NCBI GenBank assembly: GCA_013290125.1
Contig: JABCYQ010000017.1
Span: 1 to 61,945 of the forward strand
Source: Vulcanimicrobiota bacterium
GTDB lineage: Bacteria; Vulcanimicrobiota; Vulcanimicrobiia; Eremiobacterales; Eremiobacteraceae
DNA: 61,945 nt
Direction of reading: 5' to 3'
Below the pieces are notes generated by a model. The model had not been told where the DNA came from, did no database searches, and worked only from the letters and a program-made list of their open reading frames with translations. The stretch's first letter is position 1, and every line of letters starts with the position of its first letter. Below, piece after piece: positions 1-61,945 of this stretch. A program made the position numbers and the translations under genes.

Positions 1-851
1 CGGTGGTTCGCGATATCGCTCGCAAACGCGCTCGGGTTTTGACACGCTTGCGTCGGATGGCCGAAAACGCGTACGTCGATAAGGCCTACGTTGTAGCCGA
101 CACCGGCAACGTCGAAAGCGTTGTTCGTATCTGCGGCGGCGATGCCGCTGACATTGGTGCCGTGCCCATCATTGTCTTGAACCGTGGCGCTCGGGGGCGC
201 GCCATTGACGAAGACGTTCTGGCCGACGACTTTGGTCGCGACGTCGGCGTTCGTCAGATCCACCCCCGTGTCGATGACCGCGACCGTCACTGCCGGATTG
301 CCCGTTGAAAGAGTCCACGCGCCGGGCATGTTGATGTCGAACATATCCCATTGCTGGTAGTTGTTCTGCATCGTCGGATCGTTCGGCACCGAGAGGGCGT
401 ACCGGTACGCATCGTGCGTCACCGACCGCACGCCCGGCAAGGCGCGCATGTCGGCCATCGCCCGATCGGAGTCGCTGCCTTGCGGTACGATGAATACTTG
501 GAAGCCGAGTCTATTCGTCAGACCGAGCGGCGTGGCGCCGATTCTGCCGATCTGGTCTTCGATCTTCGCGGCTGCGTCTGCGCGAAATGCCGACGGAGCG
601 AATCGCACGACGATGCGCCGCGGATCGTAGTGTGGCAACTTATCCTCAGGCAGTGCCACTCGCAGCGCCATCGGCTTGCCGTTCGGCCCGACGACTTCTC
701 TAACGATTGATTGCGCGGTGTTGCAGGGCGGCGCAGTCGAACTCGGCAACGGCCCGGGGGTCGAGCTGCCGCCGCCGCCGCATGCCGAAAGCGCAACGCT
801 CGCCGAAGCAAGGATCGCGGAGAAAAGAATATTGCGGGGCGAATTCATCAT
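1..851 (-). CDS. Subtilisin-like (S8) serine protease, lipoprotein, 3' end outside window
   Basis: Reading leftward from ATG 851 (or ATG 848, which sits better behind the AGGAG at about 856-860) the frame stays open to base 1. The first 24 residues form a lipoprotein signal ending L-S-A-C (Cys24), followed by a Gly/Ser/Pro linker. Residues of about 50-160 look like an inhibitor-type prodomain. The peptidase domain then begins, with the catalytic Asp in VAVIDTG (about residue 194) and the catalytic His in DGHGTNVSG (about residue 230). The catalytic Ser lies beyond the window edge. The protein is probably anchored in a membrane facing the periplasm or outside, and removes its own prodomain. 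Substrate unknown. The family call is firm; whether the protease is complete cannot be seen. Confidence 0.85.
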   Translation of the reverse strand, partial: MMNSPRNILFSAILASASVALSACGGGGSSTPGPLPSSTAPPCNTAQSIVREVVGPNGKPMALRVALPEDKLPHYDPRRIVVRFAPSAFRADAAAKIEDQIGRIGATPLGLTNRLGFQVFIVPQGSDSDRAMADMRALPGVRSVTHDAYRYALSVPNDPTMQNNYQQWDMFDINMPGAWTLSTGNPAVTVAVIDTGVDLTNADVATKVVGQNVFVNGAPPSATVQDNDGHGTNVSGIAAADTNNAFDVAGVGYNVGLIDVRVFGHPTQACQNPSAFASDIANH

Positions 852-922
852 GCGACTCCTTGCCGTCGACGGTGCGATTCACTCCTAACGTATTCGGGCC
901 GTCAGAAGTCTCTCATTACCTA

Positions 923-2185
923 TTACCCGCGTGCCGCCGGACGAATCGCGAGCTCGCGCCAGAGCATGGTCAGAGCCGCGATCACGGCGCGCCGCTGAAT
1001 GGCATCGCGCGACCCGGGCCAGTCGAGCCGCCGGACCCTGACCGACCCGCCCGGCAGCGCCATGCCGACGAATACGAGGCCGACCGGCTTTTCAGCCGTG
1101 CCGCCGCCTGGGCCGGCTACCCCGGTTGTGGACAGCGCGACGTCTGCACCCAAGGCTGCTTGCGCGCCCAGCGCCATCGCCGCCGCCACGGCTTCGCTGA
1201 CGGCGCCAAAGCGCTCGATCAGATCCGGAGAGACGCCGAGCAGCGAGGTCTTCGCTTGATCGGCATATGCTATGCAGCCGCCGTGGAAATAGTCCGAGGC
1301 GCCGGGCACCGCCACGAACGCCGCGCCGAGCTGGCCGCCGGTGCACGACTCGCCGACGGCGAGCGTCAGGGCAAGGCTGCGCAGTTGATCGCCGATCACG
1401 CCTGCCAGCGAGACGTCCCCTACACCGTAGATGCAGTCGCCCAAGCGCGCGCGCACGACGGGTTCGAGCTCGTCGATCATCGCGGCCGCGCCGGCCCGCG
1501 TTTCCGCTTTCGCCGTCAGCTTGACGTCGACGAGACCTGGGTGCGCCAACATCGCGATGGTCGGGTTCTTCTGCTCGCGGAACAGATCGGCGATGCGCGC
1601 GTCCAGATCCGACTCGCCGACGCCTGCGGTTCTGAGAACGCGAGTGACGAAGGCCGCGTCCGGCTCGAACCGGCCTTCTATCCATGGGATCGCGTGATCG
1701 CGCAGCATCGGGAATAGTTCGCGCGGTGGTCCCGGCAACGCCAAAATCGCACGCCCTTCGTGTTCGATCACGAAGCCGGGTGCGGAACCGTGCGGGTTTT
1801 CAAATACAGCAGCGCCTTGCGGGAAGTGCGCTTGCACGCGGTTGTTCTCCGCCATCGGGCGGTCGAGGCGCGCGAAAAGCGCCTCGAGGTGGCGCATGCT
1901 CGGCTCGTCTACGGTGAGCGGCACGCCGACGGCAGCCGCGATCGCGCCTCGCGTCATATCGTCGACTGTGGGTCCGAGTCCGCCGGCGCAGATGACGATT
2001 TCGGCGCGCGCGAGGCCTTCGCGCACGGCCACCGCGATGCGTACTTCGTTGTCGCCGACGGACGTCTCGCGATGGACGTCGACGCCGATCTCAAAAAGCG
2101 CTCGCGCTATCTCGGCGGTGTTCGTGTCCACGAGTTGCCCGAGCAGCATCTCGGTGCCGATGGTGATTATCTCAGCGCGCGCCAT
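923..2185 (-). CDS. cinA: CinA family protein (nicotinamide-nucleotide amidase)
   Basis: 420 residues, the usual full length for two-domain CinA. Residues 1 to about 170 are the molybdopterin-binding-like domain (IITIGTEMLLGQLVDTN near the start, then CAGGLGPTVDD). About 250-415 is the CinA C-terminal amidase domain, with GESCTGGQLG and TTGVAGPGGG. In the family this C-terminal part deamidates NMN to nicotinate mononucleotide in pyridine-nucleotide salvage; the N-terminal domain of long forms has been linked to ADP-ribose pyrophosphatase activity. It lies 34 bases after the permease stop on the same strand, so it may be transcribed with it, although nothing links CinA to amine use. A separate NAD synthetase is encoded at 19661-21432. 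Confidence 0.9.
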   Translation of the reverse strand: MARAEIITIGTEMLLGQLVDTNTAEIARALFEIGVDVHRETSVGDNEVRIAVAVREGLARAEIVICAGGLGPTVDDMTRGAIAAAVGVPLTVDEPSMRHLEALFARLDRPMAENNRVQAHFPQGAAVFENPHGSAPGFVIEHEGRAILALPGPPRELFPMLRDHAIPWIEGRFEPDAAFVTRVLRTAGVGESDLDARIADLFREQKNPTIAMLAHPGLVDVKLTAKAETRAGAAAMIDELEPVVRARLGDCIYGVGDVSLAGVIGDQLRSLALTLAVGESCTGGQLGAAFVAVPGASDYFHGGCIAYADQAKTSLLGVSPDLIERFGAVSEAVAAAMALGAQAALGADVALSTTGVAGPGGGTAEKPVGLVFVGMALPGGSVRVRRLDWPGSRDAIQRRAVIAALTMLWRELAIRPAARG

Positions 2186-2219
2186 GCCCGTCCTGTTTGA
2201 CGCTGTTTACGCTGCTGAC

Positions 2220-3647
2220 CTACGCGCTCTCGCCCTGCGCGAGAAGATCCGCCTCGATCTCTTTGATGACTGTTGGTTTGGCCACGGAAAGATATGCGAA
2301 TCGTCCGCCGCCCACGGCGAGCAGACCCAAGAAGACATAAGGCAGAATGTTGTACGGCGCAGGCGGCACCGGGAAAAGGCTGCCGAAGATCGGCACGAGG
2401 ACGGCCACGGCTGCAGCCACGGCGATCACCACTGCAGATGCGGTGAGTTCGCGCCGCTTGCGCAGATACAGCGGCGCCGCAACCGCGACGAGCAAGTACG
2501 CGAAGAGCACTGCGAGCGTGCCGATCGTCCCAAGGTAGCCGAAGATATCGAGCAGCGCGATGTGGCGAGCGAAGAGCACGAGGGGCACGATCAGCACTGC
2601 GAGCGATGAGAGGTTCACCGCGATGTGCGGCGTCGCGTGGCTTGCGTGCACTTCACCGGCGGATGCGTGGAACAGACCATGTCGTGCCATCGCGAACAGC
2701 ACGCGCGATCCGGAATTGATGCACGCGAGCGCGCATGCGAAGAAACTCGTCGCCGCGCCGGCTGCGATCACGATGCCGAACGCTGGTATGCCCGCGAGCT
2801 GAGACAGGACGCTCAAGGGCGCGTTGGCCTGATCCAACGTGGTGGCTTGGCCGTGAAACGCCAGCACGAGGGTATACGAGGTGAGCACGAACAGGACGCC
2901 CACCGCGATGACCGTGCCGATCACCGCTCGCGGAATCGTGCGCAGCGGGTCCTTCGCCTCGTGGCCGAGCGCGGTCGCGCTCTCGAAGCCGACGTAACTG
3001 AAGATCGCCAGCACGAGCCCTTGGCGGAAGCTCGCCGCCGAAACGCCTTTCAGCGCCAACTGGGCCGGGTCGATGACGTGGCCGGCCTTCAGAAAGTACG
3101 CGGCCACGAGTATGAGGATGAGTGCGATCGACGCGAACTCGAGCGCGAGCATGAGCTGCGCCGAAAGCTTGATGTCGCGGTAGGCGATGAACCATGCGCC
3201 GATGCCGCCGGCGACTATCGCCGCGAACGTCAATCCTTGATCGAACTGTCCGATTCCAGCCGCTTGCGCGAGCACCGTGATGTAGTTCGCGAGCGCCGCC
3301 AAGACCGACCCGCCGATGACGAGATACGCGATGACAAGCGACCAGCCCGTGATCACGCCCCACGTCGGTCCGAGCCCTTGGGCGACGAAGGTGTAGAGCG
3401 ATCCCGGAGAAGCCGAGCGGCGCGCGAACTGGTTGATGCAGAGCGTGACCAAGATCAGTGCGAGCGTCGAGAAGACGTACGCGAGCCACGTGCCGTTGCC
3501 CGTGATCGCAAACACGACGGGCACGACGAGCGCGGGGGTGGCGGTCGGCGAGATGTTTGCGACCGACTGAGCGGTGACTTCCCAAACGGAGAGGCAGTTG
3601 CGCCGCAAACCCGACTGCGCGACACCGCGGATCGCTTCGGTCGCCAT
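2220..3647 (-). CDS. APC-superfamily amino acid/amine permease
   Basis: 475 residues, almost all hydrophobic, with about 12 predicted membrane spans and the APC signature near the N-terminus (QSVANISPTATPALVVPVVF). The mid-protein stretch YVGFESATALGHEAKDP is the conserved TM6/TM8-region pattern of amino-acid permeases. It acts in the inner membrane as a secondary transporter of amino acids or related amines. The ATG lies one base from the amine oxidase stop, so the two genes are almost certainly cotranscribed and probably share a substrate. A second, different APC permease closes the divergent half of the locus at 16275. Exact substrate cannot be read from sequence; putrescine or another amine is inferred from context. 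Confidence 0.85.
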   Translation of the reverse strand: MATEAIRGVAQSGLRRNCLSVWEVTAQSVANISPTATPALVVPVVFAITGNGTWLAYVFSTLALILVTLCINQFARRSASPGSLYTFVAQGLGPTWGVITGWSLVIAYLVIGGSVLAALANYITVLAQAAGIGQFDQGLTFAAIVAGGIGAWFIAYRDIKLSAQLMLALEFASIALILILVAAYFLKAGHVIDPAQLALKGVSAASFRQGLVLAIFSYVGFESATALGHEAKDPLRTIPRAVIGTVIAVGVLFVLTSYTLVLAFHGQATTLDQANAPLSVLSQLAGIPAFGIVIAAGAATSFFACALACINSGSRVLFAMARHGLFHASAGEVHASHATPHIAVNLSSLAVLIVPLVLFARHIALLDIFGYLGTIGTLAVLFAYLLVAVAAPLYLRKRRELTASAVVIAVAAAVAVLVPIFGSLFPVPPAPYNILPYVFLGLLAVGGGRFAYLSVAKPTVIKEIEADLLAQGESA

Positions 3648-3648
3648 G

Positions 3649-5247
3649 TCAGATGTTGCGCGCTTTGGTCAGTCCGAGGATCTCGTCGGCGGCCGCTTCG
3701 CCGGTCGCGACGGCGCCGTTCATAAAGCCCTGGAAGTTCACCGCCGTATGTTCGCCGCAGAAGTGGACGTTGTTCTGGCGCACGCGTTCGTAGCCAGCGA
3801 AACCTGTGCACTGGCCCACCGCCCAATACGTGTACGATCCTTTGTGCCAGCGATCACCCGTCCAATAATCCAAAAATGCCTTGCCGTTCCACGCTTTGGT
3901 GATGCCGGGATACAGCGGTTCGAGGCCGGCGAGTTGCTTGCGGGCGACGTCCGCGGAGGCCGGCGCAAACGAAACGGGACCGTGCGACGCCCCCACGACG
4001 CCGCCAGAATAGAATTCGAGGATGCCGCTCTTGCCGGCTTGCCCGCGGCTTGAATCGAGCGTCTGCTGATATCCGGTGTCCGCGTAGGTGAATCCGTTGT
4101 AGCCCATCTGCAGCCACGGCCGGCCGGTGAACTGCATGTAGATCTTCGTGTTGGTTCCGAGCGGGAGCTCGCGGATCGCGCGCATCTTCAACGCGTCAAA
4201 GCCCGCGCGGGAGAGATCCACTCGCCGCAGTGTCGTGAATGGGAGCGCCAAGATCACGTGGTCGGCGGCGACATCGACGCTTTGCATCTGCGATTCGAAC
4301 GTGCAGACATACGAGCCGTCCGCGCGCTGCCGCAGCGCGACGAGTGCGCTATTCGTGTGCACCGAGCCATCCGGTAGCGCGCCGGCGAGCCGCGCTGCGA
4401 TCTGATCGTTGCCGCCCTTGACGCCGTATCGCTCGTCGGTGCCGACGAGATAGAAGCCGCCTTTTGGATTGTACGACGGCATGTAGCCGAGCATGCCCAC
4501 GAGTTCGAGCGACGATTGCTTATCGGCCTCCCCGCCGTTCTCGGTCGTGGCGTCGATGTCGAGCAGCCAGCCGATCTTCGATGAAGTGCCGCCGGGAACG
4601 TTCTTTTCAATCCACTCGCGCGCCGACATCAGGTCGAGTGCCTTGCCGGCCGGCGTGTACTTGTTGTAGACGCACGGGTAACCGGCGTCGGCAGCCGCTT
4701 TGATCTTCGGATAGACGTGGGCATAGTCGGCCAGCATCTCGCGGTACGTGTAACGCTCGCCGCGCACGTAGTAGAGCTCTTGCGTGCCCGCCTGTTGCGC
4801 GGCGCGCACGTCGATGAGATCCAGGCCAAGTTCGCGCGCGAGGCCGCGGATCGCAGTGTGCTCGCTCGAGATGAACTCGCCGCCGTTCTCCGCGATCTGC
4901 CCGTCGTCGAAATAGTCGCGCAGCGTCCACGTGCGCCCGCCCACTCCGCTGTTCGCTTCGTACACGGTGGCGCGGACGCCGGCTTGGTGCAAGCGATACG
5001 CGCAGGTCAGTCCGCCGAGACCGGCCCCGACGATGACGACGCGCGGCGCGGTCCCCGCGAACGCGCGGGCAGGCCGGAGAGCCGTGACGGCAAGCGCGGC
5101 GCCGGCGCCTGCGAGAAATGTTCGCCGGCTTTGGAGCGCGCGTGCCTCCATCTCCGCGATCTCATCGACCGGCAATCCGGTCGCCGCAGAACCGAGGTAG
5201 GCTGCGTGCGCGCGCCGCAGCCCGTCGGTCAAGCCGCAGCGCGCCAT
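3649..5247 (-). CDS. Flavin-containing amine oxidase, Tat-exported
   Basis: 532 residues from ATG 5247, which overlaps the receptor stop (TGATG) and suggests translational coupling. The frame is open further upstream, but that part lies inside the receptor gene. Residues 40-65 look like a twin-arginine signal (SRRTFLAG plus a hydrophobic run ending A-F-A-G). The FAD dinucleotide fold follows (VVIVGAGLGGL, about 70-80), then the GGR-T-W flavin-contact motif and a C-terminal FCGEHTAVNFQGFMNGA block typical of monoamine/putrescine oxidases and L-amino-acid oxidases. Expected reaction: oxidative deamination of an amine or amino acid to aldehyde or keto acid, ammonia and hydrogen peroxide, after folded export to the periplasm. 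Neighbouring aminotransferases and aldehyde dehydrogenases support an amine substrate. Confidence 0.85.
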   Translation of the reverse strand: MARCGLTDGLRRAHAAYLGSAATGLPVDEIAEMEARALQSRRTFLAGAGAALAVTALRPARAFAGTAPRVVIVGAGLGGLTCAYRLHQAGVRATVYEANSGVGGRTWTLRDYFDDGQIAENGGEFISSEHTAIRGLARELGLDLIDVRAAQQAGTQELYYVRGERYTYREMLADYAHVYPKIKAAADAGYPCVYNKYTPAGKALDLMSAREWIEKNVPGGTSSKIGWLLDIDATTENGGEADKQSSLELVGMLGYMPSYNPKGGFYLVGTDERYGVKGGNDQIAARLAGALPDGSVHTNSALVALRQRADGSYVCTFESQMQSVDVAADHVILALPFTTLRRVDLSRAGFDALKMRAIRELPLGTNTKIYMQFTGRPWLQMGYNGFTYADTGYQQTLDSSRGQAGKSGILEFYSGGVVGASHGPVSFAPASADVARKQLAGLEPLYPGITKAWNGKAFLDYWTGDRWHKGSYTYWAVGQCTGFAGYERVRQNNVHFCGEHTAVNFQGFMNGAVATGEAAADEILGLTKARNI

Positions 5248-8200
5248 CAGAGTTTGAAGTTGGTCTCGAGCGTTGCCTGAAGCGGGACCTTCTGCCCTTC
5301 CGCTCCGACTTGTTGATTGTAATACCAATTGCCGTACGGGTAGCGCAGTTGGATCGGCGGATTCGCGACGAAATTGCCGGCCGGAGCGAGCAGGTTCGAT
5401 GCGAGCTGCGCGTAGATGCACGTGTTCGGTGCATCCCACGGTTCGCCGCGTTGGAAGCAGTGATCCACGAGATTCGCAAGCGTCAACGTCGTCTTCACGC
5501 GCGGCGTCACGTCGTACGACAGCGCGAGATTTGCCGTGAGCCGCGACGGTTCGCGGAAGTCGCCCATGTTGTCGAACACGCCGGTGAACTTGTCAGGGAT
5601 CATGAGGAAATTCGAGCAGGTCGTGGTATCCGCCGTCGTTGTGCCCGGGAGGGCAGCGTTGCACTGGCTCACCGTCGTTCCAGGCAGCACGCTTGGATCG
5701 TATCCCGGCCATACCAACGGCGATCCGTACCATGTGCCCGAGCTGAACGTGAATGTCGGCGTGGCGCTGAACTTCGCGTGCTTGTAGCCGATGACGAACG
5801 AGGCTGTGAACGGTACGTCGTAGCCGATCGCACCGTTGAACGGCGAAGGGATCAAGTCATACGGCGTGTACCAGCCGTTGCGATCGAACAGCGGCTGCGG
5901 CTTGTTGTTCCAGTATGGATTCGTTATTGTATCCGTTCCGTTGCCCGCCGGATACGTCGCCTGACCGATCCCCGGCCAGAATTGTTGTCCGCACAAAGTC
6001 GCGTTGGCGCCCGGCTGACTGCAGGCTGACGTAAGCGCATTGTAGTGTTCGACGTAATTGTTCAGAAGGTCGATGACATTCTTGCCGTTCGGGAACGGGC
6101 CGTACTTGACGAGCGTGTGCGTCCATGTCGCCGAGATGTCGAAGGCAAAACCATCGCGGTCGAAGTTGCCTTTGTTTAGCGCCAATTCCACGCCCGTCGA
6201 ACGCGCGCTGCCGGTGTTGATGCCGGCATCAACGCCTTGGCCGTTGATCGGGATGTTCTGCAGTTGGTTCTGCGTATCGCGCAAGAACGGCGTGACCTTG
6301 AACGCGATGTCGGTGCCGCGGACGTGTTGTTCGAGCGACAGATCGACGTTGTTCGAGGTGTCCGGGTAGACGGGGTGCAGCGGCGTGTTGTAGCCGAAGC
6401 CCACGAACTGGCCCATGAACGCGGGCAGATTCTGCTCGTGGGTGTTGAACTCTTGATACGATGTGGAAGGCGGCCGCGCATAGCGGCCATACGATCCGCG
6501 GATCACGGAATCCGGAGAGAGCGAATACGTGAAGCCGACGCGCGGCTGCGGAACGGTGAAATCTTCTGTGCCGCCGGCGTAGTTAGCTAGATGTGAAGGT
6601 GATGATCCCGCCGGGCACGGCCCCTCGGCTCCGGTATTCGGATCGAACGTTCGTTGAAGTGCTCCCAGCCCAGGAGCAGTGCAAAATTCATTGTTGAACG
6701 CATTGAACCAGAATGCGCGAGCCGGGTAGCCGCTTGCGAGATCCTGAAGCCGGAAGCGATAGTTCTCGAGGCGGATGCCTACCGTCATGCTCAGCCGGTC
6801 GTTTGGCCGGTAATTATCGGTCAGGGATATGCCGCTCGTATAGGGCGTCACGTTGTCGACCTGCGCATGCTGGCCGTTCTCGGTCATGATCCATTGCGCG
6901 TTCGCGAGCGCCGCAGGCGTTCCGGGGTTGGGCATGCCGGGTACTAGTCCTTGCGCCTGGCCACCTGCGATCCCCGTGATGAATCCGTTCGACTGATTGC
7001 CGTTGCCGTCGAACGCGTTGAAGCAGCTCGTCCGCACGCCTGTCATGAAACTGTAGCAGTTGCCAGCGGAGTCGATCAAGTTCGATTGCGCGTTCCAGAA
7101 GAAGTTGAAGTTGTAAAAGGTAGCCGAGTACGTCTGCAGCTTCGCTGTGAGGTACGAGGCCGTGAAGTTGATCAAATGCTTGTCGCTGAGCTGGTTGGAA
7201 TACACCAAGTTCACGCCATACGTATGGTCGAGCACTTCGTAGTCGGGCAGCTGGCCCCCGAAGGTCTGCTGCGCGCTCACGGGCCCGCTGATGTACCAGT
7301 TGGCGTACTGCCCGTAGCCGAACAATCGCAGATAACTTTTCGAATTGATGTTGCGCTGGTACTGAAGTTTGGTCAGCCCCACGCTGTTGTCCGAGCCCTC
7401 GCGCATTTCGGGCGGAATGAAGTCGCCGACCTGGTGCACGACGTTGGGGAAGAGCACGACCGAACCTTTGGCCGGGTTGGGTGGCACGAACAGTGGGCCA
7501 TTGTAGGCGAAGCCGTCGAAAAACGGGATGTCGCCGGTGCCAAACGTGGCTTGCGGAAAACCATTGACGCCCCATTGCAAGTCGTCGGGCGACCCGTAGA
7601 ACTTCTGCAGAATGTCGCCGTTCATATAGAGGAGCTGCAGGTCGTCCTTGTTCGTGTCGTAGCGATGCGCCAGATGGTAGTGGAAGTTGAGGAGCGTCTC
7701 GTGGTCGGTCACATGACCGATCGCGTTGTTGTAACCCGGCGCGAAGATCGGCGTGCCCGAGCCATCGAAGACGCATGGCGCGATGTTGCAGAATCCGCCG
7801 CCCGATTGTCCGTTGTGCGACGGGATATAGAGAGGAAAGAAGAACAGCGGATTGCTCACACCGTTGTTCTCGTCTCCGTAACGATAATCTTGACTGATGA
7901 TGGTCGACGCCACGTAATAACTAAGATTGCGATCCGGCGTCGCGCCGCTATATTCGAAGAGCGCTTTGTTGTAGAGCGCTGGCCCTCCGATGCCGGCCGT
8001 GAAATTCGCATAGCCGGGATACGTGCCGCTCTTGATCACTTGGTTGACGTAGCCAGCTAGTCCGGAGGCATCTGCTGAGGCGGGCGTGCCGCCCGTGTAG
8101 ACTTGGACCTCCTGATTGCCGAGGCTCGTCAGCGTCGCGACCGGCGACGAGTCGGATTGCCGTACCACGGGTATCCCGTCAACTTCGTACGCGACTTGGT

Positions 8201-8768
8201 CGTAGTCGCCGCCGCGGATGAAGACGCTTTGATTCCAGCCTTGCTGGCCCTGCGGATATACGACACCCGCAGCGCTCGCTATCGAGCTGTACGCTTGGTT
8301 GAGCCCGCCGGAACCGGCGAGAGAAGCCGATGCGCGTTGCGCCGCTGCGTTGATCGAGTAGACGTCGCTCGTCGTTCCCGGTCTCACGAGGGACGCCGTG
8401 CCTCGCGAGGAGACGGTCGCGAGCGTCCTCACCGTCGGCTGCAGACTGATCGTGACGCTCCGGACCTGGTCGGAGATGACCGTCGCACCGGAAACGCTGC
8501 CGATCTCGTAGTTCGGCTTGCTGGCGGTCACGGTGTACGTGTCGGGTGAGAGCGAGAGGAAGCTGAAGAATCCGCTCGCGTCGCTGACGCCTGTTTCCGA
8601 TTGCGAAGGAGACGAAGCGGCGATCTTCGCGTCTGCCACTGGCGCCCCGGTGCCGGCATCCACGACCCTGCCGCGCAAAGTGCCCGTGGTGCCCGCTGCG
8701 GCGGGCAAACCCGACGACGCACAGACCGCGCATGCGACTAGCGCTATGACCAAACGGCGAAGCAACAC
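5247..8768 (-). CDS. TonB-dependent-receptor-like outer membrane protein with carboxypeptidase regulatory-like domain
   Basis: I take GTG 8768 as start: AGGGAGAG sits just upstream and a signal peptide follows at once (LLRRLVIALVACAVCASSG). A longer frame begins at 8858 but adds non-signal sequence. This gives 1173 residues. After the signal comes a CarboxypepD_reg-like domain (TGTLRGRVVDAGTGAPV, about 25-110), then a plug-like domain (VFIRGGDYDQVAYEVDGIPV, about 190-290), then a long Tyr/Asn-rich beta-barrel region to the end. The architecture resembles Oar/SusC-like receptors that move substrates over the outer membrane. I see no clear TonB box. Its stop overlaps the amine oxidase start, so the substrate may be an amine or peptide; that is inference. 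Confidence 0.8.
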   Translation of the reverse strand: MLLRRLVIALVACAVCASSGLPAAAGTTGTLRGRVVDAGTGAPVADAKIAASSPSQSETGVSDASGFFSFLSLSPDTYTVTASKPNYEIGSVSGATVISDQVRSVTISLQPTVRTLATVSSRGTASLVRPGTTSDVYSINAAAQRASASLAGSGGLNQAYSSIASAAGVVYPQGQQGWNQSVFIRGGDYDQVAYEVDGIPVVRQSDSSPVATLTSLGNQEVQVYTGGTPASADASGLAGYVNQVIKSGTYPGYANFTAGIGGPALYNKALFEYSGATPDRNLSYYVASTIISQDYRYGDENNGVSNPLFFFPLYIPSHNGQSGGGFCNIAPCVFDGSGTPIFAPGYNNAIGHVTDHETLLNFHYHLAHRYDTNKDDLQLLYMNGDILQKFYGSPDDLQWGVNGFPQATFGTGDIPFFDGFAYNGPLFVPPNPAKGSVVLFPNVVHQVGDFIPPEMREGSDNSVGLTKLQYQRNINSKSYLRLFGYGQYANWYISGPVSAQQTFGGQLPDYEVLDHTYGVNLVYSNQLSDKHLINFTASYLTAKLQTYSATFYNFNFFWNAQSNLIDSAGNCYSFMTGVRTSCFNAFDGNGNQSNGFITGIAGGQAQGLVPGMPNPGTPAALANAQWIMTENGQHAQVDNVTPYTSGISLTDNYRPNDRLSMTVGIRLENYRFRLQDLASGYPARAFWFNAFNNEFCTAPGLGALQRTFDPNTGAEGPCPAGSSPSHLANYAGGTEDFTVPQPRVGFTYSLSPDSVIRGSYGRYARPPSTSYQEFNTHEQNLPAFMGQFVGFGYNTPLHPVYPDTSNNVDLSLEQHVRGTDIAFKVTPFLRDTQNQLQNIPINGQGVDAGINTGSARSTGVELALNKGNFDRDGFAFDISATWTHTLVKYGPFPNGKNVIDLLNNYVEHYNALTSACSQPGANATLCGQQFWPGIGQATYPAGNGTDTITNPYWNNKPQPLFDRNGWYTPYDLIPSPFNGAIGYDVPFTASFVIGYKHAKFSATPTFTFSSGTWYGSPLVWPGYDPSVLPGTTVSQCNAALPGTTTADTTTCSNFLMIPDKFTGVFDNMGDFREPSRLTANLALSYDVTPRVKTTLTLANLVDHCFQRGEPWDAPNTCIYAQLASNLLAPAGNFVANPPIQLRYPYGNWYYNQQVGAEGQKVPLQATLETNFKL

Positions 8769-8866
8769 AAAACTCTCCCTCAGGCGTAGCGTTAAGGTGA
8801 GATTATGGCATGGAGTGTACGCGGAATTCATGCCCGCGCCTATGTATCCTTTGAACAAATTTTGCT

Positions 8867-10465
8867 TCAGGCATTATGAAGAAAGTCTAATATTCGCGCA
8901 GCTAGCTGAAGCCGGAAGCGGACGTCCGGATCGTCGAGGCGGATTGTCAGGACTTCCATCGCCCGATTCAGGCGATAGCGCAGCGTGTTTGGATGAACAC
9001 CGAGCCGCTGCGCCGTCTGGCGAAAATTGAAACCTGTGCGTGCGTACGTGAGGAGCACGGACTTCATCACGTCACCGCCCTTGCGCGCTTGCAGCGCGCC
9101 GAAGAGATCGTCGATAAACGCCTCGCGCGCGCCGGCGTCCCCCATGAGGACCCGCGGGACCAGGGCGTCGTCAAAGCGCTTGATCATGACGTCGTCGCGA
9201 TAGCCGAGGAGCGATTGTGCTTCCTTATAGCTCTTGCGCACGCCACGTGTGCCCGCATGCGCTCGACCCACGAGCAAAGCGATCGCCGGATCGCCGAGCG
9301 CGCGCCACACCGCAGAGACGTCTATGCCCTCGGGTACGAGGAACGCGACGAAGTTGAGATTGGTGGTCAGCAGCGGCCTGTGACGCCCTGTCTGCAATCG
9401 ATGACGAAGAACGCTCGCGACCCGCTCACGCCGCAAGAAGCCTTCGCGCGTCAGCGGCAGCGGTTCTGGGATCACGGCGATCGCGACGCGGTGCGATCCG
9501 TCCGGATCGAATCCCAACAAGCGAGCGCGTTCAACCGTCTGCGCGTCGTCCTCCTCTCCTTCTAATAGCGAGAGAAACGATGCGTAACCGAGCCGCGATT
9601 CCATCGTCGCGAGTTCGCGCTGATGCGCGACGTGCAACGCCGCGACGAGCGCGGCATGTTCGGCGGCGCGATTGTCGAGTTCGGAGAATTTCGCTTCGCC
9701 CTCCATGATCCAGACGAGTCCGACGAGCTCGTCGCCCAATCGGATCGGACAGACGACGCGCGCGCTCAGGCCGATCTCGGGCCGCGCTTCGATGCGGACG
9801 GGCCCGCTGCTCGCGCGCACGCTCTCTAGCAGACCGTCGCGCTCGAGCGATTCCTGGATGACCGCCGGCGACTGCGCATGTTCCAACGTCTCGCGCCTGA
9901 CGGCGTCGGCTTGCATCGCGTGCTCGTGGAAAGCGAGCAGTTTCCCAGCCGGATCTTCGAAAGTGACGGAACGATCGATCAGCCCGCCGAGCGCTCGCGC
10001 GAGATCGCTGAGGTTCGTTCCGCTCGCTGCGGCGCGCGTAAGCTCCCGATGGATCGCTTCGGATCGTTCGAGCAAGACGTACTGCTCGGCGATGATGGCT
10101 CGATGGAGGTCTTCGGTTATCTGGGCGAATGGAATATCGAAAGGGATTTCGACGAGCGGCAGACCTTGTTTATCTGCTTCATCTCTCGCCGCGGCGCCGA
10201 ACTCTTCGACGTAACGCGGCACTGCAAGGCCGATGGCGGCAAGTCCATGTGCAGAAAGGTCGCGGATCTGCGATCGCTGGTCTTGCGCGCCTGCGGGCCA
10301 CGCAAATCCGGTCGTCAGCAAGAACTGGCCAGGCCGAACCCACGGAGCAGGGTCTGGCATATCTATGACGTGCGCCCATCGCACCTCTCGCTCGAGCCCA
10401 TTCAACCCAGCCACGAGCCTAGCGCCTCGCAACGAGTCGAATCCCAGCGCCTCGCGTACGGTCAC
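8867..10465 (-). CDS. PucR-family transcriptional regulator
   Basis: 532 residues from GTG 10465, with AAGGAG about five bases ahead. The N-terminal PucR domain is clear (MTVREALGF, then WVRPGQFLLTTGFAW, about 1-125). A GAF-like middle follows, and the C-terminus carries the PucR helix-turn-helix (FNFRQTAQRLGVHPNTLRYRL, about 480-510). Family members control purine, allantoin, proline, GABA and polyamine use, often as activators that sense a pathway compound. It stands between the leftward receptor/oxidase genes and the rightward aminotransferase/dehydrogenase genes, with a 142-base divergent gap, so it most likely controls one or both arms. The inducer is not readable; putrescine or GABA would fit the neighbours. 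Confidence 0.88.
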   Translation of the reverse strand: MTVREALGFDSLRGARLVAGLNGLEREVRWAHVIDMPDPAPWVRPGQFLLTTGFAWPAGAQDQRSQIRDLSAHGLAAIGLAVPRYVEEFGAAARDEADKQGLPLVEIPFDIPFAQITEDLHRAIIAEQYVLLERSEAIHRELTRAAASGTNLSDLARALGGLIDRSVTFEDPAGKLLAFHEHAMQADAVRRETLEHAQSPAVIQESLERDGLLESVRASSGPVRIEARPEIGLSARVVCPIRLGDELVGLVWIMEGEAKFSELDNRAAEHAALVAALHVAHQRELATMESRLGYASFLSLLEGEEDDAQTVERARLLGFDPDGSHRVAIAVIPEPLPLTREGFLRRERVASVLRHRLQTGRHRPLLTTNLNFVAFLVPEGIDVSAVWRALGDPAIALLVGRAHAGTRGVRKSYKEAQSLLGYRDDVMIKRFDDALVPRVLMGDAGAREAFIDDLFGALQARKGGDVMKSVLLTYARTGFNFRQTAQRLGVHPNTLRYRLNRAMEVLTIRLDDPDVRFRLQLAARILDFLHNA

Positions 10466-10607
10466 GATGCTCCTTGGCTCTCAAGCACGAAGAAGTGGCC
10501 GAATTTTGTGCGCCGGCTACGTGGTGTTTCCCTGCCCCGATACTATAAGATAATGATGGCGGGACGCGTTTCCGCCCTCGGTGACGGCGACCTGAAAGGA
10601 TGAGCGT
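10466..10607. promoter_or_regulatory. Divergent promoter/operator region between pucR-like gene and gabT-like gene
   Basis: This 142-base gap must hold the start signals for both arms. It contains the only AT-rich patch nearby, TACTATAAGATAATG at 10541-10555, which offers -10-like hexamers for the rightward genes (TATAAG or GATAAT); no good -35 is visible at the right spacing. A loose inverted repeat GCAC...GTGC (about 10484-10510) could be an operator, but is weak. AAAGGA at 10596-10601 is the ribosome binding site of the aminotransferase. Confidence 0.4.
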
Positions 10608-11894
10608 GTGGCTGTAGCATCAACTGAAACGTCGGCGCTGCTCGAAGCGCGTGCATCCGAAGTCCCACGCGGCGTCGGCAACACACATCCGATCTTCGTC
10701 GAGCGGGCATCAGGCGCCAAACTTTGGGATTCCGACGGCAACGAGTATATAGATTTCGTCGGCGGCATCGGCGTGCTGAACGTCGGCCACGCGCATCCGC
10801 GAGTGCGGCGCGCGGTCGAGGAGCAGCTCGAACGCTTCACACACACGTGCTTCCAAGTCGCGATGTACGATTCGTACGTAGAGCTCGCCCGGCGGCTGAA
10901 TCGACTGGCACCAGGCAGTTCGAAAAAGAAGACGCTACTCGTGACGACCGGCGCCGAAGCGACAGAGAACGCGGTCAAGATCGCTCGCGAGGCGACTGGG
11001 CGTCAGGCAGTGATCGCCTTCCACCATGGATTTCACGGACGAACGCTGCTCGCGTTGAGCATGACCGGAAAGAGCCAGCCGTACAAGCAGCGTTTCGGTC
11101 CGTTTTGCAGCGAGATCTATTTCGCGCCATACCCGTACGAGTTCCGCGGCTGGACGACCGAGCGGAGTCTGAACGCGCTCGCGCAGCTCTTCGAATCCGA
11201 AGTCGCTCCCGAACGCGTCGCGGCGATCATCATCGAGCCCGTGCTCGGAGAAGGCGGCTTCGTTCCGGCGCCGGCGGCGTATCTCCGCGAATTGCGACGC
11301 ATCTCTGCCAAACACGGCATCATGCTCATCTGCGACGAGATCCAATCCGGCTTCGGACGCACCGGCAAGATGTTCGCGTGCGAGCATGCCGGGATCGAAC
11401 CCGACCTCATGGCGATCGCGAAGAGCATCGCCGGCGGACTTCCGCTTGCGGCTGTCATCGGACGAGCCGAGATCATGGACGCGCCCGGGCCCGGCGGGCT
11501 CGGCGGTACGTACGGCGGCAATCCGCTCGCCTGCGCCGCGGCGCTCGCTACGCTCGACATCATCGAGGATGAAAAGCTTCTCGATCGAGCTGTCGCGATC
11601 GGTGCGCGGGTCGAGGGCGTGCTTCGCGCGCTGCAGCGCCGGCATCGCCGCATCGCGGATGTGCGCGGTATCGGCGCCATGATCGGCATGGAGTTTGCGG
11701 ACGAGAACAAGCCCGGTGAACCTTCCGTCGCCAAGCGAATCGTAGCCGAAGCACGCTCGCGAGGTCTGCTCTTGATGCCGGCCGGTGCGAGAGGCAATGT
11801 CATACGCGTCCTCGTGCCGCTCGTGATCCACGACGAAGAACTCGACCTTGCGCTCAGCCGGCTCGAAGCCAGTTGCGATGCGGCGCTCTCTTGA
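10608..11894 (+). CDS. gabT: Class III aminotransferase, 4-aminobutyrate aminotransferase type
   Basis: 428 residues from GTG 10608, behind AAAGGA. It is a full-length PLP fold-type I class III aminotransferase: glycine-rich phosphate site in TTGAEATENAVKIAR (about 105-120), the HHGFHGRT motif, the EPVLGEGGF glutamate/acidic loop, CDEIQSGFGRTGK with the PLP-ring Asp, and the Schiff-base Lys in AIAKSIAGGLP. The pattern is closest to GabT, which moves the amino group of GABA to 2-oxoglutarate and gives succinate semialdehyde. First gene of the rightward arm, 71 bases before a putrescine-type aminotransferase. Related omega-aminotransferases such as beta-alanine or 5-aminovalerate types cannot be ruled out. 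Confidence 0.85.
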   Translation: MAVASTETSALLEARASEVPRGVGNTHPIFVERASGAKLWDSDGNEYIDFVGGIGVLNVGHAHPRVRRAVEEQLERFTHTCFQVAMYDSYVELARRLNRLAPGSSKKKTLLVTTGAEATENAVKIAREATGRQAVIAFHHGFHGRTLLALSMTGKSQPYKQRFGPFCSEIYFAPYPYEFRGWTTERSLNALAQLFESEVAPERVAAIIIEPVLGEGGFVPAPAAYLRELRRISAKHGIMLICDEIQSGFGRTGKMFACEHAGIEPDLMAIAKSIAGGLPLAAVIGRAEIMDAPGPGGLGGTYGGNPLACAAALATLDIIEDEKLLDRAVAIGARVEGVLRALQRRHRRIADVRGIGAMIGMEFADENKPGEPSVAKRIVAEARSRGLLLMPAGARGNVIRVLVPLVIHDEELDLALSRLEASCDAALS

Positions 11895-11965
11895 AAGGAT
11901 GACGTGCTAAAATTTCTCATCGACCAGATTCTGAGACCCTAGCCTATACGCAGACCGTTCTCGAC

Positions 11966-13282
11966 TTGATCGCCAAGCCGTCTATCACGCCAGCAGACGT
12001 CGCGTGGATCACGTCCGAGACGGTCAACGGATTCCGCGATCATGTGAATCCGGGCTTTCTCGAGTATCGTAAAGCCACTTCGGTCGAACATGCGGAAGCG
12101 GCCATCGAATGGGAAGACGCCGGCCCCAACGTCTATCGGGATGTCGCGGGGAAAGAATACATCGACTGCCTCGGCGGATTCGGCATCTTCAACGTCGGCC
12201 ACCGTCATCCGAAAGTGGTCAAGGCCGTCACGGACCAGCTGAAGCGGCAGGCGCTGCACAGTCAAGATCTCCTCGATCCCCTGCGCGCGATGCTCGCGAA
12301 AGCGCTGGCTATGCTCGCGCCGGGCAATCTCGATTTCGCCTTCTTCTGCAACAGCGGCACCGAAGCAGTGGAAGCGGCGCTGAAACTCGCGCGTGCCTAC
12401 GATCCGAAAAAACCCACGATCGTCGCGGCGACCAAAGGCTTTCACGGGAAGAGTTTCGGGTCGCTCTCAGTGAGCGCCAAAGGCGAGTTCCGCATGCCGT
12501 TCGGGCCGATGCTGCCGAACGTCGAACACGTGCCGTTCAACGATCTCGAAGAACTGCGCACGGAGATGCACAAACTTCGGATGGTCGGCGAAGAAGCGGG
12601 CGCGGTCGTGTTAGAGCCGATCCAAGGCGAGGGCGGCGTCAATCTTCCCGACGACGACTACCTCCCCGGTGTGCGCGCGCTGTGCGATGAATACGGTGCG
12701 CTGCTCGTGCTCGACGAAGTGCAGACGGGGATGGGCCGCACCGGCAAGATGTTCTGCTGCGAACACTACGGCGTGACCCCGGATCTGATGTGCCTAGCGA
12801 AAGCGTTCGGCGGCGGCGTGATGCCGGCCGGCGCGGTCATCGGCACCCGCGCGGTGTTCTCGCGGCTCTTCTCCAATCCGTTTCTGCACACGACCACGTT
12901 CGGCGGAAACCCGCTCGCGTGCGCAGCGGCCCTCGCGACGATCAACGTGCTCATCGAGGAGCGCCTCCCGCAGCGAGCCGCCGTCATCGGCAAGCGCATG
13001 ATCGAAGGTCTGCGGCGCGCCGCTTTGGGCCATCATGAGATCGTCCACGACATCCGCGGCATGGGGCTGCTCATCGCGCTCGAATTCGCGAACAACGAGA
13101 TGGGCTTCGAGCTCGGCAAGCACATGCTCAAGCGCGGCGTGCTCGTCTCGGGGACGTTGGTCAACGCCCGCACCGTGCGGATCGAGCCGCCCTTGACCAT
13201 CACGGAGGAGCAGACAGACTACGTCTGCAAAGCGCTCGCCGAATCTCTGGACGCGATGTCGTCGAAAGCCGTTACCGTCTGA
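11966..13282 (+). CDS. patA: Class III aminotransferase, putrescine aminotransferase type
   Basis: 438 residues from TTG 11966. Long stretches match the PatA/YgjG pattern closely, notably HVNPGFLEYRK, the block IDCLGGFGIFNVGHRHP, SQDLLDPLRAMLAK and PFLHTTTFGGNPLACAAALA. The Schiff-base Lys is in LCLAKAFGGG. PatA moves an amino group from putrescine to 2-oxoglutarate, giving 4-aminobutyraldehyde, which cyclises to 1-pyrroline. The start is odd: family-like sequence (YTQTVLDLI) continues upstream of the TTG in an open frame back to 11903 with no ATG, GTG or TTG, whereas a GTG at 11904 with an ideal AAAGGA lies in another frame that stops at 11940-11942. Either a rare start codon or a one-base error is likely. 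Confidence 0.88.
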   Translation: MIAKPSITPADVAWITSETVNGFRDHVNPGFLEYRKATSVEHAEAAIEWEDAGPNVYRDVAGKEYIDCLGGFGIFNVGHRHPKVVKAVTDQLKRQALHSQDLLDPLRAMLAKALAMLAPGNLDFAFFCNSGTEAVEAALKLARAYDPKKPTIVAATKGFHGKSFGSLSVSAKGEFRMPFGPMLPNVEHVPFNDLEELRTEMHKLRMVGEEAGAVVLEPIQGEGGVNLPDDDYLPGVRALCDEYGALLVLDEVQTGMGRTGKMFCCEHYGVTPDLMCLAKAFGGGVMPAGAVIGTRAVFSRLFSNPFLHTTTFGGNPLACAAALATINVLIEERLPQRAAVIGKRMIEGLRRAALGHHEIVHDIRGMGLLIALEFANNEMGFELGKHMLKRGVLVSGTLVNARTVRIEPPLTITEEQTDYVCKALAESLDAMSSKAVTV

Positions 13283-13300
13283 CGTTTTAGAGGAACCCAC

Positions 13301-14821
13301 ATGCTGACCATGCAGGAAGATCTGCTCGCCGATTTGCGCCGTGAAAACGGCGTCGCGCTGATGTTCGTGGACGGCGAGTTCGGTCCGGCGTCGGACGGCG
13401 CCGCGCGCGAGATCGTCAATCCCGCGAACGGCGAGGTGATCGCGCGCGTCGCTGAAGGTACGATAGCGGATGCGGACCGCGCCATCGCCGCGGCGCACGC
13501 GGCGTTCTACAAAGGCCCATGGGGCGACTCGCTCGCGCAAGATCGAGCGAAATTGCTCAATGCTCTTGCGGCGACTATCGACGAGCATGCCGGAGAATTG
13601 TCGCAGCTCGAAACGCTCAACAACGGCAAGCCGCTGCGCGAGACCGAGTACGACATGGCGGATGCTGCGAATTGCTTCCGCTATTACGCCGGGCTCGCCA
13701 CGAAACCGCACGGCCAGACTTTCGAGGTGCCGGCGGCATCGCAGTCGTTCACGGTTCGCGAACCGATAGGCGTCTGCGGCCAGATCATCCCATGGAACTA
13801 TCCGCTGCTCATGGCGGCCTGGAAACTTGCACCCGCTTTGGCGGCAGGCAACGCGTGCATACTGAAGCCGTCGGAGCTGACGCCGCTCACCGCGTTGCGG
13901 CTCGCGACGCTGATCGTCGACGTTGGTTTCCCCAAAGGGGTCGTGAACATCTTGACCGGGGCCGGCCCGGTCGTCGGACACGCGCTGGCCGCATCGGCAC
14001 TCGTAGACAAGATCGCGTTCACCGGCGGCACGAAGACCGGCAGATCCATCATGCAAGCGGCGACAGGCAATCTCAAGAAGATCTCGCTCGAATTGGGCGG
14101 CAAGTCGCCCAACGTCGTCTTCGCAGACGCCGACTTCGATACCGCGATCGATTATGCGCTCTTCGGGATCTACGCAAATTCCGGTCAGGTCTGCTCGGCC
14201 GGCTCGCGACTGCTCGTCCAGGATTCGCTGCACGACCGCTTCGTCAAGCGTCTCGTGGAACGCGCGAACAAGATCGTCGTCGGCGACGGTTTCGATCCAA
14301 AGACGGAGATGGGACCGCTCGTGAGCCGCGCGCATCAGGAAAAAGTCGAGTCTTACATCAAGACCGGCATCGCTGAAGGCGCCAAACTCGAATGCGGCGG
14401 CACGCGCCTTGAGGGCGACTTGGGAAAGCGCGGCAACTTCATCGTGCCCACGATCTTCTCGCACACCACTCCGAAGATGCGCATAGTGCAGGAAGAGATA
14501 TTCGGTCCGGTGCTTGTGGTGCAGACCTTCGCCGACGAAGCCGAAGCGATCGCGCTCGCCAACGATACGATCTACGGATTGGCCGGCGCCGTATTCACGA
14601 ACGACATCGCCAAAGCGCACCGCGTCATCCGCAAAATGCGCGCAGGCATCACGTGGATCAACACGTATCATCCCACCTATAACGAAGCGCCGTGGGGCGG
14701 CTATAAGCAGTCGGGCATCGGCCGCGAACTTGGCACCTATGGCTACGACGCGTACACGGAAGTGAAGCAGATCAACGTCAATCTCGCGGTCGAACCGAGC
14801 GGCTGGTTCGCCGACCGGTGA
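13301..14821 (+). CDS. Aldehyde dehydrogenase (aminobutyraldehyde/betaine-aldehyde type)
   Basis: 506 residues from ATG 13301 behind AGAGGAAC, 18 bases after the putrescine aminotransferase. It is a complete NAD(P)-dependent ALDH: IIPWNYPLLMA with the catalytic Asn, cofactor loop FTGGTKTGRSIM, general base Glu in LELGGKSPN, nucleophilic Cys in NSGQVCSAGSR, and EEIFGPV near the C-terminus. The pattern fits the GbsA/PatD group that oxidises aminoaldehydes. From its position directly after PatA, the likely job is 4-aminobutyraldehyde to GABA. Betaine aldehyde or another aldehyde remains possible. Confidence 0.85.
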   Translation: MLTMQEDLLADLRRENGVALMFVDGEFGPASDGAAREIVNPANGEVIARVAEGTIADADRAIAAAHAAFYKGPWGDSLAQDRAKLLNALAATIDEHAGELSQLETLNNGKPLRETEYDMADAANCFRYYAGLATKPHGQTFEVPAASQSFTVREPIGVCGQIIPWNYPLLMAAWKLAPALAAGNACILKPSELTPLTALRLATLIVDVGFPKGVVNILTGAGPVVGHALAASALVDKIAFTGGTKTGRSIMQAATGNLKKISLELGGKSPNVVFADADFDTAIDYALFGIYANSGQVCSAGSRLLVQDSLHDRFVKRLVERANKIVVGDGFDPKTEMGPLVSRAHQEKVESYIKTGIAEGAKLECGGTRLEGDLGKRGNFIVPTIFSHTTPKMRIVQEEIFGPVLVVQTFADEAEAIALANDTIYGLAGAVFTNDIAKAHRVIRKMRAGITWINTYHPTYNEAPWGGYKQSGIGRELGTYGYDAYTEVKQINVNLAVEPSGWFADR

Positions 14822-16263
14822 GCGCGACGACGGCGGCGGCTCCAAAGCATCGCGCGCTGCCGATCGCCGGCGAGCGCCGTGCAACGCAAGAAGCCGCCCC
14901 GATCCATAACCCGTACGACGGCTCGGTCGTGGCCACCATCGGCGTCGGCACGGCGGCCGACATGGACGATGCTATAGCCGCCGCCGTCCGCGCATTCCGC
15001 GATTTCCGGCGTTGGCCGCGGCACAAACGAAAGGCGTTGTTGCTCGACGTGGCAACGCGTCTGCGCGATCGCCGCGCCGAATTCGTCGACCTGATGATCG
15101 CGGAGAGCGGCAAGCCGCGCATCTATGCCGGCATAGAGGTCGATCGCGCGGTGACGACGTTTACGCTCGCCGCCGAGGAGTGCACGCGATTCGGCGGTGA
15201 GGTGTTGCCGCTCGACCTTGCTCCCGCCACCGAAGGCTACACGGCGATCGTCGGCCGCTTTCCCGTGGGCGTCGTCGGAGCGATCTCGCCGTTCAACTTT
15301 CCGCTGAATCTGGTCGCGCATAAATTGGCACCGGCTATAGCGGTTGGCAACTGCGTCGTCCTTAAGCCGCCGCCGCAAGCCCCGCTCTCGGCGCTTCTGT
15401 TGGCAGACGTCTGCTATGCAGCGGGCATGCCGCCAGAAGCGCTCTCGGTCATCCACTGCCCCGTCGAGGTGGCCGAGAAACTCGCGACCGACGAGCGCAT
15501 CGCATTGCTTTCCTTCACGGGCTCTGCTGCGGTCGGCTGGCATCTCAAATCCATCGCCGGCAAGAAGCGCGTGGTCCTTGAACTCGGCGGGAATGCCGCA
15601 GCCATCGTCGCCTCCGACGCCGATCTTGCGTGGGCCGCGAAGCGCTGCGCCCTTGGATCGTTTGCACAGGCCGGCCAAGTATGCATCAAAGTGCAGCGGA
15701 TATTCGTCGAACAACCGGTCTTCGACGAATTCGGCGCTCTGTATCGCAACGAGACGGCTAACTTGCGGACCGGCGATCCGGCGCTTGCGGACACCATCGT
15801 CGGGCCGATGATCGATTCGCGCAGCGCCGATCGCGTCAGCGCGTGGCTGGATGAGGCGCTGCGTGGCGGCGCCACGGTTCTCGCGGGCGGCGCGCGACAA
15901 GGCAATGTCTTGCAGCCGACGATCCTCAGCGGAACGACGAGCACGATGAAGGTCGAAGCCGAAGAGGTCTTCGGTCCGATCTCGACGATAGCGCCTGTCT
16001 CTTCTATTGAAGAAGGTTTCGCGCGCGCGAACGAATCGCGCTATGGCTTGCAAGCCGGCGTCTTCACGTACGACGTGCGCACGATCGCAAAGGCATTCGA
16101 AGAGTTGGAGGTCGGCGGTGTCATCATCAACGACTATCCAACGCTGCGCGTGGACAATTTCCCGTATGGCGGTGTCAAGGACAGCGGCTTCGGCCGCGAA
16201 GGCGTGCGCTATGCGATGGAAGAGATGACAGAATACAAGACGCTCGTCGTGAAGTACCGGTAA
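14818..16263 (+). CDS. Aldehyde dehydrogenase, possibly succinate-semialdehyde dehydrogenase
   Basis: 481 residues from GTG 14818, overlapping the previous stop (GTGA), so coupled to it. ALDH marks are all present: ISPFNFPLNLVAHK, FTGSAAVGWHLK, VLELGGNAAAIV with the general base Glu, AQAGQVCIKVQR with the catalytic Cys, and EEVFGPIS. It is clearly distinct from its neighbour and nearer the GapN/SSADH-like branch (PFGGVKDSGFGREG-like C-terminal pattern). In this operon the missing step after GabT is succinate semialdehyde to succinate, so that is the inferred role; lactaldehyde or glyceraldehyde-3-phosphate-type enzymes are alternatives. Confidence 0.8.
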   Translation: MSATTAAAPKHRALPIAGERRATQEAAPIHNPYDGSVVATIGVGTAADMDDAIAAAVRAFRDFRRWPRHKRKALLLDVATRLRDRRAEFVDLMIAESGKPRIYAGIEVDRAVTTFTLAAEECTRFGGEVLPLDLAPATEGYTAIVGRFPVGVVGAISPFNFPLNLVAHKLAPAIAVGNCVVLKPPPQAPLSALLLADVCYAAGMPPEALSVIHCPVEVAEKLATDERIALLSFTGSAAVGWHLKSIAGKKRVVLELGGNAAAIVASDADLAWAAKRCALGSFAQAGQVCIKVQRIFVEQPVFDEFGALYRNETANLRTGDPALADTIVGPMIDSRSADRVSAWLDEALRGGATVLAGGARQGNVLQPTILSGTTSTMKVEAEEVFGPISTIAPVSSIEEGFARANESRYGLQAGVFTYDVRTIAKAFEELEVGGVIINDYPTLRVDNFPYGGVKDSGFGREGVRYAMEEMTEYKTLVVKYR

Positions 16264-16274
16264 CCGCTCCCTTG

Positions 16275-17765
16275 ATGCAGCGCATCAAGGCACTGCTCAA
16301 GCGGCTGGCGGCATGCCAGCCGCTTGACCGTATCCGGCCGGATCACGAAGGACCGAAACTGCGCCGAGTGCTCGGCGTCTGGGGTCTCATCGGCATCGGC
16401 CTCGGCACGATGCTCGGCGGCATCTTCCCCACGGTCGGCGTCGGCATCCAACTCGCCGGGTCAGGCGCGATCACCGCGTTTCTCGTCTCCGGCGTCGTGT
16501 GCGTTTTCGTCGCCTTGTGCTATGCGGAATTCGCCTCCATGGTGCCGGTGGCGGGGAGCGCCTACACGTATGCGTACGCGACGCTCGGCGAGTTCATCGC
16601 TTGGGTCATCGGCTGGGATCTCATCCTTGAGTACGGCATCAGCGCGGCGCCGGTCGCATCGTCGTTCTCGGGTTATCTACAGGAGTTGTTCGGCTACTTC
16701 CACCTCGCGATGCCGACATCGCTCCAGACCGCCGCCCTTGTTTCCACGCCGTGGCCGGTCTCTATCGGCTGGCTGCATTTCAACCTAGCGCATTTCGATT
16801 TCTTGCACTCGCAATACGACGTGATCGCCGCGCTCTCGGTCATCGTGGTCAGCGCACTGCTGGCTATCGGCATCAAAGAATCGGCGACGACAAACGCCAT
16901 CTTTGTGATCGTGCAGATCCTTTCGTTCGTCGTGTTCATCGCGGTCGGGCTCGCGTTCATGCACCCGTCACATTTCGCGGGCGCAGCTCCGCTCGGCTAC
17001 CATAGCGTCATCGCGAGCGCTGCGCTGGTCTTCTTCGCCTACATCGGCTTCGACACGGTTACCGTCGCGTCCGAAGAATCGAAGAACCCGCAGCGCGACG
17101 TGCCGATCGCCGTGGTAGGCTCGCTGATCATCGGCGCGCTGCTGTTCGTCGCGATCACAGCCGTGACCATCGGCATCGTGCCGCTATCGAAGATCGCGCC
17201 TGATTCCGCGATGAGCCAAGCGATCCGGCTCGCAGGCAACTATGCGATTCCCGTCATCACGGTCACGATAGGGGCGATCGTCGGGAACATCAGTGTGATG
17301 CTCACGTCGCTTCTCGGGCAGTCGCGGATCTTCTACGTGATGTCGCGCGACCGGATGTTGCCGCCCGCTGTGTCCGCCGTCCACCCGCGGTTCCTGACTC
17401 CCGCCAGGACGACGATGATCACTGGTTTCGTGGTCGCGTTCTTGGCGCTGATCGTACCGCTCGAAGATCTGCTGAAGCTCGTCAACATCGGCACGCTTTC
17501 GGCGTTTGCGATCGTGAGTATCGGCGTCGCGATCTTGCGCTTCGTCGCCCCGAACGCAAAGCGGCCCTTCAAGGCCCCGGCCGGTGTGGTGATCGGGATA
17601 CTTGGTTTTCTGTTGTGCCTCTATCTGATCGGATACGGCCTCGCGCTGCCGACATGGATCCGCTTCATCTTCTGGTTCGCGGTGGGCGCGGCTATCTACG
17701 GCTTTTACGGGTACCACAATAGTCTGCTGCACCCGAAGAACGCGCAACCGAAATCGCCCGATTAA
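16275..17765 (+). CDS. APC-superfamily permease (cationic amino acid transporter type)
   Basis: 496 residues from ATG 16275 (a TTG directly before it is in frame but gives no advantage), 11 bases after the dehydrogenase stop. About 12-14 membrane spans. The N-terminal GLGTMLGGIFPTVG and the block YAEFASMVPVAGSAYTYAY are typical of the CAT/YfnA branch, as is FFAYIGFDTVTVASEESKNP. Inner-membrane secondary transporter. Last gene of the rightward arm, so probably supplies its substrate, for example GABA, putrescine or a cationic amino acid. It is not a duplicate of the 2220-3647 permease, which belongs to another branch. A palindromic repeat follows its stop. Confidence 0.85.
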   Translation: MQRIKALLKRLAACQPLDRIRPDHEGPKLRRVLGVWGLIGIGLGTMLGGIFPTVGVGIQLAGSGAITAFLVSGVVCVFVALCYAEFASMVPVAGSAYTYAYATLGEFIAWVIGWDLILEYGISAAPVASSFSGYLQELFGYFHLAMPTSLQTAALVSTPWPVSIGWLHFNLAHFDFLHSQYDVIAALSVIVVSALLAIGIKESATTNAIFVIVQILSFVVFIAVGLAFMHPSHFAGAAPLGYHSVIASAALVFFAYIGFDTVTVASEESKNPQRDVPIAVVGSLIIGALLFVAITAVTIGIVPLSKIAPDSAMSQAIRLAGNYAIPVITVTIGAIVGNISVMLTSLLGQSRIFYVMSRDRMLPPAVSAVHPRFLTPARTTMITGFVVAFLALIVPLEDLLKLVNIGTLSAFAIVSIGVAILRFVAPNAKRPFKAPAGVVIGILGFLLCLYLIGYGLALPTWIRFIFWFAVGAAIYGFYGYHNSLLHPKNAQPKSPD

Positions 17766-17772
17766 TTTAACT

Positions 17773-17814
17773 GAAGGGGCCGACTTTTCTGAAGGGCCGA
17801 CTTTATGTCGGCCC
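17773..17814. repeat. REP-like palindrome, copy A
   Basis: Perfect 8-bp inverted repeat GGGCCGAC-TTTAT-GTCGGCCC at 17794-17814, preceded by an extra left arm GAAGGGGCCGAC at 17773-17784. It lies between the converging stops of the permease (17765) and the glyoxalase-family gene (17820), so a two-way terminator role is possible, but there is no T-run. Copies recur at about 33372, 40244 and 60596. Confidence 0.75.
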
Positions 17815-17819
17815 AGCGG

Positions 17820-18206
17820 TCACGACCTTCTCGGCTCCAACAACTCTACCGGAATCCCGTTCGGATCTTCCACGAACGCGATCCAACGCGTGCCGCTCGG
17901 GGCTTTCTTCGGACCCTTGATGACTTTGACGCCCTGGCTCTTCAGCTTCTCCACCACCGCCGGCAGATCGCCATCGACCTCGCATGCCAAGTGTTCGTAA
18001 CGATTGCCGATGGCATACGGTTCGTGTTCCTCGAGATCGTAGACGAGCTCGATATACGAATCCCAGTCGCGGCCGACGAACGCCATATCGGCGTTGCCTT
18101 CGTAATGCGCTTGGTCGAGCAATTTCAGGCCGAGTTTCTCCGTGTAGAACTTGATCGACTCGGCCATATCGTTGACGAAGATCGACGTGTGCAAGTAGCG
18201 CGGCAT
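17820..18206 (-). CDS. Glyoxalase/VOC-family protein (lactoylglutathione lyase-like)
   Basis: 128 residues from ATG 18206, behind GAGGAGGG; the longer frame to 18275 adds unlike sequence. A single-chain vicinal-oxygen-chelate protein with paired beta-alpha-beta-beta-beta units. The first unit opens YLHTSIFVNDMAESIKFYTE, the second YEHLACEVDGD, with potential metal ligands His (LHTS), Glu (YIELVYD), His (YEHLA) and Glu (IPVELLE). This arrangement matches GloA, which turns the methylglyoxal hemithioacetal into lactoylglutathione, but the thiol used by this organism is unknown. Stands alone, convergent with the permease. Confidence 0.8.
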   Translation of the reverse strand: MPRYLHTSIFVNDMAESIKFYTEKLGLKLLDQAHYEGNADMAFVGRDWDSYIELVYDLEEHEPYAIGNRYEHLACEVDGDLPAVVEKLKSQGVKVIKGPKKAPSGTRWIAFVEDPNGIPVELLEPRRS

Positions 18207-18336
18207 GCTCTTGAGCCCTCCTCGGGGCGGCAAGTGTTGCTCCATGCGGCCCGCACGCCCTGCTCGGCCAAGCAAGCGTCAAGGAAAGTGCACACCGCGC
18301 CAGAACGCAGTTCGGACAATCGTGAGGAGGGACCGC

Positions 18337-18828
18337 ATGACTTCATTCCGTTTCAACGCGGCTGTCGGCGCATTTGCGGCCGCCTGCGCCATCGTGATTT
18401 CGCCGGCTCTCGGCGCCTCCTCGCAACCAATGCCGAGCGCCGCGATGATGACGCCGATCCAAGCGCTAGTCCGCTTCGTCAACACCGGAACGCCGGCGCC
18501 CGCCGGCACGTATGCGCGCGGCGCGGTCATCAGCGACGAATTCGCACCATTTGTCTGGACGAGCGCCGACGCCGGCGCGCGCTGGAGTTCCGGGTTTGCA
18601 TCGTACAATGCGGCCTCCAAGATAACAAAGCCGCATATCGTGCTGAACCTGCCGACCGAGTTCAACGTCTCAGCGATACGAGCGTACGTCGTTTTTCCCG
18701 CCGTGTTCACGCCGCTCCTGAATGGTAAGCCGTTCACCGAAACCGGATACTGGACGTTCGTTCTCGTCAAGGACGGTGCGCTATGGCGCGTGGCTTCGCA
18801 GACCTGGGCCGGCGTCACGTTCAAATGA
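18337..18828 (+). CDS. Secreted protein of unknown function
   Basis: 163 residues from ATG 18337, chosen because GAGGAGGG lies just ahead and a signal peptide follows (residues 1-30, cleavage probably after A-L-G-A). The mature part of about 130 residues ends with WTFVLVKDGALWRVASQTWAG, the sort of ending seen in SnoaL/NTF2-like folds, where a small cone-shaped domain stands alone. I cannot assign the family firmly. The next gene, 28 bases on, also encodes a secreted unknown, and the pair may form an operon. Confidence 0.7.
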   Translation: MTSFRFNAAVGAFAAACAIVISPALGASSQPMPSAAMMTPIQALVRFVNTGTPAPAGTYARGAVISDEFAPFVWTSADAGARWSSGFASYNAASKITKPHIVLNLPTEFNVSAIRAYVVFPAVFTPLLNGKPFTETGYWTFVLVKDGALWRVASQTWAGVTFK

Positions 18829-18856
18829 AGCCCACTTCACAGATTTCGAGGTCGCT

Positions 18857-19627
18857 ATGATCGGGTACGTTCTGGCGCTCGCATTGTTGAGCGCCGCGCC
18901 TTCGACGTCGTGGACCGACATGTCGAAATCACATGCCGGGTCGACCAGTTCGGCGCTGCCTTCATTTCTTGGCGTGCAGGTCGGTGAAAGCTCAGGCGCG
19001 GTCGATACTCGCTTCGGCTATCCCGACAACGTGAAGACGGTCGGCGACGGCGAGTTTCGACGGTATGTGCTCGCGGAAAAAGGCGCATCGGCAATGGTCA
19101 AGATCCACGACGACCGGGTCGTGCTCGTTTCAGCGAACCTCACGCCCGGCGGTGTTTCAGCGATCAAAGATCCATATGGTGTGACCTTGAGCTCGCCAGC
19201 GGCCACGGTGCAAAAAATTCGCGGCGCACCTATCGCGACAATGAACGACGGCTCGCTCATGTACGATGCCGCGCCGGCCGGTCACTGGTTCTACCGGATC
19301 GAAAACGGCATGGTCACGGAGATCGCCCTGACTATCTCCTACGAAGCGCTCGGGCTCATGAAGGCCGACGACACGGTCGGAGACGGGTCGACCCAAGATC
19401 GAGCGATCGTGATCACCGCTGCGAACGAGTCGGACGGCATCCAGGCCGAGCACGATTATATCGCGGCGCATCCATGCGCGTCGGGCGGCCAGTGGCAATG
19501 GACGAAGCAAGCGCTGCTGACTTCGCCGAACAGCCACTCGTTCGATCAGATCGACGTGAAGTGCTCGACGTCAGGCGAGACGCGGTCATACTACTTCGAC
19601 ATCACGAGTTTCTTAGGCCACTTGTGA
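18857..19627 (+). CDS. Secreted protein of unknown function
   Basis: 256 residues from ATG 18857. The frame is open earlier, but that part overlaps the preceding gene in another frame. A short signal peptide is likely (MIGYVLALALLSAAPS). Mature residues contain two similar-looking segments starting LGVQVGESSGAVDTRFGYP and DPYGVTLSSPAATVQKIRG, each with a turn-rich pattern like the small beta repeats that read a protein's surroundings; this could be an internal duplication. Two Cys (PCASGG and VKCSTSG) near the end may form a disulfide. No enzyme motif seen. Confidence 0.65.
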   Translation: MIGYVLALALLSAAPSTSWTDMSKSHAGSTSSALPSFLGVQVGESSGAVDTRFGYPDNVKTVGDGEFRRYVLAEKGASAMVKIHDDRVVLVSANLTPGGVSAIKDPYGVTLSSPAATVQKIRGAPIATMNDGSLMYDAAPAGHWFYRIENGMVTEIALTISYEALGLMKADDTVGDGSTQDRAIVITAANESDGIQAEHDYIAAHPCASGGQWQWTKQALLTSPNSHSFDQIDVKCSTSGETRSYYFDITSFLGHL

Positions 19628-19660
19628 CCGCGAGATATCGCGATATCCCGTAGTAGGGCA

Positions 19661-20539
19661 TCAATAGTCGACGGGGCGCAGGTAGAACTCGTTGATCGCC
19701 GTCGTCGAGATCATCGCCGTCGTGGCGAGGTGTCGCTTCCAGTGCGTCGCGCCGACCCGGCTGCGCACGAGATCGACTTCTCGCGCCGCAAAACCCTGAC
19801 GCACGATGTCTTCCGGGGTAAAACCCTTGAGAATCGCATCGAGAATGCGGTCCGCGCGAGCGTACGTGATCCCAAGATCGTCTTCGTCGGTCTGCCCTTG
19901 GATGAGGTCGGCGGTGGCGGGTTTGTCGACGACCGCGGGCGGCACACCGAGATGGCGCGCGAGATCCCAGACCTGCGTCTTGAACAAATCGCCGATCGGA
20001 TTGATCGGTGGCGAGTCGTCGCCGTGCCACGTGAAGTATCCGAACAGCCGCTCCGACTTGTTGCCTGTGCCGATCGGGAGGGCATTGAGTTTTGCGGATT
20101 GGTCGAATAGTACAAGCATGCGCGTGCGCGCCATGACGTTGCCGCGACGCTGACCGCCAGCTCGCGGTTCGTGCCGGAGGTATCCGTCGACGGCGCTTGA
20201 GATATCGATCTCCCGATCGTGAATATCCGCTGCGCTCGCGACGAGCCGCCCATGCTGGGAGCTCAATTTATTCGACGTTCGATACGGCATGCGGATACCG
20301 TAGACGTTTTTCGGCCCAAGCGCGCGCGCACAAAGAAAAGCGACGACCGCCGAATCCACGCCGCCCGAGATGCCGACGACGGCGCGCGAGATTTTTCTGC
20401 GGCGGATGAGCTCGTCGCGCAAGAACGCCACGAGCCAGCGCTCGACGAGCGCGCAGTCCAGTGCAAGAGGATCGGGATTCAGGTCGGCACGCACGACCGT
20501 AAACGCCGGCGTCTTAGCGGCTCGGCGCGCTGTGCTCAC
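19661..20539 (-). CDS. nadE: NAD+ synthase, ATP-binding synthetase subunit
   Basis: 292 residues from GTG 20539. The N-type ATP pyrophosphatase P-loop is clear (VVGISGGVDSAVV, about 55-67), followed by ARTRMLVLFDQSAKLN, GTGNKSERLFGYFTWHGDD and KPATADLIQGQTDEDDLG, all NadE hallmarks. It adenylates nicotinate adenine dinucleotide and replaces the adenylate by ammonia to give NAD+. Its start overlaps the stop of the nitrilase-family gene (GTGA). That gene probably supplies ammonia from glutamine, so the pair acts like the single-chain glutamine-dependent synthetase split in two. Confidence 0.92.
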   Translation of the reverse strand: MSTARRAAKTPAFTVVRADLNPDPLALDCALVERWLVAFLRDELIRRRKISRAVVGISGGVDSAVVAFLCARALGPKNVYGIRMPYRTSNKLSSQHGRLVASAADIHDREIDISSAVDGYLRHEPRAGGQRRGNVMARTRMLVLFDQSAKLNALPIGTGNKSERLFGYFTWHGDDSPPINPIGDLFKTQVWDLARHLGVPPAVVDKPATADLIQGQTDEDDLGITYARADRILDAILKGFTPEDIVRQGFAAREVDLVRSRVGATHWKRHLATTAMISTTAINEFYLRPVDY

Positions 20540-21432
20540 CGCCTCGTAGACCCGCCCGACTCGAGCTGCGCGACGAGTTCCGGGAGGTTTGCTTCCAGAT
20601 CTCCCAACATCGGCAACGCGGCGCGCGCGACGGCGACATCTTCGAGCCTGATCGCCACACGCAAGATCGCCGGCTCGTCAAACGGTGCTTCGGCTCGCAC
20701 GTCACCGGCGGGACCCACAACGCGCGACGAGCCGGTGAATCCCTTGCCGCCTTCAAAACCCAGTAGGCCGGCGTAGACCAGGAAAATGCCGTGTTCGGCA
20801 GCTGCGACGCGCAAGAGGTCGCGCCAGAGCCGGACGTTTGCAGGCTCGTGATCTTCGAGACCGCGCCCAGGCGACGCACTCGGGACGAAGATGATCTGCG
20901 CGCCCTGCACGGCGGCGACCGTGATGGCGAGCGAATGACACGCGTCTTCGCAGATCAGGATCGCAGCTTTGCCGAAGCGCGTTGAAAACGCCCCGACCGA
21001 CGAGCCGCGCGAGACGAATCGTTCTTCGTCGAAGACGCCATACGTGGGGAGGAACATCTTGCGATGCACATGTCTGAGCACGGGCTTCGCGCCGAGAGAC
21101 GCGTACAGCGCGCTGTTGTACAGTTTGCCGGCGTCGTCTTCGTAGAATCCAAAGACGACATCGATCGATGAATGCCGTGCGCCGAAGGCAGATTTCGCCA
21201 GCGCGTTGACGCGCCGCAGCGCTTCTTCTGCCGAGAGGGCCACTTCGCGGACCGCGCCTTCGACGAAGTATCCGGAGAGGCAGGCTTCGGGGAAGACGAC
21301 GATATCGGGAACGCCGAGGGCGTCGCGTCGCAGCGTTTTGAACGCGGCGGCGATCAGGTCGAGATTTGCGCCGACGTCGCCCTTGCGCGGCGCGAACTGC
21401 ACGAGCGCCAGGTCGACCGCTTGGTGAGACAT
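20536..21432 (-). CDS. Carbon-nitrogen hydrolase (nitrilase fold), likely glutaminase partner of NadE
   Basis: 298 residues from ATG 21432. The catalytic triad of the nitrilase superfamily is visible: Glu in VVFPEACLSGYF, Lys in HRKMFLPTYGVFDE and Cys in ILICEDACHS. The pattern HRKMFLPTYGVFDE is what the glutaminase domain of glutamine-dependent NAD synthetases shows. Expected role: release ammonia from glutamine for the NadE encoded directly downstream, with which it overlaps by four bases. A free-standing amidase is less likely given that coupling. Confidence 0.85.
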   Translation of the reverse strand: MSHQAVDLALVQFAPRKGDVGANLDLIAAAFKTLRRDALGVPDIVVFPEACLSGYFVEGAVREVALSAEEALRRVNALAKSAFGARHSSIDVVFGFYEDDAGKLYNSALYASLGAKPVLRHVHRKMFLPTYGVFDEERFVSRGSSVGAFSTRFGKAAILICEDACHSLAITVAAVQGAQIIFVPSASPGRGLEDHEPANVRLWRDLLRVAAAEHGIFLVYAGLLGFEGGKGFTGSSRVVGPAGDVRAEAPFDEPAILRVAIRLEDVAVARAALPMLGDLEANLPELVAQLESGGSTRR

Positions 21433-21484
21433 CGCTTTACGTCTTCGACTTTTCGAGAACCCTGCCCCCGCGGCAGACCTTAGA

Positions 21485-22261
21485 TCACGCGAAGATCATG
21501 CGTATTCCGGCATACACCATCGCGAGCGCCATGACGGGGCGCAGCCAACTCGTCGGAAGCTTCTTGCAGAGCCAAGTCCCTAAAATGACGCCGGGTATCG
21601 AACCGATCAGAAGCGAGAGCGTCATGAGCCAATTGACGTTGCCGATGGCCCAGTGACCGGCGGCCGCCACTGGAATCACCATGGCCGCGAACGCAACGTC
21701 GGAACCGATGATGTCTTGGATCCGCAGCATTGGAAGTATGAGGCAAAGTGCCGTCATCGTGATCGAACCGGCGCCGATCGACGTTATCGCGACAAGGTAT
21801 CCGACCACGGCACCAATGAGCATCACGCGCCACTTCGAGCGCTCTACGGTTTCGTAAGGATCTGGGTCGGTCTTTTTGATGATGAATGGCGTGACGATGA
21901 TGACGATCGCGACGAGGACGAGCAGGAATCCCAATCCGTGCTTGAGCCAGCTGTTGAGAGCGGCCAAGCCGATATGCGCTTCGACCGTATGCAGCGTCAG
22001 GACGCCCAAGACCGCCGCAGGGACGCCTGCAAGTGCGAGATACAGGACGACTTTCTTCGTTCCCGTGCGCTGGCGATGGTGGAAGAATGCTCCGACGAGA
22101 TTCGTCGGCATGCTGTAGGCCAGGTCCGTTCCGACCGCAGTTAGAGGCGACACCCCTAAAAGGAGGACGAGGATCGGCATCATCAGCGAACTCGACCCGA
22201 CGCCCGACATACCGACGAATATGCCGACCACGAAGCCGGCGAGCGAAAAATGCGGATCCAT
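21485..22261 (-). CDS. TauE/SafE (TSUP) family permease, paralogue 1
   Basis: 258 residues with about 8 membrane spans. The two halves each carry a TSUP-type glycine-rich motif: FVGMSGVGSSSLMMPIL near residue 20 and AITSIGAGSITMTALCL near residue 150. TSUP proteins move small anions such as sulfite, sulfoacetate or other organosulfur compounds over the inner membrane; direction and substrate cannot be told here. About three quarters of its residues equal those of the next gene upstream (22368-23141), and even the leader bases before the ATG are alike, so the two arose by tandem duplication. Confidence 0.85.
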   Translation of the reverse strand: MDPHFSLAGFVVGIFVGMSGVGSSSLMMPILVLLLGVSPLTAVGTDLAYSMPTNLVGAFFHHRQRTGTKKVVLYLALAGVPAAVLGVLTLHTVEAHIGLAALNSWLKHGLGFLLVLVAIVIIVTPFIIKKTDPDPYETVERSKWRVMLIGAVVGYLVAITSIGAGSITMTALCLILPMLRIQDIIGSDVAFAAMVIPVAAAGHWAIGNVNWLMTLSLLIGSIPGVILGTWLCKKLPTSWLRPVMALAMVYAGIRMIFA

Positions 22262-22367
22262 CGAGCCTACGTTAACAGAGACCGAGCGTTTGAGAAAGAA
22301 CCATTCCGCCTAAGCGACGCATCGCCGCGAAGGTTCGCTTCGGCGGGCGTCCGGCCCCGCGCTAGTC

Positions 22368-23141
22368 TCAGGCGAACAAGCGCGTGCCGGCGGCGATCAT
22401 CGCGACAGCCATCGCAGGCCGCAGCCACATCGTCGGCAGCTTCTTGCAAAGCCACGTGCCGAGAAGCACGCCGGGAATAGACCCGACGAGAAGTGCGATT
22501 GTCATCGGCCAATTGACCGTGCCGAGCGCGACGTGTCCGACGGCTGCGACCGGAACGATCAGCGCGGCGAACGCGACGTCTGACCCGACGAGGTCTTGGA
22601 TTCGCATCATCGGCAGGATCAGGCAAAGAGCGGTCATCGTGATCGAACCTGCGCCGATCGAGGTGATGGCGACCAGGTAGCCGACGACCGCACCGACGAG
22701 AATGATTCGCCATTTCGCGCGTTCGACGGTTATATACGGATCGGGGTCGCCCTTCTTGATGATGTACGGCGTGATGAGGACCACCACCGCAACGACGAAG
22801 AGCAAGACGCCCAAGCCGTGCTTGAGATCGGCGTTCAGCGCAGCCAGTCCGATGTGTGATTCGACCCACCGCAGCGTTAGGACGCCGAGGATCGCTGCGG
22901 GCACGCCGCCGAGCGCGAGATAGAGGACGACCTTCTTGCTCCCCGTCTTCTGCCGGCTATGCATGAATGCGCCGACGATTTTGGTGGGCACGCTATACGC
23001 GAGGTCTGTGCCGACGGCGACGAGCGGCGAAACGCCCAGAAAAAGGACGAGTATCGGCAACATCAGCGAGCTCGAACCGACGCCGGACATACCCACGAGA
23101 ACACCGACGACAAAACCGGCTATTGAAAAATGCGGATCCAT
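22368..23141 (-). CDS. TauE/SafE (TSUP) family permease, paralogue 2
   Basis: 257 residues, about 8 membrane spans, the same motifs as its neighbour (VGMSGVGSSSLMLPIL and AITSIGAGSITMTALCL). It is the promoter-proximal copy of the tandem pair. Differences cluster in loops, for instance around residues 60-70 and 100-130, and could mark different substrates. Putative role: inner-membrane anion or sulfur-compound transport. No sulfur-metabolism gene lies nearby to narrow this. Confidence 0.85.
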   Translation of the reverse strand: MDPHFSIAGFVVGVLVGMSGVGSSSLMLPILVLFLGVSPLVAVGTDLAYSVPTKIVGAFMHSRQKTGSKKVVLYLALGGVPAAILGVLTLRWVESHIGLAALNADLKHGLGVLLFVVAVVVLITPYIIKKGDPDPYITVERAKWRIILVGAVVGYLVAITSIGAGSITMTALCLILPMMRIQDLVGSDVAFAALIVPVAAVGHVALGTVNWPMTIALLVGSIPGVLLGTWLCKKLPTMWLRPAMAVAMIAAGTRLFA

Positions 23142-23382
23142 GGAGCCTACGCTAACAGACGGCCGAGCGTATGGGAAAGAACCATTCGGCCTATTACACT
23201 TTCCTAGTAGACTTGGTGGTAAGGCCCGACTTGCTCGGATCCTGGCCCAGTTTCCGCCGACTGAAAGTGCGGGATCTCATGCACAGCGTGGATAGCTTGT
23301 GGACGAAAACGGCGCAAAAGTTCGCTTTGGCCTTACGCGGCTTGGCTTTGCCGGTCGGACAAACGGCTGTTCGAAAAAACTG

Positions 23383-23411
23383 TTGATTCTCATATTAAAT
23401 CGCAATATAAT
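23383..23411 (+). promoter_or_regulatory. Sigma-70-type promoter for nrdJ
   Basis: TTGATT at 23383-23388 and a perfect TATAAT at 23406-23411 are spaced by 17 bases inside an unusually AT-rich patch. Transcription would begin near 23418, leaving a leader of about 125 bases before the ATG at 23543 (ribosome site AGAGG at about 23530). In the rest of the 23142-23542 gap I see no gene, no cobalamin-riboswitch hallmark and no clear NrdR box. Confidence 0.7.
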
Positions 23412-23542
23412 GGGGGATATCGCCCTTGCCAACACTATGGGTAGGGGCGAATAGACGTTCGTCGAACATACGTTGTCTCCGACTTGCAACTCGGGCCGCT
23501 TGGATGGCTCCGGGATTTGCGCTCCCCAAAGAGGTTTAGTGC

Positions 23543-26500
23543 ATGAAAATCCAGCGACGATTCACGAAGCTCGGCACAGATCCGCTCGACACGATTTCGT
23601 GGGAGAAACGCGAGTCTGTCATCCGCGAGCCGGATGGCACGGTCGTGTTCGAGATGCGCGATATCGAAGTGCCGGCGTTTTGGTCGCAAGTCGCTACGGA
23701 TATCCTCGCACAGAAATACTTCCGCAAAGCCGGTGTGCCCCAGCCTGATGGTTCGCTCGGACGCGAAACCACGGCTCGTCAGGTCGTCCGCCGGTTAGCC
23801 GGCTGCTGGACCGACTGGGGACGCCGTTACAAATATTTCGATACAGACGAAGATGCGGCGGCCTTCGATGCCGAGATCACGCACATGCTCATCCATCAGA
23901 TGGCCGCGCCGAATTCGCCGCAATGGTTCAATACCGGTCTTGCCTACGCGTACGGGATTACGGGCCCAGCGCAAGGCCACTATTTCGTCGACCCCGACAC
24001 CAAAGAGCTGACGCGCGCGAAAGATTCTTACACGCATCCGCAACCCCATGCGTGCTTCATCCAATCCGTCGAAGACGATTTGGTGAACGAGAACGGCATC
24101 ATGGATCTTTGGGTTCGTGAAGCGCGCCTCTTTAAATACGGTTCGGGCACTGGGACGAATTTCTCGAACTTGCGCGCCGAGGGTGAGAAACTCGCCGGTG
24201 GCGGTTCGTCGAGTGGCCTAATGTCGTTTCTGAAGGTCGGCGATCGTGCCGCAGGTGCGATCAAGAGCGGCGGCACCACGCGACGCGCCGCGAAGATGGT
24301 GATCCTCGACATGGATCATCCGGACATCGAGAAGTTTATCAATTGGAAGGTACAAGAAGAGAAGAAAGTCGCTGCACTCATGGCTGCCGGCTACGACAGC
24401 TCGTATGAGGGCGAAGCGTACCAGACCGTTTCCGGACAGAATTCGAACAACTCGGTCCGTGTCTCCGATAAGTTCATCGACGCCGTGCGCAATGACGGAT
24501 CGTGGGATCTTCTCTGGCGCAAGGATCGATCTGTGGCTCGCACCGTACGCGCTCGTGATCTGTGGGAACAGATCGGACGCGCTGCGTGGGCTTGCGCGGA
24601 TCCGGGTGTGCAGTACGACGACATCATCAACTCGTGGCACACGAGTCCAAAAGGCGGCAAGATCAAGGCGAGTAATCCTTGCGTCACCGGCGACACGCTC
24701 GTTGCGACCGCCGACGGGCTCAAGCGAATTGATTCACTCGTCGGGAAGTCGGCGTTTGTAATCGGTTCCGACTCCAAGCCGCACTTCGTCAGCAGCATAT
24801 TCCCGACTGGCACGAAGCCGGTCTTTCGGCTGCGCACCAAAGCCGGATTCGAGCTTCGCCTAACCGCAGATCACAAGGTCCTAACCGTTGATCGGGGCGA
24901 CGTTGCTGCAAACCTGCTCGTTCCGGGCGACAAAGTTCAGCTGAACGGTTCGGGTTTTGGCAACGTCGAGTTGGCTGAGGACGTCGCACTCGGCATAGGT
25001 GTCGCCATCGGCGATGGATACCTTGGTCACTCCGTGATCTCTGGACATGATGGCGAGAGCATCGCACTGGTGATGGTTGCTGAAGAGGCTCCGATACTCG
25101 CCAAGGTGGCGTCGGCTGTTAACGACCAGAAACGTCTGCTGAAGCCGCTCGGATCGGTCGGTCGCAATAGCGACGTCTCGGTGACATCGTACTCACCGGG
25201 AACGTCTCGGCTCGCGTTTGCGTCCGCGCCTGTCGTCCAACTATTCAAACGCTACGCGGTATTGGATGAAGGAAGCGATCGTAAGCGTTTCACGCCCGCG
25301 GTGCACGAGCTCACCGAGGCTTCAGTGCGGCTCATTCTGCGTGGCCTCTTCACTGCAGACGGCACGGTCGCGAACTACGGAGCGAAGAGCCAATACGTTT
25401 CGCTCGATTCATCGTCGTCCGAACTCCTCAAACAAGTTCAACTATTGCTTCTTTCGTTTGGAATCAAATCGAAACTCTATTCGGATCGGCGCGCCGGCAG
25501 ACTGGAGAGCGATTTACCCGACGGAAAAGGCGACTCCAAGACCTACCCCGTTAAAGAAATGCATTCGCTTCGAATCAGCCGCTCGTCGCGCGTTGGTTTC
25601 GAGCATGCGATCGGCTTTGACCCCGATTCCGCCAAATCTGGGGCGCTCAGCGCTCTGAATTGCGACGTCGAAACGTACTCCGACTATATGACCGACGTCG
25701 TGGTATCGCTCGATCCGCTCGGCGAAGAGGCGGTCTACGATCTCACGGAGTCCGATACGAGTCACTTCGTCGCGAACGGCATTGTAGTACACAATTGTTC
25801 AGAATATATGTTCTTAGATGACACAGCTTGCAACTTAGCTAGCATAAACTTGATGACTTTCTTCGACACCGAGAAGAATGTTCTCGATGTCGAAGGGTAT
25901 CGCCATGCCATCCGCTTATGGACGATCGCGCTTGAAATTTCTGTTCTGATGGCGCAGTTCCCAGGTGAAGAGATCGCGCGCAAGTCGTACGAGTACCGCA
26001 CGCTCGGGCTCGGTTACGCGAACCTCGGCACTATGCTCATGGTCGCCGGCATCCCGTATGATTCACCGCGCGCACTTGCGATCAGCGGCGCCATCTCAGC
26101 AATACTGACCGGCGAATCGTACGCGACGTCGGCAGAAATGGCTGGCGAGCTCGATCCGTTTGCACGATATTCCGAGAACGCCGACGACATGCTGCGCGTC
26201 ATGCGCAATCACCGGCGCGCCGCCTACAACGCACCTGCATCGGAGTACGAAGAACTTTCAGTCGTGCCGATGGGAATCGAACCGGCTCTCTGCCCGCCGT
26301 ACTTGCTGGCCGCTGCGCGCCAGTCGTGGGATAAAGCGCTCGAACTTGGCGAAGCAAATGGTTACCGCAACGCGCAGGCCACTTGCATCGCGCCGACTGG
26401 GACAATTGGCCTCCTAATGGACTGCGACACGACGGGCATCGAACCCGACTTCGCGCTCGTCAAGTTCAAGAAACTCGCCGGCGGCGGCTACTTCAAGATC

Positions 26501-28036
26501 ATCAATCAGTCGATCCCGATCACGCTGCGCAACTTCGGCTACACGCAAGCGCAGATCGACGACATCGTGCGCTACGCCAAAGGCTCGGGCACGCTCTACG
26601 GCTCGCCATACATCAACGCGGAGACGTTGCGCGCGCGCGGCTTCACAGACGACGACATCGCCGCCATCGAACGCGCGCTACCGACTGTCTTCGAGATCGC
26701 ATTCGGATTCAACCAGTGGAGCCTCGGCGAGGCCACGCTGCAGCGACTCGGCTTCACCGCGGAACAATACAACGCAGCCGACTTCGATCTGCTCCGCGCT
26801 CTCGGATTCACGCGCGAAGAGCTCGATGCCGCGAACAACTACATCTGCGGCACCATGACGATCGAAGGCGCGCCGCATCTCAAAGAAGAGCACTACTCGG
26901 CCTTTGACTGCGCGAACAAATGCGGCAAGATCGGCCGGCGCTTCATCCAGCACATGGGTCACGTCCGCATGATGGCGGCCGCGCAGCCGTTCATCTCGGG
27001 CGCGATCTCCAAGACGATCAACATGCCGAACGAAGCCACGGTGCAAGACATCCAAGAAGCCTATCTGCGCTCGTGGGATCTTGGACTCAAGTCGATCGCG
27101 CTCTATCGCGACGGTTCCAAGCTCTCGCAGCCATTGTCCACGAAAGGCTCCGACAAGACGAGCGAGACAGCCGAAGACCGCCAGATCGCGCTGTCGAAGG
27201 AGTTCGAGGAGCGCATCGCCGCGGCGCGCCGATCCGCCGCCGATGAACTGCGTCCCGACGAGATCCTCGCCGCTGCGCAGCGCATCCTCGCCAACACAGA
27301 CAACACCGACTTCAAGCGCAAAGTAGCCCAGGTCCTCGAGCGCAACCGTCTGCCGGCCAAGCGCCGCGGCTGGACGCAGAAAGCGAAGATCGCCGGCCAC
27401 ACGGTGTTCTTGCGCACCGGTGAGTACGGCGACGGCACGCTCGGCGAGATATTCGTCGATCTGCACAAAGAAGGCGCGTCGTTCCGCAGCCTCATGAACT
27501 GCTTCGCCATCGCGGTCTCGATCGGTCTGCAATACGGCGTGCCGCTCGAAGACCTCGTGGAGAAGTTCACGTTCACGCGCTTCGAGCCGAACGGCTTTGT
27601 GGATCATCCGAACGTGAAGTCGTGCACGAGCGTTATCGACTACATCTTCCGCGTCCTCGGCATGGAGTATCTCGGCCGCACCGATTTCGTACAGGTCAAG
27701 CCCGAAGACAAAGACGTCGACGAAACACACCACGAAGACCGCGCGCTCTCGGAGTTCGAGACCATGGTCGCGGAGCAGCAGGCTGCGGAAGAGACGCCGC
27801 AGACCGCTGTACCGAAACGGCCCGCCGCCGCTGCGCGCTCGCTCGGAGCGCAGCCCACGGTCGCCAACATGGACCCGACGGTCGCAGCGCGCATGAACGC
27901 GCTTCGTTCGCGCGAGGCGCAACTCGCCTCGATGATGGGTGACGCTCCCGTTTGCGACGGCTGTGGTTCCCTCACACGGCGCAACGGAGCGTGCTACGTC
28001 TGCGATTCGTGCGGCCGAAGCATGGGCTGCTCATAG
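23543..28036 (+). CDS. nrdJ: Vitamin B12-dependent (class II) ribonucleotide reductase, interrupted by an intein
   Basis: 1497 residues as translated; about 1125 after intein removal. It reduces ribonucleotides to deoxyribonucleotides using adenosylcobalamin as radical source, independent of oxygen. N-terminal exteins hold [26 protein letters not shown] (the first redox Cys) and [14 protein letters not shown]. The intein sits inside the catalytic loop NPCSEYMF at residue 380, so no enzyme forms until it splices out. After it come [29 protein letters not shown] and [19 protein letters not shown], all class II marks. The C-terminus ends in a Cys-rich module (CDGCGS...[13 protein letters not shown]), probably zinc-binding or redox-active. 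It has its own promoter and terminator. Confidence 0.95.
   Translation: [1497 protein letters not shown]
24680..25795 (+). other. Intein with LAGLIDADG-type homing endonuclease inside NrdJ
   Basis: 372 residues (380-751 of the precursor). It begins with Cys in the block A pattern [15 protein letters not shown], has the block B TxxH ([11 protein letters not shown]), and ends with block F/G ([20 protein letters not shown]) followed by the +1 Cys of the extein. The middle carries two dodecapeptide motifs, [13 protein letters not shown] and [11 protein letters not shown], so an endonuclease domain is present and looks whole. Both acidic residues expected at the motif ends are there (D in GDG, D in ADG). 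The host site is the conserved catalytic loop NP-CSEYMF. Base composition is more AT-rich than the host gene, which suggests transfer from elsewhere. Confidence 0.93.
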
Positions 28037-28070
28037 TAAGGTGCCAATCGACAATCGTTGAGCGACCTTC

Positions 28071-28106
28071 GGCGGGGCTTTTGAAACTAAAGCCTCGCCT
28101 TTTTTT
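28071..28106 (+). terminator. Rho-independent terminator after nrdJ
   Basis: Stem GGCGGGGCTTT (28071-28081) pairs with AAAGCCTCGCC (28089-28099) around a 7-base loop, with one G-U pair, followed by seven T (28100-28106). It lies 35 bases after the nrdJ stop and is the only textbook intrinsic terminator I saw in the window. Confidence 0.9.
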
Positions 28107-28130
28107 GCCTCGGCCATCGTAAGGGGTGCC

Positions 28131-28205
28131 ATGGGTGCGAACTGGATCAACGTACGGCGGGTAGCCGGAAGAGCAATTTTGAGTTCGCCCTTACGCCAGG
28201 CATGA
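28131..28205 (+). CDS. Possible 24-residue small protein
   Basis: ATG 28131 follows AAGGGG by four bases and opens 24 codons whose stop overlaps the next ATG (ATGA at 28202-28205). The product is basic, with no recognised motif. The overlap suggests a coupled leader, but the frame of the following gene is also open upstream through this stretch, so this may be only the broken front of one longer protein. Confidence 0.25.
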   Translation: MGANWINVRRVAGRAILSSPLRQA

Positions 28206-28438
28206 CGCGAGCGAGTGTCGTTGCTCTAGAAAGTACCAACCACGGGCGCGACTTCGGAGGCGGCGCGCAACCGATCTTCCACGGTACCAGCCATCCGTTG
28301 CCGCCCGGAGCTCTCTCTGTCTTTTTCACGGACACCGGAACGTCGTGCATCGCGAGCGGAAAGCACTTCACTCTTTATTTCGACCACGAAAACCACCTTG
28401 TGAATTGGACTGTCCGCCCTTGGAGCGGCGTCTGTTAG
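28202..28438 (+). CDS. Small protein of unknown function
   Basis: 78 residues from ATG 28202. It contains a hydrophobic strand pattern ending HFTLYFDHENHLVNWTVRPW, like the last strands of a small beta domain in which a product is compared with a residue-pair turn. Two Cys (TSCIAS and the terminal SGVC) could bond. The reading frame is open further upstream, to before 28110, without a clear start codon, so an N-terminal part such as a signal peptide may be missing or mutated. No family recognised. Confidence 0.45.
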   Translation: MTRASVVALESTNHGRDFGGGAQPIFHGTSHPLPPGALSVFFTDTGTSCIASGKHFTLYFDHENHLVNWTVRPWSGVC

Positions 28439-28487
28439 GTCGGCGCCAACACTTCGTCGCCTGACCGTTCGGATTCCGAGGAGCTCT

Positions 28488-28586
28488 ATGCCCTTTCGTC
28501 CACATACGCGTGGTACCAACGGACGCGGCACGTCATATCGCATTGGTTACAAGCCGTACGCTTGTACCGCCGGCCAAGGTCAATAG
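28488..28586 (+). CDS. Possible 32-residue small basic protein
   Basis: ATG 28488 has GAGGAG about five bases ahead, one of the better ribosome sites in the region, and reads 32 codons rich in Arg, Gly and Tyr with one Cys. It ends 31 bases before the ATG of the next large gene, which itself lacks a good ribosome site, so a coupling role is possible. No family recognised; composition alone cannot prove it is made. Confidence 0.35.
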   Translation: MPFRPHTRGTNGRGTSYRIGYKPYACTAGQGQ

Positions 28587-28617
28587 CTGGCTGCCCTTGA
28601 AGACGAAGAACACCACC

Positions 28618-30165
28618 ATGGCCGTCTCACTTTCCATCGAAACTATCGATCAGTCTGACCGATGGTACTTCGTGCCCGGCACTCCAGCCGAGTATGAACT
28701 GCGTGTCAGAAACACGTCATCGTCGCCGCAGCAATGCTCGTTTTCAATCGAAGAGCCGATCGACGGCGGTTCGATTGAGCCGGCATCGGCGATCCTGCAG
28801 CCGCATGTTCCCATCGTGCTCCGCCTCAAGCTCAACGTCTCGTGGTCCACGCGCGAAGCGCACGTGGTCGTGGCGGTCCGCGACGCCGGCGGCATGATCC
28901 TCGCCACGATCGTCCGCTCCATCGCGACGGCGACGGTCTCCGACTGCACGATATCGATTGGCTGGAAAGAGGCGATCGTCGCCGACAGCTCGTTGCGCGG
29001 CTTCGTGCTGCACTGTTACATCCGCAACATCGGCAAGCTCACCGGCGCGTTCCAACCGCGGTTCAAACCGCATCCGGCACTTTCGTTTTCGTCCTTAGCG
29101 CCGTCCATCTTGGCCCCTGGTGAAGCGATCGCGATCGACGTACCGGTCATCTGGAACCGCGCGATGCGCGATGACGAAGGATTCAACCATCCCCGCATGT
29201 TGGAAGTGGAAGTTCCCGCGGGCGGCTCTCGGCGCAGCGCAACCACGCCGTGGGAAACCGTCCAGCTCCATATGCGGCGCTATTTGAACGACCAAGACAC
29301 AGAGGTTCTGGTCCCGCTTCACTCACCGCCGAGCCGATTGCCCAAAGGCGGTTCGCCAACGTCGGCCGCACCGAACAGCGGCGGCTCAGCTGCTTCGAAT
29401 CAGATGTCGGCAGCCGGGGCGACGCCGCCGAAAACGTCTGCACTCTTCGCGCGCGCGGTGCTCCAGCCGGCCAAGCGGAGACCGGCGAACGGCGCGAGAC
29501 TATTACCCTACGCGTTCGCCGCGATCGGGCTCATCGCGATCGTGATCGTCGCGCTGCAATTGCCGCACTTGCGCGGTCTCGGCACGGCGGCGAATTCCGC
29601 CGCCGCCGTGCCGACCGCGATCGTCGCCGTGCCGCAGATAGGTTCCAACGGCACGCCAGGCGTCAAGCACTCGAGCCGCGTGACCGCCTCCGCAGCCGAG
29701 GCCGTGCTGCAACGCGTCACTTCGAACGCACCGGCCAGCGAAACCGCAAAGTCGGCACCGGCGACGACATCGAACGCCGGCGCGCCGTCAAATGCGGCTC
29801 CGCAAACGCCCGCGCCTGCTGAGCTGTCCACTGTCGCCGCCGCACCAGCCGGCCATCACGCGGCGCTGCCGCAGCGGCCCGCGCCGATCGATCGCGAACT
29901 CGTGGTCACTTTGGACGGTATCACGGCCTGGTATGGCCACAACGGGCATGCCGTACACGTGACGTGGGACTCCACGGCACAAGCCTCGGCCGACGTCCAG
30001 CTCCTTGATTCTCGCAGCGTCATAGTCGCCGAACGCCACGTCTCCGGGGCGTCCACGTCTACTACGGTAAACTTGCCGCCGCGCTTCCACGGCCCAGTGG
30101 TCGTCTCGGTGACGGCGATCGGCTACCACGGCGAGCGCGTCGTCCAGTCCGGATCGCCCCAATGA
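28618..30165 (+). CDS. Membrane-anchored protein with Ig-like N-terminal domains
   Basis: 515 residues from ATG 28618 (an in-frame GTG at 28510 would overlap the small ORF before it). Residues of about 1-105 form an Ig-like fold pattern (YFVPGTPAEYELRVRNTSSSPQQCSF), and about 105-215 a second one (LRGFVLHCYIRNIGKLTGAF). This resembles the cell-adhesion-related or COG1470-like repeats in which a domain stands before a membrane anchor. A Ser/Pro/Ala-rich linker follows, then one membrane span (about 300-320, LLPYAFAAIGLIAIVIVALQ), another Ala/Pro/Thr-rich linker, and a C-terminal beta domain of about 90 residues (VHVTWDSTAQASADVQLLD). With no signal peptide, the N-terminal half should be cytoplasmic and the last domain outside. 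Function unknown; neighbour DUF155 follows at once. Confidence 0.7.
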   Translation: MAVSLSIETIDQSDRWYFVPGTPAEYELRVRNTSSSPQQCSFSIEEPIDGGSIEPASAILQPHVPIVLRLKLNVSWSTREAHVVVAVRDAGGMILATIVRSIATATVSDCTISIGWKEAIVADSSLRGFVLHCYIRNIGKLTGAFQPRFKPHPALSFSSLAPSILAPGEAIAIDVPVIWNRAMRDDEGFNHPRMLEVEVPAGGSRRSATTPWETVQLHMRRYLNDQDTEVLVPLHSPPSRLPKGGSPTSAAPNSGGSAASNQMSAAGATPPKTSALFARAVLQPAKRRPANGARLLPYAFAAIGLIAIVIVALQLPHLRGLGTAANSAAAVPTAIVAVPQIGSNGTPGVKHSSRVTASAAEAVLQRVTSNAPASETAKSAPATTSNAGAPSNAAPQTPAPAELSTVAAAPAGHHAALPQRPAPIDRELVVTLDGITAWYGHNGHAVHVTWDSTAQASADVQLLDSRSVIVAERHVSGASTSTTVNLPPRFHGPVVVSVTAIGYHGERVVQSGSPQ

Positions 30166-30190
30166 CCGTCAGAGTTCTGCCGTCCGGACG

Positions 30191-31291
30191 ATGACCCGTC
30201 CGGAACCTTCCATCGCGTCGGCTACGCTAGACGCGTTCTTCATCTTCGACGTTGCCGACACCATAGATCTCGCCGCGGTCGGCCGCAACATGAGCGCGCA
30301 ACCCGCTCCTCTCCGTCCGCGCGCGCCATTGTCCGCGGGAAGCATCCGCTTCGCCGTTCCACCACTTCTTGTCGGCTTGCCGCCCGCGACGATCGCGGGC
30401 AGAGCAGGCACGGCGGCCGCGAAGATATTCGACTTCGGCGTCGTGTCCGTCCGGTTCGCATTTCCATACTCGGGGTCGTGGGCCGGCTACGCCGCGCTTG
30501 CGAGCGAGCTGCGCCATGACGACGATTTGCCGGCTACAGCGCGCCGATTGCTCGACGGCCTGCTCGCCGGATGCGCCGCCGCGCTCGACGATCCGCACGA
30601 GCCGCTGCTCGAAGACTATTTCATCTGCACCGTTGACCGGTTCGATGAGGACGTCACCGCGTCGGCTTTGCTGAGCGAACACCGCGGCGCGCTAGCCGCA
30701 CTCGTGCTTGCAGAGTCAGCCGAACTCGGCACCGAGGCACAGTCGGATGCGCTTCGCTTGAGCTTCAGCTATTATCCCGACGATCTGGTCGTCGTGCTCT
30801 GGGATGCGGCCTTCGTCTACGAAAACCGCGACGACGCCGAAGTCATCCACGATCTGCTCGAATTCGCGAACTCGCAGCTCGTCGAATTCCGCACCTACGA
30901 CGCGCGCTTAGACGGTGAGCTCGATACGATCTACGCGATGGAGACCTCTACCAAGAACGCGCTTGGCCCGTTCCGGCGGCGCACGGCCGATGCCCGTGCC
31001 GAACAGCTGCGCTATCTGATGGTCGACGTCCGCGAACTCGCGGATCGCGCGAGCAATGCGCTGAAGATCATCGGCGACGCGTACTACGCCCGCATATATC
31101 GTGGCATCGCAAGCCGCCTGGGCATCGAGGACTGGCAGCGCCAGATCGAATCGAAGCTCGACAGCGTGGGCGAAGTATACCGCTACCTCATAGACCAGGC
31201 ACAGATAGCGCGCAGCGAGTTTCTCGAGATCATCGTGATCGTCTTGATCGCCATCGAGATCGTCGTGGGCATCATCGGCTTACGGCGATGA
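30191..31291 (+). CDS. DUF155 / RMD1-YagE family membrane-tail protein
   Basis: 366 residues from ATG 30191, 25 bases after the Ig-like gene. The C-terminal half carries DUF155 features: LLEFANSQLVEFRTYD, a helical region around LRYLMVDVRELADRASNALKI, then WQRQIESKLDSVGEVYRYL and a last hydrophobic segment FLEIIVIVLIAIEIVVGIIG. In the family (yeast RMD1, human RMND1) the protein is held by the C-terminal membrane segment; the eukaryotic members work in mitochondria, but the bacterial role is unknown. Coexpression with the membrane-anchored Ig-like protein suggests a shared envelope role, an inference from position only. Confidence 0.8.
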   Translation: MTRPEPSIASATLDAFFIFDVADTIDLAAVGRNMSAQPAPLRPRAPLSAGSIRFAVPPLLVGLPPATIAGRAGTAAAKIFDFGVVSVRFAFPYSGSWAGYAALASELRHDDDLPATARRLLDGLLAGCAAALDDPHEPLLEDYFICTVDRFDEDVTASALLSEHRGALAALVLAESAELGTEAQSDALRLSFSYYPDDLVVVLWDAAFVYENRDDAEVIHDLLEFANSQLVEFRTYDARLDGELDTIYAMETSTKNALGPFRRRTADARAEQLRYLMVDVRELADRASNALKIIGDAYYARIYRGIASRLGIEDWQRQIESKLDSVGEVYRYLIDQAQIARSEFLEIIVIVLIAIEIVVGIIGLRR

Positions 31292-31390
31292 TGCCGATGC
31301 GACCAAGGCCACGACGCCTCGCGCGACGTATGCTCCGCGTGTGTTCCAGCGAGTCGTTTTGTCAGGATCAGACGTGTTGCGGAGATCACG

Positions 31391-31996
31391 ATGACGAGTG
31401 AACCGTCCGAGACCCGAGACGCGCCGTCGTCTGCGGTTCCCTCCACGAAGCTGTTGAGACATCCTGAGCGCTCCATCTCGGGTGATATCGCGGACATCCT
31501 CGCGCGGTCCAAAGTCGCGCACGTCGGCATCGTCGAGAACGGCTGGCCCGTGGTGATACCTATGACATACGCCTTCAACCCCGAGACGCCGAACGTGCTC
31601 TATATCCATGGATCCCAGTTGGCGCGGATTCTCGGCGGCGCAGCGGCGAGCGCGCGAGCGTGCGTCACCGTGACCGAGCTCAGCGGCTTGGTATATTCGA
31701 AGACAGCGCTGAACCATTCGATGATCTATCGCAGCGTGATCGCGTTCGGCACCATGCGCGTCGTCGACGATGCGGAGACAAAGGGCGATGTGTTGCGCCG
31801 TATGATCGGCCGCTACTTTGACGGCCGGACCGAGGGTCGCGACTTCTCAGCGCCCACCCCGGAGCACTTGAATATGACGAAAATGGTCGCGATCGACGTC
31901 GAGGCCTGGAGCGCGAAATCACGCGCTCACGGCGCAGCAGGACCCGGCGACGACGATCCGACCGTGCCGGGGACGTCCGGAGTCAAACCCGTTTAG
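31391..31996 (+). CDS. Pyridoxamine 5'-phosphate oxidase-family flavin protein
   Basis: 201 residues from ATG 31391. Split-barrel flavin-binding fold with the pattern HVGIVENGWPVVIPMTYAF, LYIHGSQLARIL and YRSVIAFGTMRVVDD, as in the Pyridox_ox_2/NimA-like group. Members bind FMN or heme and reduce small compounds; some give nitroimidazole resistance. The N-terminal 20 and C-terminal 25 residues are polar and probably disordered. Substrate not known. Confidence 0.8.
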   Translation: MTSEPSETRDAPSSAVPSTKLLRHPERSISGDIADILARSKVAHVGIVENGWPVVIPMTYAFNPETPNVLYIHGSQLARILGGAAASARACVTVTELSGLVYSKTALNHSMIYRSVIAFGTMRVVDDAETKGDVLRRMIGRYFDGRTEGRDFSAPTPEHLNMTKMVAIDVEAWSAKSRAHGAAGPGDDDPTVPGTSGVKPV

Positions 31997-32004
31997 CCGT
32001 CGGC

Positions 32005-32553
32005 TTACTGCAGTCCGGATAGTTCCGCTTGCGTGAGACGCTTCAGCGCGAAACGATAACCCTCGTATACGGCGATCGCGTAGAACAAGAGATCCATCGG
32101 TTGAAACGTCTTCGTCATCAAATCGGCGGCGACGTTGAACGGTATCCGACCAAGCACCGTGAGCGGACTTACGTGATACTGCTGCGCGACGTCTCCGATA
32201 ACGGCGAAGAAATTGCCGAGCACACAGCCCGCGAGGGCGCAGATCGCCCCGATATATCTGAACGGCGGGTCGATGCCTTTGCCAAGGAACTGCACGGAAT
32301 AGCCGACGAGAAATCCGACCCCGACGGCCATCCATCCGATCTGATAACCGGTCGCGTCGGAGACGACGCCCCAGAGAATCGCGCCCACGAGCGCCGCGAC
32401 GACGCCTGCGAGAACCGCAAGCGGAATGCTCTGTTCAGCCCGGCGCTGGCGCAGATAATTCTGAACCTTCGACTGGTCGAGCCCGATCTGGCCGGGCGCG
32501 TACACCGGCTGCGCCGGGGACGCTGGAACAGGTGCCGGCGGATCGTTTTGCAT
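32005..32553 (-). CDS. Multi-span membrane protein of unknown function
   Basis: 182 residues from ATG 32553, behind GGGAGCGAG. A Pro-rich cytoplasmic stretch with QIGLDQSKVQNYLRQRR (about 20-40) leads into four membrane spans (about 45-65, 70-90, 100-120, 140-165). The tail YEGYRFALKRLTQAEL matches a pattern often seen after the last span of small bacterial membrane proteins with zinc-ribbon or DUF4339 fronts, but no such front is visible here. Function unknown. Convergent with the gene at 31391. Confidence 0.7.
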   Translation of the reverse strand: MQNDPPAPVPASPAQPVYAPGQIGLDQSKVQNYLRQRRAEQSIPLAVLAGVVAALVGAILWGVVSDATGYQIGWMAVGVGFLVGYSVQFLGKGIDPPFRYIGAICALAGCVLGNFFAVIGDVAQQYHVSPLTVLGRIPFNVAADLMTKTFQPMDLLFYAIAVYEGYRFALKRLTQAELSGLQ

Positions 32554-32668
32554 GACTCGCTCCCCCACATACGACATCGCCGGCGATACAAGTAATCGCC
32601 GGTCCGAGCGACCTCACGTTACGCGCCCGAGAGGAGCTGTCCTTCGCCGCGTGAAGGCGGCGCTAACC

Positions 32669-33361
32669 ATGGATGTGCTCGCCATGCTGCGCCGAGAGAT
32701 CGTTGCATGCACGCGCTGTCGCGATCTACGCGCCTATTGCGCGGACATCGCGCGACGCGGCAAACCCGAGTTCGCAGGCCAGACGTACTGGGGCAAACCC
32801 GTGCCCCCGCTCGGCGAGGCGTCGGCGGCCGTGCTCATCGTCGGACTGGCGCCCGCCGCGCACGGCGGCAATCGCACCGGCCGCATGTTCACGGGCGACG
32901 GATCCGCGGACTGGCTAGCTCGCGCGCTCTTCGCATCCGGTTTCGCGACGCAGCCGACCTCCCGCGCTCGCGGCGACGGCTTTGCGCTCAAGGATGCGTA
33001 TCTCAGTGCCGCGATCCGCTGCGCCCCTCCCAAGAACAAACCATCGCCGCGACACATCGCGAATTGCGCTTCTTACTTGCGCGCGGAGTTTGACGCCTTG
33101 AGGAAAGTAAGCGTCGTCGTCGCTTTGGGCAAGATCGCATTCGATCGATCGCTGCGACTCCTCGCCGATGCCGGGTATGAAATACCTCGACCCCGACCGG
33201 CATTCGCGCATTCCGCGACGACATCGCTGTCGCGCAGGGGCGGCAAACCGTCACTGACGCTGATCGGGTCCTTCCATCCAAGCCGTCAGAACACCAACAC
33301 CGGCAAGCTCACGCAGCAAATGCTGGACGCCGTCTTCGCAAAAGTACGAACCTTAATCTGA
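32669..33361 (+). CDS. Uracil-DNA glycosylase, family 5 (UDGb)
   Basis: 230 residues from ATG 32669; the frame is open upstream but the extra residues are unlike the family. Motif A GLAPAAHGGNRTGRMFTGD is the UDGb signature; it lacks the polar Asp/Asn used by family 4. The motif B GSFHPSRQNTNTGKLT carries the His. Four Cys (CTRC, C in LRAYC or RCAPP, and IANC) are placed to hold a 4Fe-4S cluster as in family 4/5 enzymes. It removes uracil, and probably hypoxanthine or xanthine, from DNA after deamination. Divergent from the membrane gene at 32553. Confidence 0.88.
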   Translation: MDVLAMLRREIVACTRCRDLRAYCADIARRGKPEFAGQTYWGKPVPPLGEASAAVLIVGLAPAAHGGNRTGRMFTGDGSADWLARALFASGFATQPTSRARGDGFALKDAYLSAAIRCAPPKNKPSPRHIANCASYLRAEFDALRKVSVVVALGKIAFDRSLRLLADAGYEIPRPRPAFAHSATTSLSRRGGKPSLTLIGSFHPSRQNTNTGKLTQQMLDAVFAKVRTLI

Positions 33362-33400
33362 AGGGTTGATCTGAAGGGCCGACTAGCGTCGGCCCCTTCA
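33358..33400. repeat. REP-like palindrome, copy B
   Basis: Inverted repeat TGAAGGGCCGAC-TAGC-GTCGGCCCCTTCA at 33372-33400 (one extra C in the right arm), preceded by a degenerate left arm CTGAAGGGTTGAT at 33358-33370. It has the same half-arm plus full-palindrome layout as copy A. It lies between converging stops (33361 and 33423). An AT-rich stretch AATAAATAGTTTATA follows on the + side. Confidence 0.75.
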
Positions 33401-33422
33401 ATAAATAGTTTATAGGAGCAGA

Positions 33423-34388
33423 TCACAGATCGGGATTCGTTTTTTTGAACGAATGTATCGCGTCGGCCATCCGCCCGAGCTTGCGGCGCCGGTGACCCTC
33501 GGTCCAGCCGCTGCAGTGCGGCGTCATGATGACGTTATCAAGTTGCCCGAACGGCAATCGCGACGGCTGCACGAGCTCCCCGCGCTCGTGCGGGTATTCG
33601 TACCACACGTCGAGCGCGGCGCCTTCGATCGTGTGCTCCTTGAGCGCTTCGTACAACGCTTCTTCGTCGATGATGGGTCCGCGCGCGATGTTGACGATCA
33701 CGGCGTGCTTTTTCATAAGTCCAAGTCTGCGCGCGTCGATCAAGCCGCGCGTCTGTGCAGAAAGCTCGCAGCATACGACGAGCGCGTCGGAACGGCTCAC
33801 GACGGCGTCCACCGCTGCACGATCTTTCAGATCGCCCACGAGCGCGAGTCCTGGAGGCTTTGTTGTGACCTTTTCCGGGCGCATCGTGAGCGCGACAGTT
33901 TCGATGCCGAAGGCTGCGGCGCGCTGCACGATTTCCTTGCCGATGCGGCCGTAGCCGAGCATTCCGAGCTTCGAACCGTGCAGCTCGCTGACAAAACCGC
34001 CCACGCCGAGAAATCCGTATTCCCACCGTCCTTCGCGCAGAGCGCGGTCCGCTGCGAACATCTTCTGGCGCAGTGCGACGAGCGCTCCGATGACGTACTC
34101 CGCGATGGGGATCTCGTGGCCCTCGCCGTTGAGCAGGCCAACGCCGGGGGGCAACTGCTCTCTATCGATGCCTTCGGTGCCGGCTGACGGACAGAGAAGC
34201 AAGCGCAATCGTCCAGCCGCTCGCGCCATCGATGCGTCGAACTTCGTGCTGATGAGGACGTCGGCATCTGCGAGCGACGAAAGCTTCGCCGCGTCGTCGT
34301 CGGGATCGACGGCGACGAACTGGATGTCGGCATCCAAGAGGCTGCCCAGATCGTCTCGCCAGAGATGTGAGAATGAGACTACTTTCAC
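33423..34388 (-). CDS. D-isomer-specific 2-hydroxyacid dehydrogenase
   Basis: 321 residues. The NAD-binding Rossmann motif is LGMLGYGRIGKEIVQRAAAFG (about 140-160). The catalytic set is Arg in VNIARGPIIDE, Glu in EGAALDVWYEYP region and His in MTPHCSGWT. It reduces a 2-oxo acid to the D-hydroxy acid or the reverse; the substrate is not evident. Its ATG overlaps the stop of the sorbosone-dehydrogenase-like gene (ATGA), so it is the last gene of a four-gene leftward operon. Confidence 0.88.
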   Translation of the reverse strand: MKVVSFSHLWRDDLGSLLDADIQFVAVDPDDDAAKLSSLADADVLISTKFDASMARAAGRLRLLLCPSAGTEGIDREQLPPGVGLLNGEGHEIPIAEYVIGALVALRQKMFAADRALREGRWEYGFLGVGGFVSELHGSKLGMLGYGRIGKEIVQRAAAFGIETVALTMRPEKVTTKPPGLALVGDLKDRAAVDAVVSRSDALVVCCELSAQTRGLIDARRLGLMKKHAVIVNIARGPIIDEEALYEALKEHTIEGAALDVWYEYPHERGELVQPSRLPFGQLDNVIMTPHCSGWTEGHRRRKLGRMADAIHSFKKTNPDL

Positions 34389-35506
34389 GGTTTATACCTG
34401 ATTCTGTAGATGGTTCCGGATTGGTCATCGCTCACGTAGAGATCGCCGTTCCCATTGACCGCGATGCCGGCCGGTCGCCCAAGATATCTTCCGTCTCGAA
34501 GCCAGCCCGTCAGAAAATCCTTATATCCGGTCGGCTTGCCGTTCGCAAACGTGACAAAGACGATCTCGTCTCCCGTCCGCTTCGTGCGATTCCACGAGCC
34601 GTGGAAAGCGACAAATGCGCCGCCGCGGTATTCCTTCGGGAATTGCGTGCCGTAGTAGAACACGATCCCCAGCGGCGCCGAGTGGGCTTGCAAGTCGAGC
34701 GAAGCCGGAACCGATTTGCTGCAATCGGCGTTTGGCGATTCGGGATTCGGATCGCGCTTGGGTTCGTTCGGATCCGGATAACACGCCGGCCAGCCGTAAT
34801 CGCCGCCCTGTTGTATCAGGTCGAGCTCGTCCGGCGGCAGATCATCCGTGACCGCCTGCGTCGGCCCGATGTAGTCGCGTTGATTCATAGTGGCCCACAG
34901 GCGCCCCGAGGAGTCGAAAGCGATGCCGCTCGCATTGCGCAGCCCAAAAGCATAGGTGGACATCGAATCGCCGCGCACGTGCTGGATCGTCGCGAGCGGG
35001 AGCGGATCCGAACAGACGTTGCACGACGAGCCGATCGAGACATAGAGCGAATGATCGGGCGCGAGAGCGAGTGCACGATGATCGTGGTCGCCGTTCTCCG
35101 GAAATCCGGAGATGACGGTCGACAGCGTACCATCCGGATAGGTGAGCCTTTCAATGCCATCCCACGTCGCGATGTAAAGGGTCGATCCGTCGAACGCGAG
35201 ACCGTGCGGCAGGTTCAGTCCCTTCGCGACCACTATGGGCGTGGAGTTTGCACCGTGGATCGCGACGACGTGGCTCATGTACGTGAGCGCGACGAGCAAG
35301 TCGCCGTTCGGTGCGACGGCCATATAGCGCGGTCCTTGAAGCCCGCGCTCGTAGACGTCCACGACAAAACCGGGCGGGGCGATGAGCTGCGGATCCTGTG
35401 TCGCTGCGCCGGCTTGAGACCCGAAGCCGGACCAGCTGCCGCAGCCGGCGATGAACAGCGTCGCCGCGACGGCGTGTATGAGATGACGCGCGACGTTGCG
35501 ATTCAC
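34385..35506 (-). CDS. PQQ-type sorbosone/glucose dehydrogenase-like beta-propeller, lipoprotein
   Basis: 373 residues from GTG 35506, whose bases overlap the methyltransferase stop (GTGA). A longer frame upstream lies inside the methyltransferase gene. The signal peptide ends ATLFIAGC, a lipobox with Cys at about 20. The rest forms a six-blade propeller pattern with GLNLPHGLAFDG, NGDHDHRALALAPDH, QQGGDYGWPACYPDP and HGSWNRTKRTGDEIV, as in the L-sorbosone/aldose sugar dehydrogenases. It would oxidise a sugar or aldose in the periplasm with PQQ; whether the organism makes PQQ is unknown. Two Cys pairs (CNVC and a later C) may be structural. Confidence 0.82.
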   Translation of the reverse strand: MNRNVARHLIHAVAATLFIAGCGSWSGFGSQAGAATQDPQLIAPPGFVVDVYERGLQGPRYMAVAPNGDLLVALTYMSHVVAIHGANSTPIVVAKGLNLPHGLAFDGSTLYIATWDGIERLTYPDGTLSTVISGFPENGDHDHRALALAPDHSLYVSIGSSCNVCSDPLPLATIQHVRGDSMSTYAFGLRNASGIAFDSSGRLWATMNQRDYIGPTQAVTDDLPPDELDLIQQGGDYGWPACYPDPNEPKRDPNPESPNADCSKSVPASLDLQAHSAPLGIVFYYGTQFPKEYRGGAFVAFHGSWNRTKRTGDEIVFVTFANGKPTGYKDFLTGWLRDGRYLGRPAGIAVNGNGDLYVSDDQSGTIYRIRYKP

Positions 35507-36354
35507 GGTCGCATATTTCGACGGCGCAGCGCCACCACCATGCGCCACGATGCGGGCCGCATGCTGAGCGGGATTCTCGGCGTGAGATCGCCGTACCAGC
35601 CGACGATCTCGAAAGCCCCGCTGAGCGCGACCACGTTCCGGAACCCGCCGCGCAGCCACATGCGATGCAACTGCCGGTCCACGATCCGCTTCGTCTCGCG
35701 CCCCACTCTGTACGCGGCGTCGATCACCATGCTCTTGACATATGTCTCCTCGACCGGGTCGATCGCTGTGGTTTGGAACCGCGTTTTCACCGTGACGTCG
35801 TCGTAGCGCTGGATCCAACGGCCGACCGTCCGCTTTTCGTCTCTTTCGAAATAGTCAGCCGGGTGGGTCAGCTCTAGAATCATGATGCCGCCTGGGCGCA
35901 GTGCTGCCGCCGCGCAGCGCAATGTAGCCACGGCATCGGCATCGGTCATGCAGTGGCTGAACGAATCGAAGAGACACTGCGCGATGTCTACTCGGGCCGG
36001 AAGGCGAAACCGCCGCATGTCCGCCTTGCGTAACCTCACCGCCAGATGCGCTTGTCGGTTGAGGTGCCGGGCGTATGCGATCATCTCCGCATTCACGTCC
36101 ACGCCGAGCGCCTCGAGGCCGCGCCGGGAATACTCGCGCAGATGGTGCGCCGGGCCGCACGCGATATCGACGACCCGTCGCGGCGCTTTTACGCCATGGC
36201 GGGCTGCGATCGCGAGCAAACCATCGCACTCCCGCGGAATGTCGCGAAAGCCGAATCCCAGATCGTAGATCCGAGGATTCTCGTAGAGCGCGTGGCTTGC
36301 CGGCGCTTTGTCTCGCTTGCGGTCCGTCGTGCGTTTACGGGCGGACGAGGACAT
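35503..36354 (-). CDS. SAM-dependent methyltransferase
   Basis: 283 residues from ATG 36354, overlapping the end of the oxidoreductase gene by 20 bases. Class I fold: motif I VVDIACGPAHHLRE (about 55-70), acidic residue at GVDVNAEMI, and motif IV-like DIAQCLFDSFSHC. The N-terminal 25 residues are basic. Substrate unknown; it may act on a small molecule, as the C-terminal part is long (VDRQLHRMWLRGGF) and resembles the DUF/UbiE-like group. Lies between an oxidoreductase and a sugar-dehydrogenase-like gene. Confidence 0.8.
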   Translation of the reverse strand: MSSSARKRTTDRKRDKAPASHALYENPRIYDLGFGFRDIPRECDGLLAIAARHGVKAPRRVVDIACGPAHHLREYSRRGLEALGVDVNAEMIAYARHLNRQAHLAVRLRKADMRRFRLPARVDIAQCLFDSFSHCMTDADAVATLRCAAAALRPGGIMILELTHPADYFERDEKRTVGRWIQRYDDVTVKTRFQTTAIDPVEETYVKSMVIDAAYRVGRETKRIVDRQLHRMWLRGGFRNVVALSGAFEIVGWYGDLTPRIPLSMRPASWRMVVALRRRNMRP

Positions 36355-37741
36355 GCCGCTCGTGTTCGAGCCGCTCGCATAGCGTTTCGGCCGGATAGGT
36401 GAAGATCTCGGCCAATGTCGGATGCAGGTGCGGCATCTGCATGACGTCTCTGACATTTGCCTTGAAGTAGAGCAGCGCGATGGCCTCGTGGATGAGATCG
36501 GATGCTTCGGGCCCGATGATGCCGACTCCGAGAATCGTCCCATCCGGCGCCGCCAGCATTTTGATGAACCCCTTTGTCGCGCCGATCGCTATTGCTTTGC
36601 CGAGATCGTCAAATGGAAACGACGCGCTGAAAAAGGCGATGCCGCGCCGCGCGCATTCAACCTCGCTAAGGCCCGCCACGGCGACTTGCGGATCCGTGAA
36701 GACCGCACGAGCGCCATATAGATCGTAGTCGATCGTAAGGCCAGCGTCGGCGAGCGCGTTGCGCGCCGCCGTCTGGCCTTCGTCCACGGCGACGTGCACG
36801 AGCTGCGTGCTGTCGAAGATGACGTCGCCTGCGGCATAGATGAGCGGATTGCTCGTGCGAAGTTGAGTATCCACTTTGATCCCGCCGATTTCGAAATCGA
36901 CGTGCGCTGCTTCCAATCCCAGACCGTCGGTATTCGATCGGCGGCCGAGCGCGACGAAAATCTCGCCGCCCTCGACGGCGTTTTGCCGCCCCTCGGTTTC
37001 GTAGCGTATCCTCTTGCCAGATCCCGTGACCTCCGCGCTTTGCAACGCGACGCCGGTCACGATCTTGACCCCTTCGCTTTCGAGCGCATTGTGCAGAGTC
37101 GAACCGATGTCGCCGTCTTCACGGGAAAGAAGCGTCCGGCTTCGCTGCAGCATCGTCACAGCGCAGCCAAGGCGCCTGAGATACTGCGCAAGCTCGCATG
37201 CGATCGCTCCACCGCCCAGAACGATGACGCTCTCCGGCAGCCGGTCGAATTCGAGAACGTCGTCGCTTGTGACGTATCCTGCGGCATCCAATCCGGGAAT
37301 CGGGGGAATGTTGATGACCGAACCGGTGGCGATGATGAACCGCCCCGCGCCGATTTCCTCGCCGTCAACCGAAAGCGTCTGCGGGCCGGTGAACTTCACG
37401 TCGCCGCGCACAAGCGGAAACGTCTCGATCCCGTCCACCCGGTAGTCGGTGAACTCAGCGATGATGCGCCGCTTGCGCGCCATGAGCGCCGGAAAGTCTA
37501 CGCGTGCCGGACCTGCGATGATGCCGTATTCCGCGGCGCGGTCGACCGTGTGCGCCACCTCTGAACTGCTCAGAAGGGTCTTCGACGGCATGCAGCCGCG
37601 TAAAATGCACAGACCGCCGAGCGGCGCGCGCGATTCCGCGATGATGACGCTCCGGCCAAGGGATCTTGCGGTCGTCGCGGCCGCATAACCGGCGCTTCCT
37701 GCGCCGACGACGCAGAGATCGTATCCTCGGCGTTGGTTCAT
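36335..37741 (-). CDS. Class I pyridine nucleotide-disulfide oxidoreductase (Lpd/MerA-like)
   Basis: 468 residues from ATG 37741. FAD motif VVGAGSAGYAAATTAR near the start, then GGLCILRGCMPSKTLL with the redox-active Cys pair spaced by four. The NAD(P) motif is VIVLGGGAIACELAQYL (about 170-185), the second FAD motif is IYAAGDVI, and the dimer-interface His/Glu is in HLHPTLAEIF. This set fits lipoamide dehydrogenase, mercuric reductase and related enzymes. No MerA heavy-metal domain and no lipoyl-complex gene are near, so the electron acceptor is open. First gene of the leftward four-gene operon. Confidence 0.85.
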   Translation of the reverse strand: MNQRRGYDLCVVGAGSAGYAAATTARSLGRSVIIAESRAPLGGLCILRGCMPSKTLLSSSEVAHTVDRAAEYGIIAGPARVDFPALMARKRRIIAEFTDYRVDGIETFPLVRGDVKFTGPQTLSVDGEEIGAGRFIIATGSVINIPPIPGLDAAGYVTSDDVLEFDRLPESVIVLGGGAIACELAQYLRRLGCAVTMLQRSRTLLSREDGDIGSTLHNALESEGVKIVTGVALQSAEVTGSGKRIRYETEGRQNAVEGGEIFVALGRRSNTDGLGLEAAHVDFEIGGIKVDTQLRTSNPLIYAAGDVIFDSTQLVHVAVDEGQTAARNALADAGLTIDYDLYGARAVFTDPQVAVAGLSEVECARRGIAFFSASFPFDDLGKAIAIGATKGFIKMLAAPDGTILGVGIIGPEASDLIHEAIALLYFKANVRDVMQMPHLHPTLAEIFTYPAETLCERLEHERHVLVRP

Positions 37742-37852
37742 GCGCACTGATATTTGCCGCGACTCGCGAAGGCGACCTCTATTGTCACGGCGGCGTCTTT
37801 CGCATCGCTGCCGTGAAGGTCGCGATGCGCAGCTGCGCAAAGGTCGCCGACG

Positions 37853-38296
37853 ATGCGCTCAGTACCGCTCTCCGCCAACGTGCGGAGAAATGTCTTCCGT
37901 CGCCTGCTCATCGTGTTCTGCGTCGCGATCGCGGCACAGATCATCGCATACGAGGCCGTATGCTCGCTAATGGTGGCGATCGCGGGGCTCCTGCCCGAAA
38001 GCATGCACGTCGGCGTCAACATCGGCGTACTCGTCTTGCGACTGGCGATCGCACTTCCGATCGGCTTTTTCGGCGCGCGGCTTTCCTACCGCGCGATGCG
38101 ATCGTCGGTTCCCGCGAATAAACGAATGCCGGTCCAGCCGGCGATCATCGCAGCCGCCGCGGCCGCCGGATTCACCGTCATAATCAATTGGGCGCTGCGA
38201 CCGGAATTCGCGACGTGGGCGACGGTTGGTCGCGATATCGCGGCCGCGCTGATCTGGGTGTTCGCGGCGCAACGTTCGTTCAGCCGAGTGTCGTGA
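37853..38296 (+). CDS. Small membrane protein of unknown function
   Basis: 147 residues from ATG 37853 with four membrane segments (about 17-40, 55-77, 93-112, 118-137) separated by short basic loops. No motif recognised. Its stop overlaps the start of the FAH-family gene (GTGA), so the two are made together. The promoter must lie in the 111-base gap shared with the divergent oxidoreductase gene. Confidence 0.65.
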
Positions 38297-39015
38297 TATA
38301 CTGTCGGTTCCGCTTTGATGGCGCGGAGTTCTCGGGAACCGTTGAGGGCGATGAAGTCGTGGCGCCCGGCTGCCGCAAGCGGCTCGGCGATGTCCGGCTG
38401 CTCGCGCCGTGCCTGCCGTCGAAGATCGTCTGTGTCGGCCGAAACTACGCTGAGCACGCGGCCGAATTGGGAAATGCGCTTCCGCCCGACCCCCTGCTCT
38501 TTTTCAAACCGCCTTCGGCGGTGATCGGTCCGGGCGACGACATCGTCTATCCGGTGCAGTCGAAGCACGTGGAATTCGAGGGCGAACTGGGCGTGGTCAT
38601 CGGGCGCCGTTGCCGCCGCGTCGCGAGGACCGAAGCGCTTGACTACGTGCTCGGGTACACGGTCGTCAACGACGTCACAGCGCGCGATCTGCAGCGATCG
38701 GACGTGCAGTGGGCGCGGGCGAAAGGCTTCGACACGTTCGCGCCGATCGGCCCATACATCGTCTCCGGTCTCGAATGGCGCGGGCGCCGGATACGAACGT
38801 CGCTGAACGGCGTGGTCCGCCAAGACGCATCGACCGCTTCGATGATTTTCGACGTTCCGTCGCTTATCGAGTACGCGAGCGCCGCATTCACGTTAGAACC
38901 AGGCGACGTCATCGCCACCGGCACGCCGAGCGGTGTCGGTCCGATGGTCGGCGGCGACATCGTGAGCGTTGAGATCGAAGGAATAGGAGCGTTGACGAAC
39001 CAGGTCGTCACTTAG
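38293..39015 (+). CDS. Fumarylacetoacetate hydrolase-family protein
   Basis: 240 residues from GTG 38293; the track of open codons reaches further back but only through the membrane gene. FAH fold: [17 protein letters not shown], metal ligands Glu-Glu in [13 protein letters not shown], Asp in [10 protein letters not shown], then [13 protein letters not shown] and the C-terminal [13 protein letters not shown]. Such proteins cleave or decarboxylate 2-oxo acids such as acylpyruvates or oxaloacetate. Size and order match the FAHD1/HpaG-like small type. Overlaps the convergent gene at 39008 by eight bases. Confidence 0.88.
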
Positions 39016-39592
39016 GAAGCGGGATGAACGAGTCCTCAGTCACTGCGACGTGAAACGGTTTGCTTGCGCGCAGGACGACATCGCTGCCCTTGCGCAGCAA
39101 TTCTAAGAGGAAGAAACCCGGCACGGCCGCGTCGGCGACGGTCTCGATCGTGCCTGCGTCACCATTTTTCTCGTTGATGTCTGCCATCGCGCTATCGTGC
39201 GTGATGCCGATCGCCAGCGGCGATCCGGCGGGGAGCGCAAGAGGGTCGAGCGTCACGCGGAGCATCCCATCGCCGCCGCCGCCGTGCGCCGGTCTGACCG
39301 CGGTCACGATGCCTGTGCCCTTCGTGCCGGACGGAACAACGACTCGATCGCCGATCTTGACGTCGTCGACGACTTCGAATGCGAACTTGTCGCCGACTTT
39401 GTCGGTGGCCGATGAGACCGTCTGATCGAGGCTGATGCGCAGCAGCGTGCCCGACTGCAACAGCGTGTCCTTGGTATCGGCGGTTATCGGCGTAGTGGCA
39501 TGGGGAATCGCAAGGGCCTGACCGCTCGAGCTTGCGACTGCCAACAGGGCTGCCGCACCGGCGGCGAACTGGAATGACTTCATCCTTATCAT
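39008..39592 (-). CDS. Secreted protein of unknown function
   Basis: 194 residues from ATG 39592 (ATG 39583 gives the same signal peptide). The signal runs [22 protein letters not shown]. The mature part has beta-rich segments: [27 protein letters not shown] and [22 protein letters not shown], a pattern of small barrel domains that hold a ligand or cap a secretion pore (TrbI/VirB10-like turn, VPSGTK). Similar single-domain exports are common but undescribed. Runs convergent into the FAH gene. Confidence 0.65.
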
Positions 39593-39749
39593 GTACGGGG
39601 AAATCGACCTCGAATCTTGCACCGGTGACGTGCATCATAGCGGCCGCAACTGAGAAAACGGTTAAATCTAGGTGGAGCCGCTAGGATCTCTTGCATCCTA
39701 GGCGATTCCGGATTCCATTTTCCGCACGATGCGGTGCTCGAGGAGTCTG

Positions 39750-39902
39750 ATGAGCCGGTCGCGCACGGCCGTGGTGCCGTACAAGCGGGACGAGACATAC
39801 CGTCGCGATGACGGAGGGGGCGCCGCTCTCTTCTATCTCATGAGCGGTGTGTTTGTCGGCTTTTTGACGTTCGTCTTGTGGTATACGCCTCGACACATGT
39901 GA
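39750..39902 (+). CDS. Small single-span membrane protein
   Basis: 50 residues from ATG 39750, with AGGAG at 39741-39745. The first 25 residues are charged (KRDETYRRDDGGG), then one hydrophobic helix (LFYLMSGVFVGFLTFVLWY) and a four-residue tail. It obeys the positive-inside rule with the N-terminus in the cytoplasm. A GC-rich hairpin follows the stop at once. The codon pattern and a proper ribosome site support a real gene, though it is short. Function unknown. Confidence 0.55.
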   Translation: MSRSRTAVVPYKRDETYRRDDGGGAALFYLMSGVFVGFLTFVLWYTPRHM

Positions 39903-39905
39903 TTT

Positions 39906-39935
39906 GCGCTCCCCACCTTCATTTGCGTGGGGCGC
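39906..39935 (+). terminator. GC-rich hairpin after the small membrane gene
   Basis: GCGC-T-CCCCAC at 39906-39916 pairs with GTGGGGCGC at 39927-39935 around a 10-base loop, starting four bases after the stop codon. It lacks a T-run, so it may only slow transcription or protect the RNA end. It is not present before copy 2 of the structured element, so it is not part of that element. Confidence 0.4.
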
Positions 39936-39954
39936 GGGCCCGCAACGGCCGGCA

Positions 39955-40225
39955 CGGCATGCCCCGCGAGGACGCTCCTTCGTTCGCATCCAGCTCACTC
40001 GGTCACTCGGTTCACTTCGTCGCTCTCGCCATCCATGGCTTCGCTCCTCGTTCAACGCCTCGCTTGGGCATGCCGCGCCGGCCGTTGTCGGTGTATCGCC
40101 GCGACATCATCGGCGATGTCGAGAGCCGGGGCGTCTGAGGCGGCGAAAGCCGCCGAAGTCGAGCGGCGGAGGTTGGTCATCCCGATTTTCCGCCGCGTCC
40201 CCGGCGAAGACATCGTCCGCTGATG
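39955..40225 (+). repeat. Structured repeat element, copy 1 (candidate RNA)
   Basis: About 270 bases with no credible gene, matched by copy 2 at 52107-52377. Helices: 39955-39971 with 40058-40075 (CGGCATGCCC...GCGAGG / CCTCGC...GGGCATGCCG); 40115-40131 with 40199-40214 (GATGTC and GCCGGGG against CCCCGGC and GACATC); hairpin 40139-40154 closed on a GAAA loop; hairpin 40164-40169 with 40190-40195. The 72-base core 40131-40202 differs from copy 2 at three positions. The GAAA tetraloop favours the + strand as the folded strand. Confidence 0.65.
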
Positions 40226-40243
40226 GAGCGGCAAATTGAAGTG

Positions 40244-40266
40244 GGGGCCGACATAAAGTCGGCCCC
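40244..40266. repeat. REP-like palindrome, copy C
   Basis: GGGGCCGAC-ATAAA-GTCGGCCCC, a perfect 9-bp inverted repeat. Its loop is the reverse complement of the loop in copies A and D, so this copy is inverted. It lies 14 bases after the stop of the leftward DnaQ-UvrC gene (40280) and 18 bases after structured element copy 1. Confidence 0.8.
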
Positions 40267-40279
40267 TTCGGGTATTGCG

Positions 40280-42067
40280 TTAGACTACTGGTTCGCCGTC
40301 GAGGATCTGAATCGCCCAGCGCTCGGACTCCGCCGGATCCGGCGTGCGCTCGGGCAACGGAACGAACGATAAACCTTCGCGAGACTTGCGGAACCACGTG
40401 GCGAGGATGAAAAGCTGATCGATCTCGTCTTGGCGCGCAAACGATCGCTCGGTCTGATCCGGCTTGTACTTCTCCGCGATCAGCCGAGCCAGTAAACTGC
40501 GAGCCTCCGCGCGCGCCGGCAGCCGGCGCGGCAGCCGCACTTGGCCCGCGAGTCTTCCTGCGTTGAACAGAAAGCACGCCTCCTCGGAAGGGTGGCCGGA
40601 GGGCGCGAGCACGATCATGGAAAGCCCCGTGGCATACTCAAGCCGAGCGTGTCGTTCGCGCAAACGCCGCAAGCGGTCAAGCCGCTTCTCTTCGCGCGAC
40701 GCGACGTCGAGTCTGCCGCGGGCGCCCGCTTCATCCCGGCGGCGCGCGATCGCTAAAAGCACATCGTCGGCTGCGCCCTCGATAAACGCGATGGCTTCGT
40801 CGAGCAGCGCCTCTACGTGACCGGGCGGCGACTGTGCGAGAACAGAGTCGCCTCTCTCGTCGTCGCATGCTCGCAAGCCGAGCGCGTCCTGCAGCGCGGC
40901 GACGGCTGCCCGAGCGGCCGCCATGCTCAGATACGGCCCGTAGTAGCGGGCACCATCGCCTGCGACTCGCGTCGTCGTGCAGAGATGGCCGCGCGCGCCC
41001 GCACCGACTTTGATGAACGCGAATTCGCGGAAGTTCCGTAAGCGATCGTTCATGGGAGGATCGTACGCGCGGACGAGCTCTGCTTCGAGCAGCAGCGCTT
41101 CAAATTCGCTGCCGGTGACCAAGTAGTCGAATCCCGCGACGATCGACCGAAGTTGGCAGACTTTCGTGCCGGCCGCTTTGGACGAGGCCGCGTACGTCCG
41201 AAGACGCGCGCGGAGCGACTTCGACTTGCCTACGTACACCACGTTCCCGCCGGCGTCTTTGAGCAGATAGACGCCCGGCCTCGTCGGCACTTCCGTCAAC
41301 TGAGCGAGGATGGATGACGACCAGACGGGTAGTTGCGCGGCGTCGACGAGCACGCGTACGCGCGGCTGTCGTTTGCGCTTGATGGGTCTCGTCCGCAGAT
41401 ACTGAGCGAGCGCTCCGTACGTGAACACGCCGCGGTCTTCGAGGCGCTTGACGCAATGGACGAGCAGATCTGCGGTCGCAGTGGCATCAGCGAGCGCGCG
41501 GTGGTGCCGCTCCACGTCGAGCCCGAGCTCGCGCGTCAAAGTGCCGAGTTTGTAGTTCTGCACTTCAGCGATCGTGCGACGCGCTAACGCAAGCGTGTCG
41601 ATCGTGGGCGTCGTCAGCCCCGCGTAACCGTGACGCCGAAGTTCGAAGTCGACGAATCCGGCGTCAAAGCGGACGTTATGGCCGACGAAGACGAATCCGT
41701 CGAGGCGCGACAGCACGACAGGCAGCACTTCTCTGACATAGGGCGCTCCAGCGACCATCTCGTCGGTTATCCCCGTCAGCTGAACGACGAACGGCGGAAT
41801 CGGACGTTCCGGATTCACAAACGACCGCCAGCGCCGGGTTATGCGGCCTTCTTCCACGTGGACTATCGCGATCTCGGTCATCGCGTCGTGGCCCGCGACG
41901 CCTCCGGTCGTCTCGATGTCCACTACGGCGAAACGGCACGACCACAGATCGGTCATCTCGAGCTCGCGAAGACGCGCAAGGAGCGCTTCTTGAGCAGCGT
42001 CCGCCGCAATCGCCGCATCCGCTAACGCTTGCTCGAAAGGAGCAGGCAGCGGTGCAAAATTCGCCAT
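40280..42067 (-). CDS. DnaQ-like 3'-5' exonuclease fused to UvrC-type GIY-YIG nuclease
   Basis: 595 residues. Residues of about 45-210 are a DEDDh exonuclease: FAVVDIETTGG (Asp/Glu), FVGHNVRFDAGFVD and HHRALADATATA with the catalytic His and last Asp. About 255-340 is a GIY-YIG domain: TRPGVYLLKDAGGNVVYVGKSKSLRARL. The remaining 250 residues resemble the middle of UvrC/Cho (YYGPYLSMAAARAAVAALQDALGLR) without the C-terminal endonuclease V-like half. The same fusion is known in Actinobacteria as a Cho-like repair nuclease with proofreading-type exonuclease. It likely cuts or trims damaged DNA; not needed for the main UvrABC path. Confidence 0.88.
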   Translation of the reverse strand: MANFAPLPAPFEQALADAAIAADAAQEALLARLRELEMTDLWSCRFAVVDIETTGGVAGHDAMTEIAIVHVEEGRITRRWRSFVNPERPIPPFVVQLTGITDEMVAGAPYVREVLPVVLSRLDGFVFVGHNVRFDAGFVDFELRRHGYAGLTTPTIDTLALARRTIAEVQNYKLGTLTRELGLDVERHHRALADATATADLLVHCVKRLEDRGVFTYGALAQYLRTRPIKRKRQPRVRVLVDAAQLPVWSSSILAQLTEVPTRPGVYLLKDAGGNVVYVGKSKSLRARLRTYAASSKAAGTKVCQLRSIVAGFDYLVTGSEFEALLLEAELVRAYDPPMNDRLRNFREFAFIKVGAGARGHLCTTTRVAGDGARYYGPYLSMAAARAAVAALQDALGLRACDDERGDSVLAQSPPGHVEALLDEAIAFIEGAADDVLLAIARRRDEAGARGRLDVASREEKRLDRLRRLRERHARLEYATGLSMIVLAPSGHPSEEACFLFNAGRLAGQVRLPRRLPARAEARSLLARLIAEKYKPDQTERSFARQDEIDQLFILATWFRKSREGLSFVPLPERTPDPAESERWAIQILDGEPVV

Positions 42068-42139
42068 CTAGTCGGCATTCTCGAACATATGGTCGATTCC
42101 CGCGGGAGGGCCGCGAAGGCGACCAGAAGGCGGCGCGCC

Positions 42140-42829
42140 ATGGCTCAAATCCTGTACGTCCACGGCTCCGGTCATACGAACGAGGCGTTTGCAGAGCAGG
42201 CAACTGCGTTTCCCGGCTCTGACGCGATCTCTTTACCTGGTCATCCGCACGGGACGGCATTGGGAGACGTCTCCGAAATGGCGTCGTGGCTGGCCAAGTA
42301 TGCGCGCTTCCGCGCGGCCGTGCCGGCCATCGCCTGCGGAAACTCCCTAGGTTCCGCGATCGCGATCGAGTGGGCGCTCGCGAATCCGTCCGAAGTCTCC
42401 GGTTTGGTGCTTATCGGAAGCGGAGCTCGGCTCCGCGTCGGCAAGCAGATCTTCGACATGATCGATAAGCGGTGGCCCGAGTGCATCGACGAGCTCGTGG
42501 ATCTCTCGGTGGCACCGCAGTGCGGCGCCGACCTTCGAGGGCTCATCCGAGGATGGCATCTTGTGGTCGGACAGGCTACAACGCGCCAAGACTATGCCGC
42601 ATGCGATAGATTTGACGAGATAGAACGCGTCGGCGAGATCACAGTCCCGACCCTTGTGATCGTCGGCGCACACGACCGTATGACGCCGCCGAAATACGCG
42701 GCCTTCCTTAACGAACGGATTGCGAATAGCGTCCTGACGACCATCGATGGAGCGGGGCATCTGCCCCATCTGGAGCAGCCCAAAGCCGTCAATGCGGCGA
42801 TTCGCGCTTGGCTCGCGGGGCTTTCATGA
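42140..42829 (+). CDS. Alpha/beta hydrolase
   Basis: 229 residues from ATG 42140, with AGAAGG about ten bases ahead; the frame upstream overlaps the divergent nuclease start. Fold markers: YVHGSGHTNEAF with the oxyanion region, nucleophile Ser in CGNSLGSAIA, Asp in VGAHDRMTPP and His in GAGHLPHLEQP. A complete small esterase/lipase-like hydrolase of unknown substrate. Overlaps the convergent rimM gene by 41 bases, an unusually long tail-to-tail overlap. Confidence 0.85.
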   Translation: MAQILYVHGSGHTNEAFAEQATAFPGSDAISLPGHPHGTALGDVSEMASWLAKYARFRAAVPAIACGNSLGSAIAIEWALANPSEVSGLVLIGSGARLRVGKQIFDMIDKRWPECIDELVDLSVAPQCGADLRGLIRGWHLVVGQATTRQDYAACDRFDEIERVGEITVPTLVIVGAHDRMTPPKYAAFLNERIANSVLTTIDGAGHLPHLEQPKAVNAAIRAWLAGLS

Positions 42830-43322
42830 TCTCATCGAACCCGTCCGGCAGCCGCATGGTGATGATCCTCGCGTTGAGGTCGATCGCAACATCGTAGGCG
42901 CGATGCATCGGGATCAACGCGTCGCCCACTTCGAGCATGTCGGCGGACGGATAATGCGCGACGGATCGGACTTCGCCAAGCGGACCGAGCCTGGCGTCGA
43001 CCACTTGCATGCCGACAAGATCGGAAGCGCGGTGCACGCCTTCGGGCAATGCCGGCAGATTCGCGGCTTCTAAGAAGAGTTGCGCGCCGACAAGTTTCTC
43101 AGCCTCCGAGACTGTCGAGATTCCCTCGAGCGAAGCCACGATCACGCGCTTGTGCTCGCGCGCTGACACGATCACCAATCGGCGCTGCACGCCGTCTGCG
43201 GCACGGCCGTCGAGCTGCGCGCCCGCGCGAACGATTTCCGCATCGCTGCCGGCGATCTTGACGTGGCCCCGAAGTCCAAACGTGCCGACGATCCGCCCGA
43301 TCAGGACCTGGCCTTCAGTCAA
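42789..43322 (-). CDS. rimM: Ribosome maturation factor RimM
   Basis: 177 residues. N-terminal RimM domain GRIVGTFGLRGHVKI (about 8-22) and a C-terminal PRC-barrel (DLVGMQVVDARLGPLGEV). It assists 30S head assembly and binds ribosomal protein S19. It is next to khpA, rpsP and ffh as in many bacteria, and its ATG overlaps the khpA stop (ATGA). The C-terminal tail of about 12 basic residues falls in the part overlapping the convergent hydrolase. No trmD follows, unlike the usual order. Confidence 0.93.
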   Translation of the reverse strand: MTEGQVLIGRIVGTFGLRGHVKIAGSDAEIVRAGAQLDGRAADGVQRRLVIVSAREHKRVIVASLEGISTVSEAEKLVGAQLFLEAANLPALPEGVHRASDLVGMQVVDARLGPLGEVRSVAHYPSADMLEVGDALIPMHRAYDVAIDLNARIITMRLPDGFDEIMKAPRAKRESPH

Positions 43323-43720
43323 TCAAGGATCTCGACGTTTACCTTTTCGCCCGCGCCGACGGAAGCTGCTTTGACGATCGTGCGGATCGCGTGGACGATG
43401 CGGCCTTGGCGGCCGATCACTTTGCCGCGATCTTCGTCGCCGACGCGAAGCAGCAGTACCGGTCCGCGTTCATCTTGCGCGGCGGCGATCGCGATGCGAT
43501 CGGGCTCGTCCACGATCCGCTCGACGATGAACTTCAGCACGGCCGCTGCCCGGCCGATACCGTCTGCGATGTTGCCGGCATTGTCGTCTTCGTCGTCGCC
43601 GAATCCCGCGTCGACATCGGCGCGCGGAAGCGGGTCTGATTCGTCGTCGCCTTCGATGTCCTTCGGCGGCGGCGCTGGTTCGTCGTCGTAGTCGATGAAA
43701 TCACTCGGCCTGTCGGGCAT
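43319..43720 (-). CDS. khpA: KH-domain RNA-binding protein KhpA with acidic N-terminal extension
   Basis: 133 residues, whereas KhpA is usually about 75-80. The last 78 residues are the KH domain: LKFIVERIVDEPDRI, then the GxxG loop in GKVIGRQGRIVHAIRTIV. The first 50 residues are very acidic and look disordered (Asp/Glu/Pro rich). KhpA pairs with KhpB in some bacteria and binds many RNAs. Between rpsP and rimM, the usual place. The extension may be lineage-specific. Confidence 0.9.
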   Translation of the reverse strand: MPDRPSDFIDYDDEPAPPPKDIEGDDESDPLPRADVDAGFGDDEDDNAGNIADGIGRAAAVLKFIVERIVDEPDRIAIAAAQDERGPVLLLRVGDEDRGKVIGRQGRIVHAIRTIVKAASVGAGEKVNVEILD

Positions 43721-43764
43721 GCTGCGTCACCTTTCACCGTAGGACCGGCGCGTAGCCGGTCTCG

Positions 43765-44061
43765 TCAAGATTTTTTGGCGCGCTTGGCGCGAGCTTTGCG
43801 GACGCGGACCTTTTCTCTCGCATAGAGACCTTTGTCCGCGAGCAGACGCGCGACCGTATCGGACGGCTGCGCGCCGTTGCCGAGCCAGCGCTTGATCTTC
43901 TCCTCATCGAGCACCAGCTCAACGGGGGTCCGGCGCGGATTATAGTGCCCCACGATATCGAGGAATCGGCCGTCGCGCGGCGACCGTTTGTCGGCCACGA
44001 TGACGCGATAGCTCGGCTGCTTTTTCAAGCCGGTGCGGCGAAGACGGATCTGGACTGACAA
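43765..44061 (-). CDS. rpsP: 30S ribosomal protein S16
   Basis: 98 residues, normal length. Starts MSVQIRLRRTGLKKQPSYRV, the S16 N-terminal pattern, with DGRFLDIVGHYNP following and a basic tail. Structural protein of the 30S platform. Spaced 36 bases from ffh and 44 bases from khpA, in the common ffh-rpsP-khpA-rimM order. Confidence 0.97.
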   Translation of the reverse strand: MSVQIRLRRTGLKKQPSYRVIVADKRSPRDGRFLDIVGHYNPRRTPVELVLDEEKIKRWLGNGAQPSDTVARLLADKGLYAREKVRVRKARAKRAKKS

Positions 44062-44097
44062 GACGGGGTGTCCTTTCTGTGAGCGCAGTTGCGCTCG

Positions 44098-45405
44098 TCA
44101 GTGAAACGACGGCGGCCGGCGCATCCGGCCCAAGCGTTTCATCATCTGTTTTGATTGTTCGAACTGCTTGATCAACAGGTTGACGTCGTGCACGACCGTG
44201 CCGCTGCCCTTGGCGATGCGGCGCCGCCGGCTCGCGTTGAGCACGCTCGGATCGGTTCGTTCGAGCGGCGTCATCGAGCATATGATCGCTTCCGTGCGCG
44301 CGACCTGGCGGTCTTCGATGGGGTTGTCTTTGACGAGCTTTCCGACACCGGGGATCATCTTCGCGATGTCGCCGAGCGAGCCCATCTTCTTGACCATGCG
44401 CAGCTGATCGAGAAAATCTTGCAGGGTGAACGACTGACGCTTGAGTTTCTGCGCAAGATCCTTGGCCTGTGCCTCGTCGTAAACGCTCTGACTTCGTTCT
44501 ATAAGCGTGAGGACGTCCCCGAAACCGAGAATTCGGGAGACGAGCCGATCGGGATGGAACGGCTCGAGCGCCCCGACTTTTTCTCCCGTGCCGATGAACT
44601 TCACCGGCTTTCCGAGGACCGCGCGGATCGAAAGCGCTGCGCCGCCGCGGCTGTCGCCGTCCATCTTGGTGAGAATCGTGCCGGTGAGCGCGATCCGCCG
44701 ATCGAACTCGAGCGCGACGTTGACGGCTTCCTGGCCGGTCATCGCGTCGACGACCAGCAGCACTTCCGTGGGATCCACCGCCGCGCGGATCGATTCGAGC
44801 TCCGCCATCAGCGGTTCGTCGATCTGCAAGCGGCCGGCGGTGTCGAAGATCGCCACGCCATTTCCGACTTGCTTCGCATGCGCGAGCGCCTCGCGCGCGA
44901 TCGTCGTCGGATCGGCGCCGTCGAGCGAGAACACCGGGACGTCGATCTGCTCGCCGAGCATTTTCAATTGCGTGATCGCGGCCGGTCGATAGACGTCGCA
45001 AGCGACCAGGAGCGGCCGCCTGCCATCCTCTTTGAAAAGGCGGGCGAGTTTTGCGGCATGCGTCGTCTTTCCGCTTCCTTGAAGTCCCGCGAGAATGATC
45101 GCCGTCGTGCCGACGGACAAGAAGCGCAGCGGAGCGACTTGCGTGCCCATGAGATCGATCAGACCGTCGTGGACGATTTTGATCACGGCTTGCGCGGGCG
45201 TCAATGATTCGAGGACTTCGGCGCCGATCGCGCGGGCTCGAATCGCCGCGATGAAGTCTTTGACGACCTTGAGGTTGACGTCGGCTTCGAGCAAAGCGAT
45301 GCGGACCTCTCGGAGCACTTCCGAGACGTCGTGTTCGTTCAGTTTCCCGCGTGAGCGCAGCCGTTGAAAGATCGCCCCGAGGCGATCGGAAAGTCCTTGC
45401 AGCAT
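44098..45405 (-). CDS. ffh: Signal recognition particle GTPase Ffh (SRP54)
   Basis: 435 residues. N domain (about 1-85), G domain with P-loop GLQGSGKTTHAAKLA, DVYRPAAITQLK, DTAGRLQIDEPLM and TKMDGDSRGGAALS, then a Met-rich M domain (about 300-430) with MTPLERTDPSVLNASRRRRIAKGSG that binds 4.5S RNA. It brings nascent membrane proteins to the receptor FtsY. The last residues QMMKRLGRMRR are typical. No SRP RNA gene was recognised nearby. Confidence 0.97.
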   Translation of the reverse strand: MLQGLSDRLGAIFQRLRSRGKLNEHDVSEVLREVRIALLEADVNLKVVKDFIAAIRARAIGAEVLESLTPAQAVIKIVHDGLIDLMGTQVAPLRFLSVGTTAIILAGLQGSGKTTHAAKLARLFKEDGRRPLLVACDVYRPAAITQLKMLGEQIDVPVFSLDGADPTTIAREALAHAKQVGNGVAIFDTAGRLQIDEPLMAELESIRAAVDPTEVLLVVDAMTGQEAVNVALEFDRRIALTGTILTKMDGDSRGGAALSIRAVLGKPVKFIGTGEKVGALEPFHPDRLVSRILGFGDVLTLIERSQSVYDEAQAKDLAQKLKRQSFTLQDFLDQLRMVKKMGSLGDIAKMIPGVGKLVKDNPIEDRQVARTEAIICSMTPLERTDPSVLNASRRRRIAKGSGTVVHDVNLLIKQFEQSKQMMKRLGRMRRPPSFH

Positions 45406-45453
45406 TGCGAGCTTAGCGCGGGTGCGGGAGAATGGCGAAGCCGCGCGACGAGT

Positions 45454-45693
45454 TCACGCCTTTTCGCCAGCCTCTTCGATGTAACGAACGGCGTCGCCGA
45501 CCGTCTTGATCTTCTCAGCGGCTTCGTCGGGGATGTCGATATTGAACTCGGTCTCGAGCGCCATGACGAGCTCGACCTGGTCGAGCGAGTCGGCCCCGAG
45601 GTCGTCGGTGATCGACGCGTCGATGACTACTTCTTCTTCGTCCACGCCGAGTTGCTCGACGATGCACTTCTTCACTTTGTCGAAAACGGACAT
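45454..45693 (-). CDS. acpP: Acyl carrier protein
   Basis: 79 residues from ATG 45693; the longer frame adds unlike residues that overlap fabG. The phosphopantetheine attachment Ser is in [13 protein letters not shown]. Acidic four-helix carrier for fatty-acid synthesis. Last gene of the fab block, 49 bases after fabG. The usual rnc (RNase III) does not follow; ffh does. Confidence 0.97.
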
Positions 45694-45742
45694 CAGGGGT
45701 TTGCTAGCCTCCAGAGTGCAGCGGGTGATGTAGTGCGATTGG

Positions 45743-46495
45743 TCATCGCATGGTGAGTCCGCCATCCACGGCGAATGTCTGGCCCGTGATGTACGCGGCT
45801 TCGTCGCTGCTCAAGAAGAGCGCGACGCTCGCCACTTCGTCGGCCGTGCCGAATCTCCCGAGCGGTATACGCGCCATGTACGAAGTCCGTGTCGCTTCCG
45901 GCAAGATCGAGGTCATCTCGGTCTGGATGAAGCCGGGGGCGATCGCGTTGACGCGGATTCCGCGGGAGCCGAACTCCTGCGCAAGCGATTTCGTCAGTCC
46001 AAGCACGCCGGCCTTCGCCGCGACATACGCGCTCTGACCCGCGTTGCCGGTCAGAGCCACAACCGACGAGATATTGACGATCGCGCCGCTTTTCTGCCCC
46101 AACATCACCTTTCCCGCCGCTGAGGACAGATAGAAGACGCTCTTCAGGTTGACCGCGAGTGCGTCTTCCAGGGCATCCCATTTCATACGCAGGATCAAGG
46201 CATCGTAGGATTTCCCGGCGTTGTTCACGAGGATGTCCACCCTGCCGAATAGCGATTTCGCGGCGTCGACGAGCGCCTGAGCCTCTGCCTGAGAAGATAC
46301 GTCGCCTTGGTGGACTTGCGCGATGCCGCCAGATGTTTCTATCTCAGATCGCACCGCGCCGAGAGGCTCTGCGCGCCGGCCGTTGAGCATCACCGCAGCG
46401 CCCGCACCCGCGAGCGCGAGTGCCACGGCTCGGCCTATCCCCGTTCCGGCGCCGGTCACGATCGCGGCCTTGCCTGCGAGGGTAAGGTTCGTCAT
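45743..46495 (-). CDS. fabG: 3-oxoacyl-[acyl-carrier-protein] reductase
   Basis: 250 residues, SDR fold. NADPH site [21 protein letters not shown] in [12 protein letters not shown], catalytic Ser in [15 protein letters not shown] and YxxxK in [10 protein letters not shown]-terminus [18 protein letters not shown] and [12 protein letters not shown] are FabG-like. Reduces 3-oxoacyl-ACP to 3-hydroxyacyl-ACP. Four bases after the fabD stop. Confidence 0.95.
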
Positions 46496-46499
46496 CTCT

Positions 46500-47454
46500 T
46501 CATACGGCGCGGCGCTCGCCCGCCGAGATCAGCCGCTCGACGCCGGCGTGATCGGCGATGTGGAACACGCGGTCCGCGGAGACGCCGTCGATCCGCTTGA
46601 GCATCGGCGCGAGCACGGGTGTCGCTCCGCACTCAACGAGGAAATCCGGCTTTCGTGCGGCGATCGCAACCGCGGTCTCGTGCCATCGGACGCGCGCACA
46701 GAGACTGGCGATCAGGCAGCGGCGGATGTCTTCGACGTTTCGATACGGCTCGACTTCGACGTTTCCGATCACGTCGAATGAGGGCAGCGTGAACCGCGCC
46801 TTCTCGATGTGCGTCGCGAAGCGCCGCATGGCCGGCTCCATCAGCTCGCTGTGCCACGCCCCTGAGACGTTGAGCATCACGACCCGTTTCGCGCCATTCG
46901 CTTTCGCGAGTTCGCACAGTTCGTTGACGCCGGCGATGTCGCCGGAGACCACGATCTGGATCGGGGCGTTGAGGTTGGCGACGTCCACGCGGGCACCGCT
47001 CGCCGCGCGCGCCTCCGCATAGACTCTCGACCATCGCTTGATCGAAGCCGATGACCGCCGCCATCGCACCGGGACTGTTGTCAGCTGCTTCTCCCATCGC
47101 GAGCCCGCGTTCGTGGACGAGTGCGACCGCCTCATCGAAACCGATGGCGCCCGCGATCGTCAGCGAACAGAACTCGCCGAAGGAATGTCCGCCCGAAACG
47201 ATCGGCGTGAAGCCGGCGGTTTCGACGGCGCGATAGATCGCGACGTTGGCCGTGAATATCGCGGGCTGACTGATCCGCGTATCGCGAAGGCGCGCTTCGT
47301 CGCCTTCGATGACCAACGCGAGCAGGTCGTAGCCGAGCACGGCAGACGCGCGCTCGAAACACTCGAGCGCTGCCGGCACATGCGCAGCTGCGTCAGCGCC
47401 CATGCCCGCTGCTTGCGAACCTTGCCCGGGAAAGACCACGCCTAGCGTCGGCAT
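46500..47454 (-). pseudogene. fabD: Malonyl-CoA:ACP transacylase FabD, split by a frameshift
   Basis: Two overlapping frames together make one FabD of about 317 residues. The first (from ATG 47454) has FPGQGSQAAGMG and the nucleophile region SGGHSFGEFCSLTIAG, and is right up to AMVESLC. The second carries the rest, from AEARAASGARVDVANLNAPIQI through NVSGAWHSELMEPAM with the catalytic His, to LVECGATPVLAPMLKRI. The switch falls at about 47012-47022, where TATGCGGAGGCG would need two more bases (for example one more GC in a GC run). FabD is normally essential and the rest of the gene is intact, so an assembly error is more likely than loss. Loads malonyl groups on ACP. Confidence 0.85.
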
Positions 47455-47466
47455 GCTACGACATGA

Positions 47467-48525
47467 TCACGCCGGAACGATGTGGGCCGGCCGCTCCGGC
47501 TCGATATTCTCTTGCGGCAATTTTCCGACGCGAGCCGAGCCCCAACGCCATGCCACGGCTCCCCACGATAGACCGCCGCCGAAGGCGGTGAACACGACGA
47601 CGTTGCCAGGCTGGATGCGGCCATCCGCCACCGCGTCGCAGAGCGCAAGCGGTATCGATGCCGAAGAGGTGTTCCCGTACTCTTGGATGTTCGTGACGCA
47701 TTTCGACGGCGGCAATTTCAGCATCTTCACCGTGGCGTCGATAATACGCGCGTTGGCCTGGTGCGGTACCAAGAAATCAGCGTCTTCGGGCTTTAGATCG
47801 GCGCGCGCCAACGCGTTGCGCGACGATTGCGCCATCATGTTGACCGCGAACTTGAATACCGCTTGGCCCTGCATCTGGACGAATCCGGCGCTTCTGTCGG
47901 CCTTGCCGTTCGTGTTGAACGGCAATCGGCTTCCGCCGCCGCGAAGATAAAGGACGGTGGGATCTGCGCCATCCGCACCGAGCTCGGATCCGAGAAAACA
48001 GTCCTCGTCGCTGCGTTCGAACAGCGCTGCGCCCGCGCCGTCACCGAAGAGCACGCAGGTCGAGCGGTCGGTGTAGTCGACGATCTTCGAAAGCGTTTCA
48101 GCGCCGATCAAGAGCACCGACTTGAACGCGCCTGCGCGGATGAGCGACGCAGCGGTGGTCATGCCGTAGATGAAGCCCGAACAGGCGATCGAGATGTCGA
48201 ACGCCGGCTTGCCCGTCATGCCAAGTGCCGAAGCGACGATGCAAGCGGTGGCCGGGAACAGATAGTCCGGTGTCGCCGTCGCGACGATCACGCAATCCAC
48301 GTCTGAGGGCTGCCGGCCCGTCGCCTCGAGCGCGGCTTTTGCGGCAGGAATCGCGATGTCCGACGTGGCCTGTTCAGGGCTTGCGATATGGCGCCGGCGC
48401 ATACCGGTGCGCTGCACGATCCATTCGTCGCTCGTCTCGACCAGCTTCTCGAGGTCGCCGTTCGACAAAATGCCGGCAGGGGCGTATCGCCCGATGCCGG
48501 CGATCGTGACGCCGTAGCCCTTCAT
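47467..48525 (-). CDS. fabH: Beta-ketoacyl-ACP synthase III
   Basis: 352 residues, somewhat longer than the typical 320-330 because of a polar tail. The catalytic triad is Cys in ISIACSGFIYG, His in FLVPHQANARI and Asn in EYGNTSSASIP. Condenses acetyl- or branched acyl-CoA with malonyl-ACP to begin fatty-acid synthesis. Ten bases after rpmF, without the plsX gene that often sits between the two. Confidence 0.95.
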   Translation of the reverse strand: MKGYGVTIAGIGRYAPAGILSNGDLEKLVETSDEWIVQRTGMRRRHIASPEQATSDIAIPAAKAALEATGRQPSDVDCVIVATATPDYLFPATACIVASALGMTGKPAFDISIACSGFIYGMTTAASLIRAGAFKSVLLIGAETLSKIVDYTDRSTCVLFGDGAGAALFERSDEDCFLGSELGADGADPTVLYLRGGGSRLPFNTNGKADRSAGFVQMQGQAVFKFAVNMMAQSSRNALARADLKPEDADFLVPHQANARIIDATVKMLKLPPSKCVTNIQEYGNTSSASIPLALCDAVADGRIQPGNVVVFTAFGGGLSWGAVAWRWGSARVGKLPQENIEPERPAHIVPA

Positions 48526-48535
48526 CGTGCGGCGA

Positions 48536-48754
48536 TCAGCCCTGTGCCGCTTTGGGACTCTTCCCTGATGGACTTGCTTCCTTTTGCGCTATCGCCAGGC
48601 GGCCGTCGTAGAATCCGCAGTTGGCGCATGCGAAATGCGGCCTACGCGGCTGCTTGCATTGCGGGCAAGTGCTGAGCGGCGGCGCTGCCGTCTTCCAATT
48701 CGCTCTGCGGGAGCGCGTGTTCGATTTGCTTCGTCGTTGCTTCGGATTAGCCAT
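48536..48754 (-). CDS. rpmF: 50S ribosomal protein L32
   Basis: 72 residues, slightly long for L32. MANPKQRRSKSNTRSRRANW at the start is typical; the zinc ribbon has CPQC and CANC. The C-terminal 18 residues are an extra Ser/Lys/Ala-rich tail. Placed between yceD and fabH as in many genomes. Confidence 0.95.
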   Translation of the reverse strand: MANPKQRRSKSNTRSRRANWKTAAPPLSTCPQCKQPRRPHFACANCGFYDGRLAIAQKEASPSGKSPKAAQG

Positions 48755-48793
48755 GAAAATCCTTGTTCTAGATGCGTTTGCGGTGATGCAGCT

Positions 48794-49300
48794 CTACGAT
48801 TCGCGGCGTTCTTGCAAGCTTCGAGCCAGGCCTGCCAGTCGTGGGTCCACCACGTGCTCCGCACACGTGCACGATCCGATGTTTCGATTCTGGCCGCACG
48901 AGTCGCACAATCCGTTGCACGCTTCGTCGCACACGGGCGCTATCGGCTCGTCGACTTCGAGTATTTGCGTTGCCAATTCTGTTAGGTCGATCGCGCGCCC
49001 GATCAGCGGCGCGACGTCTCCGAAGATCGCGTCGCTCTCCGGCACGTCTTCGCTGTATGTCTCCTCGACCTCCACTCGCACGTCGCGCTCGAACGGTTCG
49101 AGGCAGCGCGCGCACGTCTCGTGCTCGCGACCGGCGACCGCCCCCTCGACGTGCACGCCGTGCGCGATCTTGCTCACATGCGCTTTCATTCGGACGCCGG
49201 CCGGATATCGCGCGCCCAAGTCGCCAGCGAAGCTGAGCTGCTGGTCGATGCCGATGCCGACGAATTCTGGCCCGAAGAGACGAGCGACGGAAAACTTCAC
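48794..49300 (-). CDS. yceD: DUF177/YceD family protein
   Basis: 168 residues from GTG 49300 (KFSVARLFG as first strand); the longer frame to 49495 would overlap the protease gene. Core: ETCARCLEPFERDVRVEVEETY, then DLTELATQILEVDEPIAPVC and CNGLCDSCGQNRN. The Cys-rich end is common in the family. Its product is linked to 23S rRNA accumulation in E. coli and plants, and it usually precedes rpmF, as here. Confidence 0.9.
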   Translation of the reverse strand: MKFSVARLFGPEFVGIGIDQQLSFAGDLGARYPAGVRMKAHVSKIAHGVHVEGAVAGREHETCARCLEPFERDVRVEVEETYSEDVPESDAIFGDVAPLIGRAIDLTELATQILEVDEPIAPVCDEACNGLCDSCGQNRNIGSCTCAEHVVDPRLAGLARSLQERRES

Positions 49301-49391
49301 TTTGAAAGGCCTACGAGCGCACGAAAGCCCGCCGAAATCGGACGGGCCAATCGACATTTCGCTCTTATTATAGAAAAGGGCCGGGCCTATG

Positions 49392-50405
49392 TCAAACCGT
49401 TTTGCTTTTCGGGACGCGTTGGAGCGCCAGGGCGTGAAGAGCCTCTGCGAATGAACGAACCGGGATGATCGAGATCCCTCGCGTGCCAGCCACATCCTTA
49501 TAATTGTCCACCGGCACCAAAAACACGGTCGCGCCAGCCCGGATCGCGGCCTGGATCTTCTCGCGAGTGCCTGAGATGGCGGAAACGCCTCCGTCGGCCG
49601 CGAGCACGCCCGTTCCGGCGATGTTCTTGCCGCCCGTGATATCAGCGCCGGTCAGAGTCCGGTAGATCTGCAGCGAGAACATCAACCCGGCCGACGAGCC
49701 GTTCACGTCCGGAAGATGGAACACCACGTTGACCGGCAGCTTGATGGCGCGCGTCTGCGGCTGAATGTAGACGCCGAATCGCGCTTTGCCGGAGAGGCTG
49801 AATGTCTGGCACGTGACCGCGACGTCCTTGCCCGCGCGCATCAACGTCAGGTTGAATCTCGTGCCCGCTTTGTGCAGTGCTGTCGTTCGAAGAAGATCGT
49901 CGTTCGTGCCGAACGCCCGGCCGTCCATTGCGACGATCTCGTCGCCCGCGCGGAAGCACCGCGCAGCTGGCGTCTTCGCCTTGGTACCCTGTACGACGTA
50001 TACGATGGTGGCGCGCACGGGCAACCCTGCAGCCCGCTCCGCGACGACTTGCGCGTTCAGCTGGCTCTCGGTCATCGCATCTGCGAGTTGGACGTTCAGC
50101 TGCCGGTCGGTGACGTTCGGCGGCACGAGATCGGATCGTTTTACGATCTCGAATCCTGGAAGCACGTACGCGATTGCGTAGACGATCGGGCGGCCGGGGT
50201 ACAACCGGATGTCGGTGAGGTACAGCACGCCGGGAGGCGGCGTCTTTCCGGGCACCGCGATCGCCTCGTTCAGGCTTACCGCGGCTCCCGGCCCATAGAT
50301 GAAATACGGTATCGGCAACCAACCGACGATGACGACGATGACCGCTATGAAGGCCCAGAGACCGGCGCGCAGGTAGCTGCGCCGGCGAGCGGCGAGATCG
50401 CGCAA
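49392..50405 (-). CDS. PDZ and Lon-like (S16) protease, YlbL/SepM type
   Basis: 337 residues. One membrane span near the N-terminus (LWAFIAVIVVIVGWLPIPYF), then an external part with a PDZ domain (about 130-200, CFRAGDEIVAMDGRAFG). A Lon-type dyad follows: Ser in VNGSSAGLMFSLQIY and Lys in GTREKIQAAIRAGA. Fold and size match YlbL and the streptococcal SepM, which trim secreted peptides or membrane proteins. In bacilli ylbL likewise lies next to coaD (ylbI) and rsmD (ylbH), so this is a conserved neighbourhood. Confidence 0.88.
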   Translation of the reverse strand: MRDLAARRRSYLRAGLWAFIAVIVVIVGWLPIPYFIYGPGAAVSLNEAIAVPGKTPPPGVLYLTDIRLYPGRPIVYAIAYVLPGFEIVKRSDLVPPNVTDRQLNVQLADAMTESQLNAQVVAERAAGLPVRATIVYVVQGTKAKTPAARCFRAGDEIVAMDGRAFGTNDDLLRTTALHKAGTRFNLTLMRAGKDVAVTCQTFSLSGKARFGVYIQPQTRAIKLPVNVVFHLPDVNGSSAGLMFSLQIYRTLTGADITGGKNIAGTGVLAADGGVSAISGTREKIQAAIRAGATVFLVPVDNYKDVAGTRGISIIPVRSFAEALHALALQRVPKSKTV

Positions 50406-50416
50406 TGACAGCGGCC

Positions 50417-50905
50417 TTACGATTGGCGCACGGATTCGCGCGTCGTGCCGTTGCCCATACTCTGGCGTCCGGACGCCAATGTCTGTCGACCCTTTTGGAC
50501 TTCGGCATGAGTCTTCGTCAGCGTCGCGTCGAGACCGCCGAGGATCTGCTCCGCATACTCGTCGGCGCCGCGGCGCACGTCACGTGCTCGCTTCTCCGCG
50601 TCTGCGATGATCGCGTCCGATTTCGTCTGCGCTTGGCGGACGATCTCAGACTCGGAAAGCGCGCGCGACTTCTGATCGGTGGCCTCGGCGCGGATATGTT
50701 CGGCGTCTTCCTTTGCCTGAGCGAGGAGGCGGTCTTTTTCTTTGGTGACGGCCTTGGCGGTGCTCACTTCTTCGGGAAGGCTCGAACGCAGCTTCTCGAT
50801 GAGATCGAGGATCTGATCGCGTCCGACGATGCGCGCGCCGAACGGCAGCCATGTGCCGCCTTTTACCTCGGCTTCTAGCTTGTCTATTACCCGATAGACG
50901 CTCAT
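50417..50905 (-). CDS. Coiled-coil protein, DivIVA-like or ATP-synthase-b-like
   Basis: 162 residues. Starts MSVYRVIDKLEAEVKGGTWLPFG, followed by a long charged helix (about 45-135) with heptad repeats rich in Lys/Glu/Ala, then a Gly/Ser tail. This shape is shared with DivIVA/SepIVA-type polar proteins and with subunit-b-like stalk proteins. A coaD-linked short protein of this sort is frequent in Gram-positive-like operons. Start overlaps the coaD stop by four bases (ATGA). No enzyme motif. Confidence 0.7.
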   Translation of the reverse strand: MSVYRVIDKLEAEVKGGTWLPFGARIVGRDQILDLIEKLRSSLPEEVSTAKAVTKEKDRLLAQAKEDAEHIRAEATDQKSRALSESEIVRQAQTKSDAIIADAEKRARDVRRGADEYAEQILGGLDATLTKTHAEVQKGRQTLASGRQSMGNGTTRESVRQS

Positions 50906-51405
50906 CCGACGTCCCTCCGCAGGTCAGCCATGGCGCGCAGCACCGATGGCGGCACGAAATCCGAAACGTCGCCCCCAAGCGCGAAGATCTCGCGGACGCT
51001 CGACGACGATACATATGCGTATTCGACGCTCGCAGGCAGAAACATCGTGTCGACGTTTCCCGCGAGTTTACGATTGATCAGCGCCATCGTGAATTCACCT
51101 TCGAAGTCGGCGACGATGCGCAGTCCTTTGACGATGAGCCGCGCCCCTTGCTGGCGCACGAAATCTACGAGCAGCCCGTCGAAAGACGCGACTTCGACGT
51201 TCGACAGGCCGCTGCACGCATCGCGAAGCATGGCCACCCGCGCGTGGGCGGAGAACATGGGCCGTTTATTCGGATTGGCGACGACCGCGACGACGACATG
51301 CGGAAAGGTGCGGGCCGCTCGGCGAGCCACATCGAGATGGCCGTTCGTCATCGGATCGAAACTGCCGGGATAGATCACCGGCGCATCGTGCGACGGCGCC
51401 ATCAC
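50902..51405 (-). CDS. coaD: Phosphopantetheine adenylyltransferase
   Basis: 167 residues. Nucleotidyltransferase fold with YPGSFDPMTNGHLDVARRA (the TxGH motif appears as TNGH) near the start and VSSSSVREIFALGGDVSDFVP near the end, both CoaD hallmarks. Makes dephospho-CoA from 4'-phosphopantetheine and ATP. Overlaps the rsmD stop by four bases. Confidence 0.96.
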   Translation of the reverse strand: MMAPSHDAPVIYPGSFDPMTNGHLDVARRAARTFPHVVVAVVANPNKRPMFSAHARVAMLRDACSGLSNVEVASFDGLLVDFVRQQGARLIVKGLRIVADFEGEFTMALINRKLAGNVDTMFLPASVEYAYVSSSSVREIFALGGDVSDFVPPSVLRAMADLRRDVG

Positions 51406-52070
51406 GATTGCCCGGACCGACGCCGTTGTTGGCGCGCGCGCGGCCGCTCTTGCGCGGTCGCGATCCTCTCTGCCTGCGGTGCGGTGTCTCGAGTGGGTAC
51501 GACCGAGGCGAACGTGAGTGTCGTGTCGCCGTATTTCGTCGATCGAAGCACGCGCAGCGATGTGGGCAGTGCTACTTCCTCGCCGCTGCGATGCTCGACG
51601 ACGACCATGCCGTCTGGTGCGACAAGACTGCGCTGCATCAGCGTCACAAGCTCGTCGCGTGCGCCGCGATCGTACGGCGGATCAACGAGTACGATGTCGA
51701 ATACTCCGCGCAATCTGCGCAATGCGCGCAGCGCAGTTATCGGCATGATCCGAAATCGATCTTTGTCGCCGATCACCGCCACGGCGTTACGGCGAACGGT
51801 CATCGCGGCAGCCGCGTCGCTTTCGACGAAGACCACTGAAGCTGCGCCGCGCGAGATCGCTTCCAACCCAAGTGCGCCTGAGCCGGCGAACAAGTCGAGC
51901 ACGCGCGCGCCTTGCACGCGTTTTTCAAGCACTGCGAACAGCGCTTCCCGTACCTTGGCGGACGTTGGTCTCGTCCTCTCGCCGCGCGGGGCCGCGACCA
52001 CACGCCGAGCGCTCCTGCCTCCGGACAATCGCATGGTGGCTCTAGTTGGACGCGTCGTCGTGTCCTTCAT
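51402..52070 (-). CDS. rsmD: 16S rRNA (guanine966-N2)-methyltransferase RsmD
   Basis: 222 residues. GERTRPTSAKVREALFAVL near the start, motif I VLDLFAGSGALGLEAISRGA and the catalytic DPPY in IVLVDPPYDRG. Methylates G966 of 16S rRNA during 30S assembly. The 30-residue C-terminal tail is basic and probably disordered. The 335-base gap upstream (52071-52405) holds the structured element copy 2 on the opposite strand. Confidence 0.94.
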   Translation of the reverse strand: MKDTTTRPTRATMRLSGGRSARRVVAAPRGERTRPTSAKVREALFAVLEKRVQGARVLDLFAGSGALGLEAISRGAASVVFVESDAAAAMTVRRNAVAVIGDKDRFRIMPITALRALRRLRGVFDIVLVDPPYDRGARDELVTLMQRSLVAPDGMVVVEHRSGEEVALPTSLRVLRSTKYGDTTLTFASVVPTRDTAPQAERIATAQERPRARQQRRRSGQS

Positions 52071-52106
52071 TTAGCATCGCAACATCCGCCGCCAACATCC
52101 GCACGA

Positions 52107-52377
52107 CATGCCAGCGAGTACGCTCCGTCGTTCGCATCCAGCTCACTCGGTCGTTCGACTTCCTTGTCGCTCTCGCCATCCATGGCTCCGCTCCTCGTCA
52201 GACGCCTCGCTTTGGCATGCCGTGCGGACGTTTTCCCACGGCCGTGCCGCGACGCATAAACGGCGATGCCGTGAAGAGGGGCGTCTGAGGCAGCGAAAGC
52301 CGCCGAAGTCGAGCGGCGGAGGTTGGTCATCCCGATGATCCGCCGCGTCCCCGATAACGGCATCGCCGTTTATGCGT
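52107..52377 (+). repeat. Structured repeat element, copy 2 (candidate RNA)
   Basis: Partner of 39955-40225. Helices: 52107-52118 with 52206-52219; a perfect 21-bp stem 52252-52272 with 52357-52377 (ACGCATAAACGGCGATGCCGT and its complement) where copy 1 has a different, shorter paired sequence; hairpin 52289-52304 on GAAA; hairpin 52314-52319 with 52340-52345. The 72-base core 52281-52352 matches copy 1 at 69 positions. The whole 52071-52405 gap shows no other gene. Confidence 0.65.
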
Positions 52378-52405
52378 GGCGGGTCGAAAAGGTCGGCTTC
52401 GCGCG

Positions 52406-54544
52406 CTACGACGTTATGCGAAGGGAGGCCGAGCGTTCGCGGGCGTCGAGCGCCCGCTTGAGCGCCGCGTTTGCGGCGGTCTTGAGTCCGGGATCGCGGG
52501 AGAAGATCACGTCTACTTCTTTTTTCGCCTGTTCGAAGACCGGTAAGTCGCGGATGAGATCTGCGAGCCGCAATTCGGATTGCCCGTGCTGCCGCGTGCC
52601 GGCAAGATCTCCGCTGCCTCGCAGGCGGAAATCGGCTTCGGCTACTTTGAATCCGTCGTTGGTGGACGCCAAAATCTGTAAGCGTTCGCGCTCTTCTCCA
52701 GATCGTTCGGACGCGACGAGGATGCAGTACGATGCCTCGGCACCTCGCCCGACTCGCCCGCGCAGCTGATGCAATTGCGCGAGCCCAAACCGGTCCGCGT
52801 CGAGCACCACCATGACGCTCGCGTTCTGCACGTCGATGCCGACCTCGACGACCGTCGTGGCGATGAGCACTTGGATGAAGCCGCCGGCGAGCAGCCGCAT
52901 CGTCTCATCTTTCTGCCTCGTCGTCATCTTGCCGTGGAGAAGTGCGACGCGAAGTCCAGCGAACGCGCCGCGTCGCAACTCTTCCGCTTGCTCAACCGCC
53001 GAGTGTATCGCGTGTTCCGACTCGTCGATCGCGGCGCAGACGACGTATGCCTGTCGACCTTCGCCGACTTGCTCTCGGACGAAGGCGAAGATCTTCTCCT
53101 TCTGCTCTGGCGTGCGCACGAACGTCTTGACAGGGCGGCGGCCCGGCGGCAATTCGTCGAGAACGCTGAGGTCGAGATCGGCGTACAACGCTTGCGCGAG
53201 CGTTCGCGGAATCGGCGTCGCAGTCATCACAAGGGTGTGCGGCGTCCAGCCGCCCGCCTTCGCGCGAAGTTCCGCGCGTTGCAAAACGCCGAAACGATGT
53301 TGCTCGTCGATGATCGCAAGCCCGAGCGAGCTGAACTCGACATCGTCTGTGAGCAGCGCGTGCGTGCCCACGACAAGGTCGACCTCATTCGCCTTGATGC
53401 GCGAAATCGTCTCGGCTTTCGTCCGCGCGCGCAGCCCACCGACGAGGAGCGCCGTCTTGATGCCGCTTGCTCCCAAACGAGGGCCAAGCTTTTGGAAATG
53501 CTGCATCGCGAGGATTTCGGTGGGCGCCATGAATGCGGACTGATGACCAGCGCGGGAAGCCAAGAGAACGGCAGCGGCCGCGACTGCGGTCTTACCCGAC
53601 CCGACATCGCCTTGGAGAAGCCGGTTCATCGGCGAGGCGCGGAGCATATCGGCGGTAAGTTCCGCGACGCAACGCCTTTGCGCGGCGGTGAGACGGAACG
53701 GCATGAGGCTCTCGACATCGGCTGCGAAGGAAGCTCGCGCTTTCGCCGACGACATGCTCGCGAAATCCGGCGCGCGTGCGCCGGCATATGCGGCACGGCG
53801 GCGTGCCGCATGCGCCGCTAGCAGAAAGAACTCTTCGAACACGAGCCGCTCGCGCGCGAGCGCCGCTTCTTCGAGCGATGCCGGGGCGTGAATCGCGCGC
53901 AGCGCCCAATGCGCGTCGCGAAAAGAATGCCGCGCGTTCACGCTTGCCGGCAGCGGGTCCAACTCCCCGATCGACGCGTTATCGGCCTCAACGTCTTTGA
54001 GCGCGCGGGCGATCCACCTGCGAACGACGCGATTCGGCAATCCAGCTGTCAGGGCGTACACCGGCACGAGTTCGCCGATCAGTTCTTCGCCGACTGCGAC
54101 TACGCGATGCTGCGAGACGGACATCTTGGCGCCGGCAAGCGTGGTCTCGATTCGCCCGCGCACGAAGACGCGGGTTCCGACGCTGAGCTGCCTCGCGAGA
54201 TACGGGCGGCCGAACCAGATGGCTTGCAACTGGCCGGACCCGTCATCGATGACGGCGGTCGATTTCGATTTGACTCGACCGCGCAGCCGCACATGCGAGA
54301 ACTGGCGTATGATGCCGATGACATTTGCTTCGGTCGACGTACTGTTCGCGACGCTCGATATCTGTGAGATCTCGCGCAGATCGTCGTACCGATAGGGATA
54401 GTGGCGGATCAGATCGCCGACGGTGAGCACGCCCAGCCGAGCGAAAAGTGAAACAAGGGCCGGCGTGACGCCGCCGACTTCGCTCAGCGGCGTGCTCAGG
54501 CGGCTCGGCGGGACCTTTCGCGTCGGACTCGTCGCGCGCGCCAT
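52406..54544 (-). CDS. recG: ATP-dependent DNA helicase RecG
   Basis: 712 residues from ATG 54544, with CGGAG just ahead; GTG 54592 would add 16 residues without a ribosome site. The wedge OB-fold domain lies at about 60-200. Helicase motifs: I LLQGDVGSGKTAVA, Ia MAPTEILA, II IIDEQHRFG, III VMTATPIPRTLA, IV-VI VAIDESEHAIHSAVEQ and the end QLHQLRGRVGRG. Reverses stalled replication forks and moves Holliday junctions. It begins the leftward recG-rsmD-coaD series. Confidence 0.96.
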   Translation of the reverse strand: MARATSPTRKVPPSRLSTPLSEVGGVTPALVSLFARLGVLTVGDLIRHYPYRYDDLREISQISSVANSTSTEANVIGIIRQFSHVRLRGRVKSKSTAVIDDGSGQLQAIWFGRPYLARQLSVGTRVFVRGRIETTLAGAKMSVSQHRVVAVGEELIGELVPVYALTAGLPNRVVRRWIARALKDVEADNASIGELDPLPASVNARHSFRDAHWALRAIHAPASLEEAALARERLVFEEFFLLAAHAARRRAAYAGARAPDFASMSSAKARASFAADVESLMPFRLTAAQRRCVAELTADMLRASPMNRLLQGDVGSGKTAVAAAAVLLASRAGHQSAFMAPTEILAMQHFQKLGPRLGASGIKTALLVGGLRARTKAETISRIKANEVDLVVGTHALLTDDVEFSSLGLAIIDEQHRFGVLQRAELRAKAGGWTPHTLVMTATPIPRTLAQALYADLDLSVLDELPPGRRPVKTFVRTPEQKEKIFAFVREQVGEGRQAYVVCAAIDESEHAIHSAVEQAEELRRGAFAGLRVALLHGKMTTRQKDETMRLLAGGFIQVLIATTVVEVGIDVQNASVMVVLDADRFGLAQLHQLRGRVGRGAEASYCILVASERSGEERERLQILASTNDGFKVAEADFRLRGSGDLAGTRQHGQSELRLADLIRDLPVFEQAKKEVDVIFSRDPGLKTAANAALKRALDARERSASLRITS

Positions 54545-54629
54545 GGACTCCGTGGGATCAACGAGCGTTGGATGGGAGCGGACTGCGCTCACCCGCGAGG
54601 CGTTCGCGTCGCGGGTGATTTGGGCCCTC

Positions 54630-55628
54630 CTAGCGGCTCAGTGCGATGCCGCCGATGTAATTCGACAGCCGCGTGTGCGGGCCGCTGATCGTGCGGATCG
54701 GCGCGACATTGCCGTTCGCTCCCGGGCCGAACACGAGGATCGACGCGCCCGACGAGTTCGCCACGAAGATGTCACCACTCGCGTCGACTGCGACACCGCG
54801 TGGCGTGTTCAGTTCGGTCAACGGGCCAGCGATCGTCCGCGTGGGTGTCGCGTCTTTGTCTGAGTTCGGCGCGTAGACGGTGATGGAATTCCCGAACGCG
54901 TTTGCGGCGAAGATGTCGCCTGCCGCGTCGATCGCGACCGCGTCGCCGCATTGAGACTCGGGCGCGAGCCCGGTATGCGGACCGCGGATGTCATGTGTCG
55001 GGCTGGCGTCGCCCGAGCCGCCGCGCCTAAACTCCGTGATCGAGCTATTGTTATTGAAGACGTACAGCTTGCCGGCGCCCGTCGCGGATATGCCCTGTGG
55101 ATTGTATAACCCGGTTTGAAGGCCAACGATGATCGGATTATTGTTGACGCACCCCGACGCATTCGCTGGAAGAACCGAGACGCTGAAAGGTACTCCTCCG
55201 CCGTTGGCGGCGTACAGATGACCGCTTTGATCGAAGACGAGCGAGTTAGGGCCGCCCATCCCACCGCAGGAGATCGTCAGCAGTGCCGGCGCGGCGCCGT
55301 CTGCCGACGGAGGGTACGCGACGATTCGACTGTTGTTCAGATCCGTGGCGTAGAGATCGCCGTTCTGCGCGACGGTGACGCCGCCGAACGACGGCACGCC
55401 CGCGCCGGATCCGTTGATCGCGTGACGGGGTGCGACGTCGCCGTTATCGGACTGCCTGAAAGTCAGCAGGCTGTCTCCAATCGTCACGTAGACGTTGGCG
55501 CTCGAATCCGGCGTCAGACGATGAGCGCTTGGCGCGATCGGCGCGTTGACGACCGACTGACCGGAATGCGCGCAGCCCGCCGCGAGCGCAGCTGTCAACG
55601 CAAGAACACCGTATGAAAGTCTGTTCAT
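54630..55628 (-). CDS. NHL-like beta-propeller lipoprotein
   Basis: 332 residues from ATG 55628, with GGAGGG six bases ahead. The lipobox LAAGC puts Cys at about 19. The rest is repeats of about 45 residues with a shared pattern (PRGVAVDASGDIFVANSSGASILVFGPGANGNVAPIR, here cited in parts), so a six-blade propeller is likely. Similar proteins of acidobacterial and eremiobacterial genomes are annotated as NHL-repeat or hypothetical. Role unknown; perhaps a surface or periplasmic binding protein. Confidence 0.75.
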   Translation of the reverse strand: MNRLSYGVLALTAALAAGCAHSGQSVVNAPIAPSAHRLTPDSSANVYVTIGDSLLTFRQSDNGDVAPRHAINGSGAGVPSFGGVTVAQNGDLYATDLNNSRIVAYPPSADGAAPALLTISCGGMGGPNSLVFDQSGHLYAANGGGVPFSVSVLPANASGCVNNNPIIVGLQTGLYNPQGISATGAGKLYVFNNNSSITEFRRGGSGDASPTHDIRGPHTGLAPESQCGDAVAIDAAGDIFAANAFGNSITVYAPNSDKDATPTRTIAGPLTELNTPRGVAVDASGDIFVANSSGASILVFGPGANGNVAPIRTISGPHTRLSNYIGGIALSR

Positions 55629-55743
55629 GATCGCCCTCCGCGCTCGTCCTACCTGGACGGCACCTAGCGTCATCATACTCGTTCCCTGACCCCGTGGCAA
55701 CAAACGAGTCTTCGACGATGGCGACTCCGGGGGCGCAAATATC

Positions 55744-55817
55744 TGGAGGCGACACCCAGAGTCGAACTGGGGATCGGGCTTTTGCAGAGCCCTGCCTTAC
55801 CACTTGGCTATGTCGCC
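55744..55817 (-). tRNA. tRNA-Cys (anticodon GCA)
   Basis: Reading leftward: acceptor GGCGACA/TGTCGCC, D arm GCC...GGC, anticodon stem GGGCT/AGCCC enclosing CTGCAAA (anticodon GCA), T arm CCCAG-TTCGACT-CTGGG, discriminator T and an encoded CCA at 55746-55744. All stems pair fully. 74 bases. Confidence 0.95.
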
Positions 55818-55950
55818 GCGACCGCCCGATTTTCGGCGAGGTAGGCCTGCTCCCTCCCGGTACGGACCTGCCCTGCAGGAGTTCCTTTGCAGTACAAAGT
55901 AAACGCGGATGTCACATCGCGCACCACCGTGGTGCTAGAAGATCGCATAC

Positions 55951-56529
55951 GTGAAATATCCCGGTGCGGAGGCGGATTTGGCAGCGATCGCGTTAGGCTT
56001 GGATTCTGCACTCGCAGGCGAAAGTGAGAGCCGCGCGTTCGAAGCGCTCTTTCATCGCGAGTACAGGACGGTCGTCGCGATCGCGCGCCGCGTTCTTTTC
56101 GACGCACATGCGGCAGAGGATGTCGCGCAAGACGTCTTCGTCTCGTTCCATCGGCTCCATCCGCCGCAGGCCCCGTATGCCGCGCGCTGGCTACACGTCG
56201 CGGCGGCGCATGCAGCTCTGAACGAACTTCGCAGCCGCAAACGGCGCCAACGCAGAGAGATGGCGGATGCGATCGCGGCTGCGCCGGCCGCTGCTCACGT
56301 TCCCGACCCTGCCGCCGCGATCGCCGACGCCGAATTGCGTGACCGCGTCCGCTTCGCGCTGACGCGGATCGGCAAACGGCACGCGGCGGCTTTGGCCATG
56401 CGTCACGCCGGCCTCTCGTATGCCGAGGTCGGCGCAGCGCTCGCCCTGAACGCGAATCAAGTGGGCGCGTTGCTGCGCCGAGCCGAACTCGCGCTGAAGA
56501 AGGAGCTTGAAAATGGATCATCTCGCTGA
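55951..56529 (+). CDS. ECF-type RNA polymerase sigma factor
   Basis: 192 residues from GTG 55951. Region 2 is at about 30-90 (ALFHREYRTVVAIARRVLFD, then AEDVAQDVFVSFHRL). Region 4 is at about 130-180, with a helix-turn-helix around GLSYAEVGAALALNANQVGALLRRA. There is no region 3. It overlaps the anti-sigma gene by 17 bases, so the two are made together, and activity is probably held down by the anti-sigma until an envelope signal. Confidence 0.9.
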   Translation: MKYPGAEADLAAIALGLDSALAGESESRAFEALFHREYRTVVAIARRVLFDAHAAEDVAQDVFVSFHRLHPPQAPYAARWLHVAAAHAALNELRSRKRRQRREMADAIAAAPAAAHVPDPAAAIADAELRDRVRFALTRIGKRHAAALAMRHAGLSYAEVGAALALNANQVGALLRRAELALKKELENGSSR

Positions 56530-57661
56530 CGGCACGCTTCGACGGCTCGTCGACGATGGCGAAACCCTGGACGACATCCAGGCTTCGCATCTCGCGTCGT
56601 GCGCCATATGCCGCTCGAAGATGGCCGCGATCGTTGACGACGCCGGCCGCACGCACGACGTGTTTCTGCGCGCCCTGACGGCGGATGCATCGGGGGCGGA
56701 CAGCGATGATGCCGATAGCTCAAGCGCGTGGCGTTCGATATCGCCTCGTCTGATGCGTCGTCGGTCTGTGCTTCTCTCCGGGCCTTGGCTTATCGCTGCT
56801 ACTGCAGCGGCCGCTGCGGTCTGCCTGCTCGCGTTCACGCCCGTAGGTACGTATGCGCAGAACTTCCTCACGATCTTCGAACCCGAACAGTTCGTAGCGT
56901 TGCCTGTGAGCCGCAGTGAAATCGTGTCGCTACCCGATCTCACCCGCTTCGGCACGATGACGCAGCGCGTGGCGCCGCAAGTCCGCGATGTCTCCGGACA
57001 GGCCGCGGCTGCAGCCCTCGCCGGTTTCCCCGTAGAGGTGCCGACGTGGTTGCCGACTGGCACGCCGGCCGTGGCACGATATGCCGTCACGTCGGGTTCC
57101 GATTCTACCTTTACCTTTAGCGCGCGGAAGATGTCCGCGATGGCGCCACACGGCCGTCCGCTTGCGACCATGCCCCGAGCGCTGGACGGCGCCATGCTCG
57201 AGCTCAGGACTCGGCCGGCGGTCATCCTCGCGTACGGCGAACCCGTGAGCTCGCTTCGCGGATCGGAATCCTCGTCACGCCGCAATGCGAACGACGACGA
57301 ATCGCGAGGACGAGACTTCCCGCCTCTCGTGGTCGTGCAAGCGCCGGTGCCGTCCGTCAGGTCGACCGGTGCGACCGTCGCCGAGATCGAGGAATATCTT
57401 CTTCATCAACCCGGTGTTTCACCAGCTCTTGCGGCGCAGATCCGCGCCATCGGAGATCCAGCGACGACCGTTCCGATCCCGATCCCGATCGATCGCGCGT
57501 TTGGCCAGCGCGTGCGGGTACAAGGCGTCGACGGTCTCGGCATCGGCGATGACACAGGCGTCGGCGGCATCGTGATCTGGCAGAGAAACGGCATGATCTA
57601 CGGAGTCGCCGGCCAGCTTCGACAACGCGACATCCTCGCGATCGCAGAGAGCATGCGCTGA
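56513..57661 (+). CDS. Zinc-finger anti-sigma factor with large extracytoplasmic domain
   Basis: 382 residues from ATG 56513 (AAGGAG at 56499-56504). The first 80 residues are an anti-sigma head with HLASCAICR (HxxxCxxC zinc site). One membrane span lies at about 95-115 (WLIAATAAAAAVCLLAFTPV). The rest, about 260 residues, is outside and has a DUF4367-like beta pattern (FPVEVPTWLPTGTPAVARYAV and VVWQRNGMIYGVAGQL-like end). Likely binds the sigma factor encoded before it and releases it on an outside signal. Continues into the ABC exporter genes without a gap. Confidence 0.85.
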   Translation: MDHLADGTLRRLVDDGETLDDIQASHLASCAICRSKMAAIVDDAGRTHDVFLRALTADASGADSDDADSSSAWRSISPRLMRRRSVLLSGPWLIAATAAAAAVCLLAFTPVGTYAQNFLTIFEPEQFVALPVSRSEIVSLPDLTRFGTMTQRVAPQVRDVSGQAAAAALAGFPVEVPTWLPTGTPAVARYAVTSGSDSTFTFSARKMSAMAPHGRPLATMPRALDGAMLELRTRPAVILAYGEPVSSLRGSESSSRRNANDDESRGRDFPPLVVVQAPVPSVRSTGATVAEIEEYLLHQPGVSPALAAQIRAIGDPATTVPIPIPIDRAFGQRVRVQGVDGLGIGDDTGVGGIVIWQRNGMIYGVAGQLRQRDILAIAESMR

Positions 57662-58635
57662 TCGCGGCGGTAGCCGGCGTTCGTCCGCCGCGCGCCGACA
57701 GCGCGCGGGCGCCGGCAGTTTTCGCGGATGACCTGACGAAGTGGTACGGCGACATCGCTGCGCTGCGCGGACTATCCATGACGGTGCCGCGCGGCGAGAT
57801 CTTCGGCTTCCTCGGGCCGAACGGCGCCGGGAAGACCACGGCGATCAAGCTTTTCTTGGGATTGGCCCACCCGACATCGGGTCAGGCGCGGATTCTGGGC
57901 GCCCCGCCTTCCGATCTCGAGATGCGACGTCGCATCGGCTACTTGCCGGAGCTTTTCCGCTTCCAGGATTGGCTCAGCGCGCGCGAGGTGCTGGAGCTGC
58001 ATTGCGCGCTCGCCGGCGTCGCGCGTGCCCAGAGGCGCTCGGCGATCGACGACGTGCTCGAGCTCGTCGGGCTACGCGACCGCGGACAAGACCGCGTCGC
58101 ATCGTATTCCAAAGGTATGCAGCAACGTCTGGGTCTCGGCGTTGCGCTCGTCGCGCAGCCCGAAGTCGCATTTCTCGACGAACCCACGTCGGCGCTCGAT
58201 CCTCTCGGCCGGCGCGATGTCCGCGACGTCCTGAGAGCCGTGAAAGCGCGCGGGGCCACGGTCTTCTTGAACTCGCATCTTTTGAGCGAGGTCGAGCAGG
58301 TCTGCGATCGAGTCGCGATCGTCGATAAGGGTCGCGTCGTCGGCGGCGGTGATCTGGCCGACCTCCTCGGACGCTCGACCAAAGTGAAGATCAGATTGTC
58401 CGAGGCGTCGCCGAACGCAGGGGAGATCGCCGCCCGTTTTGGACGAGTGGAGCCGGGTATTGCCGAGACTTTGCTCGTCGACGGGATCGCAGACTCGAAG
58501 ATCCCAGATCTCGTTCGCGAGCTGGTCGCGGCGGGAGCCCGGATCGTCTCTGTCTCAAGCGAGATGGCGACGCTTGAAGAACGCTTTCTCCATTTACTCG
58601 TGAAGCCTGACGATGCAATTCCTGATCATCGCTAG
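57658..58635 (+). CDS. ABC transporter ATP-binding protein (no canonical start codon)
   Basis: 325 residues if a CTG at 57658, overlapping the anti-sigma stop (CTGA), is used. The first ATG (57778) is too late, because family sequence (FADDLTKWYGDIAALRGLS) is already running in the open frame before it, and no ATG, GTG or TTG lies in that stretch back to a stop at 57550. Motifs: Walker A GPNGAGKTT, Q-loop YLPELFRFQDWL, signature YSKGMQQRLGLG, Walker B VAFLDEPTSALDPL and the switch His in FLNSHLL. CcmA/DrrA-type partner of the permease that overlaps it at 58613. Target unknown. Confidence 0.85.
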   Translation: MIAAVAGVRPPRADSARAPAVFADDLTKWYGDIAALRGLSMTVPRGEIFGFLGPNGAGKTTAIKLFLGLAHPTSGQARILGAPPSDLEMRRRIGYLPELFRFQDWLSAREVLELHCALAGVARAQRRSAIDDVLELVGLRDRGQDRVASYSKGMQQRLGLGVALVAQPEVAFLDEPTSALDPLGRRDVRDVLRAVKARGATVFLNSHLLSEVEQVCDRVAIVDKGRVVGGGDLADLLGRSTKVKIRLSEASPNAGEIAARFGRVEPGIAETLLVDGIADSKIPDLVRELVAAGARIVSVSSEMATLEERFLHLLVKPDDAIPDHR

Positions 58636-59464
58636 GCTTACGCTTTTGGAGCTGGTCCGCCGCCGCGTCGTCGCGGCGGTGGGTGTCCTCACAGCGATCT
58701 GCATCGGTCTCACCGGTTGGGCGTTCTTCAAGTTGCACCAGTTCTCGCTCGCGCACGCCGCGTCAAGCGGAGGCCGCGGCGAAGAAGCGATGGCCAACGC
58801 CGTGCAGGTCATCCTGCTGGCCCATATGTTCGGTATGGTACTGGCTGTCGGCGCAGCGTTTCTTGCTGCGCCTTCAATCGCAGGCGATGTCGAGAGCGGC
58901 ATCGCGCTTGCGATCTTGCCGCGACCGCTGCGTCGCCGCGACGTGGTCATGGGAAGATTTTTTGGTTTAGCCGTAGCCCTCTGCGCCTACGTGTTCATCA
59001 CGGGCGCGCTCGAGTTCACTGTGATCCATTCGATAACGGGCTACGCGCCACCGCATCCGGCGGCGGCTCTGGCATACATCTGCTCGGGCGCGGTCGTGCT
59101 GCTTGCGCTGGGCATCGCGGGCAGCACGCGGTTCTCACCGATCGCCGTGGGCATCGTGTGTGTCGCGCTCTACGGCGTGGCGTGGATCGCACAGGTCGCC
59201 GATGCGGTCGCGACGGCGTATCACAACGGCGCGATCCGGACGGCGTGCACGGTCATCAGCCTCATCGTGCCGACTGGCGGATTATGGCGCGGCGCGATCT
59301 TCAGCCTCGAACCAACGCTCATGGTGGCTGCAAGCGCGCAGCTGACGGTCGATCCTATCACCGTCACGTCACCGCCGACCACGGCGTATCTTCTGTGGAC
59401 CGCCCTCTGGGTGGCCGGGATGCTTATCGCGTCGATCGCTTCGTTCGAGCGCCGCGATGTCTAG
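58613..59464 (+). CDS. ABC-2 type transporter permease
   Basis: 283 residues from ATG 58613, overlapping the ATPase gene by 23 bases. Six membrane segments, in the arrangement of ABC-2 exporters: first span after LELVRRRVVAAVGV, a periplasmic Ser/Gly loop, then DVESGIALAILPRPLRRRDVV, the usual cytoplasmic coupling element. It joins the ATPase to make an exporter of lipid, peptide or antibiotic type. Expression is likely controlled by the sigma factor at 55951. Confidence 0.85.
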   Translation: MQFLIIARLTLLELVRRRVVAAVGVLTAICIGLTGWAFFKLHQFSLAHAASSGGRGEEAMANAVQVILLAHMFGMVLAVGAAFLAAPSIAGDVESGIALAILPRPLRRRDVVMGRFFGLAVALCAYVFITGALEFTVIHSITGYAPPHPAAALAYICSGAVVLLALGIAGSTRFSPIAVGIVCVALYGVAWIAQVADAVATAYHNGAIRTACTVISLIVPTGGLWRGAIFSLEPTLMVAASAQLTVDPITVTSPPTTAYLLWTALWVAGMLIASIASFERRDV

Positions 59465-60026
59465 GACTAAGGCGCTCGTCTACGTCCTATACGCTCTCGT
59501 CGTGGTCGCGTTGTCGATCTCGCCTCTGTATTTCGCTCGTTATCTCGCCGCGCAGTCGGCGCTGTCGCAGGCGGCGCGTCAGTATGCGGATCTGCCATCG
59601 TGCAGTCGGACAGCCCAGTTGCCCGATCCGCGTAAACCGGTCGCCGCGTCCGCCTTGTCAAGTTCGCCGTGCCGTCTTACGGGCGCGATCGTGGTCGACA
59701 AATCGTACACCGGAGGTCTCGGCTCTGAATCGTACGCGCTCGGCTTGCGCGATGACGCGGGAGTGGGTCGTTCGGCGGTGCTCGGCGGCCCGGGCGACGC
59801 CGCCTTCTTCAACCGTGTGAACTCAGGCATGCGCGTGATCTTGCAGCTGAACGGAGATCGCGCGATGTTGATCGGCGACGGTGCTGGCCAGATTCAGACG
59901 CGCGATAATCCCGACGACATTGCGCGGCGAAATGCCCTTTCGGTTACGCTTTTCGGATCCCTGACCGGATTGGAGTTCATCGCCATCGCCGCGCTGCTTG
60001 TCGGCCGGCGGCGGGCTGCTTCTTAG
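59457..60026 (+). CDS. Membrane protein of unknown function, ABC operon
   Basis: 189 residues from ATG 59457 (overlap of eight bases with the permease). Two membrane spans, one near each end (about 8-28 and 165-183), with about 130 residues outside between them. That middle part has two Cys (PSCSR and SPCRL) and a beta-rich, OB-like pattern. May be an accessory of the exporter or its cargo's first receptor. No family recognised. Its end overlaps the convergent prepilin gene by four bases. Confidence 0.65.
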   Translation: MSRTKALVYVLYALVVVALSISPLYFARYLAAQSALSQAARQYADLPSCSRTAQLPDPRKPVAASALSSSPCRLTGAIVVDKSYTGGLGSESYALGLRDDAGVGRSAVLGGPGDAAFFNRVNSGMRVILQLNGDRAMLIGDGAGQIQTRDNPDDIARRNALSVTLFGSLTGLEFIAIAALLVGRRRAAS

Positions 60027-60481
60027 TTGAGCGACGCGTGGATTCCGGAAGCCTGGCAGTAGCGGATTCCAGTTATGCCGGCGCTGTAACCGTATAAACC
60101 CGTGAGCGTGCTCGTGTCATGATTGTTGTGATCCAAGATCTTGTACGCTTCCGAGGGTAGGCACGCGCCGTTCCCCGGTTCTACTAAGATATATCCGAGA
60201 CCGTCCGCAGGATCGATCGGCGCCGCGCTGAGATACGCATTGCCTGCACCACCGAACGACGCGACCGTCACCGGGCCGGCGGGCGGATACTGTCCGCCGT
60301 TGTCGACGGCGTATTCTTCCATCGCAGTCGCGATCTGCTTTTCGTTGCCTTCGCACGCCGCCGCGAGCGACTCCGCTCGCGCGTGGATGAAATTTGGGAT
60401 GAGAATGGCAGCCAAAATCGCGATGATCGCGACGACGATCATCAACTCAATCAAGGTGAATCCGCGTTTTGTTCCGGCCAT
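60023..60481 (-). CDS. Type IV pilin-like/type II secretion pseudopilin
   Basis: 152 residues from ATG 60481. Class III signal: KRG before the cleavage site, then FTLIELMIVVAIIAILAAILIPNF, the prepilin helix, with the fifth-residue Glu. The mature domain is short and has two Cys (AACEG and GACLP or YCQASG) that could bond. It may be a minor pilin or T2SS pseudopilin. No pilus assembly gene is nearby, so it is an orphan here; prepilin peptidase must be encoded elsewhere. Confidence 0.88.
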   Translation of the reverse strand: MAGTKRGFTLIELMIVVAIIAILAAILIPNFIHARAESLAAACEGNEKQIATAMEEYAVDNGGQYPPAGPVTVASFGGAGNAYLSAAPIDPADGLGYILVEPGNGACLPSEAYKILDHNNHDTSTLTGLYGYSAGITGIRYCQASGIHASLN

Positions 60482-60595
60482 CGGGCTGCCCCCCAAGAAA
60501 GCTTTGGCCTCTTGAAGGTGGACCCGCGCGCTCGAACGTCCGTTACACGCTGCGTGCGAGGCGTGATTGCCGGCACCTCATATGAGTCGATATGT

Positions 60596-60624
60596 GAAGG
60601 GGCCGACTTTATGTCGGCCCCTTC
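60596..60624. repeat. REP-like palindrome, copy D
   Basis: GAAGGGGCCGAC-TTTAT-GTCGGCCCCTTC, a perfect 12-bp inverted repeat, the most complete copy. It starts ten bases past the stop codon of the leftward phosphoesterase gene (60634) and would be in its 3' end. No T-run follows in the leftward direction. Confidence 0.85.
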
Positions 60625-60633
60625 GGAATTTCC

Positions 60634-61635
60634 CTAGGGCAAGAGATCCGACATCGGGGTCACGCGATCTGTATCTGTCGTGTTTCCAAGCAGCCCGAGT
60701 CCGAAGGCGCGCTCGAGCGTCGCGAGTATCGAGTACTCGTTGTAGGCGTGCGGCGACTGGATCGGCATTACTGTACGCGGCGTTATCACGATCGTCGCGA
60801 TGTGGCCGCCGCCTATGAAGCTCGAATCGCAGCAGCCCTGGTAGGTCGTGTAGTCGTTCTCGTCCCAAGTGACGATGAGAGCCGAGTTCGTCGTGAACGC
60901 GGGCGAGCGCGTGATCGTATGCACGACCGACTCCACGTATTTGTCACCCATTCGCAGCAGCTTGTCGTAGTTGGGGCACGGCGTCTGTCCGTGCATGTCG
61001 TGACATTGGTCCGGCACGACGAACACGAATCGAGGAGCCGTCGCCGGATTGGAAAGCGCGTTCGCAAGCGTCGTCATGTCAGGCAGCGGCACGATCTTGG
61101 CGAGCCGTGCCGGATTGCTGGCGATGTCTTGGAAGTAGACGAACGGGTTGTGCTTTTGCGCGTAAAGCGCGGCGCCGGTGACCGGAAACTGCACGCCGAG
61201 ATAACCGGCGGACGGCATGGTCTGGTTGAACGACTCCCAGGAGATGTTCTTCGCTTCCAGTTCGTCGATCAGATTCGGAGCATTGATCTGATCGCACGGG
61301 GGCGGCGGCGTCGGTTGCGCGTAACACGACGGATTGTCATCTTGGATGCCGAAGTATTGGCCGGCGATCAGCGAGACGTAGTTCGGAAGGCTCGGATGCG
61401 TCGTGCCGAACTGCAGAAGCGACAAGCCATACGTATGCGCCAAGCCCGTGATGTACGGCGTGTCCGGAATATTGTTCACGTCGAGATGGCCGATGACGTT
61501 GTCGTAACCCTGGTTCTCCATCATGAGAATGAACACGCGATCGAGCGGCCGCACGGCGGCTTGCGCAGCGCGCGGCATCGACATGGCGCAACCGACTATG
61601 ACAACCGCAACCGCGGCTGAAAAGCAGAGTCTCAT
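60634..61635 (-). CDS. Phosphoesterase/phospholipase C-family protein, secreted
   Basis: 333 residues from ATG 61635 behind AAAGGACG. Signal peptide to about residue 26 (A-Q-A). The metal-site pattern of the AcpA/PLC-type phosphoesterases is seen: FILMMENQGYDNVIGH (Glu-Asn), HPSLPNYVSLIAG (Thr/Ser nucleophile region), VVPDQCHDMHG and VTWDENDY (Asp-Glu). Hydrolyses phosphate mono- or diesters outside the cytoplasm, perhaps for phosphate supply. Six or more Cys may form disulfides. Confidence 0.85.
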   Translation of the reverse strand: MRLCFSAAVAVVIVGCAMSMPRAAQAAVRPLDRVFILMMENQGYDNVIGHLDVNNIPDTPYITGLAHTYGLSLLQFGTTHPSLPNYVSLIAGQYFGIQDDNPSCYAQPTPPPPCDQINAPNLIDELEAKNISWESFNQTMPSAGYLGVQFPVTGAALYAQKHNPFVYFQDIASNPARLAKIVPLPDMTTLANALSNPATAPRFVFVVPDQCHDMHGQTPCPNYDKLLRMGDKYVESVVHTITRSPAFTTNSALIVTWDENDYTTYQGCCDSSFIGGGHIATIVITPRTVMPIQSPHAYNEYSILATLERAFGLGLLGNTTDTDRVTPMSDLLP

Positions 61636-61749
61636 CGTTCAGGCGTCCTTTCGCGAGAGCGAAATGAAATGAGTACTCGCTTTGAGCGTACGCAATGGCG
61701 CTTAAGCCCGAGTTATGCTGCCATTAAATGTATGCGGGCCTAGGCTCGC

Positions 61750-61945
61750 TCAGGTCTTGCGGGCGGGAGCGGGCGATGCGACGATGAGCGCCACCGATGC
61801 GACGACGACGACACCGGCGATAGCGATCCACGCGTTCAGCGTCTCGTGCAAGATGACGACTCCCAGCACCACCGCCACGACCGGATTGACGAAAGCGTAG
61901 GTCGAGACCATCGTCGTAGGCGCGACGCGCAGCAGCCAGAGGTAT
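61750..61945 (-). CDS. EamA/DMT-family transporter, C-terminal part only
   Basis: The last 64 codons of a leftward gene whose start is beyond the window. Translation shows WLLRVAPTTMVSTYAFVNPVVAV, then GVVILHETLNAWIAIAGVV and a last span ending in a short basic tail. This is the closing TM9-TM10 pattern of EamA drug/metabolite exporters (YedA/RhaT-like). Stop at 61750-61752. Confidence 0.8.
   Translation of the reverse strand, partial: YLWLLRVAPTTMVSTYAFVNPVVAVVLGVVILHETLNAWIAIAGVVVVASVALIVASPAPARKT

Follow-up and report, generated by a model that had tools for sequence, protein, structure and literature searches.

The ERIC/RU, bcr1 and Correia/NEMIS repeats are interspersed, gene-less palindromes of ~100–200 bp that fold as RNA. 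They are listed as a MITE-like class (PMC3733652). REPINs and BIMEs, which are associated with REP-associated tyrosine transposases (RAYTs), are likewise extragenic, non-autonomous and built from inverted palindromic units (PMC3116915, PMC2817692), and compensatory changes are common in REPIN hairpins (PMC3116915). The CGTC-tagged REPs, including the Rickettsia palindromic elements, are single hairpins of 20–40 bp with 8–9-bp stems and A/T at the stem base, which have no dedicated transposase, occur in head-to-head pairs, and have intragenic copies in repair genes (PMC3733652); indeed, intragenic REPs often lie in genes for replication and repair (Di Nocera et al., PMC3733652). Template switching at inverted repeats homogenizes the two arms and inverts the spacer between them (PMC8604942), and a single such event can produce multi-base compensatory changes with no RNA-level step (PMC8794818). 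We searched the literature on Eremiobacterota for REP or RAYT, along with the broader REPIN literature, and found no paper on the repeats of this poorly studied phylum.

Here we analyze a repeated element, the core, in a 61,945-nt stretch of an Eremiobacteraceae genome (the window; its genome is referred to as G000, and its sister species as G001 and G002). The core belongs to no named family and behaves like a REP/MITE-type mobile palindrome. It shares with ERIC/RU, bcr1 and Correia/NEMIS its approximate size, palindromic form, dispersal, lack of genes and ability to fold as RNA, but has no conserved terminal inverted repeat, its terminal arms being instead its most variable part. With REPINs and BIMEs it shares extragenic, non-autonomous inverted palindromic units, compensatory hairpin changes, and a genome that contains a RAYT and REP doublets; it differs from them in forming a three-way junction of 120–140 bp with its own arms and a sequence unrelated to the local REPs, in lying inserted within a REP doublet, in not being seen to flank a RAYT, and in being present in genera without one. 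Like the CGTC-tagged REPs, it bears CGTC beside a hairpin (P3, in 32 of 52 copies, with CCTC in 8), has no dedicated transposase, forms head-to-head pairs and has intragenic copies in repair genes, whereas its CGTC lies inside a larger junction and is predicted to be partly paired. As in template-switched inverted repeats, its arms are corrected to match and its spacer is inverted in place; however, the published spacers are a few bases long and the inverted segment here is ~110–330 bp. Inversion on this scale may require an intermolecular switch, or else recombination involving longer repeats.

A multicopy element with a conserved fold

The initial annotation described a structured element in two copies, the 72-nt cores of which match at 69 of 72 positions. 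This identity (96%) was confirmed, and copy 2 is the closest relative of copy 1, but the core is present at 29 places in G000 (E ≤ 1e-10). The features of the two copies in the window are as follows.

40131–40202, + strand: the conserved 72 nt of core copy 1, comprising the junction, P3 and P4 and defined by the genome copies and by covariation in P2–P4
40105–40225, + strand: the repeated unit of copy 1, made up of core, P2 and outer arms (matched over its full length by blastn and by the covariance model; fold z −7.7)
40125–40131/40199–40205, + strand: P2 of copy 1, enclosing P3 and P4 (pair map, per-pair covariation)
40139–40144/40149–40154, + strand: P3 of copy 1, with a GAAA loop (pair map, per-pair covariation)
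40163–40170/40189–40196, + strand: P4 of copy 1 (pair map, per-pair covariation)
52281–52352, + strand: core copy 2, conserved 72 nt, the 69/72 match to copy 1
52252–52377, + strand: core copy 2 with a 21-bp perfect outer stem, 52252–52272/52357–52377 (fold z −9.5)

The full unit of core, P2 and arms spans ~120–140 nt, and in the fold the variable outer arms lead through P2 to a three-way junction that carries two hairpins, P3 with its GNRA loop and the larger P4. The closing helices first described for copy 1 (GATGTC 40115–40120 with GACATC 40209–40214; GCCGGGG 40125–40131 with CCCCGGC 40199–40205) and the perfect stem of copy 2 are present as reported. The P3 loop is GAGA or GAAA in 47 of 52 copies, the P4 loop contains a conserved CCCGA, and tandem G·A mismatches (CUGA/GAAG) are predicted beneath a stacked P3. 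Since the CCCGA, GNRA and junction motifs are common to several genera, some sequence-specific recognition or function is likely; such conservation exceeds what pure mutational homogenization would demand, and enzyme recognition and function would both fit it.

A covariance model detected 95 core copies in 10 of the 14 genomes of the family (29, 10, 3, 15, 6, 3, 1, 12, 6 and 10 copies each). In class genomes outside the family it found essentially none, with single marginal matches (E ~7e-4) in 3 of 47, and scanning GTDB and viral contigs for exact patterns of the core returned no match. The core is thus multicopy and family-restricted. At the Rfam gathering score only a tRNA was detected in the window, and the best sub-threshold matches at E ≤ 10 were at chance level, in keeping with the original remark that the element was not recognized as a known riboswitch, 6S RNA, tmRNA or RNase P RNA. 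Of the conditions named as refuting the original reading, an absence of further homologs is contradicted by these copies, and a degraded protein-coding repeat is not supported.

The partner of the core varies: in genera g3 and g4 it is often a second, head-to-head core, and in G000 it is often a second repeat, module A. The head-to-head pairs (in G004 and G011, e.g., L097, L098, L100 and L103, and at G005:C89, G012:C15 and G013:C141) are invariably (−)(+), an arrangement like that of REPIN doublets but one level higher. A left-core remnant often precedes module A in G000.

39952–40078, − strand: module A copy 1, the second repeat, with a general plan like that of the core (arms, closing stem, two weak hairpins)
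52101–52225, − strand: module A copy 2, 86% identical by sequence comparison
39911–39926: left outer arm CCCCACCTTCATTTGC, the imperfect complement of 40231–40246, enclosing the whole composite (a single instance, read from the sequence)

Module A is a separate 127-nt repeat with 20 copies in G000, and it lies directly upstream of the core in 18 of 28 copies. The outer helix CGGCATGCC/GGCATGCCG, originally assigned to the element as a whole, does pair in both copies, where it closes module A; it does not enclose the core, and module A has a distribution of its own, with matches in 52 of 101 related genomes, mostly outside the family. A module-A motif scan matched one named record, from Candidatus Eremiobacteria. 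The fold of module A is more pronounced on the − strand (z −6.4) than on the + strand (z −3.4). Module A has a class-wide relative in genus g12 (L072, L126–L137, L131), where the perfect arms reach 38 bp and are specific to each locus; each g12 genome has many copies of it without any Y1 transposase.

REPs, REPINs and a RAYT

Beside copy 1, and 43 bp from its core, is a further hairpin.

40245–40265: REP hairpin GGGCCGAC-ATAAA-GTCGGCCC

The pattern GGGCCGAC-N5-GTCGGCCC occurs at 270 sites in G000, which also contains about three dozen close doublets, mostly inverted, with a conserved 15-nt spacer (e.g., ACGTTACGTTCGCTA). Contig G000:C26 encodes a single-copy, 170-residue Y1 transposase that matches the NCBIfam REP-associated tyrosine transposase model NF047646 (91.8 bits; cut-off 80), and its gene, at the contig start (L147:229–741), is flanked by tandem REP hairpins, four to the left and three to the right. 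A RAYT gene surrounded by the REPs of its own genome, together with inverted GGGCCGAC doublets, constitutes a full RAYT/REPIN system, here in Candidatus Eremiobacteria. The hairpins had also been considered as stereotyped terminators, a reading rejected because their position around the transposase gene identifies them as REPs.

The core is embedded in these arrays. A right-hand REP lies 35–47 bp from it in 20 of 28 copies and REPs flank it on both sides in 16 of 28, while from REP density (270 in 2.9 Mb) fewer than 1% of cores would be expected to have a REP within 60 bp. The carrier, two inverted REPs around a short spacer, is a REPIN; the core is not one, and neither is it a REP, which is a single 20–40-bp hairpin bearing a terminal tag, GTAG or CGTC, that is unpaired, since it is ~120 nt long and has three helices. 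Genus g3 has a REP of entirely different sequence (CGGTCGAGAT...), but there too several cores lie between REPs, and a REP–core–REP unit of ~220 bp recurs at several G011 loci.

The near-fixed REP–core distances, the recurring ~220-bp unit and the presence of a RAYT raise the possibility that the core is a passenger, carried as the spacer of giant REPINs that the RAYT alone moves and having no mobility of its own. We consider this possible but doubtful, because cores without REPs occur in g4, where cores are present and no Y1 transposase was found, and at some g1 and g3 sites, and because a core with its arms has been added inside an existing REP doublet (see below). At one site the G001 core is without the REPs and module A that accompany it in G000, and REP carriage is therefore not obligatory. 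No core copy adjoins the RAYT genes that were examined. The RAYT is the leading candidate for the putative mobilizer of the REP-flanked copies, and the g4 cores argue that it is not the sole route.

Empty sites and in-place inversion

The element is mobile. The site of copy 1 is empty in G001, where it measures 115 bp compared with 379 bp in G000, and in G002 the flanks align with the element absent. In another genus, the locus G004:C7 holds a core, closed by a perfect arm stem of 20 bp, in the spacer of two inverted GTAG-tagged REPs, while at the orthologous G011 site the same two REPs are separated by a short spacer that lacks the core; we infer insertion rather than loss, on the cleanness of the site and not on an outgroup. 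The presence/absence polymorphism characteristic of MITEs is thus seen both at copy 1 and between G004:C7 and G011, and terminal inverted arms are present but variable; no consistent target duplication was seen at these empty sites.

A module-A-type element with 33-bp arms lies between two genes in G055. At the same site the genes are only a few bases apart in G052 and G045, and neither arm was found in any relative compared (G052, G045, G046). In G046 the empty site (G046:C23:141859–141881) has a 20-bp perfect palindrome, TAGGAGCCTGCAGGCTCCTA, that spans both convergent stop codons and is possibly a remnant of arms left after loss of an element. At the copy 2 site (52090–52390), the G001 counterpart (G001:C18:6230–6560) is a composite that has been rearranged, part of module A being in reverse orientation, so that this site looks like a hot spot.

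At seven orthologous loci where both species have the element, the copies were compared in direct and in inverted orientation. Relative to its flanks the element is inverted at four: C48/G001:C22 (90.3% identity inverted, 71.8% direct), C40/G001:C22b (89.6% and 74.9%), the G011:C75/G004 pair (84.5% and 69.1%), and the G005/G012 locus, which by eye lies between murF-like and cofE-like genes (83.2% and 73.6%). Orientation is kept at the other three (C14/G001:C16, C42/G001:C49, and G004:C4:259 kb/G011:C75). The inverted pairs correspond to loci L018/L046, L028/L067, L103/L098 and L038/L052.

Covariation, gene context and arms

Covariation was assessed in an alignment of 52 copies, 27 from G000 and 25 from eight relatives. 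Standard pairs form in 93.4% of P2–P4 cells, and 16 of the 21 pairs show double changes. Double-changed cells number 62, compared with a shuffle mean of 9.5, and no shuffle attains 62; sliding the partner column by 1–3 positions yields at most 21. A conserved fold with compensatory change, as the initial annotation proposed, is thus confirmed. Both copies fold far better than shuffled sequences on the + strand, as listed above, though they also do so on the − strand (z −5.4 for copy 1 and −8.6 for copy 2).

The initial annotation took the compensation as the signature of selection on a fold, and the element could accordingly be a functional structured + strand RNA (a cis-acting 3′-end element, an attenuator or an sRNA) that is only incidentally multicopy. 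Strong covariation, a GNRA tetraloop in nearly all copies, the greater stability of the + strand (−82.6 versus −69.7 kcal/mol), and the many copies at gene 3′ ends all suit such an RNA. The functional-RNA reading is nevertheless not supported. Selection on a + strand transcript should make G·U more frequent than A·C among the mismatches in the stems, and no such excess exists (29 versus 36 overall; 7 versus 15 in P2–P4; 22 versus 21 in the arms). A transversion-type double change has no route via G·U, and such changes make up 33 of the 61 cells that pass from one Watson–Crick pair to another, the other 28 being transition-type (these are cells, not independent events). Furthermore, the copies are mobile and sit in REP arrays, their orientation relative to genes is mixed and is flipped at orthologous sites, some lie inside coding sequences, Rfam has no match, and both strands fold. 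Overall, the earlier interpretation is partly supported, in its fold and compensation, and a functional transcript appears improbable.

The genes beside the two copies are as follows.

39729–39902, + strand: conserved small ORF of 57 codons and a stop, upstream of copy 1 (G001 and G002 alignment)
40280–42067, − strand: exonuclease (RNase_T) and GIY-YIG gene downstream of copy 1 (Pfam)
51402–52070, − strand: rsmD-like methyltransferase gene flanking copy 2 (Pfam PF03602)
52406–54592, − strand: recG flanking copy 2 (Pfam RecG_wedge, DEAD, RecG_dom3_C)

Both copies had been described as antisense to their neighbors. This holds for copy 2, between two − strand genes, and is only half true for copy 1, where the + strand ORF just upstream makes the site convergent. 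By a crude longest-ORF method, ~12 of 28 classified copies lie in convergent gaps and the others are co-directional, antisense or divergent. This, and the T tracts that often follow the flanking REP hairpins, might indicate hairpins that were recruited to convergent gene ends as transcription terminators or mRNA-end stabilizers and are mobile only incidentally; but the core lacks a T tract of its own and is inserted in a REP doublet that already supplies hairpins, and copies also occur in divergent gaps and inside genes, which makes such recruitment decidedly improbable. Two of the intragenic cores are in frame within neighboring imuB-like and dnaE2-like mutagenesis-polymerase genes (G000:C15; L010:3038–3109 and L035:3007–3049), and the imuB ortholog of G002 has module A and a partial core at the matching site. 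Elsewhere in the window, 21518–22312 and 22398–23193 are adjacent and 76% identical over 796 bp, probably as a tandem gene duplication.

Outside P2, the arms extend for ~15–35 nt and are highly divergent between loci but matched within each locus. Among 24 copies from relatives, the 5′ and 3′ arms of the same copy have a pairing score of 15.3 versus 5.8 for mismatched arms, and the copy's own arm ranks first in 21. Within G000 alone the contrast is weaker (−33.6 for own arms versus −28.4 kcal/mol for mismatched ones), because most arms there still have the GGCATCACCGGCGATGTC consensus in common. The g3 arms are variants of a single consensus, GGGTGTCGCTCT/AGAGCGACACCC, altered on both sides, and the arms therefore travel with the element. 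That they are instead locus-specific inverted duplications of the target flank, made by snap-back synthesis at insertion, would account for arms that are nearly unique per locus yet perfectly complementary, but is highly improbable given the g3 consensus and was rejected on the empty sites, which have neither arm.

The hammerhead core consists of CUGANGA ... GAAA in a three-way junction. By eye, CUGA, GAA and GUC surround the junction of the present element, CUGA and GAA on either side of P3, but no NGA follows CUGA and no covariance-model match was obtained at E ≤ 10; the ribozyme was rejected.

Discussion

Collectively, these comparisons favor a model, to which we assign a probability of about 0.72, in which the core is a small (~120–140 bp), non-autonomous, mobile palindromic repeat of the REP/MITE type, nested in REPINs, whose stems are kept matched largely by template switching. 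Homogenized arms combined with inverted spacers are the signature that has been published for template switching between inverted repeats. In the mechanism that we envisage, the element would spread as single-stranded DNA folded into a hairpin, with help in trans from an HUH/Y1-type enzyme, which may be the REP-associated transposase that belongs to the surrounding REPs, and template switching between the inverted arms during replication would both keep the stems largely matched and flip the orientation. The compensatory changes can be explained without invoking selection on a transcript. The likelihoods that we attach to the alternatives overlap that of this model, the passenger reading being a sub-case of it, and do not sum to one.

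A broader proposal, which we regard as speculative and on present comparisons unlikely, is that the core represents a distinct class of bacterial mobile palindromes recognized by shape, as a three-way-junction single-stranded DNA hairpin, and not by terminal sequence. Such elements would insert at the apex of a REP doublet, exchange arm sequences that stay self-complementary, and flip in place in the normal course of their life cycle; the class-wide module-A repeats would form a second branch.

The proof customarily offered for a structured RNA is covariation. In this element, strong covariation (the 62 double-changed cells) occurs alongside mobility and inversion in place, and wobble pairs are not preferred; covariation alone would therefore misclassify the element as an RNA gene. 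Furthermore, with its empty sites and flipped orthologs, the family provides a natural system for how RAYT/REPIN systems acquire larger structured cargo, and for the speed with which template switching rewrites palindromes in real genomes.
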